Assembly (NCBI GenBank): GCA_022402465.1
Contig: JAKRSH010000008.1
Span: forward strand, 1 to 52,698
DNA from: Leptospiraceae bacterium
Lineage (GTDB): Bacteria > Spirochaetota > Leptospiria > Leptospirales > Leptospiraceae
Reading direction: 5' to 3'
Length of the DNA: 52,698 nt
The notes under the pieces were generated by a model. That model saw only the letters and a list, made by a program, of their open reading frames with translations, did not search any database and was not told where the DNA came from. Below are positions 1 through 52,698 of the stretch, one piece after another. The number at the start of each line of letters is the position of its first letter. Position 1 is the stretch's first letter. Both the position numbers and the translations under genes were made by a program.

Positions 1-1204
1 TGAAGTCTTTTGGGGAACTACCTAAACCGTTGCACTTATAGGTTGAATTCGCTAATGAATTTATGTAGAAAAAATTGAAAAATCCGTTTAATCCACTTAT
101 CAACAAAAAAATAAATAAAATAGCGTTTGAATAAAAAACAAGATCTGAATTTAATCTTTCTGTTAAAAATAATTTTATACTTTTTATTAAGATATATAAA
201 CCAATAGTGAAGGAAATTATGAAAGAATATTGGAAAAGAAAAATTATTTGTTGAATTGGTACAACAAAAATCGAAACTAAAAACATTAACCAGAATAATG
301 TGAATAAGTATAGAAGAAATTTATTTATATCTTTCGGAAATAATGAATAGTAATAGGCAAGTATTAAAGGTGATAGAGAAATTTCTAATAAATAATGAAT
401 TAAAAGTATACTATCTTGACCTATACTAGGAAATAAAGCTGACCAAGCTCTAGATACAGGTAGTGTATAAATAGAAGCAATCAAAGAAAATATTCCAAAA
501 TATAAAAACTTCTTCTTAGCTCTATACTGAAATGCTATAATCAGATTATAAATACCGATAGTAAATATGAATGAAAAAATAAAGAAATGAAATAGATAAC
601 TCTGTACTATTTTACTTCTAGCTTGTTCACTCCTTAGGATAAAAATAGGGTTCCTTAATCCGCCCCATCGCATATTTCCACGGAAATTTGCAATTTCGAT
701 TATTAAATCTATTTCAGAATCATTGACAGCTATGAATTCATTAATATTATGATTATCAAAATTCGTGCTTATAAGTGTTTTACCTGGAATTCCGTTCCAA
801 GCTTTTTTTTTACCATTGATCCAAATTGTGTAGATAGGCTGTAATTCATCTGTTAGAAAAATTCCTATATCTTGATTGTCATTCGGTAATAAAATTTTTA
901 ACTGATAAGTTGCAAAGCCTTGCGATCCTAAAGTTTGGTTGTTGATTTTTTTATGATTCCAAACTCCAGGAACTTGGACAAAATTATTTTGATTGTCTTT
1001 TCCTAGATCTTTTTCTTCGGAATAGAGCTTATTCCAGTGGAAATTCCATTCACCATTTAAACTGACTTCTGGATATTGATCAAAATTCCATCTTGATAAA
1101 TCTATTGAACCAGATTCAGCTATTGGATATTGTATATTTGCAGAATTATTGCAACCTGCTAGAAGCAAAAAGAAAAAGAAAAGCTTAAATATTGAGCTTC
1201 CCAT
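1..1204 (-). CDS. 7TMR-DISM membrane sensor lipoprotein (partial, C-terminus outside window)
   Basis: The frame opens with ATG at 1204 and stays open to the window edge, about 401 codons without a stop. The N-terminus is a lipoprotein signal ending in LLLAGC. Residues about 30-175 resemble the 7TMR-DISM extracellular ligand-binding domain, with the pattern LNGEWNFHW near its start and WINGKK further on. From about residue 195 several hydrophobic membrane segments follow, as expected for the seven-helix part. Proteins of this type usually end in a histidine kinase, cyclase or GGDEF domain, which would lie beyond the window. The start overlaps the end of the response regulator gene by 20 bases, so the two are probably translated together and form a signalling pair. 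The ligand is unknown; carbohydrate is an inference from the domain family. Confidence 0.8.
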   Translation of the reverse strand, partial: MGSSIFKLFFFFLLLAGCNNSANIQYPIAESGSIDLSRWNFDQYPEVSLNGEWNFHWNKLYSEEKDLGKDNQNNFVQVPGVWNHKKINNQTLGSQGFATYQLKILLPNDNQDIGIFLTDELQPIYTIWINGKKKAWNGIPGKTLISTNFDNHNINEFIAVNDSEIDLIIEIANFRGNMRWGGLRNPIFILRSEQARSKIVQSYLFHFFIFSFIFTIGIYNLIIAFQYRAKKKFLYFGIFSLIASIYTLPVSRAWSALFPSIGQDSILLIHYLLEISLSPLILAYYYSLFPKDINKFLLYLFTLFWLMFLVSIFVVPIQQIIFLFQYSFIISFTIGLYILIKSIKLFLTERLNSDLVFYSNAILFIFLLISGLNGFFNFFYINSLANSTYKCNGLGSSPKDF

Positions 1205-1862
1205 TTTTTATGATTCCGAGGCGTCTTCCCATAATGATAGCTTCCGATTTAGAATGAACATTTAATTTTTTATAGATCTTTTCAACATGTCTTGAAACAG
1301 TATGAGGGCTGATATCCAATTCATCAGCGATATCATTATAAACTAGACCTAGAGATACTAAGTTAAGAACCTCTTTCTCTCTTTTACTTAAACGATTCTC
1401 TTCCTCCTTACCATCAAAATGGTTTAAGAGATGATTGAATTCATAAATAATTCTAGCAGCAATTCTCGGAGTAAGTGGTGATCCACCTGATTGAATAACT
1501 TTTAACTCGTCAATTATTTTGTCTAGAGCAGTATCCTTGAGCAAATAACCATTTGCTCCATTACGTATTGCATGAAGAATTTTATCTTCATCTTCAAATA
1601 CTGTATACATCACAAATTTAGTGTCAAGGAGTTTGGGTCGAAGTTGATCTAAACAGTACAAACCATCCTTACCTGGCAATCCAATATCTAATAATGCTAT
1701 TGAAGGAGGATTGAGAGTCATTCCTTCAATGGCTTTATCTGTTTCTTTATAAATCTCTAATATTTTGAATTCATCACAATCACTAAATAAAGTAATGAGA
1801 TTATTGATCACCTGCTCATTATCTTCAAGTAATGAAATTGTGAAAGGCTGAGCCTGAGCCAT
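1185..1862 (-). CDS. NarL/FixJ-family DNA-binding response regulator
   Basis: A 225-residue two-domain regulator. The receiver domain (about 7-125) has the acidic pair E13/D14, the phosphoacceptor D59 in ALLDIGLPG, T86 and K109 in GYLLKD. The C-terminal LuxR-type helix-turn-helix (about 157-215) reads LSKREKEVLNLVSLGL and then DISPHTVSRHVEKIYKKL. It should be phosphorylated by a partner kinase and then bind promoters. The neighbouring 7TMR-DISM sensor, which overlaps its 3-prime end, is the obvious partner. It lies 12 bases downstream of gmd on the same strand, so read-through from gmd is possible. Confidence 0.9.
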   Translation of the reverse strand: MAQAQPFTISLLEDNEQVINNLITLFSDCDEFKILEIYKETDKAIEGMTLNPPSIALLDIGLPGKDGLYCLDQLRPKLLDTKFVMYTVFEDEDKILHAIRNGANGYLLKDTALDKIIDELKVIQSGGSPLTPRIAARIIYEFNHLLNHFDGKEEENRLSKREKEVLNLVSLGLVYNDIADELDISPHTVSRHVEKIYKKLNVHSKSEAIIMGRRLGIIKNGKLNI

Positions 1863-1874
1863 TAAAATTAAAAC

Positions 1875-2891
1875 TTAAACTCCAGCTTTTTTTAGATCTG
1901 CTTCCGTCATAATTTTGACTAGTTCTTTGAATTTTACTTTTGGTTCCCAACCAAGTTTTTGTTTCGCTTTAGCTGGATCGCCTATCAAAAGTTCAACTTC
2001 AGTTGGTCTGAAATATTTAGGATTAATTTCAACAAGGACTTTGCCTGATTTTTTATCTAGACCCTTCTCATCAACGCCGCTACCTTTCCATTCAATTTCA
2101 ATGCCAGCAATTTTAAAGGATTCTTCAATAAATTCTTTCACAGTATGAGTTTCATTAGTTGCAACAACATAATCATCGGGAGTGTCTTGTTGAAGCATCA
2201 TCCACATCATCTCTACGTAATCAGGTGCGTATCCCCAATCACGTTTGGAATCAATATTCCCCATAACAAGCTTATCCATCTTGCCTGCTTTGATACCGGC
2301 TACACCCAGAGTAACTTTTCTCGTTACAAAAGTTTCTCCTCTTCTAGGTGATTCATGATTGAATAAAATTCCATTGGATGCGTGCAGATTGAATGCTTCT
2401 CGATAGTTTACTACTGCCCAGTAGGCATATAGTTTTGCGACAGCGTAAGGTGAACGTGGATAAAATGGAGTTTTTTCTGTTTGAGGGACTTCTTGAACAA
2501 GTCCATATAATTCAGATGTTGATGCTTGGTAGAATCTAGCTTTTACGCCTGTTTGTTTAATTGCATCTAAAATTCTAAGTGTTCCAACTGCATCAACTTC
2601 TGCTGTATATTCTGGAACCTCAAAGGATACTTGAACATGAGACTGAGCGGCTAGATTGTAAATTTCTTCTGGACCAACCTTTTCTAGTATTCGATTTAAA
2701 TTACTAGAGTCAGTTAAATCTCCATAATGCAGAATCAATTTAGAATCCCCATGTAAATGTTCAATACGATCACGATTGAACATGCTGGTTCGCCTTACGA
2801 TTCCATGAACCTCGTATCCTTTTTTGAGAAGTAGTTCCGTTAAATAGGAACCATCCTGTCCAGTAATTCCCGTGATAAGTGCTTTTTTCAT
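1875..2891 (-). CDS. gmd: GDP-mannose 4,6-dehydratase
   Basis: A 338-residue short-chain dehydrogenase of the extended NDP-sugar type. The Rossmann glycine motif [10 protein letters not shown] is at residues 8-17. The catalytic S/T region is STSELYG (124-130), and the YxxxK pair is Y149 and K153. It converts GDP-D-mannose to GDP-4-dehydro-6-deoxymannose in the cytoplasm, a precursor of GDP-fucose, GDP-rhamnose or GDP-perosamine for lipopolysaccharide. Length is usual for the family. No sugar epimerase or reductase gene lies beside it, so the final sugar cannot be named here. Confidence 0.95.
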
Positions 2892-2978
2892 ATATTGCTC
2901 GATTTACGGATACAATACAAATTGTGTCTATTTTTGAAAGAAAAAATTGAATCTATTGCAAATAGTATAAGTAAAATA

Positions 2979-4763
2979 CTATGTATTCTTGCGACGATTA
3001 GGAAGTAGTAAAGATTGAATTTCATTGAGATTTAATTCAGCTTCTTGTTCCCCTTTTTTAATAATGTCTTTGTGTTGAAAGAAATCGAATAATTGAAATT
3101 CCTCTAAATGAAAATTTAAGAATAGATCCATACGTAGTTTTTTAAGACGAGTGATTTCTCTGCCTTCTAAAGTAATTGTACGTCCCATGATTTTTAAAAT
3201 AGGTGGGTATTTAATATTATCCAAAAGGTATCGAAAGAATGAAGTTCCAGAAGCTTTTCTGTTCTCAAATAATTTGAGGGAGACAGTTTCTTGAAGTGGC
3301 GATACATTTACCCCCACAATTACATCTGCCCCTTTAGCACGTATTAAATCTTCAGGAACGTTATTGATAATTCCACCATCTACCAAAACCTTTTCTCCTA
3401 AGAAATACGGTGGAAATGCTCCTGGTAAACTCATAGTTGCTATCAAGGCTTCCACTATCGGTCCTCTATCAAAAATATATTCCTTACCACTTTGTAATTC
3501 TACTGCTGAAGTAATAAATGGAATAGGTAATTCTTCTATCCTTAGATCTCCAAAAGTTTCCTTAAGCATTTTACGCATCTTTTTTCCTCGAAAAAATGAT
3601 ACAAATGGTATAGTTGGATCAAAAGCACTTTCTATTCCTCCAAAGAATCTCTTAACAAGAGACTCCATGGATTCTATACTATCTCCTCTAGCATACAATG
3701 CTGCAACAACAGCACCAAAGGATGCACCAGAAATAAAATCAAATCTTAGACCTTCTCTTTGTAATATTCTAAGAAGTCCAACATGAGCAAGCGCTCTAGC
3801 TCCACCACCACCTAAGGCTATTCCTCGAGTCTTAGATACAAGGAATCTTGCTAAAGCATCACCATAGATAAATTTCTTATGAAAAGTTCGAGAACTTAAG
3901 TTTGAAATTGAATTCTCAAAATCATTGGAAGATAGATCAACTTGATAAAGTACAGTTCGTCCGTTAAAATTTCGAATTCTCTTTTGCCAGAAACTCAGGA
4001 TCGTTTCCTTTAAGAGTAAATTTTTATTTGGTTCTTTCTCCCAGAAAATAATCCAATCGGATTGGAGAACTATGGAAGGAAGATCAACTGCAACTTCAGG
4101 TGTATCAAAATATAAATGAACCAAGGGTGTTTTCTTCCGAATTTCACTAAGTCTTTCTGCGAATTTTTCATGAGTCATTCCCTTGAACTGGGAGATATTT
4201 AATAAAATGGATTCAGAATTTTGAATTTCTGAAGCCTCACCTATCAAACTATCCAATCTGTCTTTGAAATCATCCATAGGGTCAAAGGGAATATGGCAGA
4301 ATAATCTTCTTGGCTGTTGTTTTTTTGAAATAACATCTGGTTCATTATTTTCTTTCATTCTAATTGAAAGAAGTTTCATAATATTTTGTGATAGAGCTCT
4401 ATCTTTAAGAGCCAATTGCATGAAGAATTTCCCTTCAATTGCATAAACTAAACTATCAATCACGGAATAAGCTGAAGTAGAATGAGCAGCACCCAATAAA
4501 ATAGAATTTTCAGAAATTACATCACCGGGGCCCACATAAATATTTCCACGTCCAGAGAAACTTTCAATAATGAATTCTCCATATCGAATAATATAAATAT
4601 GTTCGCTAATTTCATCTTTATAATATAAGAACTCATGGTTGCGTACCATTCGTTCTTCCATATGCTTCATGATGGATTTTAAATTAGGCAAGGACATGCC
4701 TTTAAAAAGCTCTATGCCTTTTAGGAATTTGAGAACTGCTTTTTCTTGTTCAGCCTTGTTCAT
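2979..4763 (-). CDS. patatin-like phospholipase with N-terminal cyclic-nucleotide-binding-type domain
   Basis: 594 residues. Residues about 15-130 form a CNB-type beta-roll. The phosphate-binding cassette reads SENSILLGAAHSTSA, with the usual Glu but without the usual Arg before the Thr/Ala, so true cAMP binding is doubtful. The C-terminal patatin domain (about 313-470) has the oxyanion motif GGGGAR at 318-323, the nucleophile S348 in GASFG and the catalytic D462 in DGG. The architecture matches bacterial NTE/RssA-type esterases, which hydrolyse phospholipids or lysophospholipids at the inner membrane. The middle segment (about 155-305) has no recognised domain. The gene stands 26 bases downstream of the [2Fe-2S] protein gene on the same strand. 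Confidence 0.88.
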   Translation of the reverse strand: MNKAEQEKAVLKFLKGIELFKGMSLPNLKSIMKHMEERMVRNHEFLYYKDEISEHIYIIRYGEFIIESFSGRGNIYVGPGDVISENSILLGAAHSTSAYSVIDSLVYAIEGKFFMQLALKDRALSQNIMKLLSIRMKENNEPDVISKKQQPRRLFCHIPFDPMDDFKDRLDSLIGEASEIQNSESILLNISQFKGMTHEKFAERLSEIRKKTPLVHLYFDTPEVAVDLPSIVLQSDWIIFWEKEPNKNLLLKETILSFWQKRIRNFNGRTVLYQVDLSSNDFENSISNLSSRTFHKKFIYGDALARFLVSKTRGIALGGGGARALAHVGLLRILQREGLRFDFISGASFGAVVAALYARGDSIESMESLVKRFFGGIESAFDPTIPFVSFFRGKKMRKMLKETFGDLRIEELPIPFITSAVELQSGKEYIFDRGPIVEALIATMSLPGAFPPYFLGEKVLVDGGIINNVPEDLIRAKGADVIVGVNVSPLQETVSLKLFENRKASGTSFFRYLLDNIKYPPILKIMGRTITLEGREITRLKKLRMDLFLNFHLEEFQLFDFFQHKDIIKKGEQEAELNLNEIQSLLLPNRRKNT

Positions 4764-4789
4764 ATATTAATTTGAAAAGTCATAATTGA

Positions 4790-5113
4790 TTAGTTTTCTA
4801 GATCAGAAATTTCTAAATCTTTTACGCTATCTAAATCATCGGACGCAATGTATTTTTCCAGAAATCTTTTTGCATCATCAGTAGATTTTAGTGAGAACCA
4901 TCGACCTTCAGGATAACTTACTAGCACAGGGCCAAGTTCACAGCGATCTAAACAGCCTGCTCTTTGGATTCGAATTTTTCCATTCCCTTTGTAGGCTGTT
5001 TTTGAGTTTTGCTTGAGGTATTTTAAAATTTCAGCGTTTTTGTCAGCACATGAAATCCTCTCACCTGGAGGTCTTTGGTTTTCACAAACGAATATATGTC
5101 TTTCATAAAACAT
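4790..5113 (-). CDS. thioredoxin-fold [2Fe-2S] ferredoxin-like protein
   Basis: 107 residues with four cysteines spaced as in thioredoxin-like [2Fe-2S] ferredoxins: C10, C22, C54 and C58 (VCENQRPPGERISC and GCLDRC). This fold carries one [2Fe-2S] cluster and acts in electron transfer, but the partner is not evident from context. The acidic tail of about 20 residues after the core is unremarkable. It lies downstream of gcvP but is separated from it by a strong terminator hairpin, so it probably has its own or weak read-through transcription. Confidence 0.85.
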   Translation of the reverse strand: MFYERHIFVCENQRPPGERISCADKNAEILKYLKQNSKTAYKGNGKIRIQRAGCLDRCELGPVLVSYPEGRWFSLKSTDDAKRFLEKYIASDDLDSVKDLEISDLEN

Positions 5114-5132
5114 TAGTTAAACTCCTACTGAG

Positions 5133-5188
5133 AAAAATTGAGACGTATACCTCTAAAATCAATTAAGAGATCAAAAGGTATATCTCAA
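5133..5188 (-). terminator. rho-independent terminator of the gcvTHP operon
   Basis: An inverted repeat pairs plus-strand 5138-5152 (TTGAGACGTATACCT) with 5176-5188 (AGGTATATCTCAA), with one two-base bulge and an inner CTCT/AGAG pairing. Read on the minus strand the stem is followed at once by five T residues. It sits 38 bases past the gcvP stop, exactly where the operon should end. Confidence 0.8.
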
Positions 5189-5225
5189 TAAATGTAATCT
5201 AAATCGATGCTCTTACCTTTATTGT

Positions 5226-8144
5226 TTATGCAAATTCTTCTATTGGAATACAGCTACAAATAAGATTTCTATCACCATAAACGTTATCTATCCTTCCTAC
5301 ACTTGGCCAAAATTTACTTAGCTTAAGAAATGGAAGTGGATATGCTGCTCTTTCTCTTGCATACTTATGATTCCAGGAATCGGCTAGAACCATCTTAGCT
5401 GTGTGAGGAGCATTTTTGAGAGGATTATCTAGCTTATCTAGGGAACCATTTTCTATTTCTGTAATCTCATTTCGAATTTGGATCATAGATTCACAGAATC
5501 GATCCAATTCAGATTTGGATTCACTTTCAGTTGGTTCTATCATTAAAGTTCCAGGAACTGGAAAGGACATAGTTGGTGCATGGAAGCCATAATCCATCAA
5601 TCGTTTAGCAATATCTTCTGCTTCCACTCCAGAAATCTTTTTAAAATTTCTAGTATCCAAGATACATTCATGAGCAACTAAACCATTCTTCCCTTTATAT
5701 AGAACACTGTATTGGGATTCTAATTTTTTTGCCATATAATTAGCATTAAGGATAGCTGTCTTAGTTGCAAGAGAAAGTCCATCTTCTCCCATCATCGCTA
5801 TGTATGCCCAAGAAATTACATTAATACTAGCTGAACCCCATGGAGCTGATGATACAGCACCTGAAGGCAAACCAGTTCCATTATCAACAAGATTATGACC
5901 TGGAAGGAAAGGTACTAAGTGTTCGGCAACTCCGATCGGCCCAACGCCTGGACCTCCCCCACCATGGGGAATACAAAAAGTTTTGTGTAGATTCAAGTGA
6001 CAGACATCCGCACCAATGTCATAAGGACGAGTGAGTGCAACCTGTGCATTCATATTTGCTCCATCCATATAAACCTGACCACCAAAATCATGAATGATTT
6101 TACATATTTCAGTGATTCCTTCTTCAAATACTCCATGAGTAGAAGGATAGGTAACCATAAGTGCACCTAACTCATTTTTATGTTTCTCTGCCTTAGCTTT
6201 GAGATCATCAATATTAATATTTCCATTCTCATCACAAGATACTACTACAACTTTGAATCCAGCCATAACAGCCGATGCAGGGTTTGTTCCATGTGCGGAT
6301 ATTGGAATCAAACATACATCTCGAAAGCCTTGGTTCCTTGAAAGATGAAAACCTCTGATAGCAAGTAAACCTGCGTATTCACCCTGCGAACCAGCATTAG
6401 GTTGCAATGACACAGCAGAAAAACCTGTAATTTCGCAGAGCCACTTTTCCAATTGACCAAATAATTTGCGATATCCTTCTGTTTGAGAATTAGGTGCAAA
6501 AGGGTGCAAGGATCCTAATTCGGGCCATGTAACAGGATACATTTCAGTACTAGAATTCAGCTTCATAGTACAAGAACCGAGAGGAATCATTGAGTGAGTC
6601 AATGATAGATCTTTTGCTTCTAATCTTTTGATGTAGCGAAGCATTTCAGTTTCAGTGTGGTAGGAATTGAAGACAGGATGTGTTAAGAAATCAGAACTTC
6701 GAATTAATCCTTGGTTAAGGTCATTTCCTTCCATGGAAAGGAGTTCCTCAATTTTGAAAGGACACGGCTTACCTTTATGGAAAATTTCAAGTATATCTTT
6801 GATATCTTCCAAGGTAACAGTTTCATCTAAAGAAATTCCAATTGAGTGCTGGTTGAAATGTCTAAGATTGATTTCTCGTCCTTCTGCATAACTTATGATT
6901 TCAGCAGCAGTTAATTGCTCTAAGTCCACTTTGATAGTGTCAAAATAAGGCTTTGATGTTACCTTATAGCCTAATTTTTCTAAGCCATTTGCAAGAACTC
7001 TCGTTAGCTTATGAATCCGAGTTGCAATTTTGCGCAAGCCATTTGGTCCATGGTATACAGCATAAAATGAAGAAATAACAGCTAGAAGAACTTGAGCTGT
7101 ACAAATATTACTTGTTGCTTTGTCTCTTCGGATATGTTGTTCACGAGTCTGTAAGGACAATCTGTATGCTGGATTTCCTTGAGAATCTTTAGATACTCCG
7201 ATCAAACGACCAGGTAGCAGTCGTTTGTATTCGTCTTTGGTTGAAAGAAAGCCCGCATGAGGCCCACCAAAACCCAGTGGAAGTCCAAATCTTTGTGTTG
7301 CACCAACTGCTATATCAGCTCCCCATTCGCCTGGTGGCGTTAATAAAGTCAAAGCCATTAGATCTGTAGCAACAATAACCTTAGTCTCTGTGGTGTGCAT
7401 GCTCTCCACAAAATTACGGTAATCATGAATCGTTCCATCGGTAGAAGGATATTGAATGATGGTTCCAAAGAAATCTCGTGAAGGACTTAGTGTTTTGAAT
7501 GATCCTACAACAACTTGAATGCCAAGAGGCAAAGCTCGGGTTTTTAGAATTTCTATAGTCTGTGGGTGAACCGATTGAGATACAAAGAAGCTATTCCCAT
7601 TGTCATCCGCACGAAGTTGATAACACATAGCCATAGCTTCTGCGGCAGCAGTTCCTTCATCTAACAGAGATGCATTGGAAACATCTAAACCTGTTAAGTC
7701 TGTTATCATGGTTTGAAAATTTATTAAGGCTTCAAGGCGACCTTGGGCTATCTCTGCTTGGTACGGAGTGTATGCAGTATACCATCCTGGATTTTCAAGA
7801 ACATTTCTTTGGATGACAGCTGGAATAACAGCTGAGTAGTAACCCATTCCAATGTACGAACGGAATATTTTATTCTTAGAGACAATTGCTTTTAAATCTC
7901 TAAGAAGTTCCTTCTCACCCTTGGGTTGTGGAAGATGCAATTTCTCAGTTCTAAGAATATTTTGTGGAACAACATCACGAATCAAGTCATCGATATCACT
8001 ATAACCAAGAAAGGAAAGCATCTCCTGTCTTTCTTCAGCATTAGGGCCAATATGGCGGTCACGAAATGCATCGGATTCTTTGATAAGGTCTTCCAACTTC
8101 AGATGAAGTGTTTCTTGGTTGTTTTTAGTGATAGTTGTGCTCAT
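5226..8144 (-). CDS. gcvP: glycine dehydrogenase (decarboxylating), P protein
   Basis: A 972-residue single-chain P protein of the fused type found in proteobacteria and eukaryotes. The N-terminus has [17 protein letters not shown], and the pyridoxal-phosphate lysine is K721 in [16 protein letters not shown]. It decarboxylates glycine and passes the aminomethyl group to lipoylated H protein. It starts 3 bases after the gcvH stop, which indicates one transcript gcvT-gcvH-gcvP. gcvL (dihydrolipoamide dehydrogenase) is not in the window, which is usual because it is shared with other complexes. Confidence 0.98.
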
Positions 8145-8147
8145 TAA

Positions 8148-8540
8148 TTATTCCAATCCAGCGACGTATTCTTTATATTTGGACGCATCCATAAGTTTGT
8201 TTAGTTCAGATTCAGAGAATCCTTTGATTTTTATAAACCATGTTTCGAAGGGGTTTCCGTTGATTGAGGCTGGATCACTAGCAATTCCAGGATTTGTCTC
8301 AATTACTTCACCAGACATAGGTGCATAAAGGTCTTCGGCAGCCTTTACCGATTCTATGGTGCCAAAGGATTCTGATTGTTGGATGGATTTTCCAGGTTTA
8401 GGAACATCAACGAAGACAATATCACCCAGAGAGGATTGAGCATAATCACTGATTCCTATGGTTGCAGTATCTCCTTCAATTTTTATCCATTCATGTTTTT
8501 CTGAAAAATAGTAACCCTGTGGTGCGCTTGTTTCTGCCAT
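8148..8540 (-). CDS. gcvH: glycine cleavage system H protein
   Basis: 130 residues, normal family length. The lipoyl-bearing lysine is K66 in the conserved context [16 protein letters not shown]. It shuttles the methylamine intermediate between P, T and L proteins. It lies between gcvT (13 bases upstream) and gcvP (3 bases downstream) in the same operon. Confidence 0.98.
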
Positions 8541-8553
8541 TTTCTACCTTCTT

Positions 8554-9663
8554 TTATTTGTTCGTGCGAACAGATCCTTCTATGAATTTTCCTGTATGTA
8601 TTATAGCTTTTTTCTTCTGCCCTCGAATTTCTACTGAAATTTCTTGTCCATCTTGGATGAATTCCTTTTTGATCAGGGCAAGTCCTATGGATTCCTTTCT
8701 ACTGGGCGAGTGTGTTCCTGAGGTTGTTTTGCCTATTGCGATGCCATCTTGAGAGTAAATGGGAAAATCTTCTCGCATCACCCCTGGTTCCAAAAGTCGT
8801 ATGCCAACGATTCGTGCATAAGCTCCCATTTTCTTATCATGCATGATCTTATCGTAGGCAAGGAAGGGCTTTTTCTTTTCTTTAACTATCCAGGAAAGAC
8901 CAGATACTATAGGACTTCTATCTTCTAATAATTCATGTCCATACAAAGGATATTTAGCTTCAATACGCAGAGTATCACGTGCACCTAATCCAACAGGAAC
9001 AAGTCCAAGACCTTTGTATTGTTCCAAGAGTTCCTTCCAAATTTTGATCCCTGTTGGTATACTTGTGTAGATTTCAAAACCATCTTCACCCGTATAACCT
9101 GTTCTTGAAACTAAGATCTTCTCATGATTGAAATCATAAAATGCAAATCTATAATAACCAAGAGTTTTTAAATCCAACGAAAGATAATCTTCTAAGATAG
9201 AATTTGCTTCAGGACCTTGTAAGGCAAGTTGGTGCCAATTTTCTGAGTCGTTTGTAATTTTTACTTTTGGATCTGCGTTGTTATCGTTGAAATGTTTTGT
9301 AACAGCTTCATAGTTGGAAGCGTTGGAACAGATAAAATATTTTTCAGAAGAGATTTTATAAACTGTGATGTCATCTACAAGTCCACCCATAGAATTTACA
9401 ACTGCGTTGTATTGAACTTGTCCATCGACTAAGCCTTCTATGGTATTGCAGGTAACTTTTTCTAAAAATGTTAAAATTGCAGAAGCCTCACCTTCAACTA
9501 AAATCTCACCCATATGAGATACATCAAATAGACCTGCCTTAGTTCTTGTTGCTAAGTGTTCGGAGATAATTCCAGTGTATTGAACTGGCATATCCCATCC
9601 ACCAAAGGGAACCATTTTTGCACCGAGTTCTTTGTGGACTGCATGTAGAGGAGTTTTTTTCAT
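8554..9663 (-). CDS. gcvT: glycine cleavage system aminomethyltransferase, T protein
   Basis: 369 residues, usual length. Conserved GcvT features are visible: [13 protein letters not shown] near the N-terminus, [26 protein letters not shown] and [12 protein letters not shown]. It moves the one-carbon unit to tetrahydrofolate and releases ammonia. It is the first gene of the operon. The 83-base gap to the divergent gene is too short for a full tandem glycine riboswitch and I saw no such fold. Confidence 0.98.
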
Positions 9664-9746
9664 ACAATGTACCTTCCACTCCTAGATTAATTCATGACTC
9701 TAGGATTCAAATGGAAATTTATGAGACGTAACTAGGAAATAAGCAA

Positions 9747-10763
9747 ATGGAAAGAACAGTTTACGAAGTTGAGACTAAAGGCAAAATCAGTGGTTTAAAA
9801 TTAAAAAAAGAAGAGCTTCCACCGTTAAAAGATACAGAAATCCAAATCAAAATTCATGCAATAGGCTTAAATTTTGCTGATTTATTTGCTATTTTTGGCA
9901 TTTATAGCGCAACTCCCAAGGGTAAATTTATTCCTGGATTAGAGTTTTCTGGGGAGATAACTGCCGTAGGATCGTCAGTTAACACTTGGAAAGTGGGCGA
10001 TCGTGTTATGGCAGCAACAAGATTTGGTGCTTATGCTACTACAATTCAAATGGAAATTGATTCTGTTTTTCCATTACCAGATGATTGGTCTTATGAGCAG
10101 GGTGCATCTTTTATCGTTCAAGCTTTGACCGCATACTATGCATTGAAAGTTTTAGGTGATTGCAAAAGAGATGATGTTGTTCTTATTCATAGTGCTGCAG
10201 GTGGAGTTGGAATCTTAGCGAATCGTATAGCAAAGCGTTTGGGTGCGACAACAATAGGATGTGTTGGTAGTGAATCAAAGTTTTCAACACTAGAAGAAGA
10301 AGGATTTGATTATAAATTAGTAAGAACTAAGTCATTTAAACATGATTTAGGTAAAATATTAATCAATCATAAGCTAAACTTAGTCTTAGAATGCATCGGT
10401 GGTAAGATATTAAAAGATAGTTTTGATTCTCTATCGCCTATGGGAAGACTTATAAGTTATGGAAGTGCTAACTTTACACCTTCAAGTTCAAGTCTGAATC
10501 CAATTCACACACTTATAAATTATATAAGAAGACCTAAGATAGATCCTTTGCGAATGATTTCGGATAATAAATCTATCATGGGATTCAATTTAATATGGTT
10601 ATGGAATAATTTAAACTTACTAAGAGAGCACTTTAATGATTTATGGAAGCTATCAAACCAAGCACAACGCATAGGTTCTGTTTATGAATGGAAGGATATA
10701 CACTTAGCACTGAATGATTTTAGAAAAGGTAGTACAATTGGTAAGGTAGTTATTAAATTGTAA
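9747..10763 (+). CDS. medium-chain dehydrogenase, quinone oxidoreductase / VAT-1-like
   Basis: 338 residues of the zinc-free medium-chain dehydrogenase/reductase group. The N-terminal GroES-like part has the pattern NFADLFAIFGIY and PGLEFSGEITAVGSSV. The NADPH-binding Rossmann motif is HSAAGGVGILANRIAKRLGA at about residue 148. No structural zinc cysteines are visible. It probably reduces quinones or alpha,beta-unsaturated carbonyls. It is transcribed away from gcvT, and the substrate cannot be read from the sequence. Confidence 0.85.
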   Translation: MERTVYEVETKGKISGLKLKKEELPPLKDTEIQIKIHAIGLNFADLFAIFGIYSATPKGKFIPGLEFSGEITAVGSSVNTWKVGDRVMAATRFGAYATTIQMEIDSVFPLPDDWSYEQGASFIVQALTAYYALKVLGDCKRDDVVLIHSAAGGVGILANRIAKRLGATTIGCVGSESKFSTLEEEGFDYKLVRTKSFKHDLGKILINHKLNLVLECIGGKILKDSFDSLSPMGRLISYGSANFTPSSSSLNPIHTLINYIRRPKIDPLRMISDNKSIMGFNLIWLWNNLNLLREHFNDLWKLSNQAQRIGSVYEWKDIHLALNDFRKGSTIGKVVIKL

Positions 10764-10901
10764 TTTTTTTTCAATAAAATTTTAAAAAACTTTACAAACT
10801 TTTATATACGAATTACTTATGTCACTATCAACACTTGAATTATGTCTCACTAAGTGAAACAAGGATACAAGTTCTGAAATTTATAAGGAGAGGTAACATC
10901 A

Positions 10902-10991
10902 ATGGTAGCTCCTAAAAAGAAAAAAACTGTAAAGAAAAAAGCTGCAAAGAAAAAAGTTGCGAAAAAAAAAGCAGCTAGAAAGAAAAAGTAG
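10902..10991 (+). CDS. small lysine-rich histone-H1-like basic protein (29 aa)
   Basis: A short frame starting MVAPKKKKTVKKKAAKKK and ending in RKKK before TAG. About 60 percent of its residues are lysine and the rest are mainly Ala, Val and Arg. A strong ribosome-binding site (AAGGAGAGGT) sits 7 bases before the ATG, and a clean terminator follows, so the locus looks like a complete small transcription unit. The composition resembles the lysine/alanine tails of histone H1 and of chlamydial Hc1/Hc2 proteins, so binding to DNA or RNA is a reasonable guess. No homologue can be confirmed without a search. Tandem KKKxA/KKKxxA units suggest growth by short repeat expansion. Confidence 0.7.
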   Translation: MVAPKKKKTVKKKAAKKKVAKKKAARKKK

Positions 10992-10993
10992 TT

Positions 10994-11026
10994 AAAGTCT
11001 GAAAAGACTTTGTCTTTCTAAAAGAC
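10994..11026 (+). other. two adjacent small hairpins after the lysine-rich gene
   Basis: AAAGTC (10994-10999) pairs with GACTTT (11006-11011), and GTCTTT (11012-11017) pairs with AAAGAC (11021-11026). The two stems are related in sequence and so can also pair with each other in other ways. They may protect the 3-prime end of the short mRNA or form alternative structures. Confidence 0.45.
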
Positions 11027-11042
11027 AAACTTCATTAAACAG

Positions 11043-11070
11043 CCCGCAGTTTTTGCGGGTTTTTTATTTT
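11043..11070 (+). terminator. rho-independent terminator
   Basis: Stem CCCGCA (11043-11048) with TGCGGG (11054-11059), a five-base loop, then TTTTTTATTTT. It ends the transcript of the lysine-rich small gene and separates it from the convergent gene ending at 11089. Confidence 0.88.
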
Positions 11071-11088
11071 AAAAAGGTCAATTTTACG

Positions 11089-11685
11089 TTAAGCGATTGC
11101 GCGGGCATCATTAGAATGCTGCTTTTTTTCGATTTTTCTGAAAAATACATTCTTCTCGAGATTTTCTTTCTCAATTCCAAGAAAATAAAACTTCTCTCTT
11201 TTCTTATTTAAACCTAAAAAGAAGCCCTTGATTAAGGATTCCATATTATTGCTTGTGATATTTCTAAAAACTTTGCGCTCAGCCTCCCGGTTCCAGGTCT
11301 CTAAGTCTCTAGAATTAGGAAGTTTGGTAATAATTGTCTTAAGATCATATCTTTTTAAGAGAATTTGGGCCAATTCTTGGAATTCTTGCTCAGAAAGCTT
11401 ATCATTTCGATAAAATAACAAAATATAAAGAATAGAATAGTCCAAAACCTTGCCATTGTCTTGGTCTATAACCTTTTGCACACCATCAAGTACTAGATAA
11501 TCCAAGTTTTTAGATTTCAACCAGTTCTTCATATCTTCATGTCGTTTGAGATTTACATCCAAAGAAAATTTCTTTTGGAATACAGTTGATAGAATAAAGC
11601 CAGATGAATCTTCCATACTGTTCATAATTCTATCAAGATTGAACTCTTCAAAGTCCATGTTGTTGTATTTATTGTATTTCTTCAT
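11089..11685 (-). CDS. hypothetical protein
   Basis: I do not recognise this protein. The chosen start is ATG at 11685 with GGA about 7 bases upstream (198 residues, beginning MKKYNKYNNMDFEEF). The frame also extends to a TTG at 11727, which has no visible ribosome-binding site and would give 212 residues. It is charged, without signal peptide or membrane segment, so probably cytoplasmic. The middle part (SILYILLFYRNDKLSEQEFQELAQ across its centre) looks helical. It is convergent with the lysine-rich small gene and separated from it by the terminator. Confidence 0.6.
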   Translation of the reverse strand: MKKYNKYNNMDFEEFNLDRIMNSMEDSSGFILSTVFQKKFSLDVNLKRHEDMKNWLKSKNLDYLVLDGVQKVIDQDNGKVLDYSILYILLFYRNDKLSEQEFQELAQILLKRYDLKTIITKLPNSRDLETWNREAERKVFRNITSNNMESLIKGFFLGLNKKREKFYFLGIEKENLEKNVFFRKIEKKQHSNDARAIA

Positions 11686-11803
11686 AACTAATCCAATTAA
11701 CGGCAAGATGATTCGTTCTAAAGTCAAATTTTCTAGATAATCTTATTATGAATAGGCGGAAAAAAATCTAAAATTACTAATTTTATTGTTTAGAAATAGA
11801 GAA

Positions 11804-12931
11804 TTAAAGTATTGATTCTCTTTCTGGATTATGAATCCAAGAAAGTGATTTGGCATCCAGAATTTCAAAAATTTTCTTAGAGCCTTCGGTCTGGCATACT
11901 AATTTTTCTTCTTCTGTCAAGGGAATCAAGGCAAGAAAGTTTACTTTCTCACCATTTTCTGAAACCAATTCATCAAGATGAAAATTCTGATCTGGTAAAT
12001 GGTATTCTTGGGCTTGAGATAGGTTGCGTAGCAAGCTTGTTGTAAAGTTTAGGTAAAGTTGATCAGGATCTCTCCTATTCATTCCAAGAGTATGTCCATG
12101 ACCGAACCAGTTCCCTGTATTCCACGGAAACTTAATCATCTCTCCTAGAAGATGTTGGACCCATTCTTCGGATCGATCTGAGTGTTCAGGTACTTGAAAA
12201 AATAAAATCAACTCTATTCGTGTAAATTTCTGAAAGTCTTTGTGATACAATTCTATGCTAGGTTGGTTCTGGGCACTCATTCCTATAGTAGAAAATACTT
12301 TGAGATGATTCGTCTTCTCCGATTGAAAGCAAGCGATACCCAATTGTGGGTATTTTCCACCATCTGCTGACCAGTACTTTGTATGTTTGCCAAATTTTGA
12401 TTCTAAAAATTCCATTCTATGTTTTTGGATTTTATTCCAAGAATCAGATGTAGCTCTTAATTCCCAATACTTGCGAGCTTCCATCATTCTATCAAAGATA
12501 ACACCATGTTTTGGATCACCCATAGGACTTGCAGTAATTGCATCTTCTTTGGCAGCTCTCGCATAACCATGAAACTTTTGCATTCCTGACCAAGGTGGAA
12601 GAAAGGCTTCCATGTCATCACCTATGAATAAAAATAATCCATCGCCTTCTTCAAGCCAGATAAAGTGAATCTCTTTGGGATCAAGAGAGGGCATTCCTTC
12701 TGATTGCATCAATTCGGATTGAACTAAAACAGGAGCAAGTCCTAAACCAAAGTCATCAGGGTTTCTTTCTTTGGGTGCAGGGATGTGATTGCGAATCCAA
12801 AGAGATTTGATTCCCCATTCTGGATTGTTCTCGCATTGTAGGTAAAGATAGGTTGTTCTTTCATCTTCTTCTAAGAAAGCAGTGAATGATCCATATGGAT
12901 TCGTCTCTTGGTAAATGATTTTAGAAGACAT
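11804..12931 (-). CDS. suppressor-of-fused (SUFU) domain protein
   Basis: 375 residues. The C-terminal half (about 185-370) matches the SUFU fold pattern, with ELILFFQVPEHSD, then EEWVQHLLGEMIKFPWNTGN and the hallmark WFGHGHTLGM, followed by FLALIPLTEEEKL. The N-terminal 180 residues are less familiar and may be a second, divergent copy of the fold (EIHFIWLEEGDGLFLFIGDD). Bacterial SUFU proteins are often immunity proteins of polymorphic toxin systems; that role is an inference and no toxin is recognisable here. It starts 5 bases after the stop of the 139-residue hypothetical gene, so the two are probably co-transcribed. Confidence 0.75.
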   Translation of the reverse strand: MSSKIIYQETNPYGSFTAFLEEDERTTYLYLQCENNPEWGIKSLWIRNHIPAPKERNPDDFGLGLAPVLVQSELMQSEGMPSLDPKEIHFIWLEEGDGLFLFIGDDMEAFLPPWSGMQKFHGYARAAKEDAITASPMGDPKHGVIFDRMMEARKYWELRATSDSWNKIQKHRMEFLESKFGKHTKYWSADGGKYPQLGIACFQSEKTNHLKVFSTIGMSAQNQPSIELYHKDFQKFTRIELILFFQVPEHSDRSEEWVQHLLGEMIKFPWNTGNWFGHGHTLGMNRRDPDQLYLNFTTSLLRNLSQAQEYHLPDQNFHLDELVSENGEKVNFLALIPLTEEEKLVCQTEGSKKIFEILDAKSLSWIHNPERESIL

Positions 12932-12936
12932 GAAAA

Positions 12937-13356
12937 TTAAGTTGTAAATTTGTGTGGAACGTGTTTCGCTTTAAAACTCGCAAGCAGTCTATGAATTGTG
13001 TCTTCCATACCGTCTTCATGAAAAATTTCAGGATAATAACCAGAAGCATTCAACAATCCAATCAGTTCGTTCTCTCGCCACTTGCGGTAGGTTTTAATGA
13101 CAGAAGTAATTTCTGGACTAATACTTGCTCCAGTTTTTCTACTTTCAATAAAGAGTTGAACGGCTCTTGTCGGAGTCAAAACTAAGTTATTGTACATCTT
13201 GCCTACAGAATTGCAGATGAGGGTATTTCTTCCAGATTTTTTTTGATGAAAATAAAGAAAATAATCCTTTCCAAAGCCTATTTTTGATTTGAAAAAGGCT
13301 AAGTAACTACCCCAGTGTCCCCATATTGCAAAGTTGGTTAGATGATTATTTACCAT
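12937..13356 (-). CDS. hypothetical protein
   Basis: 139 residues, not recognised. It is aromatic-rich at the N-terminus (FAIWGHWGSYLAFFKSK) and basic overall, with no signal peptide. The ATG at 13356 has no obvious ribosome-binding site, so the true start is uncertain. It directly precedes the SUFU-domain gene. If that gene encodes an immunity protein this could be its partner, but no toxin motif is visible and I would not claim one. Confidence 0.55.
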   Translation of the reverse strand: MVNNHLTNFAIWGHWGSYLAFFKSKIGFGKDYFLYFHQKKSGRNTLICNSVGKMYNNLVLTPTRAVQLFIESRKTGASISPEITSVIKTYRKWRENELIGLLNASGYYPEIFHEDGMEDTIHRLLASFKAKHVPHKFTT

Positions 13357-13729
13357 GCGCTAAATTACGTGGCATTAGTGGGATATTCCTTATTTCAGAA
13401 ATTTTGGATTGTATAGCCGCAAATTCTTTCTTTTAAATCAGTGCCACTGAGAAAGAAAATAAAAAGAAGATCTCTTGTTCAATAAATTAGCATTCTACTT
13501 CCCGGTCTTATGCATCTTCTCGGCAAGTTCATATTCCTCACGAAAAGGCAATTGTAACTTATCTACCATTTCTGGAATTGCTAATTTCCAGCTTATTCCT
13601 TTTGAAGCTTTTGAAATTGCACTAGAAGATTGAATCCAAGAAGCACTTAATTTTAAAAAATTAATCAATATAAAATATGAAATTTAATTTTCCTTTGAAT
13701 CTTAAATCAAAGAAAAGAATATAACTTAC
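13357..13729. other. gene-poor stretch holding one coding remnant
   Basis: About 370 bases without an intact gene. The only coding-like signal is the remnant on the minus strand at 13495-13668, listed separately. The rest is AT-rich with no terminator or promoter I could support. Confidence 0.5.
13495..13668 (-). pseudogene. 57-residue coding remnant
   Basis: A minus-strand frame with protein-like composition whose end reads LQLPFREEYELAEKMHKTGK followed by TAG. An in-frame TAA lies just upstream, and the only candidate start is a TTG at 13668 without a ribosome-binding site. It looks like the C-terminal end of a decayed gene, but the parent family was not recognised. It could also be a real small gene or chance. 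Confidence 0.35.
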
Positions 13730-14347
13730 CTATTCACCAATTATGGAAATTTCCAGAGTAGAGTAATCAATGGAAATAATAAAATTTAACAAGCTTGTAT
13801 TCTTAGAATTTGTATAATAGTGGTGTTCTCCTCGGAAAAAGAACCATTTTTCATTTCCTTTATCCTCCTCTCTAATAAATTCCAATTCAGAATCGGTATG
13901 TATAAACGTCTGTATGATCTGTGAGCGAATTAAAAAGGGAAGTATGAATTCAGCTTGCAAGACTTTTGGATTCTTAGCTTTTCCAATAATACCTCTCTCT
14001 AATTTGTTTAACTTTGTTGCATCGATACGATTTAAATCAGAAAAATATTCATTGTCCACAATTACTTTTCTTTCTTTGTTACTTATAAAAAGGATTGGTC
14101 TATTTTCGAATAACAATTCTTTAAATTCAATGATTTCTATAAAATCACTATTAGGTTTAGCAGATTGCACTATCCTAGATTTTTCTTCTTCTTCCCAAGT
14201 GTTAGTGAATCCCGTCCATGGGCTTTCTGATCGATGGGAAATTATTTTCCAGGATTTCATAGGAGGAGAGTTCTTAGCATTATACGTATGGCAAGAAAGT
14301 AGCATAGCAATAATTGTGAGGAAAGATAAAATTTTAAACATGTTCAT
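13730..14347 (-). CDS. hypothetical lipoprotein
   Basis: The frame extends upstream to 14416, but the most likely start is ATG at 14347, which puts the lipoprotein signal MNMFKILSFLTIIAMLLSC right at the N-terminus (205 residues). The lipidated Cys is followed by HTYNAKNS. The rest is a soluble, charged domain rich in beta-type strands with no recognised family. It would be anchored in a membrane by its lipid. No operon partner is evident. Confidence 0.65.
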   Translation of the reverse strand: MNMFKILSFLTIIAMLLSCHTYNAKNSPPMKSWKIISHRSESPWTGFTNTWEEEEKSRIVQSAKPNSDFIEIIEFKELLFENRPILFISNKERKVIVDNEYFSDLNRIDATKLNKLERGIIGKAKNPKVLQAEFILPFLIRSQIIQTFIHTDSELEFIREEDKGNEKWFFFRGEHHYYTNSKNTSLLNFIISIDYSTLEISIIGE

Positions 14348-14585
14348 AGATTCCGATTTTAAGGTTCTTTTAGAATAGTTAAGTTGCATCCTAGATACTA
14401 ACCTCCTATCCATCAACTAAGAAGTAAAGTCGTTCAGAATGAATCAAAAAATTAGCAACAATCCACTTTTCTTAGCTTGAATTGAAAATTTACATAAGAA
14501 AATACTTTTACAATTGATGAAAAGTATTTTCTTTATTAGGAAAGTCAATATAAATTTCAGCCTTATATTTAAATATCGTAAACTA

Positions 14586-15854
14586 TTACGGACCAGTTAC
14601 ACAACGAGCAGGACTTGAAGTGTTTTTAAAAACAGATCCTATAGAATTAACTATTTCAAAAGCATTCGTAGTAGGTGCACTTGAGACCGAAGTTGAAGTC
14701 CAATAAGCGCTAGATGGTGTACCAGGAAAGGAAGTTAGATTTATGCCGCTATTCTTAGGACCAGCCAAAGAGGATAATTCATTTGCATTTGGGATTCGCC
14801 AGGATTTGCCAGCTAACGTAAGATTGTTACAGTATGTTATTGCATTTGGCCAGGTGTAATTTGTCACTGAACCTATTTCACAATTCGAACCACTGGTAGA
14901 TGAAGTACATTTTTGCCATGTAAGCCCTGTTGAATTATCTGTTATTGTACCATCATTATTATCAACGTAGTGATCAGATTCTGACTTTTGATTTCCTGAA
15001 ACGCATCTAATCGCATTACTTCCAGATTTTGATAAAGCAAAACTTTCCCCATTTGAAAAGTTTGCAGTAAATGCGTTTGCGCCGCTTTCAGTAATACTCC
15101 AATAGGCACCTGAAATAGTTTGAGGAAATATAGTTGTATTAATGCTTGGATTGCTTGCTCCAAAATTAATTAATGTTCTGAGTTCATTGATGTTAGGTAA
15201 GCGCCAAGTTTTACCTGCCAGAGCAAGGTTAGTACACTGAGTTGGAGCATTCGCAAAGTTTACATAAGTCGTAGAACCACTTCCACAAGTAGAACCTGAA
15301 AGCCCGACATTACACTTGGACCAAATTAGGCCTGTGGAATTATCGGTTACAGTGCCATCAACATTGTCGGTATAACTTTTTGCGACACCTTTCGCGACAT
15401 GAGTTTGGTCATCACCTGCAAGATAGCTGGTGGCTTGTCCAGTTTGCAGTGGCGGGTAGGAAAAAATACCGCTAAGAATCGAACTGTTTGTTTCCCCCGA
15501 TTTTATCGCTATAGCTTTAATAACACCTGCTACTTGGTAAATGGGAAGGGCAGTTGTGAAAAGCGTAGAATCTGAACTAGGATCAGTGCCATCAGTTGTA
15601 TAATAAACCGAAGCTCCAGAAGTTTCTGTTGATATAGAAATATTTTGAGCAGTCAAATATTTTCCAGGTGATATACTAAATGTGGGTGTTGCGGTGGTAT
15701 TGGAAGGTGAAGCAGAGGATGCAATTGCCAATAGTAAAATGGGTAAATTATTGTTCTCACTTTTATTATTTCCGCAAGCGTTAATAAAAATTTGTAAGAG
15801 TAAGATTATCAATATTTTATTTATTAAAATATTAATTTGTGAATTAAATTTCAT
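14586..15854 (-). CDS. lipoprotein with chitobiase-like C-terminal-type domain and two DUF1566 (Lcl-type) domains
   Basis: 422 residues with a good ribosome-binding site (GGAG 9 bases before ATG). The lipoprotein signal ends IFINACGNN. Residues about 55-130 look like the CHB_HEX_C / Fn3-like module (SISTETSGASVYYTTDGTDP). Two DUF1566 domains follow at about 165-285 and 295-420. Each contains DGT(V/I)TDNSTGL(I/T)W, a WR(L/I)PN-x-NEL core and the ending (R)CV. DUF1566 domains resemble C-type-lectin-like sugar-binding folds and are common in Leptospira surface lipoproteins, so adhesion is a reasonable inference. The two copies are clearly an internal duplication. Confidence 0.85.
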   Translation of the reverse strand: MKFNSQINILINKILIILLLQIFINACGNNKSENNNLPILLLAIASSASPSNTTATPTFSISPGKYLTAQNISISTETSGASVYYTTDGTDPSSDSTLFTTALPIYQVAGVIKAIAIKSGETNSSILSGIFSYPPLQTGQATSYLAGDDQTHVAKGVAKSYTDNVDGTVTDNSTGLIWSKCNVGLSGSTCGSGSTTYVNFANAPTQCTNLALAGKTWRLPNINELRTLINFGASNPSINTTIFPQTISGAYWSITESGANAFTANFSNGESFALSKSGSNAIRCVSGNQKSESDHYVDNNDGTITDNSTGLTWQKCTSSTSGSNCEIGSVTNYTWPNAITYCNNLTLAGKSWRIPNANELSSLAGPKNSGINLTSFPGTPSSAYWTSTSVSSAPTTNAFEIVNSIGSVFKNTSSPARCVTGP

Positions 15855-16133
15855 TTGTATTTCTCCAAATAGATTTAATTTAATTCACAATTCAAAAACT
15901 ACATTTTCTAGAATAAATTTGAAATCTTATATATAGAAAATTAAATTAAACAAGATTATCTTTAAAAGTTTAGGATAAGTCCTAGTCTTTTAAAATTAGA
16001 TTACCTTGATCTTAATTCTTCTTTTGTGATCCACTCAATAAGAAATGTTTTGATGTAAGTTATTGCCAAATGAGTTATTTAGCTCAACCTAATTAAAATA
16101 CATCTATTGAAATTAAATGGATTGTAATTTTAT
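15855..16133. other. AT-rich intergenic spacer
   Basis: Nearly 280 bases upstream of the DUF1566 lipoprotein gene and downstream of the thioredoxin-like gene. No conserved frame was found. It probably carries the promoter for the lipoprotein gene, but no hexamers stand out enough to assign. Confidence 0.3.
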
Positions 16134-16601
16134 TCACTCAATAAATTTCTTTAAGTAATTCTCTATTGATTCGTCATTCATATTACTAGCATTAGAAAAT
16201 TCTCCAGCATTAGTGCTTGCTAGAATTTTATCATTTTGAGAAGGGTCTATGATAACCAAAGAGGGAATTCCCTTTTCTTGGGGACTTCCAAAGTTTTGCG
16301 CAAACTCTAAATTTTTATCAAATTGTCCAACATCAATATTTAACACTACAAAATTAGAATTTATAAGAGAGTTTATATTTGGGTGATTCACGAAACGATC
16401 TTTCAAGGAACGGCAATCCTTGCACCAATCAGCTCCAAAAACCAAAATTAGTTTCAAATTCTTTTCACGTGCATAATTTAGTGTTTCAAAATAGATTTCT
16501 TTTGTTTTGGGATCTTCTTCCATTTTCTTGCAGGAGGGAAAAAGTATAAAGAAGACTAAGAAAAAATATGATAAGGTAATTCTAAGTTTATGAAAGGTCA
16601 T
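16134..16601 (-). CDS. thioredoxin-like lipoprotein
   Basis: 155 residues. The lipoprotein signal ends FILFPSC, followed by a thioredoxin fold of the Thioredoxin_7 type. The active-site motif is FGADWCKDC with redox-active cysteines at about 60 and 63, and the cis-proline region reads KGIPSLVIIDP. It probably reduces or isomerises disulfides of exported proteins on the periplasmic side. The CKDC dipeptide is typical of DsbD-gamma or SoxW-like proteins rather than classical CGPC thioredoxin. Confidence 0.85.
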   Translation of the reverse strand: MTFHKLRITLSYFFLVFFILFPSCKKMEEDPKTKEIYFETLNYAREKNLKLILVFGADWCKDCRSLKDRFVNHPNINSLINSNFVVLNIDVGQFDKNLEFAQNFGSPQEKGIPSLVIIDPSQNDKILASTNAGEFSNASNMNDESIENYLKKFIE

Positions 16602-16713
16602 AATTTATATTGAATTAAAATGATTCATTAAAATACAACTTTTATCCATAGAATTTCTATAGAAGTTTCAATTTCTATCTGAAAATTTCGTTTGACTCTA
16701 GTGTCATAAAAAT

Positions 16714-17106
16714 TTGAAGATTACGAGAGTGTTCCTTTTCAAAAGATTGAGATTTCTAATTTTTTTAATATTGATTTTAGTTCAATTTGAATGTGCCTTC
16801 ATGCGAAGTTCTAATAGAGTACTAACGAATCAATTAGATGAATTCGTTCAGCCAAAAGAAACCTACCAAGAAGTCTTACTCTCTCCCATATTCATTCCAA
16901 TTGGAACAATTTCTCTATTAACCGATGCCTTAATTCTTCATCCCATTTCAGTAATTCCAAAATCATTGAGTAAGACTTATGAAATTATTTGGTTTAAACC
17001 CCAAGGTGGAGTGATTAGACAAAGTTTTTTGTTTCTACCTAAAATAGTACTAACCCCTATAACTCTCATTGTTACATGGTTAGGTTATTCCATTTTCGAT
17101 ATATGA
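16714..17106 (+). CDS. small lipoprotein, paralogue of the next gene
   Basis: Up to 130 residues from a TTG at 16714; a GTG at 16729 or later TTG codons are alternative starts and none has a strong ribosome-binding site. The N-terminus is a basic, hydrophobic signal ending LVQFECAF, so the Cys may be lipidated. The core motif SPIFIPIGTISLLTDALILH and then PISVIPKS is shared with the following gene. It has some likeness to YceK/YidQ-type lipoproteins, which is weak. Its stop overlaps the next start as ATGA. Confidence 0.65.
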   Translation: MKITRVFLFKRLRFLIFLILILVQFECAFMRSSNRVLTNQLDEFVQPKETYQEVLLSPIFIPIGTISLLTDALILHPISVIPKSLSKTYEIIWFKPQGGVIRQSFLFLPKIVLTPITLIVTWLGYSIFDI

Positions 17107-18020
17107 TCTTTTTATATAAATATTTAAACTTCCATTGGATTATTAGATGCCTTGCTGTAGTATTTTTACTTATTAATCTTACGAATTGTGCAATCTTTCA
17201 AAGAAAGAATTTAATTCTTGTAAATGCTGTAGAAGAGAATTTAGTTCCTGAAAATGATTCTGCCAAAATTTGGGCAAGTCCATTTTACATTCCAGTTGGT
17301 ATTCTAGCTGGTGCCTTGGATGTATTTGTAGTTCATCCAATTTCTGTTATACCCAAGGCGGCAAATGACACCTTGAATGCTCTATGGACAGATAGAAATA
17401 ACCTACCTTATGTTACGCGAATGGGTCTTATTCCTTTTTCTGTATTACTTTCCGGACCTATGTTCACACTTTCCTGGTCTTATCATTGGCTATTTGAAGA
17501 TTCTACGGAAGAATCGAATAGAATTAGACCTAACAAAATATTAACTACAGAGGAATGGATTTCCAAATTAGAAATAGCAATAGAATCTAATTCAAATGAA
17601 GAAATCGGAGATCTACTAAATCTATGTGAACCAAATTCTAAAACGGATAAGCAGATTAAATTACTGATAAAGGTTTATCAGAAATATAAATCTAATTCTA
17701 GATTAAATCTTTCAAGTATGGCTCTATATTGCTTACTTTCTAAAGGATATTATAATGCTACAATAGAAGATTTTGTTGTTCAAATTTTTCTAGAAGACCA
17801 CTCTTTGGATATTATTTTTAATCATAGAAACAATTTGGTTGCATACTTTATACAAAATCGATCTAAGAAAGGAAGCAAGGCCTTGCTTGAGATGCTTTCA
17901 GATGAAAGTTTACATTATAGATGGATTCCTTTTATAATCGATAATTTATTTATTTTTGGTTATAAAGAAGAAAAAGATGAAATTATTAATAGAGTTTTAA
18001 AAAAGAAATACAACATCTGA
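17103..18020 (+). CDS. lipoprotein with YceK-like core and long C-terminal extension
   Basis: 305 residues from ATG at 17103, which overlaps the previous stop (ATGA) and so is preferred over ATG at 17076. The signal ends INLTNCAIF. The core SPFYIPVGILAGALDVFVVH then PISVIPKA repeats that of the upstream gene, so the pair arose by tandem duplication. A second hydrophobic segment (LIPFSVLLSGPMFTLSWSYH) follows, then about 160 soluble residues absent from the shorter paralogue and possibly helical-repeat in nature. Function unknown. Confidence 0.75.
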   Translation: MIFLYKYLNFHWIIRCLAVVFLLINLTNCAIFQRKNLILVNAVEENLVPENDSAKIWASPFYIPVGILAGALDVFVVHPISVIPKAANDTLNALWTDRNNLPYVTRMGLIPFSVLLSGPMFTLSWSYHWLFEDSTEESNRIRPNKILTTEEWISKLEIAIESNSNEEIGDLLNLCEPNSKTDKQIKLLIKVYQKYKSNSRLNLSSMALYCLLSKGYYNATIEDFVVQIFLEDHSLDIIFNHRNNLVAYFIQNRSKKGSKALLEMLSDESLHYRWIPFIIDNLFIFGYKEEKDEIINRVLKKKYNI

Positions 18021-18045
18021 AAATAAGAGATAAATTTAAACTAGA

Positions 18046-19086
18046 ATGAAAAAACTATCATCCATAATTGACTCAATCATTTTTTTATTACATTTGCAAA
18101 CGAAAGAATCAGACTTAGAAAATACAGAAGCAATTTTAATTCCAATAAAAAATGGTAAATTAAAAGCTGATGTCTACTATCCAACCAAGAAGATATACAA
18201 AGGGACTATTCTATCTATCAATGGACTTGCTCCTAAAGGAAATCGTGATCCTAGGATCATCAAAGTAAATCAATCCTTACAAAAAGCAGGTTATGTAGTA
18301 GTATGCCCATTTTATGAAGAAATCTGTAAATATAAAATATCATTAAACAATATACAAGATATTAAAGATAGTATTAGTTATGTTGCAGCTCAGAAGAAAT
18401 TATCTCCAACTCATAAAGTATCAATTCTTTCCCCTTCTTTTTCAGGAGCACTTAGTTTAATAGCTGCATCAGATGAAAAAGTTGCAAAGTTCATAAGTAC
18501 AATTTGTACCATAGGTGCATATGGTAATGTAGAAACAATTCTAGAAAATCTTTTTTCTATCCAAGAGTTGGATGAGTATGGGAGGATGATCTTGCTTTAT
18601 AACTTTCTACCTTTATCAATTGGAAATAAACCTAAAATTATTAAGGCATTGTATTATTCTGCCTTAGACAATTATTACAAATACTTTGATCCAAGGCTGG
18701 ATAATCATTTGGCATCGATGTCTCAAAAAGAAAAAGACTTCTTCTTTCAAATAAAGAATGATCCAGATTTTCGGATGAAACATTGGAAGGATATAGTTAA
18801 AAAAGGCGGGGAAAGTAGAGTGCTATTAACTGAACTTTCAGTATTGACTCATATTTCTAAAATCAACTTACCTGTTCTACTTGTCCATGGAAAAAAAGAT
18901 GATGTTGTGCCATCCGAAGAATCTATTTTAGTACATCAGCATTTACAGAAAAGAAATGTAAAATCAAAATTGTGCGTAACGAATTTGATTTCGCATGGAG
19001 ACACGGGAATAGATGCGAAATCATTGATCCAAGTTCCCAAAGTAATTAACTCTTTTGCATTTTTCTTTGAGCATATCAATTCATAA
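18046..19086 (+). CDS. alpha/beta-hydrolase family protein
   Basis: 346 residues. The fold is suggested by GTILSINGLAPKGNRDPR (oxyanion region), a nucleophile-elbow-like ILSPSFSGALSL, an acid residue in LLVHGKKDDVVPSEES and a final His in ISHGDTG. The elbow has Ser in place of the usual first and last Gly of GxSxG, so activity should not be assumed. No signal peptide is clear, although the N-terminus has a short hydrophobic stretch. It follows the lipoprotein pair by 25 bases and may share their transcript. Confidence 0.7.
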   Translation: MKKLSSIIDSIIFLLHLQTKESDLENTEAILIPIKNGKLKADVYYPTKKIYKGTILSINGLAPKGNRDPRIIKVNQSLQKAGYVVVCPFYEEICKYKISLNNIQDIKDSISYVAAQKKLSPTHKVSILSPSFSGALSLIAASDEKVAKFISTICTIGAYGNVETILENLFSIQELDEYGRMILLYNFLPLSIGNKPKIIKALYYSALDNYYKYFDPRLDNHLASMSQKEKDFFFQIKNDPDFRMKHWKDIVKKGGESRVLLTELSVLTHISKINLPVLLVHGKKDDVVPSEESILVHQHLQKRNVKSKLCVTNLISHGDTGIDAKSLIQVPKVINSFAFFFEHINS

Positions 19087-19138
19087 TGTAATTTTTAATG
19101 TCTATCCAGTTTAAAAGCATAAATTTCTAATTGTCTAT

Positions 19139-20404
19139 ATGACTTCTTTTACTGAACTAAATATACATCCATCCATTTTAAAGGCCTTAGAAGCGGAAGG
19201 TTACACAAATCCAACACCGATTCAAGAAAAAGCTATTCCACTTATTCTTAAACACAAAGATATTCTTGGTTGTGCACAAACAGGAACAGGCAAGACTGCT
19301 GCTTTTGCAATACCCATAATACAAATACTCTCTGAAGAAAAGATAGATCCAAATGTTAAAAGAAAGTTAAGGTGCCTAATACTAACACCTACTAGAGAAT
19401 TGGCGATACAAATTGGTGAGAGCTTTGCAAACTATGGACGAAATTCAGACTTAAAATACCGAGTAATTTATGGTGGAGTTAAGCAACACAAACAGGTAGA
19501 AGCTTTACGACAAGGTGTAGATATATTAATAGCAACTCCAGGAAGGCTTCTGGATTTAGTAGGCCAAAAGCATCTGAGTTTACATACTATCCAATTTTTT
19601 GTCTTAGATGAGGCAGATAGAATGTTAGATATGGGATTTGTTCATGATGTGAAGAAGGTTATTAAAAATTTGCCAAGCAAAAGACAATCCCTTTTCTTCT
19701 CAGCAACCATGCCACCTGATATTCTTAAATTAGCAGGTAGCATTCTTGTTAATCCATCTAAGGTAGAAGTTACTCCCGTTTCCTCCACTGCTGAGAAGAT
19801 CAACCAAGCAGTTTATATGGTAGATAAAGAAAATAAAAATAAATTATTGATCCATATCTTAAAAGATCCAGCTATTGAAAGGGTTTTAGTATTTACTAGG
19901 ACTAAACACGGAGCTGACAAAGTAACCAAGGAATTAATTCGAAACCAAATTCCTTCCTTAGCAATTCATGGGAATAAATCCCAAAACTCTAGACAAGAAG
20001 CTCTTAAAAAATTCAAAGCAAAGACGATTCGTGTTCTTGTTGCTACTGATATAGCTGCTAGGGGTATTGACATAGATGAACTAACGCACGTTATAAATTA
20101 TGAATTGCCTAATATTCCTGAATCATATGTTCATAGAATAGGAAGAACAGGACGTGCGGGAGCAAGTGGCATTACTTTTGGATTTTGCTCTGCAGATGAA
20201 AAAGAATTCCTTCGCGACATAGAGAAGCTTATTAAAATAAAAGTTCCAGTGATAGAAGAACATCCATTTCCTTTATTGAATCATCATGTTCAAAAGCCAG
20301 CCCCAAAACCACAAAGACCACCTAGAGCTGAAAGAACTTCTTCCAATCCAGGTGTAGCCAAGAAGTCGTCTTTTGGCAAAAAAAGATCCTTCTTTAAAAG
20401 GTAA
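19139..20404 (+). CDS. DEAD-box ATP-dependent RNA helicase (RhlE-like)
   Basis: 421 residues with the full motif set: Q motif NPTPIQEKAIP, motif I AQTGTGKT (46-53), PTRELAIQ, ATPGR, DEAD at 157-160, SAT at 188-190, ATDIAARGIDI and HRIGRTGRAG. The basic Pro/Lys/Arg-rich tail after about residue 385 is typical of RhlE-type helicases and helps RNA binding. It unwinds short RNA duplexes in ribosome assembly or RNA decay; the exact role is not visible from the neighbours. Confidence 0.93.
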   Translation: MTSFTELNIHPSILKALEAEGYTNPTPIQEKAIPLILKHKDILGCAQTGTGKTAAFAIPIIQILSEEKIDPNVKRKLRCLILTPTRELAIQIGESFANYGRNSDLKYRVIYGGVKQHKQVEALRQGVDILIATPGRLLDLVGQKHLSLHTIQFFVLDEADRMLDMGFVHDVKKVIKNLPSKRQSLFFSATMPPDILKLAGSILVNPSKVEVTPVSSTAEKINQAVYMVDKENKNKLLIHILKDPAIERVLVFTRTKHGADKVTKELIRNQIPSLAIHGNKSQNSRQEALKKFKAKTIRVLVATDIAARGIDIDELTHVINYELPNIPESYVHRIGRTGRAGASGITFGFCSADEKEFLRDIEKLIKIKVPVIEEHPFPLLNHHVQKPAPKPQRPPRAERTSSNPGVAKKSSFGKKRSFFKR

Positions 20405-20423
20405 TTAATTAAGAACTTTAAAT

Positions 20424-21425
20424 ATGGATGATGAATTAATCTCGTTAATTATAGGATTATGGTCTTGGACATTTATTCTTGGAATAGTATTTGTTTATAT
20501 CCATTTCTTTTCATCTAAGAAACTGAAAATTAAGAAAAACCCATCCACTAATCTTTTGGAAGTATTCATAGGTAAAGATAAGATAGCAGACCTCAATAGT
20601 ATGATTATCCAAGAGATAAAATTATCTAAATACTCAAATTCATATTCTAAATCTAGATCAACTAATTATACTTATTCTCTGATTTTTAATGATAATATCA
20701 TAGGTCAAATTCGTTCTAAATTTCCTATGATAGATAAAATGGAAATGGATTCTCTTAATCTTGGATTTCGAATCGAGACTTCTCCTGATTCTATCAAAAT
20801 ACGTACAAGAGCTGAACAATTATCAAAATCCACTGGTATCCCTCTGCGGAGTGAAGATGGAATTCTAAGGCAGGCGACTGAACTTGATTTACCCTATCAT
20901 GAAGTTATGAAGGGAAAAGTTGACTTAGATAGTTTTCCTCCTAGATATAAATTCGGAGATCCATTTGAAGTTTCTCTAGATACTAATGGATTAATTCTAA
21001 AAAGTCATTCTATAAATATATTAATGTATATTCCTGTTGGATTTTTTTTATTTATTGCAACAATGTTTTTTATAGCTTCTGGAAGTTATGAATTGTTTTA
21101 TATCGAAAATCCTGATACTATTGATATAATATTTGCTAGTATTTTTAATTCTCATATCTTCTTTGCTTTGTTGCTAGCAATTTATATACCTTATCGAATT
21201 CATTTTCCAAAGGATTTAAGAATAAATAAAGGAACTTTAAAATATGGAAGAATGTCTATACCAGTTTCAGAAATTGAAGAAGTTCATTTACAGAACTTTT
21301 ATTGCAAAATTATATCAGATAAAAAAACATATAGTATCTTTTTACCTTTTTTCTGCCACTTAAAAGATTTAAAGCTAGGATCTGATTTAATCCAGAAAGC
21401 AATATTCTACCAAGGCATTCGATAA
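20424..21425 (+). CDS. hypothetical membrane protein
   Basis: 333 residues. One membrane segment lies at the N-terminus (about 8-28), a soluble region of about 165 residues follows, then two further segments (about 196-218 and 235-255). The C-terminal 70 residues (KGTLKYGRMSIPVSEIEEVH) look like a PH-like membrane-associated domain. It begins 19 bases after the helicase stop. Function unknown. Confidence 0.65.
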   Translation: MDDELISLIIGLWSWTFILGIVFVYIHFFSSKKLKIKKNPSTNLLEVFIGKDKIADLNSMIIQEIKLSKYSNSYSKSRSTNYTYSLIFNDNIIGQIRSKFPMIDKMEMDSLNLGFRIETSPDSIKIRTRAEQLSKSTGIPLRSEDGILRQATELDLPYHEVMKGKVDLDSFPPRYKFGDPFEVSLDTNGLILKSHSINILMYIPVGFFLFIATMFFIASGSYELFYIENPDTIDIIFASIFNSHIFFALLLAIYIPYRIHFPKDLRINKGTLKYGRMSIPVSEIEEVHLQNFYCKIISDKKTYSIFLPFFCHLKDLKLGSDLIQKAIFYQGIR

Positions 21426-21460
21426 GAAAATAACATTAAATCAATGTATTTAAGCCCTAC

Positions 21461-21892
21461 TTAGTTATAAGGTAAGTTATTAGAAGGAAATAATTTATCT
21501 TTTTCTGATTCAGAGGGAAACCTTGAAGCAATGATTATAATAAGGACAGCTGCAATAATCATTGATTCTTGCTTACCAGTTAAGAAAAAGAAAACTAAGT
21601 TGATCAAGCTTGAACTTTCAATGACTGCCCATTGGATAATCTTCAAGGTTTGATAACTTTGATCTTTATTTGTTTGATCTTTCATTGATTTCGAAAGAAT
21701 ACTTGGTATAAAGAATGCTACCACAGAAGCAAAAATTCCTATAAGGAGCCCAACTAAATAAAAGATTTCATTTTCAATAAGCACTCGATCTTTCAATATT
21801 GTAAGGCATATAGTCAGGAAAAATATTGGGCCAGCCATCAATCCGATGTGAATGATTCTTAAATTTTGAAAATTGCTTGAACTAGGTTGCAT
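21461..21892 (-). CDS. small four-helix membrane protein
   Basis: 143 residues with about four hydrophobic segments: 15-32, 43-64, 86-104 and 110-122. A charged loop with KSMKDQTNKDQSYQ separates the second and third. No family was recognised. It lies downstream of the LRR-CAP region on the opposite strand from the preceding gene, with about 55 bases to the LRR gene stop, so it is the last or a separate unit. Confidence 0.6.
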   Translation of the reverse strand: MQPSSSNFQNLRIIHIGLMAGPIFFLTICLTILKDRVLIENEIFYLVGLLIGIFASVVAFFIPSILSKSMKDQTNKDQSYQTLKIIQWAVIESSSLINLVFFFLTGKQESMIIAAVLIIIIASRFPSESEKDKLFPSNNLPYN

Positions 21893-21947
21893 ATTGTTTA
21901 TTCCTCAATAGTATAGATTTAAAAATTTGAAAATAATTGACAACAAG

Positions 21948-24374
21948 TTATTCTTCTGTTGTAAAACTCCATTCCTTCTTCCAGATTCTTCCAGCACTCA
22001 TATTTCCTTCCGCATTAATTGTATATTCTTCATTTGAACTTAGTGGATCTTTACTCATGATCCAAATTTCAGATTGTCCACCTATACCATATTTATTATC
22101 TGAAGGTTGAATGATCCAAAGTGGAATATTTTTCCCAGAACTATCGGTCATTGTTGCTTTAAAATTCTTTAGATCATATGATCTTTCTTTATTGAATTTT
22201 ACAACAATAGGGAATCCTACAATTTGATCTTCATCTTCTAGAGGCGTTGTATTTGGAATTTCATTAATCATTGTTAGTGGTACATTTTTTTGATTTTCGT
22301 AAGGATACACTTTCACATTAGGTGCTGTATTTTGCATCATATTCATATATTGATAATTTAAGCCAACTACTCGTAGCACGGATTTACTTATATTGTTGTC
22401 TATTGTTTTAGAAAAACCATATCCTACCTTAAGAAATCCTAGTCCTGTAATTGGTTTTCTATGCAATATAGTATGATGCCAAGTATCTATTGCTTGGTCT
22501 AGTTCAGCTTCATTAAAAGATAGAACTTCTCCTAGGGTTCCATATCTAAATTCGTTTTTAGCTCCTTCCTCTGAGTAAAGTGGCAGATTAGGATTCTGAT
22601 TGTGGGCACCTAAACCTTTTGTTGAGGGATGGTTCTCGTTTGCAATCAAATATCTGGCATGAGCTTCAGATGCCAAAGATAAGCGAAAATCCATCTCTAA
22701 AGGTGGAGCACCATTATTAACACGAAGATTATTGAGTTTTGTCATTGTTAAGCGATAAGTTTCTTTTAATCTTTGATTCGGAGTAGCCTGATTTAAATGA
22801 ATGATGACTGTATTTGGTAAAAGACTTTTAATTTTCCTTAAAGCCTCTGGTGTAAGAGGATTTCCATCTAAGTGAATTGTTTTTAGTCCTCGCATCCTCT
22901 TAAATGAATCAGGTAGACTAGATATATTATTATTTCGTAAACTTAAGTATTCAAGTTGATTTAATTTTACGAATTCAACAGGAAGCTTAGATAGTTTATT
23001 GTCACTTAAATCTAAGATATTCAAATTTTTTAAATTACCAATTGTACGAGGTAAAGAACTTATTTCATTTCCACCGAGATATAGTTCATTTAAAGAATTA
23101 AGAGAACCAATACTGTCTGGAATTTCAGAAATACTATTTCCAAAAGCGGATAATACTTTAAGCTTTTGTAGACCTTTGAGATCTGATGGTAGGGATTCGA
23201 GTTTGTTAAAGCTTACATCAAGAAGTTCAAGTCTACTTAATTTTCCAATATTCCTTGGAAGGTTTGCTAATTGATTAAATGTTAAATATAGTCCTTTGAG
23301 ATTTGCAAGGTTCCCTAAGGATTCAGGTAGGCTTTTTAATTGGTTGAAACTCAATTCCAAAACAGTTAATTTATTTAGAGCTCCTATTTCTTCTGGCAAT
23401 GAGGTAATCTGATTTTGACGCATATGCAGAATCTCTAGAAGACTAAGGTTTTTTATATCAGAGGGAATTGATTGAATTTGATTATTCCATAGATAAAGAT
23501 GAGTTAGAGAATTCGTACTTGAAAAATTTCCTGATAGTTCTTTAATTTGATTCGAATGCAACCATAGTTTTTGGAGAGAAGATAAATTATTTAAGTTTAG
23601 ATCAATTGAAGAAATACTATTATGCGATAGATTGATTTCTTTTAGATTTTTTAGAGAGTTGAGAACTTGTGGCCATTTGCTAAATTTATTATCCATCAAA
23701 TTTAAATCTTGCAAATTCTCTAACTTAGAAAATTCAGTCGGTAATCCTTCCAGTTGATTGGATTCAAAATTGATTCCTTCAATAGAGTTTAGCTTTGCAA
23801 TATCTTTAGGAAGTGATTGAAGTTTGTTCTCAGTTATAGTTAACCATTTTAGATTCATTAAATTAGAAATAACATTTGGAAATTTAACAAATTCATTTTT
23901 ATTGAGACGAATGCCATTCAAATTTTTTAAATTTTTAATACTTTCAGGAAGAGATGAAAGACGATTCGTATTAAGATTTAAATTATTAAGATTATTTAAT
24001 TCTCCCAACTCAGATGGTAAATCTTGTAGTCCTGAACTAATTTCCAAACTTTCGATATTTTTTAGAAAATGAATACTTGGCGATAATTCAGAATAATCTC
24101 CTAATAATTCTAAATGCTTCAATTTTTTGAGATTATTCAATTGTTCAGGAATTTTTGAAGACCTCGCATAGATAGTTAATCTTTCTAGATTTGTATATTT
24201 ATCTATATCTAAAGGTATCTCAGAAATATTTTCTTTGGAGGTACCCAGAGTAAGTCGGCTTGCATTTAGTTTAGCTTGGTCTGAGCCTTTTTGAGAAGGT
24301 TCTTGACTATAGATGGGTGTACAAATTTGAAAAGCTAAGTACAATATCAAGATAGAATTTAGTAGATTTTTCAT
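21948..24374 (-). CDS. leucine-rich-repeat protein with CAP (SCP-like) domain and C-terminal Ig-like domain
   Basis: 808 residues with AAGGAG before the ATG. A cleavable signal peptide ends near PIYSQEP. From about 45 to 530 there are roughly 21 repeats of 23 residues of the LPxxIxxLxxLxxLxLxxNxL type, as in Leptospira LRR proteins. A CAP domain follows at about 535-665, with SLASEAHARYLIANENHPS, the GLGAHNQNP His region, LGEVLSF and the WHHTILHR His region. The last 85 residues resemble a Big_5/Ig-like module (PIVVKFNKERSYDL to WSFTTEE). It is probably exported or on the cell surface. LRR parts bind proteins, and CAP domains bind lipids or metal or act as uncertain hydrolases; the function of the combination is unknown. 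Confidence 0.88.
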   Translation of the reverse strand: MKNLLNSILILYLAFQICTPIYSQEPSQKGSDQAKLNASRLTLGTSKENISEIPLDIDKYTNLERLTIYARSSKIPEQLNNLKKLKHLELLGDYSELSPSIHFLKNIESLEISSGLQDLPSELGELNNLNNLNLNTNRLSSLPESIKNLKNLNGIRLNKNEFVKFPNVISNLMNLKWLTITENKLQSLPKDIAKLNSIEGINFESNQLEGLPTEFSKLENLQDLNLMDNKFSKWPQVLNSLKNLKEINLSHNSISSIDLNLNNLSSLQKLWLHSNQIKELSGNFSSTNSLTHLYLWNNQIQSIPSDIKNLSLLEILHMRQNQITSLPEEIGALNKLTVLELSFNQLKSLPESLGNLANLKGLYLTFNQLANLPRNIGKLSRLELLDVSFNKLESLPSDLKGLQKLKVLSAFGNSISEIPDSIGSLNSLNELYLGGNEISSLPRTIGNLKNLNILDLSDNKLSKLPVEFVKLNQLEYLSLRNNNISSLPDSFKRMRGLKTIHLDGNPLTPEALRKIKSLLPNTVIIHLNQATPNQRLKETYRLTMTKLNNLRVNNGAPPLEMDFRLSLASEAHARYLIANENHPSTKGLGAHNQNPNLPLYSEEGAKNEFRYGTLGEVLSFNEAELDQAIDTWHHTILHRKPITGLGFLKVGYGFSKTIDNNISKSVLRVVGLNYQYMNMMQNTAPNVKVYPYENQKNVPLTMINEIPNTTPLEDEDQIVGFPIVVKFNKERSYDLKNFKATMTDSSGKNIPLWIIQPSDNKYGIGGQSEIWIMSKDPLSSNEEYTINAEGNMSAGRIWKKEWSFTTEE

Positions 24375-24498
24375 AAAAAGCTCCTTAATAAATCGAGAAA
24401 ACCAATTCTATTATTGAACATTCTGTCCATAAACTTGTCATCATTTTTATAAAAAATACGAGCCAATTAAAATAGTAGAGTTATGTTGGGTTAAAATT

Positions 24499-24963
24499 AT
24501 GAAATTACTTTCCTTTTTCGAAGCTTGGAATTCCAAAAATACCATCCGTAACCTAATAAAGTCAATTCATGTTCAAGATAAGGCAAAATTTGAAGAGCTC
24601 CTTACAAAAGCCAAGGATGCAGGACTATTAAATGATTCTGCATTTATACTTTTGTTTCTCGCAGGAACTGAAATTGAAGATCTATTTTTCTTAGATTCTC
24701 TTCTCAAAGTTCCTATGGATCCCAACGTCTCTGATGAAGCGGGAGTTCCTTTGATCCATTTCTACGTAGAGATGGGTAGAATTGAATCATTGGAGAGAAT
24801 ATTAAAATATGGAGCCAACCCAAATGCTAGAGACAAAGGTGGTGTAACTCCCTTACATGTTGCCAATAGCTACGATGGTTTAGGTGATATTTCTGATTTA
24901 TTACTTAGTTTTGGAGCAGATCCGAATTTACGTGATAATATTGGCAAACGATACCTAATGTAG
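24499..24963 (+). CDS. ankyrin-repeat protein
   Basis: 154 residues without a signal peptide. Residues about 75-150 contain two to three ankyrin repeats, visible as GVPLIHFYVEMGRIESLERI, YGANPNARDKGGVTPLHVA and FGADPNLRDNIGKRYLM. The N-terminal 70 residues are helical and may be a degenerate repeat. It is probably a cytoplasmic protein-binding adaptor. It is divergent from the LRR-CAP gene, so the 124-base gap between them carries both promoters. Confidence 0.82.
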   Translation: MKLLSFFEAWNSKNTIRNLIKSIHVQDKAKFEELLTKAKDAGLLNDSAFILLFLAGTEIEDLFFLDSLLKVPMDPNVSDEAGVPLIHFYVEMGRIESLERILKYGANPNARDKGGVTPLHVANSYDGLGDISDLLLSFGADPNLRDNIGKRYLM

Positions 24964-25068
24964 ATCGTATTCAAATACTTTGATGAATCAGTTAATATTT
25001 TAAAAAAATAATACTCAGTTATTTTTAATATTGATTATTTATCCATAAAGAAAAGTTTTACTTTCATT

Positions 25069-26214
25069 ATGTTTAAAAATCTACACATCAAAAATCTAAA
25101 TCGTTTCTATGGTATTTCGATTCCTATTTTAAGTTGTGTTATTTTATTTTATTCTTGCTCATCTGCTTCAAATAAAGATTTAAATAAGAACGATCCAAGT
25201 TCAATTAAATCTAATTCTTCTGAATTAAATTCTCAAAAGGAAGCAGATTTATTTGAATTAGATTTTCCTGGTCAATATGTAATTTACCACGATGAACGCG
25301 GTGGCAGAAACAATCTCGTTGGCATACTTAAATTTAATAAAACAGAATACATTGCCCGTCAATTCAATATTGATACCCAACAAGAACTGATTATAGATTT
25401 TAAAGCTTTATCTTATCCGAATGGTAAGGTTGATTATCGTGGTGGGAAAATTTATAAAGGAAATGATAATGAAGCATTGTTTCTATTAACAGATTTAGCG
25501 AATATGATTTCTCAATATGGCGAATATAGAAAACAATCTCAGAAGGATGTGGATATTATTGATAAATGGCCTGAGTTTGGTTATACTTTGGTACATAGTT
25601 ACAAGTTTTGGATTCCTCTTTTTCATTTGTATGAAACTAAAAAAGAAAATGAATCTCAGAATTTTTTAAAAATACTTTTTGTTGGAAGAATGCTTTCTGA
25701 GAATGATACAACCTTCTTTAGTTTGAAGAGTATTCCACTTGTATACAAAACAGCAGAGTTTGATATAGAGTCCTTTCCCAAGACTAATATATTCAAGGCT
25801 GGTATTTTCACTGTTAATCTTGATCAGAATTGGATAAAGTACAAAGATCCAAACAATCCAAATCCTGATTTCCAAGGTTTTTTAATTAGTAAAAAATCAA
25901 AAAGAGATGCCCAAGTTTCCGTTGAAATTGTTCCTAAGAAAAATTTTCCATACAACATTGAGCTCTTAGCGAAAATAGGTATCAGCTTCAATACTTTGGT
26001 AGAACCTGAATCAGTAAGTTTTATTAAGGTAGGAGATACATATAAGGTTTCTTTTATGACCTTAGATCCTAAATCATTAAATGAAACGTATATGTATCTT
26101 TATTATAAACCGGATAGGGAAGGTAATATCCATATATTCCATTTAAGTGCTTATCGAGATACTTATGAATCGAATAAAAATTATTTTGATACAATCATAG
26201 AATCAGTTCAATGA
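25069..26214 (+). CDS. hypothetical lipoprotein
   Basis: 381 residues. The lipoprotein signal ends VILFYSCSS with the lipidated Cys at 30, and a low-complexity Ser/Asn/Lys linker follows to about residue 60. The remaining globular part has no recognised domain. It includes a SLKSIPLVYK-type beta-rich region and near its end a long helix-poor segment. Its stop overlaps the end of asnB on the other strand by 12 bases (convergent genes). Confidence 0.65.
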   Translation: MFKNLHIKNLNRFYGISIPILSCVILFYSCSSASNKDLNKNDPSSIKSNSSELNSQKEADLFELDFPGQYVIYHDERGGRNNLVGILKFNKTEYIARQFNIDTQQELIIDFKALSYPNGKVDYRGGKIYKGNDNEALFLLTDLANMISQYGEYRKQSQKDVDIIDKWPEFGYTLVHSYKFWIPLFHLYETKKENESQNFLKILFVGRMLSENDTTFFSLKSIPLVYKTAEFDIESFPKTNIFKAGIFTVNLDQNWIKYKDPNNPNPDFQGFLISKKSKRDAQVSVEIVPKKNFPYNIELLAKIGISFNTLVEPESVSFIKVGDTYKVSFMTLDPKSLNETYMYLYYKPDREGNIHIFHLSAYRDTYESNKNYFDTIIESVQ

Positions 26215-28263
26215 TAAGTATTCACCTGAGTCTAAGTCTTTAATTTTTTCTTGAACTAACTTTAATGCTAATTTAGGAATGTCCTCTTCTATAAATATTT
26301 CTTGGAGAATTTGGAGACCAATCGCATGATTCAAAAGTGCATCTTGTTGAACTAAAGTTCCAACTGCTGTTTCTGGATTTGTATAGGATTTCCAAAGTTC
26401 GTCTATTTTCCTTGGATCCATTATTCCAAGTCGTTCTACTTTATCTGGACTTAGGTATTTTTCTTTCAATAGAGAGAGTGCATCTAGCTTTGCTTGGTCA
26501 GTATGAGCTGGTGGTGCCATGAATGCAAATTTTTCTCTTTTATATAATTCTTCTGGCAATACACCTTTCATTGCTTCTCTAAGCACATACTTTTCAATTT
26601 TTCCTTTGATTCTATAAATTGGAGGAATTTGAACCGCAAGCTCTGCCAAGTGATGGTCCAGAAAGGGTGGTCTTGCTTCCATGGAATTCGCCATATCAAC
26701 TCTATCACCTCCCCAAGTTAAAATTTGACCTTCTAACATTGTTTTAATCCAAACATATTGTACCTTATCCAATGCATGTCTTCCGTCTAACTGAAATTTA
26801 TCTAAACTTTCTGCAATTTTACTTCCTGGGTCATAGTTATTTAGTTCAGCTAAAGTTTCAGAATTCATGAGGTTCTTAGCATGAGGAGTTAATGAAATCC
26901 AATTTTCGATACAAGCCGGCATAAAGCCGACTTTTTTCACTAGATCTGGATGGATATAGTCATCTAGACTTAGCATGGCTCCTCGAAATAGTTCATTGGA
27001 TTTATTTAACATCTCTTCCCATTCTGCCTTATCTTTGTCTGGAAGACTTTGTATACCATGCCTAAAGAAATCTTTTCGAAAAGAAGGATAACCAGCGAAC
27101 AATTCGTCCGAACCTTCTCCAGTCATTACAACCTTATAACCAAATTTTTTGACATGTCTAGACATAAGTAGTTTTGCTACACCTAAAGTATTATAAATAG
27201 TTCTTTCTGTGTGCCAATGCGTCTCTATAAAATGATCGTATAGATGGCTAGCATCCAAGATCATGATGTCTTGGTCAGCACCAACAGACTCTGCCATATT
27301 CGTTGCAATTTTACTCTCATCATAAGATTCATTATCAAAGCCTATTGTAAATGCCTTGACAGCGTCTTGGCGAACCGCCGAAGCAAGTCCGAGGATGGAA
27401 CAGGAATCTATTCCACCACTTAAATAACAACCTACAGCCACATCTGCATTGAGACGAAGTTCAACTGCATGCAAAAGTTCAGATCGCACTTGGTTTATCC
27501 AATATTTTTCATTCTTACCTGGATCATTTTTTGCAATTGCTTCTCTATCTTTATCTAATGGAAAGTTCATATCCCAATATGTTTTCTCTTGAACGAATAT
27601 TTTACCATTCGATCGGGTTACTTTTAAATATTTACCAGGAGGAACTTGGTACACACCTTCAAAGGTCGTACTCCCAGGTACCATAACTTGAATAAGTTGA
27701 TGAAAAGCTCCCTCTTTGGATATCTTTCTAGGAACGTCGGGATGTGCAAAAAGTACTTTAACTTCGGAGCCGAAGATAAAATCTCCTTGGGGAGTTATTG
27801 TCCAATACTGAGGTTTGATTCCAAAACGATCTCTTGTCAAATAAAGAGTATCAATTGACTTATCATAGAGTGAAAAAGCAAATTCCCCTCTAAGATCTTT
27901 CAAAGATTCTTCAAAACCTTTGTCAGGATATAGATGAAGTAAGATTTCTGAATCAGATTTGGTTTTAAATTTGTAACCTTTAGTTGTAAGGGTTGCACGA
28001 ATTCTTTGGTAATCATAAAACTCTCCGTTATGTGCAAGCAGTAAGTTTCCATCTTCTGATTGGAAGGGTTGCCTTGCTCGATTCGATTCTAAATCAATAA
28101 TAGAGAGTCTGGTATGAGAAAATCCAATTCCCATATCTTCCAGTATTTTGAAACCAAAACCATCAGGCCCTCTATGGTGTTGAATTGCAGCCATTGCTAC
28201 TAAATGTATTTTATCAATAGTTCTTGATTGATCTTTATGAAAAATTCCTCCAATTCCGCACAT
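26203..28263 (-). CDS. asnB: asparagine synthetase (glutamine-hydrolysing)
   Basis: 686 residues. The N-terminal glutaminase domain begins MCGIGGIF, with C2 as nucleophile after Met removal, and RGPDG and LAHNGEFYDY are present. The synthetase domain has the PP-loop SGGIDS at 282-287 and the downstream GEGSDELFAGY. It makes asparagine from aspartate with glutamine nitrogen and ATP. A strong ribosome-binding site (GAGGAG) precedes the start. It is the last gene of a run of nitrogen-related genes, 16 bases after the isochorismatase-family gene. Other amide-forming AsnB paralogues exist, so the acceptor could differ from aspartate. Confidence 0.93.
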   Translation of the reverse strand: MCGIGGIFHKDQSRTIDKIHLVAMAAIQHHRGPDGFGFKILEDMGIGFSHTRLSIIDLESNRARQPFQSEDGNLLLAHNGEFYDYQRIRATLTTKGYKFKTKSDSEILLHLYPDKGFEESLKDLRGEFAFSLYDKSIDTLYLTRDRFGIKPQYWTITPQGDFIFGSEVKVLFAHPDVPRKISKEGAFHQLIQVMVPGSTTFEGVYQVPPGKYLKVTRSNGKIFVQEKTYWDMNFPLDKDREAIAKNDPGKNEKYWINQVRSELLHAVELRLNADVAVGCYLSGGIDSCSILGLASAVRQDAVKAFTIGFDNESYDESKIATNMAESVGADQDIMILDASHLYDHFIETHWHTERTIYNTLGVAKLLMSRHVKKFGYKVVMTGEGSDELFAGYPSFRKDFFRHGIQSLPDKDKAEWEEMLNKSNELFRGAMLSLDDYIHPDLVKKVGFMPACIENWISLTPHAKNLMNSETLAELNNYDPGSKIAESLDKFQLDGRHALDKVQYVWIKTMLEGQILTWGGDRVDMANSMEARPPFLDHHLAELAVQIPPIYRIKGKIEKYVLREAMKGVLPEELYKREKFAFMAPPAHTDQAKLDALSLLKEKYLSPDKVERLGIMDPRKIDELWKSYTNPETAVGTLVQQDALLNHAIGLQILQEIFIEEDIPKLALKLVQEKIKDLDSGEYLSLN

Positions 28264-28279
28264 ACAAATCTCCTCAAAA

Positions 28280-29014
28280 TTAAAATTTGGAAGGAATTTT
28301 ATTACTCAATTCCTCAATTGCTTCTTCTGTTGTTATCACTCTCGCATAACGATCTTTTAAAATACGAATTGTAAAATCATGAAATTCTTCGGTGACTGTA
28401 GTGCAAGCGTCATCTATTAAATTTACAAAAAATCCCAAATCGGATGCATCTCTCACAGTAGTGGACACACATTCGTTAGTATATACTCCGCATACATAAA
28501 GTGTGTTTACACCGATATTTTTAAGAATGAATTCAATGTTTGTAGATGTGAATACACCAGATGCTGTTTTATTAATGATTATTTCATCACCCAGAGGAGC
28601 GATTTCTTCCAAAAATTCTGCTTCTTTTGTTCCTGGTGCCGCGAGTAAACCTAGTCTTTTGTGACCTGCTGATCTATCTCGTCCATCCTTTGTTAAGGAT
28701 TGAATTCTTGTGTGAATGACTTCTAATTTTCTTTTTCGAAATAAGGATTGTAATTTTTGAATATTTGGAATAACAGTATTCTCTAACATATAAAAATAAT
28801 AATCTTCTGATTCTGGTGGAACGCCTGACTTGCCTGTTTCTGCAAACACTCCATAACCTCTTGCAGCATCTAGGTATTGCATATCAATAACCAATAAAGC
28901 GATATGATTTTTTTTTAATAATTCATCTCTTTCTGGATTTTCAATGATAGATTCTAAATAAATTTCTTTGAGAGGATCTTCATTGATCATATCTACGTTT
29001 AATTCTAACTCCAT
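28280..29014 (-). CDS. isochorismatase-family cysteine amidohydrolase
   Basis: 244 residues. The catalytic triad of the family is in place: D44 in ALLVIDMQ, K149 in IINKTASGVF and C182 in GVYTNECVSTT. The family includes N-carbamoylsarcosine amidase, ureidoacrylate amidohydrolase (RutB), biuret hydrolase and nicotinamidase, all splitting C-N amide or carbamoyl bonds. The roughly 35-residue acidic N-terminal extension is unusual. It starts 2 bases after the M20-hydrolase stop, so it belongs to the same pathway. From context, hydrolysis of a carbamoyl or amide group is more likely than true isochorismatase activity. Confidence 0.85.
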   Translation of the reverse strand: MELELNVDMINEDPLKEIYLESIIENPERDELLKKNHIALLVIDMQYLDAARGYGVFAETGKSGVPPESEDYYFYMLENTVIPNIQKLQSLFRKRKLEVIHTRIQSLTKDGRDRSAGHKRLGLLAAPGTKEAEFLEEIAPLGDEIIINKTASGVFTSTNIEFILKNIGVNTLYVCGVYTNECVSTTVRDASDLGFFVNLIDDACTTVTEEFHDFTIRILKDRYARVITTEEAIEELSNKIPSKF

Positions 29015-29016
29015 AA

Positions 29017-30246
29017 TTATTTTGTTAGCTCCAAAATTGTATTCAAGAGAACATTAGCACCAATATGAATATCTTCCCAGGCTGTCCATTCAGCTGGGCT
29101 ATGGGATCTTCCATTTTTAGATGGAACAAAAATCATTCCCATATCAGTTATACGTGCCATGATTTGTGCATCATGTGCTGCACCACTGTGCATTTTATGG
29201 TATTTGTAATTTTGTTTATCACAGGAATTTTGTATTGCTTCGAGAATTTTCAAATTAGAATTAGCTGGTTTAACTTGACTTAGTATATCAAATTCAAACA
29301 TCAGGCCTCTCCTTCTCGCAATTGCAGAGATTGCTTTGCGAAAGGCATTAGATAATTCTTCTAAGATTGATTCATCCGTATCTCTTACATCTAAAGAAAA
29401 TTCAACTCTACCAGGAACCGTATTAGCTGAACCAGGAAATAAACTGACTCTTCCTATGGTAGCTACAGAATTTTCTTTACCGTTTTCTTCTAAGATGCGT
29501 GGAATTTCTAAGGAAAATTCTGCTAATCCTTGAAATGCATCTTTACGCATAGTCATAGGAGTCGTCCCTGCATGATTTGCTAAGCCTGTTAGGCGAACCT
29601 GCCACTTAAAAAGACCAGTGATTTGTTCAACAATTCCGATTGGGATTTGTAAACTATCAAGAATCGGCCCTTGTTCAATATGCAATTCTAAGTATCCTGC
29701 TATTGTGCTTGGGTTTCTTCTTGCGTCTAAAGCTTTGCTTGCATCAAGACCTGCATCTTTCATTGCATCTACTATGCTCATTCCAGATAAATCTTTAGCA
29801 TTATGAATTCGGTCAGGCGTGAGCTCTCCTGCAAAGGCTTCTGATCCAAATAATCCGCCAAATCTTCCTTCTTCATCTGTGAAAGAAATTACTTCTAAGG
29901 AATGATTAGGAATGAATTCTTTCTTTTTGAGAGTTCTTAAGACCTCTAGACCAGTTAACACGCCTAAGCTTCCATCTAAATGTCCACCTGCTGGAACCGT
30001 GTCTATATGTGAGCCAATAATCCAAGACTTTGAATCATCTTTGCCTTTCAGTTTTCCTATGATATTACCTGCACCGTCTACTGAGGATTCTAGACCTGCA
30101 TCTTGGTACCTACTTAGAAGCCATTCCCTGGCTCTCAAATCAGCTTTTGTAAAAGACATTCGATAGATTCCTCTGTCCGCTGACTTTCCAATATCACTTA
30201 AATTGGAAATGTCTTCTTTAAGTTTATCGAATTCTATAGTTTCCAT
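29017..30246 (-). CDS. M20-family Zn amidohydrolase (N-carbamoyl-amino-acid hydrolase / allantoate amidohydrolase type)
   Basis: 409 residues from ATG at 30246, which overlaps the previous stop (TGATG); a TTG one codon upstream is less likely. Two-metal ligands of the hydantoinase/carbamoylase branch are visible: H80 (GSHIDTVPAGG), D91 (LDGSLGVL), E126 (TDEEGRFGG), H189 (LELHIEQGP) and H382 (RSHSPAEWT). The dimerisation-domain motif GLANHAGTTPM is present. Family members hydrolyse N-carbamoyl amino acids, allantoate or beta-ureidopropionate to give ammonia and CO2. The exact substrate cannot be decided. It lies between a carbamoyltransferase-like gene and an isochorismatase-type amidohydrolase. 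Confidence 0.9.
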   Translation of the reverse strand: METIEFDKLKEDISNLSDIGKSADRGIYRMSFTKADLRAREWLLSRYQDAGLESSVDGAGNIIGKLKGKDDSKSWIIGSHIDTVPAGGHLDGSLGVLTGLEVLRTLKKKEFIPNHSLEVISFTDEEGRFGGLFGSEAFAGELTPDRIHNAKDLSGMSIVDAMKDAGLDASKALDARRNPSTIAGYLELHIEQGPILDSLQIPIGIVEQITGLFKWQVRLTGLANHAGTTPMTMRKDAFQGLAEFSLEIPRILEENGKENSVATIGRVSLFPGSANTVPGRVEFSLDVRDTDESILEELSNAFRKAISAIARRRGLMFEFDILSQVKPANSNLKILEAIQNSCDKQNYKYHKMHSGAAHDAQIMARITDMGMIFVPSKNGRSHSPAEWTAWEDIHIGANVLLNTILELTK

Positions 30247-31373
30247 CAATTGATCTCTCTTGAATTAGGATTTTTATTTAAATTTTGATCTGGCAAATCT
30301 GTTACCAAATTGGTTCTTTGAACAAGGCAAGTTAGAAGTGCCATACGAAGAAAAACTGCTCCTCTTGCTTGCGCAAAATACCAATTATGATCTGAATTAT
30401 CTAAATTAATATCTAACTCCTCGCCTCTTGCAAGTGGATGTAGAATGATGGAATTCTTTTTGAGTTTTAAATTTTTAGATAAACGTATATCACCTGTTAA
30501 TACCTCAAAAGATTCTCCAACCCAGGCGATAGAGTTAATATAAATTACATCTAACTCTTGGATTACTTTTGATAAACTTTTAGAGTGAGAAACTTTTAAT
30601 TTAGATAGATTTATATCCTTCAATTGAACATCATCTAAAGATTTATCGTCCGAATTAATTATTACTACTTCACTAATTGAACTTGCAAAATAAGAAAGAA
30701 GAATAAGTAAAGAACGAACAGTTCGCATTCTACTCGGTGTTCCTATAATTCCTATTTTGATTTTCTTTGAATCAGGTAAATCATCGTTAATAAGATTAGG
30801 TTGCCATTTTAAAATAGCATATATATCTGCTAAAGCTTGAGTTGGGTGTTCATCAACTCCGTTTCCTGCATTGATGATAGGAATTCTAAGAGTCTCTATC
30901 ATTCTATAAACAGAATCATCTTGGTTGTCCCTCAGAACGACAACATCACCATAATTATTAAACATCTCTCCCACATCTTCTAAGGATTCACCTTTAGCAA
31001 TACCTGTAGTTGATCTGTCAGTGATTGACATAATATCACCACCTAATCTATGCCATGCTGATTCAAAAGAAAGTCTGGTTCTGGTGGAAGGTTCATAAAA
31101 GGCAGAAATTAGAATTTTACCTTGTAATGGACGATGAAATAAAGTTGGATGTATTTCATAACTTGCCGCGAGTCTACAAAGTTGAATAACCAATTCTTTA
31201 TCGAATTGTTTGGCAGATACAATATGTTTTTGAGATAGATATAGAAGAGCTTCTGATTTCTCTTCTACAAAATCTAAAAAGGCTTTTGGTTTTTCTATTC
31301 CCGAATAACCATCTCTAGGTGAAATGCTGGTTTTTAGCTTGCTGGGAAGTTGATCTCGGAAGGAAAAATTCAC
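30246..31373 (-). CDS. aspartate/ornithine-carbamoyltransferase-superfamily protein with altered acceptor site
   Basis: 375 residues from GTG at 31373, preceded by GGGAGA; a TTG at 31394 is the alternative. Carbamoyl-phosphate residues are kept: STRTR (96-100), K127, R148 and HPTQ (176-179). The C-terminus resembles PyrB (LHPLARGEELD, NWYFAQARGAVF). The aspartate-binding loop does not: where E. coli PyrB has TRVQKER, this protein has NSIAWVGES, so the positions matching R229 and Q231 are S281 and A283, and HPLPR has become HPLAR. It is therefore likely a transcarbamylase for another acceptor, working in either direction. Neighbours point to ureide metabolism rather than pyrimidine synthesis. 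Confidence 0.82.
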   Translation of the reverse strand: MNFSFRDQLPSKLKTSISPRDGYSGIEKPKAFLDFVEEKSEALLYLSQKHIVSAKQFDKELVIQLCRLAASYEIHPTLFHRPLQGKILISAFYEPSTRTRLSFESAWHRLGGDIMSITDRSTTGIAKGESLEDVGEMFNNYGDVVVLRDNQDDSVYRMIETLRIPIINAGNGVDEHPTQALADIYAILKWQPNLINDDLPDSKKIKIGIIGTPSRMRTVRSLLILLSYFASSISEVVIINSDDKSLDDVQLKDINLSKLKVSHSKSLSKVIQELDVIYINSIAWVGESFEVLTGDIRLSKNLKLKKNSIILHPLARGEELDINLDNSDHNWYFAQARGAVFLRMALLTCLVQRTNLVTDLPDQNLNKNPNSREIN

Positions 31374-31498
31374 CAAATCTCTCCCTTGATACAATCTTTA
31401 ATAAATAAGAAGAGCAATATTGCAAAAGCTAGAGCACAGAAAATTAAACTTCCATACCTAAGAATTTCCATTGAAAATAAATTTATATATACTACCAT
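31370..31498 (-). CDS. 42-residue single-span membrane peptide
   Basis: A short frame between the symporter and the carbamoyltransferase. It starts ATG at 31498 (with AAGGAGAG 11 bases upstream inside the symporter gene) and ends TGA at 31370. Its stop overlaps the GTG of the next gene as GTGA, so translation is likely coupled. One hydrophobic span (GSLIFCALAFAILLFLFI) is followed by a basic-acidic tail KDCIKGEIW. It could be a small accessory subunit of the symporter. An internal ATG would give 33 residues with the same span. Confidence 0.6.
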   Translation of the reverse strand: MVVYINLFSMEILRYGSLIFCALAFAILLFLFIKDCIKGEIW

Positions 31499-31500
31499 AT

Positions 31501-32952
31501 TTACGAAAGCTCTCCTTCTTTGTCGAATGAATTGTTATGATTCGAAAGATATCTCTCCCAGGAGAATTCTTCTGGATATAGTATAGAACCTAAAAATGCA
31601 ATTAGCATAGAGACTGCTGTTCCAACCAAGGCAGCAGTATAAAATCCAATCATAAAGTAGGAAGTAAGTCCAATTAAACTTCCGACTAACATAGAAATGA
31701 ACATAGCTGTTCGATTCGCTTTCTTCCAATAGATACCTAAAATTATAGGCCAAATCATCGAAGAAACAAGAGCTCCTGAGAAATGTAAAATTGCTGCCAA
31801 GTTGGAGATACGAGGAAGGCAAATCAGCCAAGCAAAAAATCCTAGAAGTAGAATGCAAATTTTGCTAGCAGAACTCATTTGTTGGTCGCTAGCGTGAGGT
31901 GTAAAATGTCCTTTATAGATATCTTCAGCGATCAAATCAGAGCTTGCTGCTAGTAGAGAGTCTAAACTGGATGCTAATGCACTGAAGACTAGAATAAATA
32001 TTACTATCCCACCCCAAGTACCCAGCAGATGTCCAGCGACCAGTGGACCTACCATATCTGGGAATGGGACAGGTATTGCACTTGCAGATGCTATAAAAGC
32101 TAGGAATCCTGCTGCAATCGGAATGGGAAACCAAAGTATACCGCTCCATAAAAAAGCTCGGAATCCCACTCCCTTTCTAAATGCGAAAGCTCTAGACCAC
32201 CAAACATTAGAATGAAAAATCTCACCAATTCCAAATAATATATTATTAAATAAAAAAATTAAGGCGGCTGGAAATAAAAGATTGAGTAAACCAGGGCTGT
32301 CTTCCAAAATCCTATCTCGCATTATAGATGTATCCATAGCTTGGAGAGAGATTACACCTATTACTGTCAATCCAAGAAGTATGAGGATTGTCTGGATAAA
32401 ATCAGTTCCAATGACAGCTTTAAGTCCACCTAATAAAGTATAACTGATACAGATGAAAAGAATTATACTTAGTCCAATTTTGTAAGGTATACCAGTTAAA
32501 GATTGGACCAAGATTCCTCCTGCCATACCTAAACTAACTAGCCATGCAAGGCTATAAATAAGAGAAAGAAACAGAAATATACGCCATGAACTTTTACCAA
32601 AACGGATTCGTATGAAATCACCCGAAGTTGTACCGTAAGGAAGGATTTCACGTATTCTTTTAGCAAGAGGTGCAAATAAAATTAATCCAACCGCTCCCAT
32701 AGAGTAGCCAAGCATTCCCCAAATTCCCATCTGGTAAGCAAGTTCAGGTGCAACCATAGTAGTATTAGTTGTTACCCAAGTTGCCATACTTGTTGCTGTA
32801 GCAAGTGATAAACCTACATTTCTCCCTGCAAGCTGGAAATCTTCTGCTGTTTTATTTTCTCTACCTAGATACCAACCTAAAATAATCCAAAGTATACTAA
32901 ATAGACCAATTAAAATAAATCCTGTAGAAATAGATAAAACAGGCTCATCCAT
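31501..32952 (-). CDS. sodium:solute symporter (SSS family)
   Basis: 483 residues with about 13 hydrophobic segments and the SSS signature region (SALASSLDSLLAASSDLIAE) in the second half. The N-terminal part has AEDFQLAGRNVGLSLATATS, typical of the family. The pattern has some likeness to DUR3-type urea transporters and to other organic-solute members; I cannot decide the solute. It starts 2 bases after a small membrane protein that itself overlaps the P-II gene. From the downstream carbamoyl-handling enzymes I infer import of a ureido compound or urea. Confidence 0.88.
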   Translation of the reverse strand: MDEPVLSISTGFILIGLFSILWIILGWYLGRENKTAEDFQLAGRNVGLSLATATSMATWVTTNTTMVAPELAYQMGIWGMLGYSMGAVGLILFAPLAKRIREILPYGTTSGDFIRIRFGKSSWRIFLFLSLIYSLAWLVSLGMAGGILVQSLTGIPYKIGLSIILFICISYTLLGGLKAVIGTDFIQTILILLGLTVIGVISLQAMDTSIMRDRILEDSPGLLNLLFPAALIFLFNNILFGIGEIFHSNVWWSRAFAFRKGVGFRAFLWSGILWFPIPIAAGFLAFIASASAIPVPFPDMVGPLVAGHLLGTWGGIVIFILVFSALASSLDSLLAASSDLIAEDIYKGHFTPHASDQQMSSASKICILLLGFFAWLICLPRISNLAAILHFSGALVSSMIWPIILGIYWKKANRTAMFISMLVGSLIGLTSYFMIGFYTAALVGTAVSMLIAFLGSILYPEEFSWERYLSNHNNSFDKEGELS

Positions 32953-32954
32953 GA

Positions 32955-33365
32955 TTAAGCCTTTTTGGATTCCAGAGACTTGGAAAGTGTTGAATATAGG
33001 ATTGTTAATAATATTGTTGAGAATAAAAATAATCCTATGGATAAAAATCCTAAAGTTTGATTAGAATTATAATGCTTGATATCTACTTTAAGGAATGAAC
33101 ATAATTGGTTTAATTCATAGGAATTATTGTTTAGATAGGCTAAAGATTCTGATAATTCCTTCTCACAGATAGCGTATTCATATTGTCCATCTAATAATCC
33201 TGAAATAGAGTAACTAGAATTAGATCCTTTGTATAAACTCTTCCATGAGGATTGTGTTTTCAGATACAGATAAACCTCAGAATGTGATGAAGGTTCATCT
33301 TGCTTCCATTTTAGAGTGAAGTATCCAGTTTTATTAATAATTTGATTTTGGTTAAAAACTACCAT
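32955..33365 (-). CDS. FN3-like small membrane protein
   Basis: 136 residues. Residues about 10-75 resemble a fibronectin type III-like beta-sandwich (GYFTLKWKQDEPSSHSEVYL and YSISGLLDGQYEYAI), and one membrane span lies at about 105-127 followed by a short basic tail. It has no N-terminal signal, so the orientation is uncertain. Its ATG overlaps the P-II stop (TAATG), and the symporter begins 2 bases after its stop. It may link P-II or another sensor to the transporter. Function otherwise unknown. Confidence 0.65.
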   Translation of the reverse strand: MVVFNQNQIINKTGYFTLKWKQDEPSSHSEVYLYLKTQSSWKSLYKGSNSSYSISGLLDGQYEYAICEKELSESLAYLNNNSYELNQLCSFLKVDIKHYNSNQTLGFLSIGLFLFSTILLTILYSTLSKSLESKKA

Positions 33366-33706
33366 TATCGAATTGCTTCTACACCTTCTTCTTTGGTTCG
33401 AATTCGAATTACCTTATCTATCGTCGTAATTACAATTTTACCATCACCAATATTTCCTGTGAAACATTTATCTAGAATAACTTGAACAACCTCATCTTGC
33501 AAATTATCCTCTATAACAATTACAATCATTATTTTAGGCAGAAAATCAACCCTGTATTCAGTACCATTGATTACCTCATGGTGTCCTTGCTGGGTTCCAA
33601 ATCCTCGTACTTCATGGATGGTCATACCTGTTATGCCTTTATCCAATAAAGCATCTTTAACTGAATTCAATTGGTATGGTTTTATATATGCTTCTATCTT
33701 TTTCAA
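33365..33706 (-). CDS. glnB: nitrogen regulatory protein P-II
   Basis: 113 residues from TTG at 33706, chosen because it gives the canonical start MKKIEAYIKP and length; another TTG at 33739 would add 11 residues. The T-loop is intact (GFGTQQGHHEV, then GTEYRVDFLPK) with Y51, the classical uridylylation site. The B-loop TGNIGDGK (83-90) and R101/R103 bind ATP or ADP. P-II senses 2-oxoglutarate and ATP/ADP and controls nitrogen transporters and enzymes. It heads the symporter-carbamoyl-enzyme-asnB gene run rather than an amt gene. Whether it is GlnB or GlnK by descent cannot be settled here. Confidence 0.93.
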   Translation of the reverse strand: MKKIEAYIKPYQLNSVKDALLDKGITGMTIHEVRGFGTQQGHHEVINGTEYRVDFLPKIMIVIVIEDNLQDEVVQVILDKCFTGNIGDGKIVITTIDKVIRIRTKEEGVEAIR

Positions 33707-33739
33707 AATATTGCCCAATCTAAGACGAATCCTATACAA

Positions 33740-34030
33740 AGATCCAATGTATATAAATATAATATAAGAATATTCTATAGTAAATAATTCACATATATTT
33801 ATATTAAAATGTTTCTAATCAATAGTAATAATATTTAAGAAATAGTGCAATAAAAAAAATAAAAAATTGCCCTATGAAGTTTTAAGCTAAAGGTGATTAA
33901 TTTGCGTCTGCATAAATTGTGTTTTAAGATAATGAAAATCTTTATAAAAATTATATAAAATTCAATAAAATATTATATTTTTAGAATAAAAATCTTGATT
34001 TAATCAAACTTATATTAAATACATATATTT
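33740..34030. other. very AT-rich divergent intergenic region
   Basis: About 290 bases between P-II and the propeller lipoprotein. It must hold promoters for both. Many TATA-like stretches exist, so no single -10 can be assigned with confidence. I looked for a sigma-54 pattern (GG-N10-GC) on the P-II strand and did not find one. Confidence 0.4.
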
Positions 34031-35314
34031 GTGGTTATGTTTATGAATTTTAAGATTATGAATAAATTCCATTTCGGATGCATTCTTTTCATTCATATTT
34101 TTTTGCTAACTTTTCCTTCCTGTCGTGCTGCTGAATTAAACAGCATTTGTGACCCAAAAAGCGAGTTATTTCAATCAACAATGCTATTGAAATTTCTTCT
34201 CAGAGACAACTCGACGCCATTGTGCGGAATAAATTATGATTTCAAGAAGCCAGCCTGCGAGATGACACCTTTGGAAGTCATTCAACCTAATAATTGGCCC
34301 CAAGTTCAAGCAGAATTGAGAGGGCAGGCAAGCCAAGGTTCCGAAACGGCGAGAACTTACACGATTCCGTCTCAGCTAACTGGCTTACAGAAAATAGCGA
34401 ATGGAGTCCTAGCTCCTAATGGAAATATATACGGAATTCCAAGGACTGCGAATTTTTTGCTAACGATTGATCCCAGAACAGACACAGTAGCAACTTTCCC
34501 AGCGCCTTCGAGTGGAGCTACCAAGTGGTCAGCGGGAACACTGTCCCCACAAGGAAAGATCTATGCCCCTCCAAGAAACAGCAATACGATCTTAGTGATA
34601 GACCCAAATACGAATGTTATGACTACCCTAACGAGTCCAGAAGCAGGAACGAATCGCTGGAGTGCAAATATCTTAGCACCCAATGGAAAAATTTATGGTA
34701 TTCCCAGGAATTCATCTAGTATTTTAGTGACTGATCCAGCCAATGATACCATTTCCACTTTTCCTTCCCAAGCGAATGCTCAATTTGCAGGTGTATTAGC
34801 CCCTACAGGAAAGATCTACGGAATTCCATTTGCTACAAGCAGTAGCATTCTTGTCATTGATCCTATTGCAGAGACGACAAGAACAATACCGAATAGTTCT
34901 ACAGTTGGAAATCGAGCGGGAGGGGTGCTCGCACCCAATGGAAAGATCTATGGAATACCCTCTTTAGATGAAAGCATATTAATTATAGATCCTAGCAATG
35001 ATACTGTTCGAACCATCTCTACTGGATACACAGGATCAGCTTGGAATAGTGGAGTCCTTGGACCTAACGGGAAGATTTATTTCATTCCCTATGATTTGGA
35101 TATCATTTTAGTTTTAGATCCCGAAACAGAAGAGTTAACAACAATTCCATCTCCACACACTGGTGTAGCAAAAGGTATAGGTGGAGTTCTTGCTCCCAAT
35201 GGAAAGATCTACGGAATGCCAGGAGAAAATGATAATGTTCTCGTGATCGAACCAGGTGCAAGAGGAAGAATCTGTGAATCGATCTTGATGAGTGGGTATT
35301 TTAATAAATTTTAA
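34031..35314 (+). CDS. seven-repeat beta-propeller-like lipoprotein
   Basis: Up to 427 residues from GTG at 34031; several nearby ATG codons (first at 34037) are alternatives. The lipoprotein signal ends IFLLTFPSC. From about residue 120 there are seven repeats of roughly 44 residues, each with the core (G)VLAPNGKIYGIP, then ILVIDP and a T-x-T strand. Seven such units fit a seven-bladed propeller of the NHL/SMP-30/Kelch-like class. The repeats seem richer in G and C than the flanking DNA. It is probably a surface or periplasmic protein for ligand or matrix binding. Confidence 0.75.
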   Translation: MVMFMNFKIMNKFHFGCILFIHIFLLTFPSCRAAELNSICDPKSELFQSTMLLKFLLRDNSTPLCGINYDFKKPACEMTPLEVIQPNNWPQVQAELRGQASQGSETARTYTIPSQLTGLQKIANGVLAPNGNIYGIPRTANFLLTIDPRTDTVATFPAPSSGATKWSAGTLSPQGKIYAPPRNSNTILVIDPNTNVMTTLTSPEAGTNRWSANILAPNGKIYGIPRNSSSILVTDPANDTISTFPSQANAQFAGVLAPTGKIYGIPFATSSSILVIDPIAETTRTIPNSSTVGNRAGGVLAPNGKIYGIPSLDESILIIDPSNDTVRTISTGYTGSAWNSGVLGPNGKIYFIPYDLDIILVLDPETEELTTIPSPHTGVAKGIGGVLAPNGKIYGMPGENDNVLVIEPGARGRICESILMSGYFNKF

Positions 35315-35394
35315 GAGCCCAATTGGTGAAAATTTATTTCCAATGGATCAAAAAACATCTTTTAAATTTTAAGAGTTTCTCCTTCTAATGTGCT

Positions 35395-35796
35395 ATGAGT
35401 ATATTTGATAGTTTAAAAGCAGTCGCTGCACAAGCAGTAGAAATGATAGAAAAGAACCCACAAATTATTGAGGGAATCCAGAAGATAGTCGCTGACAATG
35501 GTGGAGTGTCTGGTCTTGTTCAAAAGTTCAAAGACAAAGGTTTCTCTGATGTAGCATCCTCTTGGATAGGAAAAGGTGAGAATGCTTCCATAGGGGCTGA
35601 TGATTTAATTCAAGTTCTTGGAAAAGATTCCATTTCCGAACTCGCCGAAAAAGTTGGAATGGATCCAAAAACTACGGCTGGAGTCATGAGTGGTTTATTG
35701 CCTGTGGTAATTGACCAACTTTCTCCAGATGGAAATGAGCCTAAGTCAGACGTTACAAGTCAGTTGACAAGTCTCGCTTCTATGTTCTTGAAATAA
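35395..35796 (+). CDS. YidB-like (DUF937) protein
   Basis: 133 residues without signal peptide. The family pattern is clear: GGVSGLVQKFKDKGFSDVAS, SWIGKGEN, then LGKDSISELAEKVGMDPK and LLPVVIDQLSPDGNEP. YidB-type proteins are small, helical and cytoplasmic with no settled function. Neighbours give no clue. A hairpin follows the stop. Confidence 0.82.
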   Translation: MSIFDSLKAVAAQAVEMIEKNPQIIEGIQKIVADNGGVSGLVQKFKDKGFSDVASSWIGKGENASIGADDLIQVLGKDSISELAEKVGMDPKTTAGVMSGLLPVVIDQLSPDGNEPKSDVTSQLTSLASMFLK

Positions 35797-35812
35797 AAAA
35801 TTTCTAATCTAT

Positions 35813-35865
35813 CCTGAGGTTCTTCTTGGCAATTAAGATAGTTTTGCTAAAATACGAACCTTAGG
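35813..35865 (+). terminator. possible terminator hairpin after the YidB-like gene
   Basis: CCTGAGGTTC (35813-35822) pairs with GAACCTTAGG (35856-35865) with one G-U pair, and an inner stem TTGGCAA with TTGCTAA. The following tract is GTTTCTTCC, a weak T run, so this may be a terminator or a stabilising structure. Confidence 0.45.
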
Positions 35866-35946
35866 GTTTCTTCCTTCTTACATTTAGTATTTTACTTCTA
35901 GTTTTTCCTACTTGCTCTATCTGTAATTCTGAAACAATCTGGATCA

Positions 35947-37566
35947 GTGAAACAGAATTCTAAGTCTTCTTTCGATTATGATACCTTGGTAATTGGCGGT
36001 GGTATCACTGGTGCCTGTGTGCTTTGGGATTCGAGTCTACGTGGAATCAAGACCTTACTGGTTGAGAAAAATGATTTTGCCTCAGGAACAAGCCAAGCAA
36101 CATCTAAGTTGATCCACGGTGGACTTAGGTATTTAAAAAATTTTGAAATAGGACTGGTTCGTGAATCCCTTCGCGAGCGAAGAACCCTGGCACAGATATC
36201 TCCCCATGCTATGAAGACTTTAGGTTTCGTAGTTCCTGTTTATTCAACTATGGAATCATTTATGCTTAGAGCAGGCATGGAGATGTATGATAAATTGTCT
36301 TGGGATAGAAATCATGAAATCAATGAAGATGTTATTATACCAAAATACTCCCTATGGAATTATGAACAAACTGTTCATCAATTCCCGAAAATCCCACGTG
36401 ATAAACTAAGGGGAGCATTTCTATATTATGATTATGCAAATGTAAATCCTGAAAGACACACTAGCGAATTTATTTTTTCAGCGCTTGCAAATGGTGCTGA
36501 GGCTAGAAATTATACCCAAGCTGGCAAGATCGAGATTCTACCTGGAAAAGTTGGTTATAGAGTTGAATTAATCGATCAGCTAACTCAGAAAATTTCCAGC
36601 ATCCAGGTTCGGACTGTTGTCAATGCATCTGGGCCTTGGGCTGATGTCATTGAAAGTCAGTTAGGTGTTACAAGTGAAAAGCATTTAGTTCGCTCTAAAG
36701 GTATTCATGTGGTTGTCAGAAAGTTATCAAATGAGGATTGCATAGTGCTTAAGAAAAGAGATAAGTCTCATCTATTTGTAATACCTTGGCGTGGCAAAAC
36801 TATAATTGGAACTACAGATACTGTTTATGAAGAACATCCAGATAAGTTTCGAGTTACGAAGTTAGAAATCCAGAATCTTTTGGACGAAGTGAACCATACT
36901 TTTGGATATACCAAATTAAATTTGCAAGATGTGGATTTTTATTATGGGGGTATGCGTCCTCTTGTAGAAGATCCAACTGAAAAATCTTCCACATACAATG
37001 CATCTCGTAAGTCAGAAGTTTTGGATTATGCAGAACACGGCTTTCCTGGATTTTATTCAGCCTTAGGTGGTAAGTATACAACTTCAAGAGCGGTTGCAGA
37101 GTTGGTTGTGGATCAACTTGCTGCATACCTTCCAGGTAATTATTCAATTTGCAAGACGAATCACGAACCTTTATTAGGTGGCAAATATTCTGACCAAGCC
37201 TCACTTTGTAAAGATCTCCAGAAGAAATTTCCAAAATTAAATGGGGAGAAAATTGAAGTTTTAGCCCAAAGATACGGATCGTACGCTTTTGATATTTTGA
37301 AAGAAATACAAAACAATGAGACATATTTTACACTTTCTGGTGGTGAGAAATTCTATTCAGAAGAAGTCTTAGCCATTGCCAAAAAGGAAGCAATTCAATT
37401 TGCAAGTGATTTCTTCTTTCGAAGATCAGGAGTAGGTGTTCCAGGTTTACCGGAACCCAAAAGTCTAGAAGGAATACTAAGCCTAATTGCCAAGGTAAAG
37501 AAGTGGACTCCAGCACGAGTGAAGCAAGAGAGAACTCAAATACTTAGTCGCTATAAAATTCAGTAA
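35947..37566 (+). CDS. glpD: FAD-dependent glycerol-3-phosphate dehydrogenase
   Basis: 539 residues from GTG at 35947, preceded by GGATCA. The FAD-binding motif is LVIGGGITGACV (residues 14-25), and the family motifs TSQATSKLIHGGLRYLKNFE and GPWAD are present. The region FVIPWRGKTIIGTTDT matches GlpD/GlpA. It oxidises glycerol 3-phosphate to dihydroxyacetone phosphate at the membrane and feeds electrons to quinone. Leptospires live on fatty acids and glycerophospholipid, which fits the fatty-acid genes downstream. Confidence 0.95.
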   Translation: MKQNSKSSFDYDTLVIGGGITGACVLWDSSLRGIKTLLVEKNDFASGTSQATSKLIHGGLRYLKNFEIGLVRESLRERRTLAQISPHAMKTLGFVVPVYSTMESFMLRAGMEMYDKLSWDRNHEINEDVIIPKYSLWNYEQTVHQFPKIPRDKLRGAFLYYDYANVNPERHTSEFIFSALANGAEARNYTQAGKIEILPGKVGYRVELIDQLTQKISSIQVRTVVNASGPWADVIESQLGVTSEKHLVRSKGIHVVVRKLSNEDCIVLKKRDKSHLFVIPWRGKTIIGTTDTVYEEHPDKFRVTKLEIQNLLDEVNHTFGYTKLNLQDVDFYYGGMRPLVEDPTEKSSTYNASRKSEVLDYAEHGFPGFYSALGGKYTTSRAVAELVVDQLAAYLPGNYSICKTNHEPLLGGKYSDQASLCKDLQKKFPKLNGEKIEVLAQRYGSYAFDILKEIQNNETYFTLSGGEKFYSEEVLAIAKKEAIQFASDFFFRRSGVGVPGLPEPKSLEGILSLIAKVKKWTPARVKQERTQILSRYKIQ

Positions 37567-37634
37567 AAAATCCTTTCCCTGCGCCTTTATTGTAAATTTC
37601 CTGTAATTATAAAAACGAAAATGGAAGATTTGTA

Positions 37635-38945
37635 ATGAGAGAGATAAAAACTGTAACTGTTCTCGGTGCAAACGGTGCTATGGGCGCCGGGTCTGCGGGA
37701 GTCATCGCCGCATTTGGAAATGCAAAAGTCTATATGCTTGCTAGAGATTTAGAAAAGGCTAAAGACGGAGTTGAAAAAGCATACAACTCAGTGAAAGCAG
37801 AAGTAATTCGTAAGAATTTAATTCCAGGAACCTATGAAGCGGATTTGGAAAGATGTGTTTCTGAATCTGATTGGGTTTTTGAATTGGTAGCTGAAAGCTA
37901 TGAAGTGAAAGAGCCGATTAACGCACGTATTGCGAAATCAAGAAAACCAGGAACCATAGTTTCTACTGTTTCATCGGGTCTTTCCATTGAAAGACTTGCT
38001 AAGGCTTTTGATGAAGATGGGCAGAAGCACTATTATGGAACCCACTTTTTCAACCCTCCTTATAAAATGGTTCTATGTGAATTGGTAACTCATCCTGGTA
38101 ACGACAAGAAATTGACTAAGGATTTGGGAGATTATCTCTCCAATAAATTAGGTAGAGCTGTTGTGTATACCAATGATACTCCAGCATTTGCAGGTAACCG
38201 AGTTGGTTTTCAGTTGATGAATGAGGTTGCAATTTTTGCTGAAAAGCACGCTGACAAAGGTGGAATCGCTCTCATGGATGAAATCATGGGTGGCTATACT
38301 GGTAGAGCCATGGGACCACTTGCTACAGTTGATTTTGTTGGACTTGATGTACATAAAGCTATTGTTGATAACATTTACGATAATACGAAAGATGCAGCTC
38401 ATTCAACTTTTAAGTTACCAGCTTACATGCAAAAGATGATTGATGAAGGCAAGCTGGGTATGAAAGCAAAAGGTGGTCTTACAAAAATCACAAAGACTGC
38501 TGATGGTAAAAAGGAAAAGTTTGTATACAACATTTTAACTGGTGCGTACGATCCGTATCCAAAATTTGACATAGCTTATATTCCAAAAGTAAAAAAGCTC
38601 ATCCAGGAATCTAATTATAAAGCTGCTATGGATATCGTAAAAACTGCCAAGGGGATGGAAGCAGATATCGCAAGGTATTTCATTGCAAGATATATCAGCT
38701 ATTCCCTTTCCATAGTAGGAGAGGTGGTTGAGACCAAAGAAATGGTAGATATGGCTATGGGATTTGGTTTCAATTGGGTTCCAGCTTCTGCTTTTGTAGA
38801 CTTCTTAGGTGGACCTAAGGATACAATCGCGATTATGGAGAAAAGTAAGATTCCTGTTCCTGCAATATTAGCAAAAGCGAAACCAGGAAAGAAATTCTAC
38901 GAATTAGGGAATATACTCGATCCAAGGTCTTTATTCAAAGGTTAA
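37635..38945 (+). CDS. 3-hydroxyacyl-CoA dehydrogenase
   Basis: 436 residues with GGAAG upstream of the ATG. The NAD-binding motif is [20 protein letters not shown] (8-27). The substrate-binding region has [15 protein letters not shown], and [15 protein letters not shown] carries the conserved catalytic His. It is a stand-alone dehydrogenase rather than a FadB/FadJ fusion. It oxidises 3-hydroxyacyl-CoA in beta-oxidation and pairs with the thiolase that follows 49 bases downstream. Confidence 0.93.
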
Positions 38946-38994
38946 GATAGGATCAGCGACAAAAGGAAAATGTTCAAGGAATAGGAGCAAAAGT

Positions 38995-40260
38995 ATGAGC
39001 GATAAAGTATACGTTTTAGGCGGAGAACAAACTGACTTCCAGAGAAACTGGAGTAAAGAAGGGAAAACATTCATGTCCATGATGAGAGAAATCATGACAG
39101 ATGCTTTGGAAAAAGTAGGAATAGAACCTTCTGAAATCAAGAAATTAAACAAAGAGAACAGAGTGGCTGTTTTTGTTGGAAATTTTGATGCTGAGCAATA
39201 CACAAACCAAGGACATTTGGGTGCCTTTTTAACAGAAGTAGATCCAGCATTTTATGGCGTACCAAGTGCACGTTATGAAGCGGCTTGTGCTTCTGGATCC
39301 GTTGCAATTGATGCAGCTGCAACTCACATTCGTGCAAAAGACTATGATGTTGCTATTGTTCTTGGAATTGAAGTTATGAAGACTGTAAGTTCTTCTATAG
39401 GTGGAGATTTTCTTGGCACAGCAGCATACTATGAGAAAGAAGCAAAGGGGCTGTCCTTTCCTTTCCCAAAACTTTTTGGTAAGCTTGCTGATGTAATCCT
39501 AGAAAGATACAAACTAAAAGAAGAAGTCTTTATGGATGCTCTTGCTGAAATTTCTAGAATCAATTATGATAACGCTAAGAGAAATCCAAAGTCACAAACA
39601 CGTACATGGTTTATGAACAAAGAGCACGCAATGAATCGAGGATCAGATACCAACATGGCTGTAGGTGGAAGACTTTGTATTTCAGATTGTTCCCAAGTTA
39701 CTGATGGAGCTGCGGTTGTTGTCCTTGCTTCTAAGAAATATACAGAAGACTTTGCTAAGAAAAAAGGCATTAAGACATCTGATATTCCAAGAATCAAAGG
39801 TTGGGGACATAGAGTTGCTCCTATTACTTTTGATGCAAAAGTTGCAGAATCTCTAGGTAATAAATACATCCTTCCTTGGACTCGCCAAACAGTGAAAGAT
39901 GCTTATGATCGAGCAGAAATGGGAGTCAAAGACATTGATGTTTTTGAAACACATGATTGTTTCACTTCTAGCGAATATGCAGCAATTTCAGCATTTGGAA
40001 TTACGGAACCAGGCAAGGAACATATAGCTATCCAAGATGGAGTTATTGATTTTAACGGAAAGAAACCTATCAATCCATCTGGTGGTCTCATTGGTGTAGG
40101 TCACCCAGTGGGTGCATCTGGTGCTAGAATGATGCTAGATCTTTACAAACAAGTGACGGGTAATGCTGGTGATTACCAAGTTCCTAAGGTGAAGAACGGA
40201 CTTATGTTGAATATTGGTGGCTCTGCTACAACCAATATGGTGTTCATAGTAGGAAAGTAA
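38995..40260 (+). CDS. acetyl-CoA acyltransferase, SCP2-type thiolase
   Basis: 421 residues. The acylated Cys is C98 in [15 protein letters not shown]. The SCP2-thiolase marker HDCF is at 320-323, and the GHPVGASG His is H370. The C-terminus has NIGGSATTN in place of the CxG of classical thiolases, as expected of the SCP2 group. It cleaves 3-ketoacyl-CoA, the last step of beta-oxidation. A ribosome-binding site AGGAGC precedes the ATG, and it forms an operon with the dehydrogenase. Confidence 0.92.
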
Positions 40261-40273
40261 TTTCCAATTCCAC

Positions 40274-40314
40274 AAGTCGTTGTTTGATGAGCAATCATGG
40301 AACAACGGCTTTTA
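40274..40314 (+). terminator. likely terminator of the dehydrogenase-thiolase operon
   Basis: AAGTCGTTGTT (40274-40284) pairs with AACAACGGCTT (40301-40311) with one G-U pair and a 16-base loop, followed by a short T run. It begins 13 bases after the thiolase stop. Confidence 0.65.
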
Positions 40315-40439
40315 CATTTATTAGCTGAAGCCTAGTTTTCTAATTTCCAACAAAACTCAAGTAGCAAAGAAATAATTACTTTTCAAAATTCTAAGTGAAT
40401 AGAGATTAATGTAAGTTTACAGAAGAAACGAGGATATAG

Positions 40440-40871
40440 ATGAGTTTAAAGACATCCAATGATTGGAACCAATTTTTAGTGAGATTTCTCTTAGCCTTTG
40501 GATTTTGGGAAGTTGTAGCTTTTCCACTTAGGATGCTTTTCTTTTCTAAATTTTACTTTGATCCTAGCTTATCCAGTATTTTCGTCCCAATGGCAAATAT
40601 ATATTGGATAGGTCCAATAGCCGCCGACTTTGTTACGATTTTTGCTCTTGGTGCACTTTACTTTCTTTGTAAAGGTGGATTGCCAGAAGGACTTGTAGGT
40701 GGACTTTTGTTTGGAATCTTGTTCTCAATATCAGCTTACCTTGGACCAGTTCTTATTCTAAGTACCTTTCTTAAAATAGGAAGCCTTCCCATCTGGTGGG
40801 TTTGGGTGGTATTTCAATCTCTACAAGCCATTACTGTTTCAGCTATCTATTCCCTTCTAGTCCGCGAATAA
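40440..40871 (+). CDS. small hydrophobic membrane protein
   Basis: 143 residues, ATG with GAGGAT upstream. About four membrane spans (about 17-32, 53-74, 82-108, 115-138), the middle two Gly-rich (GLPEGLVGGLLFGILFSISA). There is no recognised family. It stands alone between the beta-oxidation operon and a convergent broken gene. Confidence 0.65.
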   Translation: MSLKTSNDWNQFLVRFLLAFGFWEVVAFPLRMLFFSKFYFDPSLSSIFVPMANIYWIGPIAADFVTIFALGALYFLCKGGLPEGLVGGLLFGILFSISAYLGPVLILSTFLKIGSLPIWWVWVVFQSLQAITVSAIYSLLVRE

Positions 40872-40899
40872 TCTCTAAAAGTAAAATTGCAAAACCTAT

Positions 40900-40920
40900 G
40901 CCAGGTTCTAGGATCCTGGC
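40900..40920. terminator. hairpin between convergent genes
   Basis: GCCAGG (40900-40905) pairs with CCTGGC (40915-40920) around a nine-base loop, directly beside the minus-strand stop at 40921. It may work as a terminator for either direction, but no good T run follows on either side. Confidence 0.4.
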
Positions 40921-42798
40921 TCAAGGTTTCTCAAATATCCCTAAGTAAAGATTGGATTGATTGTCTTTTCTGAATGGATGAGGTGGCTCGGATTGGAGAC
41001 CGCTTCTTGACTTGGATGACTCATCTATCAGATAACCTCCGTTTGATGTGCCAAGTATAATTACCTTATTTCCACTTAGACCAATACCTTGTATACTGCC
41101 ACCTCCAGGTGATGAAGATTCTCTGGCAAAGGCTGTTCCACCGGATCCTATATAAATAATGCCTTCTTTATCTATGAAAAATGATGCATCCTTAGCTCGA
41201 TTTGTATTTCCTTGGTTGGAAGATGTTCTGGGAAAAGTCATTTGTCCACGGACAACTTGTCCATTTTTATCGTTGAGCTCTGCATAGTACATTTTGTGTT
41301 CACTTCGTGTTTGGTATCCTGTGTTATACGAATCATATGTTATAAGAGTTGATGTCTGAAAATCTTTTCCATTCCATCGAAATGCAGTATTTCCACCAGC
41401 AGTTTCACCTAGAATATATAACTTGTCATTATATCCATAGCTTACTCTGTACAATCGAGTATCAGCCATGTCATTTCCCATGCTATCACCTGAGAAGCCC
41501 CAAGAGCTAAATACTTGTTCTGTGAGTTTCTTTGAATCCATAGCTACAGCAAAAGCTACTTGCACGGGGACATTTTTTCTTTTTTTATTATCGAAACCAA
41601 CAACTACAATTTTATCCTCAAAAGGATGTATTGCTATATCTTCTATATAACTTCTTTCAAACGTTCTTTCTGAAATCAATATCCCTGAGTTCAGATGGAT
41701 AATCTTCATCATAGATTAATTTTTCTCCTAGTGAATCTCTTATTTCTATTCTTCCTTTCTTATTTTTATTGAAAGCAAGAACGATCCTATCTTCAGGAAG
41801 GGAAATAAGCCCTACAGATGTTTTGGATTCAGTTCCACTGTGGTAAGCTGCAAATTCTAAATTTAAATTGTAGGAAATTTTTTTCTTATTTGGGTTGATC
41901 CTTAGGCTAACAAATCTACCTTGTCTTTCAGTCTTTATATCGCAATTGCTACTTACAGATTCTATATAACCTATTAAGCTCTTCCCATCCAAGGATAAGA
42001 TTGATTTTATAGAATTGTTTTTACATGCTTCAAGCACATCTTGTCCTATAGGAAGATAGGATAATCTTCTCAAAGCTCCTAAGTCTAGTTCATTGTCCCA
42101 TACTTCAATTTGGTTCTTACGAGTGAGAATCAATTTTCCAGAACTCAGTCCTATTTTATGATTTCCATTTGAGTCAATAATTTGTTCCCAAGAGGAATTA
42201 GTGGAGTTAAAATTTCTAACAAAGATTCCTTGTTCGGTGGATGCATAGATTTTATCCGATTCTGGATCTGGAAAAATTCCTCCGAATGGTCCTGGATCGA
42301 TTCCTTTTGTCAGATTGCCTAAGTGAAGTCCTCGACTTCTATCTTCGTTTTGAGTCACATCTATGAAATTATTATCTTTTAAAAGAAAGACCGCTCCTTT
42401 GTAAAGCTTACAAATAAATTGGGCGTACCATATTTTGTAACAGGTGGAGCAATCTGAATCCATGTTTGTGAATCTTGGTTCCATTGGTAGATTCCTGATT
42501 TAGCGATGCCTTTGGTTTTAGAATCTAAGGCAGCAGTATACTTATCTTGGAATATTATAAAGTCTTTCAATTTGAATTCAAAATCCAAACCCGCATTGAT
42601 TGGTATCCAATTATCTTCTTTCATATCTCCTGGAAAGCCTTGTTCATTTTGCACGGGTGCTGAACCTAATTGGGATGAAGCAAGTAAACTAAATACAAAG
42701 AATAAGCCTAAGAATCCAATTGCATTGAGATTAGAGAGAAGCTTGGACTTTCTTTGGATGAAATAAAATAGAAACGTACTGCTGATAAATTGGATCAT
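40921..42798 (-). pseudogene. secreted or membrane-anchored protein gene interrupted by two frameshifts
   Basis: Three overlapping minus-strand frames read as one protein of about 625 residues. Part one starts at ATG 42798 with a hydrophobic segment (NAIGFLGLFFVFSLLASSQ) and breaks near 42405-42380. Part two continues in another frame (from about LYKGAVFLLKDNNFID) to its stop at 41657. Part three resumes near 41690 (NSGILISERTFERSYIED) and runs to 40921. The joined protein has repeated hydrophobic-G-x-W elements like a secreted propeller or BNR-type protein. Each break can be explained by a single-base change, so this is either decay or two sequencing errors. The frame of part one extends to 42900 but overlaps the divergent gene. 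Confidence 0.65.
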
Positions 42799-42862
42799 TG
42801 TATATTTGACAATAATTAACAGAATTGATACACAGGAAAAAGGAAGTTCTATCAAAAAATAT

Positions 42863-43759
42863 ATGCAAGCTGATTCTATGAACCTACAAAATTCTATCAA
42901 ACAACATTTACTTCATACTGGGTCCTCACTTTGTATTGCCGGTATTTTTTTTCTTCTTGCATTCAATTGGGATGAAATCCATCGATATATAAAATTAGGT
43001 GGACTCGGATTTCTTTATGTTTCCACTTTCTTAGTTTGGGTAAATTTTCATAAGAAAGTATGGATTTCTGAATCCTTGTTGGTTCTTTTGTTCTTTTTAA
43101 CAGGAGCTGGTTTACTTTTGTTTGGAAGCATTTACCAAACGGGAGCGGATGCGTATGATTTATTTTTTGGTTGGTTGGTGTTTACTTTTGTTCTAAACTT
43201 TCAAAGTAGCTCAGGGATCATTTTAGGAATTTGGACTATTTTATGTTATACTACAATTCATTTGTATGTAAACCAAGTTTATCCTGGTGAAAATGCGAAA
43301 ATAATCTATTTAACTTCAGCAGTATTCTTTTATATGTTTTTGTATTTCTATGAATTTAAATTAAAATACTTTTTTCAAGAGCATTCTAGAAATGTATATT
43401 CTTCCTTACTCTTATTTTTGACACTTACCTTAGTTTTTATTTTATCTTTCGATTATTTTTTTGAGAAAGACTCCGGATTTCAAAATGCTTTAGAATTTCT
43501 TTTCAAATGGTTTATTCCAGGAATCTTTCTTGGACTAAGTTATTGTATTTTTAGATTTCAATTTTTTCATTTAGCAAATATTACTATAACTCTTTTATTC
43601 TTTTTATTTTACTTGATGATTCGTTTCTTAAAAGTTGTTTCCTTTGATGAGGCTGGAATTTTTCTTTTGGCATTTCTTTTTGTTATAGTATATACAATGT
43701 TAAGTATAAAGCATCTTAGAGCCTTGAAAAGCAAGATGGAGAGTTCTAATAATGAATAG
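42863..43759 (+). CDS. DUF2157 membrane protein
   Basis: About 298 residues from ATG at 42863; the frame extends upstream to a TTG at 42806 that is less likely. The N-terminus (LQNSIKQHLLHTGSSLCIAG) and LAFNWDEIHRYIKLGGLG are typical of DUF2157. About nine membrane spans follow. It overlaps the next gene by 8 bases. DUF2157, DUF4401 and GDYXXLXY proteins form a conserved gene trio of unknown function, seen here in full. Confidence 0.82.
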   Translation: MQADSMNLQNSIKQHLLHTGSSLCIAGIFFLLAFNWDEIHRYIKLGGLGFLYVSTFLVWVNFHKKVWISESLLVLLFFLTGAGLLLFGSIYQTGADAYDLFFGWLVFTFVLNFQSSSGIILGIWTILCYTTIHLYVNQVYPGENAKIIYLTSAVFFYMFLYFYEFKLKYFFQEHSRNVYSSLLLFLTLTLVFILSFDYFFEKDSGFQNALEFLFKWFIPGIFLGLSYCIFRFQFFHLANITITLLFFLFYLMIRFLKVVSFDEAGIFLLAFLFVIVYTMLSIKHLRALKSKMESSNNE

Positions 43760-44711
43760 AACAAATAGAATGAATGCACATCTAAATCCTTGGTACATCC
43801 AAATACTAAGTTTCTTTGGTTCTGCTCTAGCTGGTGGATTTTTTATTTCATTTTTGGCTATTTTAGATTTATTAGAATCAGGATGGATAAATATGCTTTT
43901 AGGGCTCCTTGGAATTCTTACAACGAGCTACCTTTCTTTTACATTGAAAACGGAAACACGAGAGTCAAGAGATCCCATTCTTTTGTCTTTTTTTCTCCAA
44001 TCTTATGCAATTTTTTTGTACGGCTTAGATGATGTTTTAGATCCTAGCTTTGCTACTTTTCTAAGTATGAATATTTTATTGCAGTTTGTCTTTTATTTTA
44101 TTTTTCTTAATTCTCTTAGTAAATTCTTTGTCATCTTAAATGGCTTTATATCTCTTTTATTATTAATCAATCAATTCCATTTCTATTTAGCTTATCCATT
44201 CCTAGGCGGGATGTTGGCTGTATCCCTTGTATATTTTTCTAAGAATGAAAATCATATAAGGGATGATCCGTATTTTTTTTATTCAATAGTAATTTGTTTC
44301 TTAGGTCTATATCTATTTCCGCATATTCTTTCCTTAGGAAATAAGACAGAGATCTATCTTTCCTATGTTTTGCTTTTACCAGCGACTTATTATTTATCTG
44401 TTACATCATTTCCAGAACTCACCCGAGTAAAAGCATTTATAATCTTAGCATTGCTGTGTTTACTCTTTCTTCCTTTGGTCGAAGCACCTGGAATCCTCGC
44501 ATCGAGTTTTGTTATTGTTATAGGATTGAGTAATAAATCTTTCTTCCTTACAAATTTAGCAAGATTATCATTGATTGCTTATTTCTGCACCTTATACTAT
44601 CAAATGGAAACTACCTTGTTGTACAAATCGTACTTTATGTTAGGCTCAGGAGCTTTATTTGTTTTTACTTATATAGGATGGAATATTTATGACCAAAAAA
44701 ATAAATCTTAG
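43752..44711 (+). CDS. DUF4401 membrane protein
   Basis: 319 residues with about ten membrane spans. The start WYIQILSFFGSALAGGFFIS and the positions of helices match DUF4401, which accompanies DUF2157. Start and stop overlap both neighbours (8 and 23 bases), which indicates coupled translation. Function unknown; an integral membrane complex with its two neighbours is a reasonable inference. Confidence 0.82.
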   Translation: MNRTNRMNAHLNPWYIQILSFFGSALAGGFFISFLAILDLLESGWINMLLGLLGILTTSYLSFTLKTETRESRDPILLSFFLQSYAIFLYGLDDVLDPSFATFLSMNILLQFVFYFIFLNSLSKFFVILNGFISLLLLINQFHFYLAYPFLGGMLAVSLVYFSKNENHIRDDPYFFYSIVICFLGLYLFPHILSLGNKTEIYLSYVLLLPATYYLSVTSFPELTRVKAFIILALLCLLFLPLVEAPGILASSFVIVIGLSNKSFFLTNLARLSLIAYFCTLYYQMETTLLYKSYFMLGSGALFVFTYIGWNIYDQKNKS

Positions 44712-45216
44712 AATGTTAGGATTAATAATTGTTAGTTTAAATTCTTTAATCTTTCTTTCTTTTGTATTCTATTCAATACTAATCAAAGAAGAGATAAGGA
44801 GTGCGGGGCAACTTGGACTTTTGCCACTGAGACCCCAAGATCCTAGATCACTTTTGCAAGGCGATTATATGATTCTTAGGTATGATTGGTCTCTATTTGA
44901 CAGCTCAAAAGCAGGAAATCAATTGCGGAGAGGCTATTTACTCTTTGAAATAGAGGATGGAATTATCCGCCCGATTCGTTTGGACGATCAAGCTGCTGAA
45001 AAATCAAGTGGCATGTATTCTATAAAATTTTATCGCTCTGATTATGAAATTAAGATTGGTGCTGAATCCTTTTTCTTTCAGGAGGGAACATCTGGAGTTT
45101 ACTCATCAGCTCGTTATGCTGGAATAAAATTTTTACCCAACTCAAAAACGGGCGATAAGCTTTTAGTTGGGCTTTATGATGAAAACAAAAAGTTGCTTTT
45201 GCCAACAAAAGATTAA
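44689..45216 (+). CDS. GDYXXLXY-domain protein
   Basis: 175 residues with one N-terminal membrane span (about 9-30) and a soluble domain outside the cytoplasm. The naming motif is present as LLQGDYMILRYDW at about 61-73. It overlaps the DUF4401 gene by 23 bases. The domain name comes from the motif, and no activity is known. It is convergent with the CAP-ankyrin gene, with only 10 bases between the stops. Confidence 0.88.
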   Translation: MTKKINLRMLGLIIVSLNSLIFLSFVFYSILIKEEIRSAGQLGLLPLRPQDPRSLLQGDYMILRYDWSLFDSSKAGNQLRRGYLLFEIEDGIIRPIRLDDQAAEKSSGMYSIKFYRSDYEIKIGAESFFFQEGTSGVYSSARYAGIKFLPNSKTGDKLLVGLYDENKKLLLPTKD

Positions 45217-45226
45217 GTTCCAATCT

Positions 45227-46654
45227 TTAGGGAGCTGGCACTGTTTGTATTAAAGGTTTCTTTTTATTTCCTATAGGAAAGGAACGATTTGTTGTTTTTG
45301 CTTGGAGCAAATTAACAATGTTCGTATGCTTCTTACTTTCTGCTAAGCCTAAGGCGGTCCATCCATTCAGTTCTATTGAGACATCTGCCTTGTACTTTAA
45401 TAAAGAAACAACTATCTCTTCATAACCAAAGTAAGAAGCATACATCAAAGCAGTCCAGCCTTTGTGAGAAATATTGGGATCTGCTCCCTTACTCAAAGCT
45501 TCTAAAACTTTCTTATTGTCGCCTTCGTATGCACTGCTAAGCAAAGAAGAGCTCATTTCTTTATTGTATTGTGTTGAATTTGAATTTGAATTTGAATTTG
45601 TATTTGTATTTGTATTTGTATTTGTATCTGCTGTTGTAAATTCTTCTGACTCAGGATTGATAAAAGTTACAATATATTTTATATTTTGGATTTTACCTTC
45701 AATCAAAAGATTGGATATCTCAACTTCAACAGATACATCTTGCTTCAATTTATTATAATCGTTTTCTTTGCTTGGTTGGGGAAGCCCTGTTGGGTACCAA
45801 ACCAAAATCCCTGAATCTCCTGATTCCTGATCAAGTGCAATAGATCTGCCGTTTATCAACATTTTCACTTTTGCTTCTTTGTGATTTGTTCCAGATCCAA
45901 AGGCTTGGTAGGACCAAGGGTAGTCAGGTCTATATCCAAACTTAAATGGTACAAATCCTTTCGGTGGCCAACTAACATTCTTTATTTGAGATGATTCTTC
46001 CGACTTTCTCCATTCCCCAAATACATAAAGGGCATGAGCTCTTTTACTACTTCCTGTTCCAAATGCTTTTTGATTGGGATGTAATGCCCAAATTCTGTGT
46101 CCAAGTCCAATTACACCGCTATCGGTTACATAGGCGTCGATAGCATCAGGACCTACACATCCTAAGCAAAGATTGGATGAGCCTGCGCCGTCTCTTCCTT
46201 CTTTGCTGTAGCATGGCCAACTAAGTGAAGGATTGTGGCTTAAGCTATTTTTCGCTTCCATCATTAAGGCTGCAGCTCGTGCTAATTTGTTGTATTTTTC
46301 CTCAAAGCGAATATCGCTGGGAACTCCTGCCATTGCGCGGTAGTATTTCAAATTTTGTAGGGTTGCCTCGTCATATTCTTTCGAGTTGGATCCTATCTTA
46401 CAGGATTTTGTATTCCCTGTCCAAGAATTCTTTATTTTACCGTACGGAATGTAACTTGATTTATAAAATTCGGCAACCGCACTTCGGTTTTGGATATCAA
46501 TTTGTATAGATCGTGACTTTGTATCTTCTTTCGATATTGAAAAAGGTTTTCTAGACTTTGGAGCAGAACCCAATTGACTGGATTCAGCAGATATAGAAAA
46601 GTTAAAAATGAAAAACAAAGCAATAAACGCTAAAGCAAATTTTGAATTCATCAT
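45227..46654 (-). CDS. exported CAP-domain protein with C-terminal ankyrin repeats
   Basis: 475 residues with a signal peptide ending near NFSISAESSQ. A CAP (SCP-like) domain lies at about 95-230: LKYYRAMAGVPSDIRFEEKY, KNSLSHNP, SSNLCLG, then VIGLGHRIWALHPNQKAFGT. An acceptor region of about 110 residues follows, then an Asn-Thr/Asn-Ser linker coded by a hexanucleotide repeat, then ankyrin repeats at about 370-445 (ALSKGADPNISHKGWTALMY and YKADVSIELNGWTALGLA). It is probably periplasmic or surface-exposed. Ankyrin repeats are more usual in the cytoplasm, so export of this domain pair is notable. Confidence 0.85.
   Translation of the reverse strand: MMNSKFALAFIALFFIFNFSISAESSQLGSAPKSRKPFSISKEDTKSRSIQIDIQNRSAVAEFYKSSYIPYGKIKNSWTGNTKSCKIGSNSKEYDEATLQNLKYYRAMAGVPSDIRFEEKYNKLARAAALMMEAKNSLSHNPSLSWPCYSKEGRDGAGSSNLCLGCVGPDAIDAYVTDSGVIGLGHRIWALHPNQKAFGTGSSKRAHALYVFGEWRKSEESSQIKNVSWPPKGFVPFKFGYRPDYPWSYQAFGSGTNHKEAKVKMLINGRSIALDQESGDSGILVWYPTGLPQPSKENDYNKLKQDVSVEVEISNLLIEGKIQNIKYIVTFINPESEEFTTADTNTNTNTNTNSNSNSNSTQYNKEMSSSLLSSAYEGDNKKVLEALSKGADPNISHKGWTALMYASYFGYEEIVVSLLKYKADVSIELNGWTALGLAESKKHTNIVNLLQAKTTNRSFPIGNKKKPLIQTVPAP
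45574..45627 (-). repeat. in-frame hexanucleotide tandem repeat
   Basis: On the plus strand four copies of TTGAAT are followed by five of TTGTAT, without interruption. On the coding strand they give five Asn-Thr and four Asn-Ser dipeptides in the linker between the CAP domain and the ankyrin repeats. Because the unit is 6 bases, slippage changes linker length without breaking the frame. Confidence 0.92.
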
Positions 46655-46748
46655 ATTTTCTATAAGACTTTAGCTAGGAATAGAATGATAGAAAAATTTT
46701 CCTTAAATTCTGAGATTCTTCTTCATAAAAAACTGTTAGTTAAGTTGA

Positions 46749-48785
46749 TTAGGAAAAAGAAAGTTCATTTGATTTTCGATTTTGTAGGAAATAGGTGAAT
46801 AAATTCCCTCTGCCTTTGATTTCAATCTCACCACGTTCTTCTAGTTCATACTTACCATCAAGTAGCTTGGCGGTTCGTTCGGATATTTGAATCTTACCAG
46901 GCATGCCATGAGATTCTAAACGGCTAGCAACGTTTACAGCATCTCCCCAAATGTCGTAAATAAATTTCTTTTCTCCTATCACACCTGCAACCACTGGGCC
47001 ACTGTTAATTCCCATTCGCATTTGCAAGGGTTCTCCTGACTTCCATTTGAATTTTTTGATTTGATTCTGGATGTCTAAAGCAAAACCTGCGATTGCCTCA
47101 GCATGGTGTGGCAATGGATTGGGAACTCCGCCTACTACCATATAAGCATCGCCTATGGTTTTTATTTTCTCAAGTCCATATTTGTCTGTTAAACGATCGA
47201 ATACCGATATAATTTTATTGAGCATCTCAACAACTTTCTGTGGAGACATGGTTTCCGCAATTCTAGTAAAACCAACTATATCTGCAAAAAGAATAGTTAC
47301 TTCTTGGAAACTTTTAGCTATGACCTTATTGTCTTTGCCTTTCAATTCTTCTGCAACAGAAGAAGGAAGTATATTTAATAGAAGCTTCTCTGCACGATTT
47401 TGTTCAAAGGCTATATTTTCAAATGCTTCTTCGATTTGCTTACGTGCAGCTTCATTTTCCGCTAAGGTTTCTCTTACTTTTGCAAGAACTTTATTGTATT
47501 GAATGGCAATCTGTCCAACTTCTGTAAATGGTTCAACAGGTACATCTTCGGTTAGGTCTCCTGTCTTCTTTTGTTTCTCCATTATGATCAAAAGATCGAT
47601 TAAATCAGTTCTAGCCTTGTGCTCACTGATATTGAGACCTACCTTTTCTTCTTCGATACTGACTCTTAATTTATAGAATTTGTTGGTGATAAATAGTATA
47701 ATATAAGTTAAACCAAATGAAAAAATACCTACTACTGTAACTCCCATCAATTGTACAAGAATATCACCCTTGCCAAAAATTCCCACAGCTAAAGTTCCCC
47801 AAATCCCACCTACAAGATGAACAGGGATAGCACCTACAGCATCATCAATCTGAAAATGATTGAGTAAGGTTTCCGCAGGTTTAACTAGGGCTCCACCGAT
47901 GGCACCTACAAGAATCGCTTCCCTAGCAGTAAAAGCATCGCAACCAGCAGTAATTGCTACTAGTCCGGCAAGTGAGCCATTGAGTGGGGCTATTGGTTCC
48001 GGGAAGCCTTCGAATTTCCAACCTACGAACAAGGCTATCACTAAGCCAGCTCCAGCAGCAAGCAAGGTATTCATTATAATGCTTGTTATTTGAACGTCAA
48101 AATTCAAAGCACTTCCACCATTGAAGCCGATCCAACCGAACCAAAGTATAATACCACCTAACATTGCCATAGGTAAATTGCTTGGATTTATTTGAACAGG
48201 TTGTCCATTCTCATCATACTTTCCAAGTCTAGGTCCGATTACCAGTAAAGCGGCTAAAGAGACCCAACCTCCTACACTGTGTACGACAGTTGATCCTGCG
48301 AAATCTATAAAATCTAAGGCTTGTAACCAACCCTCTCCTGTATTCGGTAGCAGTCCCTTCCAGATCCAATGACCAACCAAGGGATAGATTACAACCGAAA
48401 CCAAAACTGTAATTAAAAGATATCCTTGGAATTTCAATCTTTCTGCAACAGCACCTGAAACAATAGTAGCCGCTGTTCCACAGAAAACCAATTCAAAGAC
48501 GAAGAATCCTGATAAGAATTCAGCTGATTCTCCCTCCCAAGTCGGTGCAAAATAGTCAAGACCTATCCAACCATAGTAGGATGTTCCAAACATAATTCCA
48601 AAACCAACCAACCAATAAAAAATCGTAGCGATACCAAAATCAGTGATATTTTTGATGGCGACATTGATAGAATTTTTGGAACGAGTGAGTCCAGATTCCA
48701 CACATAGGAATCCAGCCTGCATAAAAAGTACAAGGGCTGTTGATAAAATGATCATAAGGCTACTTAAAGAATCGGAATTATTCAT
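46749..48785 (-). CDS. ammonium transporter fused to class III adenylate cyclase
   Basis: 678 residues. Residues 1-375 form an Amt/MEP channel with the twin histidines H169 (DFAGSTVVHSVGG) and H323 (VGAIPVHLVGG), D161, and the Amt C-terminal motif GLNISEHKA. A HAMP-like linker (about 380-440, GDLTEDVPVEPFTEVGQIA) and a coiled coil (440-475) lead to a class III cyclase domain at 490-670. Metal aspartates are D502 and D546, the adenine-specifying pair is K542 and D611, and the transition-state N618 and R622 are present. It should carry or sense ammonium and make cAMP in response. A sigma-54-like promoter lies just upstream. No stand-alone amt gene or P-II gene is adjacent. Confidence 0.93.
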   Translation of the reverse strand: MNNSDSLSSLMIILSTALVLFMQAGFLCVESGLTRSKNSINVAIKNITDFGIATIFYWLVGFGIMFGTSYYGWIGLDYFAPTWEGESAEFLSGFFVFELVFCGTAATIVSGAVAERLKFQGYLLITVLVSVVIYPLVGHWIWKGLLPNTGEGWLQALDFIDFAGSTVVHSVGGWVSLAALLVIGPRLGKYDENGQPVQINPSNLPMAMLGGIILWFGWIGFNGGSALNFDVQITSIIMNTLLAAGAGLVIALFVGWKFEGFPEPIAPLNGSLAGLVAITAGCDAFTAREAILVGAIGGALVKPAETLLNHFQIDDAVGAIPVHLVGGIWGTLAVGIFGKGDILVQLMGVTVVGIFSFGLTYIILFITNKFYKLRVSIEEEKVGLNISEHKARTDLIDLLIIMEKQKKTGDLTEDVPVEPFTEVGQIAIQYNKVLAKVRETLAENEAARKQIEEAFENIAFEQNRAEKLLLNILPSSVAEELKGKDNKVIAKSFQEVTILFADIVGFTRIAETMSPQKVVEMLNKIISVFDRLTDKYGLEKIKTIGDAYMVVGGVPNPLPHHAEAIAGFALDIQNQIKKFKWKSGEPLQMRMGINSGPVVAGVIGEKKFIYDIWGDAVNVASRLESHGMPGKIQISERTAKLLDGKYELEERGEIEIKGRGNLFTYFLQNRKSNELSFS

Positions 48786-48806
48786 ATTTTAACTTTAATA
48801 TTATTA

Positions 48807-48822
48807 TGCAAAATCAATGCCT
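48807..48822 (-). promoter_or_regulatory. sigma-54 (-24/-12) promoter
   Basis: On the minus strand AGGCATTGATTTTGCA matches TGGCACGNNNNTTGCA with the exact GG-N10-GC spacing and intact GGCA and TTGCA blocks. It lies 22 bases before the ATG of the ammonium-transporter-cyclase gene, which leaves a short leader of about 11 bases. Sigma-54 control of amt genes under nitrogen limitation is well known. The close fit of both boxes makes chance less likely, but an upstream activator site was not found. Confidence 0.65.
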
Positions 48823-49170
48823 ATTTTATAGACAAGTATATAATTTATCTTATGCGATGCTTATTTTGCGTACAAATTGTTTCTCAAAATTATATTGCAA
48901 TTATACATTAGAAGATTTAATTCTTTTTGTAAAATAAATATTAACTAAAATTAAAAAATTATTGATTTTTGTCCGCAAAAAATCTAATGAACTTATCTGC
49001 CAATAGAATTTGATCGGTTCAAATCTATACTGAATCCAAGAGAAGGCGACGAGAAAGGTTCCCAGGTAAGTCTGGCAAGTCCCAAAAAACGAAAATTCTA
49101 CTAAAAAAGTGAATGTTTTTCGGAATATTTGTCTGTTACATAGTGTATTGTTGCAATTACTTAGAGAAGC
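48823..49170. other. AT-rich intergenic boundary between core and accessory region
   Basis: About 350 bases between the divergent cyclase and defence-like genes. The left half is AT-rich and gene-free. From about 49010 to 49080 the sequence becomes richer in G and C, without a frame I can support. An imperfect inverted repeat (CGAAAATTC near 49091 with GAATGTTTTTCG near 49112) precedes the accessory genes and could be an operator or the start of a promoter. Confidence 0.4.
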
Positions 49171-49683
49171 ATGGATACAAATCGTTTAGGAAAAAGTCAT
49201 TCTAATTTATCTATCGTTAGGCATTCGCCTCTCTATTCCATTCTGGAAAATTTTCGAAATTCTGCCAAATCGCAAAGAGAGAAGGGGACTTATTTCGAAG
49301 AGTTGATTCGAATTTATTTTCTGAATGAGCCTTATTATAAGGATTATTACGAGAATGTATGGATCTATAATGATTGGGCCAAAGAAGAGGGGAAGGATGC
49401 TCGGGACGTAGGAATTGATCTGGTGGCAAGAACTCGTGCGACTCAGGAATTCCATGCCATACAGTGCAAGTACGTTGTGAACGGTAAGCCTGCCTTGGAT
49501 TGGATCATCGAGCGTTATTGTGTGAAGACCGATAAGGATAGCGGTATTGTAAATGATGCGAACTTGTGGGGCATTGAGACGGAGAATAACCATCAGTATC
49601 CGCTGAAGTTGTTCCAGCGTGTGATTACGGTTAGCTTGGAGACGATGAAGATTGTGAAGGGACTGCCGGAGTTGGAGGTTTAG
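49171..49683 (+). CDS. Mrr-like nuclease fragment joined to C-terminal end of a type ISP-like restriction enzyme
   Basis: 170 residues. Residues 20-100 resemble the N-terminal Mrr-type nuclease domain of large helicase-methylase restriction enzymes: SQREKGTYFEELIRIYFLNE with E43/E44, GIDLVAR with D83, and HAIQCK with Q98/K100. Residues 101-170 (NGKPALDWIIERYCVKTDKD, GIVNDANLW, FQRVITVSLETMKIVKGLP) match instead the far C-terminal end of the same kind of enzyme, which is normally over 1,000 residues away. So the helicase, methylase and target-recognition parts are missing by an in-frame deletion. The nuclease core residues remain. It ends 2 bases before the HD-ATPase gene. It may be a relic or a reduced nuclease. 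Confidence 0.72.
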   Translation: MDTNRLGKSHSNLSIVRHSPLYSILENFRNSAKSQREKGTYFEELIRIYFLNEPYYKDYYENVWIYNDWAKEEGKDARDVGIDLVARTRATQEFHAIQCKYVVNGKPALDWIIERYCVKTDKDSGIVNDANLWGIETENNHQYPLKLFQRVITVSLETMKIVKGLPELEV

Positions 49684-49685
49684 GT

Positions 49686-52607
49686 ATGAGTTATATATAT
49701 AGAACATTAAGGAAAAAATGTGAGGAAGATTCAAGTCTAACACCTCTTCTTGCTCAATGGGAATTCGACCAAAAGCTATTAGCCAATGCTCTGAGAAGCG
49801 TTGTTTACTCATTTCCGCATTATAGTATGCATGATGATTCACATTCCAACACCATATTAATTCAAATAGAGAAAGTACTTGGAAAAGAAAGAATAGAATC
49901 TTTGTCTGGAACTGACCTTTGGTTATTGCTAGAAGCAGCGTACTCCCACGACTTAGGAATGGTCATCTCAGAAAAAGATAAGAAAGAAGCTCTGGAATCG
50001 CAACAATTCTATGAATACCTCGAAGAAATAATTCAAGATAAAAATCATGAAAATTATGAAGAAGCTAGATTAATTAAGTCTTCTGAGTTCAAAGAACTTT
50101 TAGAAAAATCGCCTAAAACATGGCCTTTAGATGTATCTAGGAGTGTAACTATCCTATTGGCAGAATATTTCCGTTCAAAGCATGCTACAAGATCCAAAGA
50201 ATTAATAGATCAGCCTTCTAGGATAGGATTGAAGTCCCCTCGCACAGGGTTGATTCCATCTAGATTGTTTAGCTTATTGGGGAAAATCACTGAAAGTCAC
50301 GGAAAAGATCATGAATATGTGATGAATTTTCCTCAATTCGAAGACGGAATTGGTATGGATAAATGCCATCCAAGACTTATTGCATTTCTATTACGATTAG
50401 GTGATTTGTTAGATATAGATAACGGTAGATTTTGTCCTGTTATGCTATCATCCTTTGGTACATTGCCTAAAACGAGTGAAACACATTATGAGAAGCATGA
50501 TTCTATAGAACATCTCAATATATCTCAATCCGCTATAGAAATTACGGCTAAAACTGATAACTATGAAGTTCATGGATTGCTAAGTAAATGGTTTGATTGG
50601 ATAAAAGAAGAAATCGTTTTCATAAATAACAATCTAAGTCAAATAATTCCATCCGTTGATTTTGGTGGATTCCCTTCAGCTAATAATTTAATAGTGGAAC
50701 TTCTAGGCTACGAAATTGTAGAAAACTCGCATAGACTGAAAGTTGATATAGATCCAGGTAAAGTCATTGAGATGTTACGCGGAACAAGTTTATATAGTTC
50801 TTCGAATGTCTTTATTCGGGAGATATTACAAAACTCAGTCGATGCGACACTTCTAAAATATTTTTGTGATAATAAATCTGATTTAGAAAATTTAAAATCT
50901 CCTAATGAATTTTTTGAAAAACTAAAAAAAGATGATAGATATAAAATAAGTATTCATTTATCTGAAGTTCCAAAACTAGATCGAAATGTCACATTTCGAA
51001 TGGAAATAGAAGATTCAGGTATTGGTATATCTCGAGAAGAGATTTCCTATTTGCTTAATATGGGAACTTCTTACAATAATTCTAGAAGAAAAAAAATAGT
51101 TAAACAAATGCCAGAATGGATGAAACCTTCAGGTTTTTTTGGCATTGGATTTCACTCTATCTTTCAAGTGGTTGATGATGTCACGATATCAACAAAGTCA
51201 ATTTATGATTCTTGTCAGTATGAGATTCAATTTGCAGAAAAAGGAAAACAAGTAAAGATTAGGAAGGTAACGAATGAAGATATTCTGACAAAATCTTTTA
51301 CGAAAATTACTATTGATATTGAATCAGAAAAAATTCCAGAACGGTTCACTTACAAATATGAAAATGAGAAAGCTCTTGAAACTATTTCAAACTTTGATGC
51401 ATTGCTAGATGATGAGTTTCCAATAAAAAAAGCAAACTTAATCTATGATATTAATGATTTTGTATCTGACTATCAAATTCCAATATACTTGAATGATTAT
51501 CAATTAAATAAACAAGCAGTAGACGCTAAAGGAATTTTTTGCCCTGAATCTAATAGCTATATTAAAATAAATCCAGTTATGAGTCGATTGCCTGGATCTA
51601 ATATATTCTATCGCAATCAATTGGTGCTAAAAAATACACGAGACCTATATCTCAAATATTTGGTATATGAATTGGATGTCATGGATGGTAAGGCAGATGA
51701 TTATCTTACATTTTCCAGAGAAAAGCTTAGTCATGAAGGAATAAAGAGGGTTGATGAAATTTTGGAAAAAGAAGTCCGACAAATTTTAGAGTTGAATTAT
51801 GAACAACATCCAGAGAATAAAAAATTATTATCATTAGCATATCACTCTAATTTTGATAAATCAACTGAAATAATTGGAGATGAATGGAAAGATTTCGAGG
51901 TTAATCAAAGTAATGACTCCAGTAAGTTTAAAACACTTCGGGAGATTTTATTAGAGGAATCATTAACTCTTAAATACCAAAAAAAGGTTTCCGAGAATGA
52001 GGTATTGATATTAAAAATAGTTAAAGATGAGTATATTCTCGATTCCAGATTAGATATTTTAGATTTTTTTGTAGAAGAAATCCATAAAGAGTTTCCACAT
52101 TATAAGTTTCTTAATTTTAAGAACTATTCGGAGAATACGATAATAGGAAACATTCCTATTCAGGACAGAGTTTTAAAAAAAGAGTTTTATTTTTCTAAAA
52201 CTGAATTTACGGAGACTGAAATAATATTACCAGGTGTGCTTAAATCATTTTTTGATAATTATAAGCAACACAAAGGTTGGGGTGCTGTAGTTAAAAGAAC
52301 CCTTCTCCCACTTTTTTCTATAAAATATACTAAAATTTCTATGGAATATATCTCTGCGCGTTCTATTCTTCCATTTATACAATCTATATATGATTCAGAT
52401 TTTAATATTTTTAAAGATTTTATAATCAATCCATTTGTTTTTGAGAACAATAATTGGAAAGTGAAAGGTTTAGAGGAAGCAAAGCAAAAGACATTTAAGA
52501 TTAAACGTGAAAAGGATAACTTAATTAAACTAGAAGAAATATCAAAGCTATTTGATGAGTTGGTGGCGGAGATTAAGGGGATACTAAAGGATGAGTCAGG
52601 GGAATAA
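49686..52607 (+). CDS. HD-domain plus Hsp90-like (GHKL) ATPase protein, putative defence
   Basis: 973 residues. The N-terminal third is an HD-type phosphohydrolase-like domain with H49/D50 (YSMHDDSH), H88/D89 (AAYSHDLGM) and D240 (LLRLGDLLDIDNGR). From about 355 a GHKL ATPase follows, with the N-box REILQNSVDA (E379, N383, D386), DSGIGIS at 443-449 and the lid GFFGIGFHS at 483-491. The last 450 residues have no recognised fold. Proteins joining HD and Hsp90-like ATPases are found in bacterial defence islands. The start lies 2 bases after the nuclease-fragment gene, so both probably share a transcript. The mechanism is not known. Confidence 0.83.
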   Translation: MSYIYRTLRKKCEEDSSLTPLLAQWEFDQKLLANALRSVVYSFPHYSMHDDSHSNTILIQIEKVLGKERIESLSGTDLWLLLEAAYSHDLGMVISEKDKKEALESQQFYEYLEEIIQDKNHENYEEARLIKSSEFKELLEKSPKTWPLDVSRSVTILLAEYFRSKHATRSKELIDQPSRIGLKSPRTGLIPSRLFSLLGKITESHGKDHEYVMNFPQFEDGIGMDKCHPRLIAFLLRLGDLLDIDNGRFCPVMLSSFGTLPKTSETHYEKHDSIEHLNISQSAIEITAKTDNYEVHGLLSKWFDWIKEEIVFINNNLSQIIPSVDFGGFPSANNLIVELLGYEIVENSHRLKVDIDPGKVIEMLRGTSLYSSSNVFIREILQNSVDATLLKYFCDNKSDLENLKSPNEFFEKLKKDDRYKISIHLSEVPKLDRNVTFRMEIEDSGIGISREEISYLLNMGTSYNNSRRKKIVKQMPEWMKPSGFFGIGFHSIFQVVDDVTISTKSIYDSCQYEIQFAEKGKQVKIRKVTNEDILTKSFTKITIDIESEKIPERFTYKYENEKALETISNFDALLDDEFPIKKANLIYDINDFVSDYQIPIYLNDYQLNKQAVDAKGIFCPESNSYIKINPVMSRLPGSNIFYRNQLVLKNTRDLYLKYLVYELDVMDGKADDYLTFSREKLSHEGIKRVDEILEKEVRQILELNYEQHPENKKLLSLAYHSNFDKSTEIIGDEWKDFEVNQSNDSSKFKTLREILLEESLTLKYQKKVSENEVLILKIVKDEYILDSRLDILDFFVEEIHKEFPHYKFLNFKNYSENTIIGNIPIQDRVLKKEFYFSKTEFTETEIILPGVLKSFFDNYKQHKGWGAVVKRTLLPLFSIKYTKISMEYISARSILPFIQSIYDSDFNIFKDFIINPFVFENNNWKVKGLEEAKQKTFKIKREKDNLIKLEEISKLFDELVAEIKGILKDESGE

Positions 52608-52612
52608 TAGAT

Positions 52613-52657
52613 ATGCCATATAACGCTAGAATCCTTCAAGTAAGGGACTTTATCTAA
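52613..52657 (+). pseudogene. truncated N-terminus of a lost gene (14 codons)
   Basis: ATG at 52613 with GGGG about 10 bases upstream encodes MPYNARILQVRDFI and then TAA. The placement right after the HD-ATPase gene suggests that the operon once had a third gene, now cut short. The fragment is too short to assign to a family. Confidence 0.3.
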
Positions 52658-52698
52658 AAATTGTGTAAACCCAAGTAAATTTTATTCCGTACTCCCAT

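Follow-up and report, generated by a model that had tools for sequence, protein, structure and literature searches.

Which compound is served by an operon that places a transcarbamylase, an asparagine synthetase-like protein and two hydrolases next to a sodium symporter and a P-II regulator? Such an operon lies in the window, by which we mean the whole 52,698-nucleotide stretch of Leptospiraceae DNA analysed here. A sequence-only reading had taken it for a single operon that deals with a ureido (N-carbamoyl) compound and includes both an importer and a carbamoyl hydrolase; this assignment is supported by the conserved gene set. Judged from its genes, the operon is likely to make, import and recycle a salt-protectant, an uncharged ureido derivative of an amino acid that is probably N-carbamoyl-glutamine amide (CGA). 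The osmolyte CGA has been on record since 1991. It is known as a metabolite and has been reported for E. marismortui, which also goes by the name E. mobilis (PMC1224877). In the open-access literature searched no genes assigned to CGA were found, and a search for a salt-linked asparagine synthase together with a carbamoyltransferase returned nothing relevant.

Organisation and distribution of the operon

All eight genes that the sequence-only reading had placed in the operon were confirmed. They run in one direction on the minus strand from 33706 to 26203, with overlaps or gaps of at most 16 bp (2–16 bp between the genes that do not overlap). Conservation of the gene set in relatives had been named beforehand as the point on which the proposal could fail, and the set holds across phyla. 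A core consisting of the transcarbamylase (TC), the glutamine-dependent amidotransferase (ASN), the M20 enzyme (M20), the isochorismatase-type amidase (ISO) and the symporter (SSS) is common to spirochaetes, Gammaproteobacteria, Verrucomicrobia, Bacteroidota and Calditrichaeota (five phyla). Because the set recurs across phyla and even the peptide of 42 codons that lies between SSS and TC is conserved, the operon is far beyond chance.

The genes form three modules: TC with ASN, M20 with ISO, and SSS with two small membrane proteins. TC adjoins ASN in Gammaproteobacteria, Verrucomicrobia, Flexithrix, Calditrichaeota and part of the spirochaete-type loci, while in loci of the window type the two are separated by M20 and ISO, which stay together as a pair. 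TC-ASN is present without M20-ISO in loci L125 and L126, and M20-ISO without TC-ASN in L034, L036 and L058. Such separate modules would be expected if one makes a solute and the other consumes it. In the order of Thioalkalivibrio and Ectothiorhodospira, the same 41 of 47 genomes carry both TC and ISO.

A plasmid search with TC gave no match of at least 60% identity; the best among the matches listed, PyrB-annotated or unannotated, reached 35%. In viral contigs the TC matches were at most 35% identical and ISO had one 40% relative; no viral copy of the set was found there. As regards the habitats of the hosts only, many of them are marine or salt-lake bacteria.

The transcarbamylase differs from aspartate transcarbamylase

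TC (30246..31373, minus strand) starts with a GTG within the stop of the preceding gene (GTGA). It has the fold of aspartate transcarbamylase (ATCase; Z about 37 in structure comparison) and shares with PyrB the catalytic and carbamoyl-phosphate residues as well as the Arg that positions the alpha-carboxylate, the residue roles being taken from PMC4581275. The earlier description as a transcarbamylase-like enzyme needs the correction that TC is not an ATCase. The score of 190 bits lies below the equivalog cut-off of TIGR00670 (237). In ATCase the RxQ motif of the 240s loop binds the side-chain (beta-)carboxylate of aspartate (PMC4581275). This motif is gone from all 75 TC homologues aligned, where its position now reads N-S/A-I-A, with [SA]-I-[AV] at 281-283 (SIA in the window). 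The STRT motif, the H and Q of HPTQ and an HPLA motif were found in 75/75. The ATCase-like proteins of related genomes, on the other hand, have TRIQ (one A) and HPLP in 17/17. Two further transcarbamylase homologues are encoded elsewhere in the window's genome, on contigs C20 and C24.

TC belongs with the HPLA pseudo-ATCase subgroup of Barba et al. (2013, PMC4016543), as described in the sections of that paper at hand: the window copy has the STRT, HPTQ, HPLA and SIA/AIA/AIS motifs, and the neighbours given there, a Na+ symporter and HyuC (M20), form the same block in the window. The hosts named are marine (Rhodopirellula, Nitrosococcus, Synechococcus and Kangiella). In these sections the transcarbamylase was noticed along with some of its genomic context, no function was given and one neighbour was named asparaginase; they contain no mention of the ISO amidase, the Fn3-like protein, the microprotein or the osmolyte-gene neighbours.

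We propose that TC is an L-glutamine N-carbamoyltransferase, where the choice of glutamine, among amino acids whose side chains are uncharged, as the probable substrate comes from the literature on CGA.

Genomic neighbours and genomes matching the reported CGA producer

Genes of osmoadaptation occur among the neighbours: betaine methyltransferases of the GSMT and SDMT type directly follow ASN in L126 and L048, and MscS channels lie near the operon in L124, L134 and L037. Of the 17 genomes with sucrose synthase, 15 have it no more than 5 kb away from TC; these all fall within one order, and the link may be a single event. Unrelated neighbours occur at many loci. Carbamate kinase, allantoinase and urease were not recurrent beside the operon among the loci examined. 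A paper on the cold transcriptome of Thioalkalivibrio (PMC8092127) discusses betaine, and the names searched for these genes are absent from its text.

The gene pattern of E. mobilis/E. marismortui comprises GMT and a second GMT without betA (PMC7824335). Among 11 genomes of the Thioalkalivibrio/Ectothiorhodospira order that encode photosynthetic reaction centres, only G093 and G094 show this pattern, from which we infer that they match the CGA producer. TC, ISO and ASN are all present in both, and M20 was seen in locus L117 of G093.

The same osmolyte logic could lead to another product, either an N-carbamoyl amide built on some amino acid besides glutamine, or products that differ from lineage to lineage. 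TC has lost the recognition of the aspartate side chain, so that another acceptor is conceivable from its sequence; the identity of TC from one lineage to another is only 40-67%, with S or A at position 281. Against this, no carbamoylated and amidated compatible solute other than CGA turned up in the literature searched, and the genes are present in the genomes that match the organism from which CGA was reported. We therefore hold a different product to be unlikely.

The amidotransferase forms a separate clade

ASN (26203..28263, minus strand) passes the equivalog TIGR01536 (asparagine synthase, glutamine-hydrolysing) with 428 against 267 bits, yet the operon proteins constitute a clade of their own in the tree (50 rows, support 100), and other asparagine-synthetase-like proteins of the same genomes fall outside. 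It scores far below the cut-off of TIGR03104, the NAGGN amidotransferase (289 vs 570 bits). We propose ASN as the putative amidating enzyme for the alpha-carboxyl of N-carbamoylglutamine.

The sequence-only reading had favoured a purely catabolic scheme, in which a ureido compound is taken up and stripped of its carbamoyl group through phosphorolysis by TC and hydrolysis by M20, and the nitrogen is stored as asparagine. Two hydrolases, a probable importer and a P-II nitrogen regulator would suit such a scheme. It conflicts, however, with the occurrence of TC-ASN and M20-ISO each without the other, with the osmolyte-gene neighbours and with the lack of carbamate kinase, allantoinase or urease as recurrent neighbours; the separate clade of ASN speaks against asparagine as the store. 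We consider this scheme very unlikely.

ASN might instead be a plain asparagine synthetase of the host that was captured by an operon serving a carbamoylated amino acid. Besides passing TIGR01536, it is the only AsnB-like protein above cut-off in the window's genome, in which the search found no AsnA and in which AsnRS is present; for these reasons it might also supply asparagine in this host. Many other genomes, however, hold the operon ASN plus another asparagine-synthetase-like gene, and nearly all lineages retain ASN clustered with TC. Together with the well-supported clade, this makes a plain asparagine synthetase highly improbable.

Two hydrolases

The ATG of M20 (29017..30246, minus strand) overlaps the TC stop by one base. 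M20 passes NF006771, an NCBIfam subfamily named allantoate amidohydrolase (529 vs 399 bits), and the hydantoinase/carbamoylase model TIGR01879 (416 vs 204 bits). It fails the equivalog of AllC, allantoate deiminase (TIGR03176, 300 vs 598 bits), and stays below the cut-off for ErtE, an N-carbamyl-L-glutamate amidohydrolase (404 vs 520 bits); a literature search on a relation between M20 and ErtE found nothing. The nearest solved structure is 3n5f, an N-carbamoyl-L-amino acid hydrolase.

ISO (28280..29014, minus strand) is an amidase of the isochorismatase/biuret-hydrolase type (PF00857, 124 bits). Its D44, K149 and C182 were invariant in 21 aligned sequences; we take them to be the Asp-Lys-Cys triad of isochorismatase-type amidases. 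Scores were below the equivalog cut-offs for biuret hydrolase (NF050097, 72 vs 370 bits) and RutB (TIGR03614, 51 vs 378 bits). We propose ISO as the putative hydrolase of the 1-amide.

To purine catabolism, with M20 as the allantoate amidohydrolase of its subfamily name and TC as a ureidoglycine transcarbamylase, likewise an ATCase-like pseudo-ATCase, we give hardly any credence, since that enzyme has H[ST]LP (PMC4581275) in place of HPLA, since the carbamate kinase and allantoinase that adjoin it (PMC4016543) are missing among the identified operon neighbours, and since M20 does not reach the AllC cut-off.

Symporter, small membrane proteins and P-II

SSS (31501..32952, minus strand; PF00474, 102 bits) belongs to the SSS family of Na+:solute symporters. 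Its homologues in conserved clusters are 47-65% identical, and we propose it as the predicted importer of the solute. Between SSS and TC a single-span membrane microprotein of 42 residues is encoded (31370..31498, minus strand), which ends in KGEIW. It is found at this place in nearly all loci where SSS adjoins TC, and in none of the loci without SSS; its homologues terminate in Leu/Ile/Val-Trp. No convincing NCBIfam or Pfam match was obtained, and we propose that it is a small subunit of SSS.

The start of the second small membrane protein, SMP (32955..33365, minus strand), overlaps the P-II stop. It accompanies SSS in nearly all loci and is missing from those without SSS. SMP had no trustworthy family match in Pfam or NCBIfam; a restriction-endonuclease identity (PF09565) was below cut-off, conflicts with the structural model and was rejected. 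The AlphaFold model of a homologue (pLDDT 92) gave weak Foldseek matches to Fn3 domains (E about 5e-4), and SMP is thus modelled as an Fn3-like domain followed by a C-terminal transmembrane helix. In the alignment, homologues elsewhere have a hydrophobic N-terminus, probably a signal peptide, that is absent from the window copy.

The GlnK/GlnB-type P-II regulator (33365..33706, minus strand; TTG start; PF00543, 87 bits) heads the operon in the window, as had been claimed, and accompanies it only in spirochaete-type loci; elsewhere there is no P-II head. P-II adjoins SMP-SSS in L031-L033, L035, L069, L125, L127-L129, L131 and L132.

Discussion

The gene content and order, the modular co-occurrence, the active-site changes in TC, the separate ASN clade, the osmolyte-gene neighbours and the presence of the genes in genomes matching the CGA producer all back CGA as the product. 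The enzymes fit the molecule, with one carbamoyl transfer, one amidation and the two reverse hydrolyses. In synthesis, TC would move the carbamoyl group from carbamoyl phosphate onto the alpha-amino group of L-glutamine, and ASN would use ATP and a second glutamine to amidate the alpha-carboxyl, giving the uncharged product. CGA that has leaked or is present in the environment would be recovered by SSS, with the 42-residue peptide and the Fn3-like single-span protein as accessory subunits. In breakdown, ISO would strip the 1-amide and M20 would then hydrolyse the carbamoyl group, releasing glutamine, ammonia and CO2. The P-II regulator, confined to the spirochaete lineage, probably couples this nitrogen-costly solute to nitrogen status.

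The NAGGN pathway of Sinorhizobium and Pseudomonas likewise employs an asparagine-synthetase-like amidotransferase for an uncharged, amidated osmolyte derived from glutamine. It uses an N-acetyltransferase and a dipeptide, whereas in the operon, whose eight genes include no N-acetyltransferase, a transcarbamylase fills that place.

More tentatively, CGA could be a widespread and overlooked osmolyte with its full life cycle in one operon, and in marine and salt-lake communities genomes of makers and consumers could trade it as a currency rich in nitrogen. Import might then rely on a novel type of SSS assisted by two accessory proteins: a microprotein of about 40 residues that ends in Leu/Ile-Trp, and an Fn3-like extracytoplasmic protein that might act as an osmolarity sensor.

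The gene set also brings two families of membrane proteins for which neither Pfam nor NCBIfam gave a convincing match. If the proposed pathway is true, it becomes searchable in genomes and metagenomes, TC and ASN would be a two-gene tool for making CGA, and the present annotations of its genes as ATCase, asparagine synthase and allantoate amidohydrolase would change. Thiorhodospira and Ectothiorhodosinus are without betaine and ectoine synthesis genes (PMC7824335). The genomes matched to them by gene pattern carry TC, and CGA would then be a solute for these organisms.

Organisation and conservation of the operon

The eight genes that the sequence-only reading had claimed at 26203-33706 were all found, on the minus strand. 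P-II starts with TTG at 33706, and its stop is overlapped by the start of the gene for a small membrane protein (SMP, 32955-33365). The sodium:solute symporter (SSS, 31501-32952) and a 42-aa peptide (31370-31498) follow. The transcarbamylase (TC) starts with GTG at 31373, inside the stop of the peptide gene, and is followed by the carbamoylase-type M20 enzyme (start ATG at 30246), the isochorismatase-type amidase (ISO, 28280-29014) and the asparagine-synthetase-like protein (ASN, 26203-28263).

Other genes in the window were also recorded. A 678-aa protein encoded 13 kb from the operon (46749-48785, minus strand) joins an ammonium transporter (Amt, PF00909) to an adenylate/guanylate cyclase catalytic domain (PF00211). 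HD-CE and HSP90-like ATPase domains are combined in a 973-aa protein (49686-52607, plus strand) that possibly has a stress or defence role. For the C-terminal part of an 808-aa leucine-rich-repeat protein (21948-24374, minus strand), Pfam gave nothing at the chosen threshold.

A scan with ISO gave 43 loci, with which the window's proteins were then compared; a second set comprised 20 stretches, mostly picked around TC. The sequence-only reading had named gene order in relatives as a check; the gene set recurs in several phyla, the order being shuffled by module. It is present in Leptospiraceae and other spirochaete genomes, Gammaproteobacteria (Thiohalophilus, Thioalkalivibrio, Thiogranum), Verrucomicrobia (Pelagicoccus, Luteolibacter, Haloferula), Bacteroidota (Flexithrix) and Calditrichaeota. 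M20 and ISO keep adjoining positions. TC and ASN adjoin in most lineages; in window-type loci the M20-ISO pair stands between them, and in several Verrucomicrobia and Flexithrix it is divergent from SSS-TC-ASN. Loci L125 and L126 contain TC-ASN without M20-ISO, and L034, L036 and L058 contain M20-ISO without TC-ASN. P-II accompanies the operon only in spirochaete-type loci. TC (E <= 1e-60) and ISO (E <= 1e-40) co-occur in the same 41 of 47 genomes of the Thioalkalivibrio order, including G134, in which the operon genes are scattered. The TC of the photosynthetic genome G098 is broken into parts of 246 and 147 aa (L119, 7648-8740) by a frameshift or assembly error.

TC has the ATCase fold with altered motifs

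The window's genome encodes two more transcarbamylase homologues, on contigs C20 and C24, which from rank and likeness we read as PyrB and OTC; TC thus need not be the pyrimidine enzyme. The TC model (pLDDT 85) has the ATCase fold, with best Z of about 37, to ATCases. Operon-type proteins carry N-[S/A]-I-[A/V] and HPLA (75/75), and ATCase-like proteins of the same genome set T-R-I-[Q, one A] and HPLP (17/17). Both groups invariably have S96, T97, R98, T99, K127, R148, H176, Q179 and R217. According to a review (PMC4581275), in ATCase the beta-carboxylate of aspartate is bound by R229 and Q231, in the 240s loop, and the alpha-carboxylate by R167 together with K84. Judging from the motif tally and these roles, the substrate of TC should be an amino acid held through the alpha-carboxyl and having a non-carboxylate side chain. 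On this basis, TC would act before ASN.

An HPLA-type pseudo-ATCase has been described in marine bacteria (Barba et al. 2013, PMC4016543), with genes for a Na+ symporter, HyuC and an 'asparaginase' as neighbours; no function was proposed for it. Its Table 1 places HPLA under pseudo-ATCase 1, and its text and a later review suggest marine subgroup 3. Because the subgroup numbers in the text and in the table disagree, we matched TC by motif.

ISO, M20 and ASN

ISO has kept D44, K149 and C182. M20 scored above carbamoylase-family cut-offs, the closest solved structure being 3n5f. ISO would act before M20, because N-carbamoyl-L-amino-acid hydrolases, of which M20 is one, usually take substrates in which the carboxyl is free.

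ASN scored above the asparagine synthase cut-off. In a tree of 77 rows, built by a quick method and with long-branch warnings, the operon ASN formed a single clade (support 100), with other paralogues of the same genomes outside. ASN may have a part in asparagine supply in the window's genome, since it is the only AsnB-like gene over the cut-off there, no AsnA was found and AsnRS is present.

Two small membrane proteins

Where SSS and TC adjoin, the peptide is nearly always encoded between them. Its homologues are about 24-45 aa long, with a single hydrophobic span and a C-terminal Leu/Ile/Val-Trp. A profile built from 22 sequences matched loci outside its building set (L127, L132, L133, L135, L120, L130, L126, L125, L129), and no match was detected in loci without SSS (L116-L119, L122, L124, L134, L053). 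No convincing family was found in NCBIfam or Pfam. In the alignment, SMP homologues have an N-terminus that is hydrophobic, then an Fn3-like domain, then a helix at the C-terminus; the window's SMP, with its overlapping start, lacks this N-terminus. The model of one homologue (pLDDT 92) weakly matched Fn3 domains. Nearly every locus with SSS also has SMP, which is missing where SSS is missing. From co-occurrence only, we propose both as accessory subunits of SSS.

Neighbouring genes and the link to osmoadaptation

Directly after ASN in L126, the family scan detected a glycine/sarcosine methyltransferase (504 bits, cut-off 350) and a sarcosine/dimethylglycine-type methyltransferase (320 bits, under the cut-off of 550); homologues of both follow ASN in L048. 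L116 and L124 contain sucrose synthase, and L116, L122 and L123 a PfkB kinase nearest to fructokinase, under the fructokinase cut-off. Genes for MscS-type channels come after ASN in two loci (L124, L134) and after ISO in a third (L037). Sucrose synthase was over the cut-off in 17 of the 47 genomes of the Thioalkalivibrio order and within 5 kb of TC in 15 of these (in G130 as part of the gene only); in G099 it shares a contig with an ISO fragment, and in G134 it is apart from TC. In one set of 20 scanned neighbours, only two, the MscS gene in L037 and the methyltransferase gene in L048, indicated osmoadaptation, the rest being mixed; none of the 20 indicated purine, urea or hydantoin breakdown. 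Lineage-specific neighbours may stem from few events. The window's genome also encodes a BCCT transporter.

The osmolyte N-carbamoyl-glutamine amide (CGA) was reported from E. marismortui, also called E. mobilis (PMC1224877), and listed as a candidate solute for relatives without betaine and ectoine genes (PMC7824335). We found no gene for CGA in the open-access papers searched. E. mobilis and E. marismortui have GMT plus GMT-B, without betABI (PMC7824335), and genomes were matched to species by the gene pattern from that study. Photosynthetic reaction-centre genes occur in 11 genomes, of which only G093 and G094 had two GMT-type genes (matches below 1e-80) and no betA. In both, TC, ISO and ASN are close together, and in L117, a stretch of G093, M20 adjoins ISO. 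TC is also present in G095 and G134, the genomes that agree with Ectothiorhodosinus and Thiorhodospira in the table of PMC7824335. We infer the substrate, and consider CGA specifically to be the probable product; with greater confidence, we conclude that the operon very likely serves osmolyte metabolism for a carbamoylated amino-acid amide.
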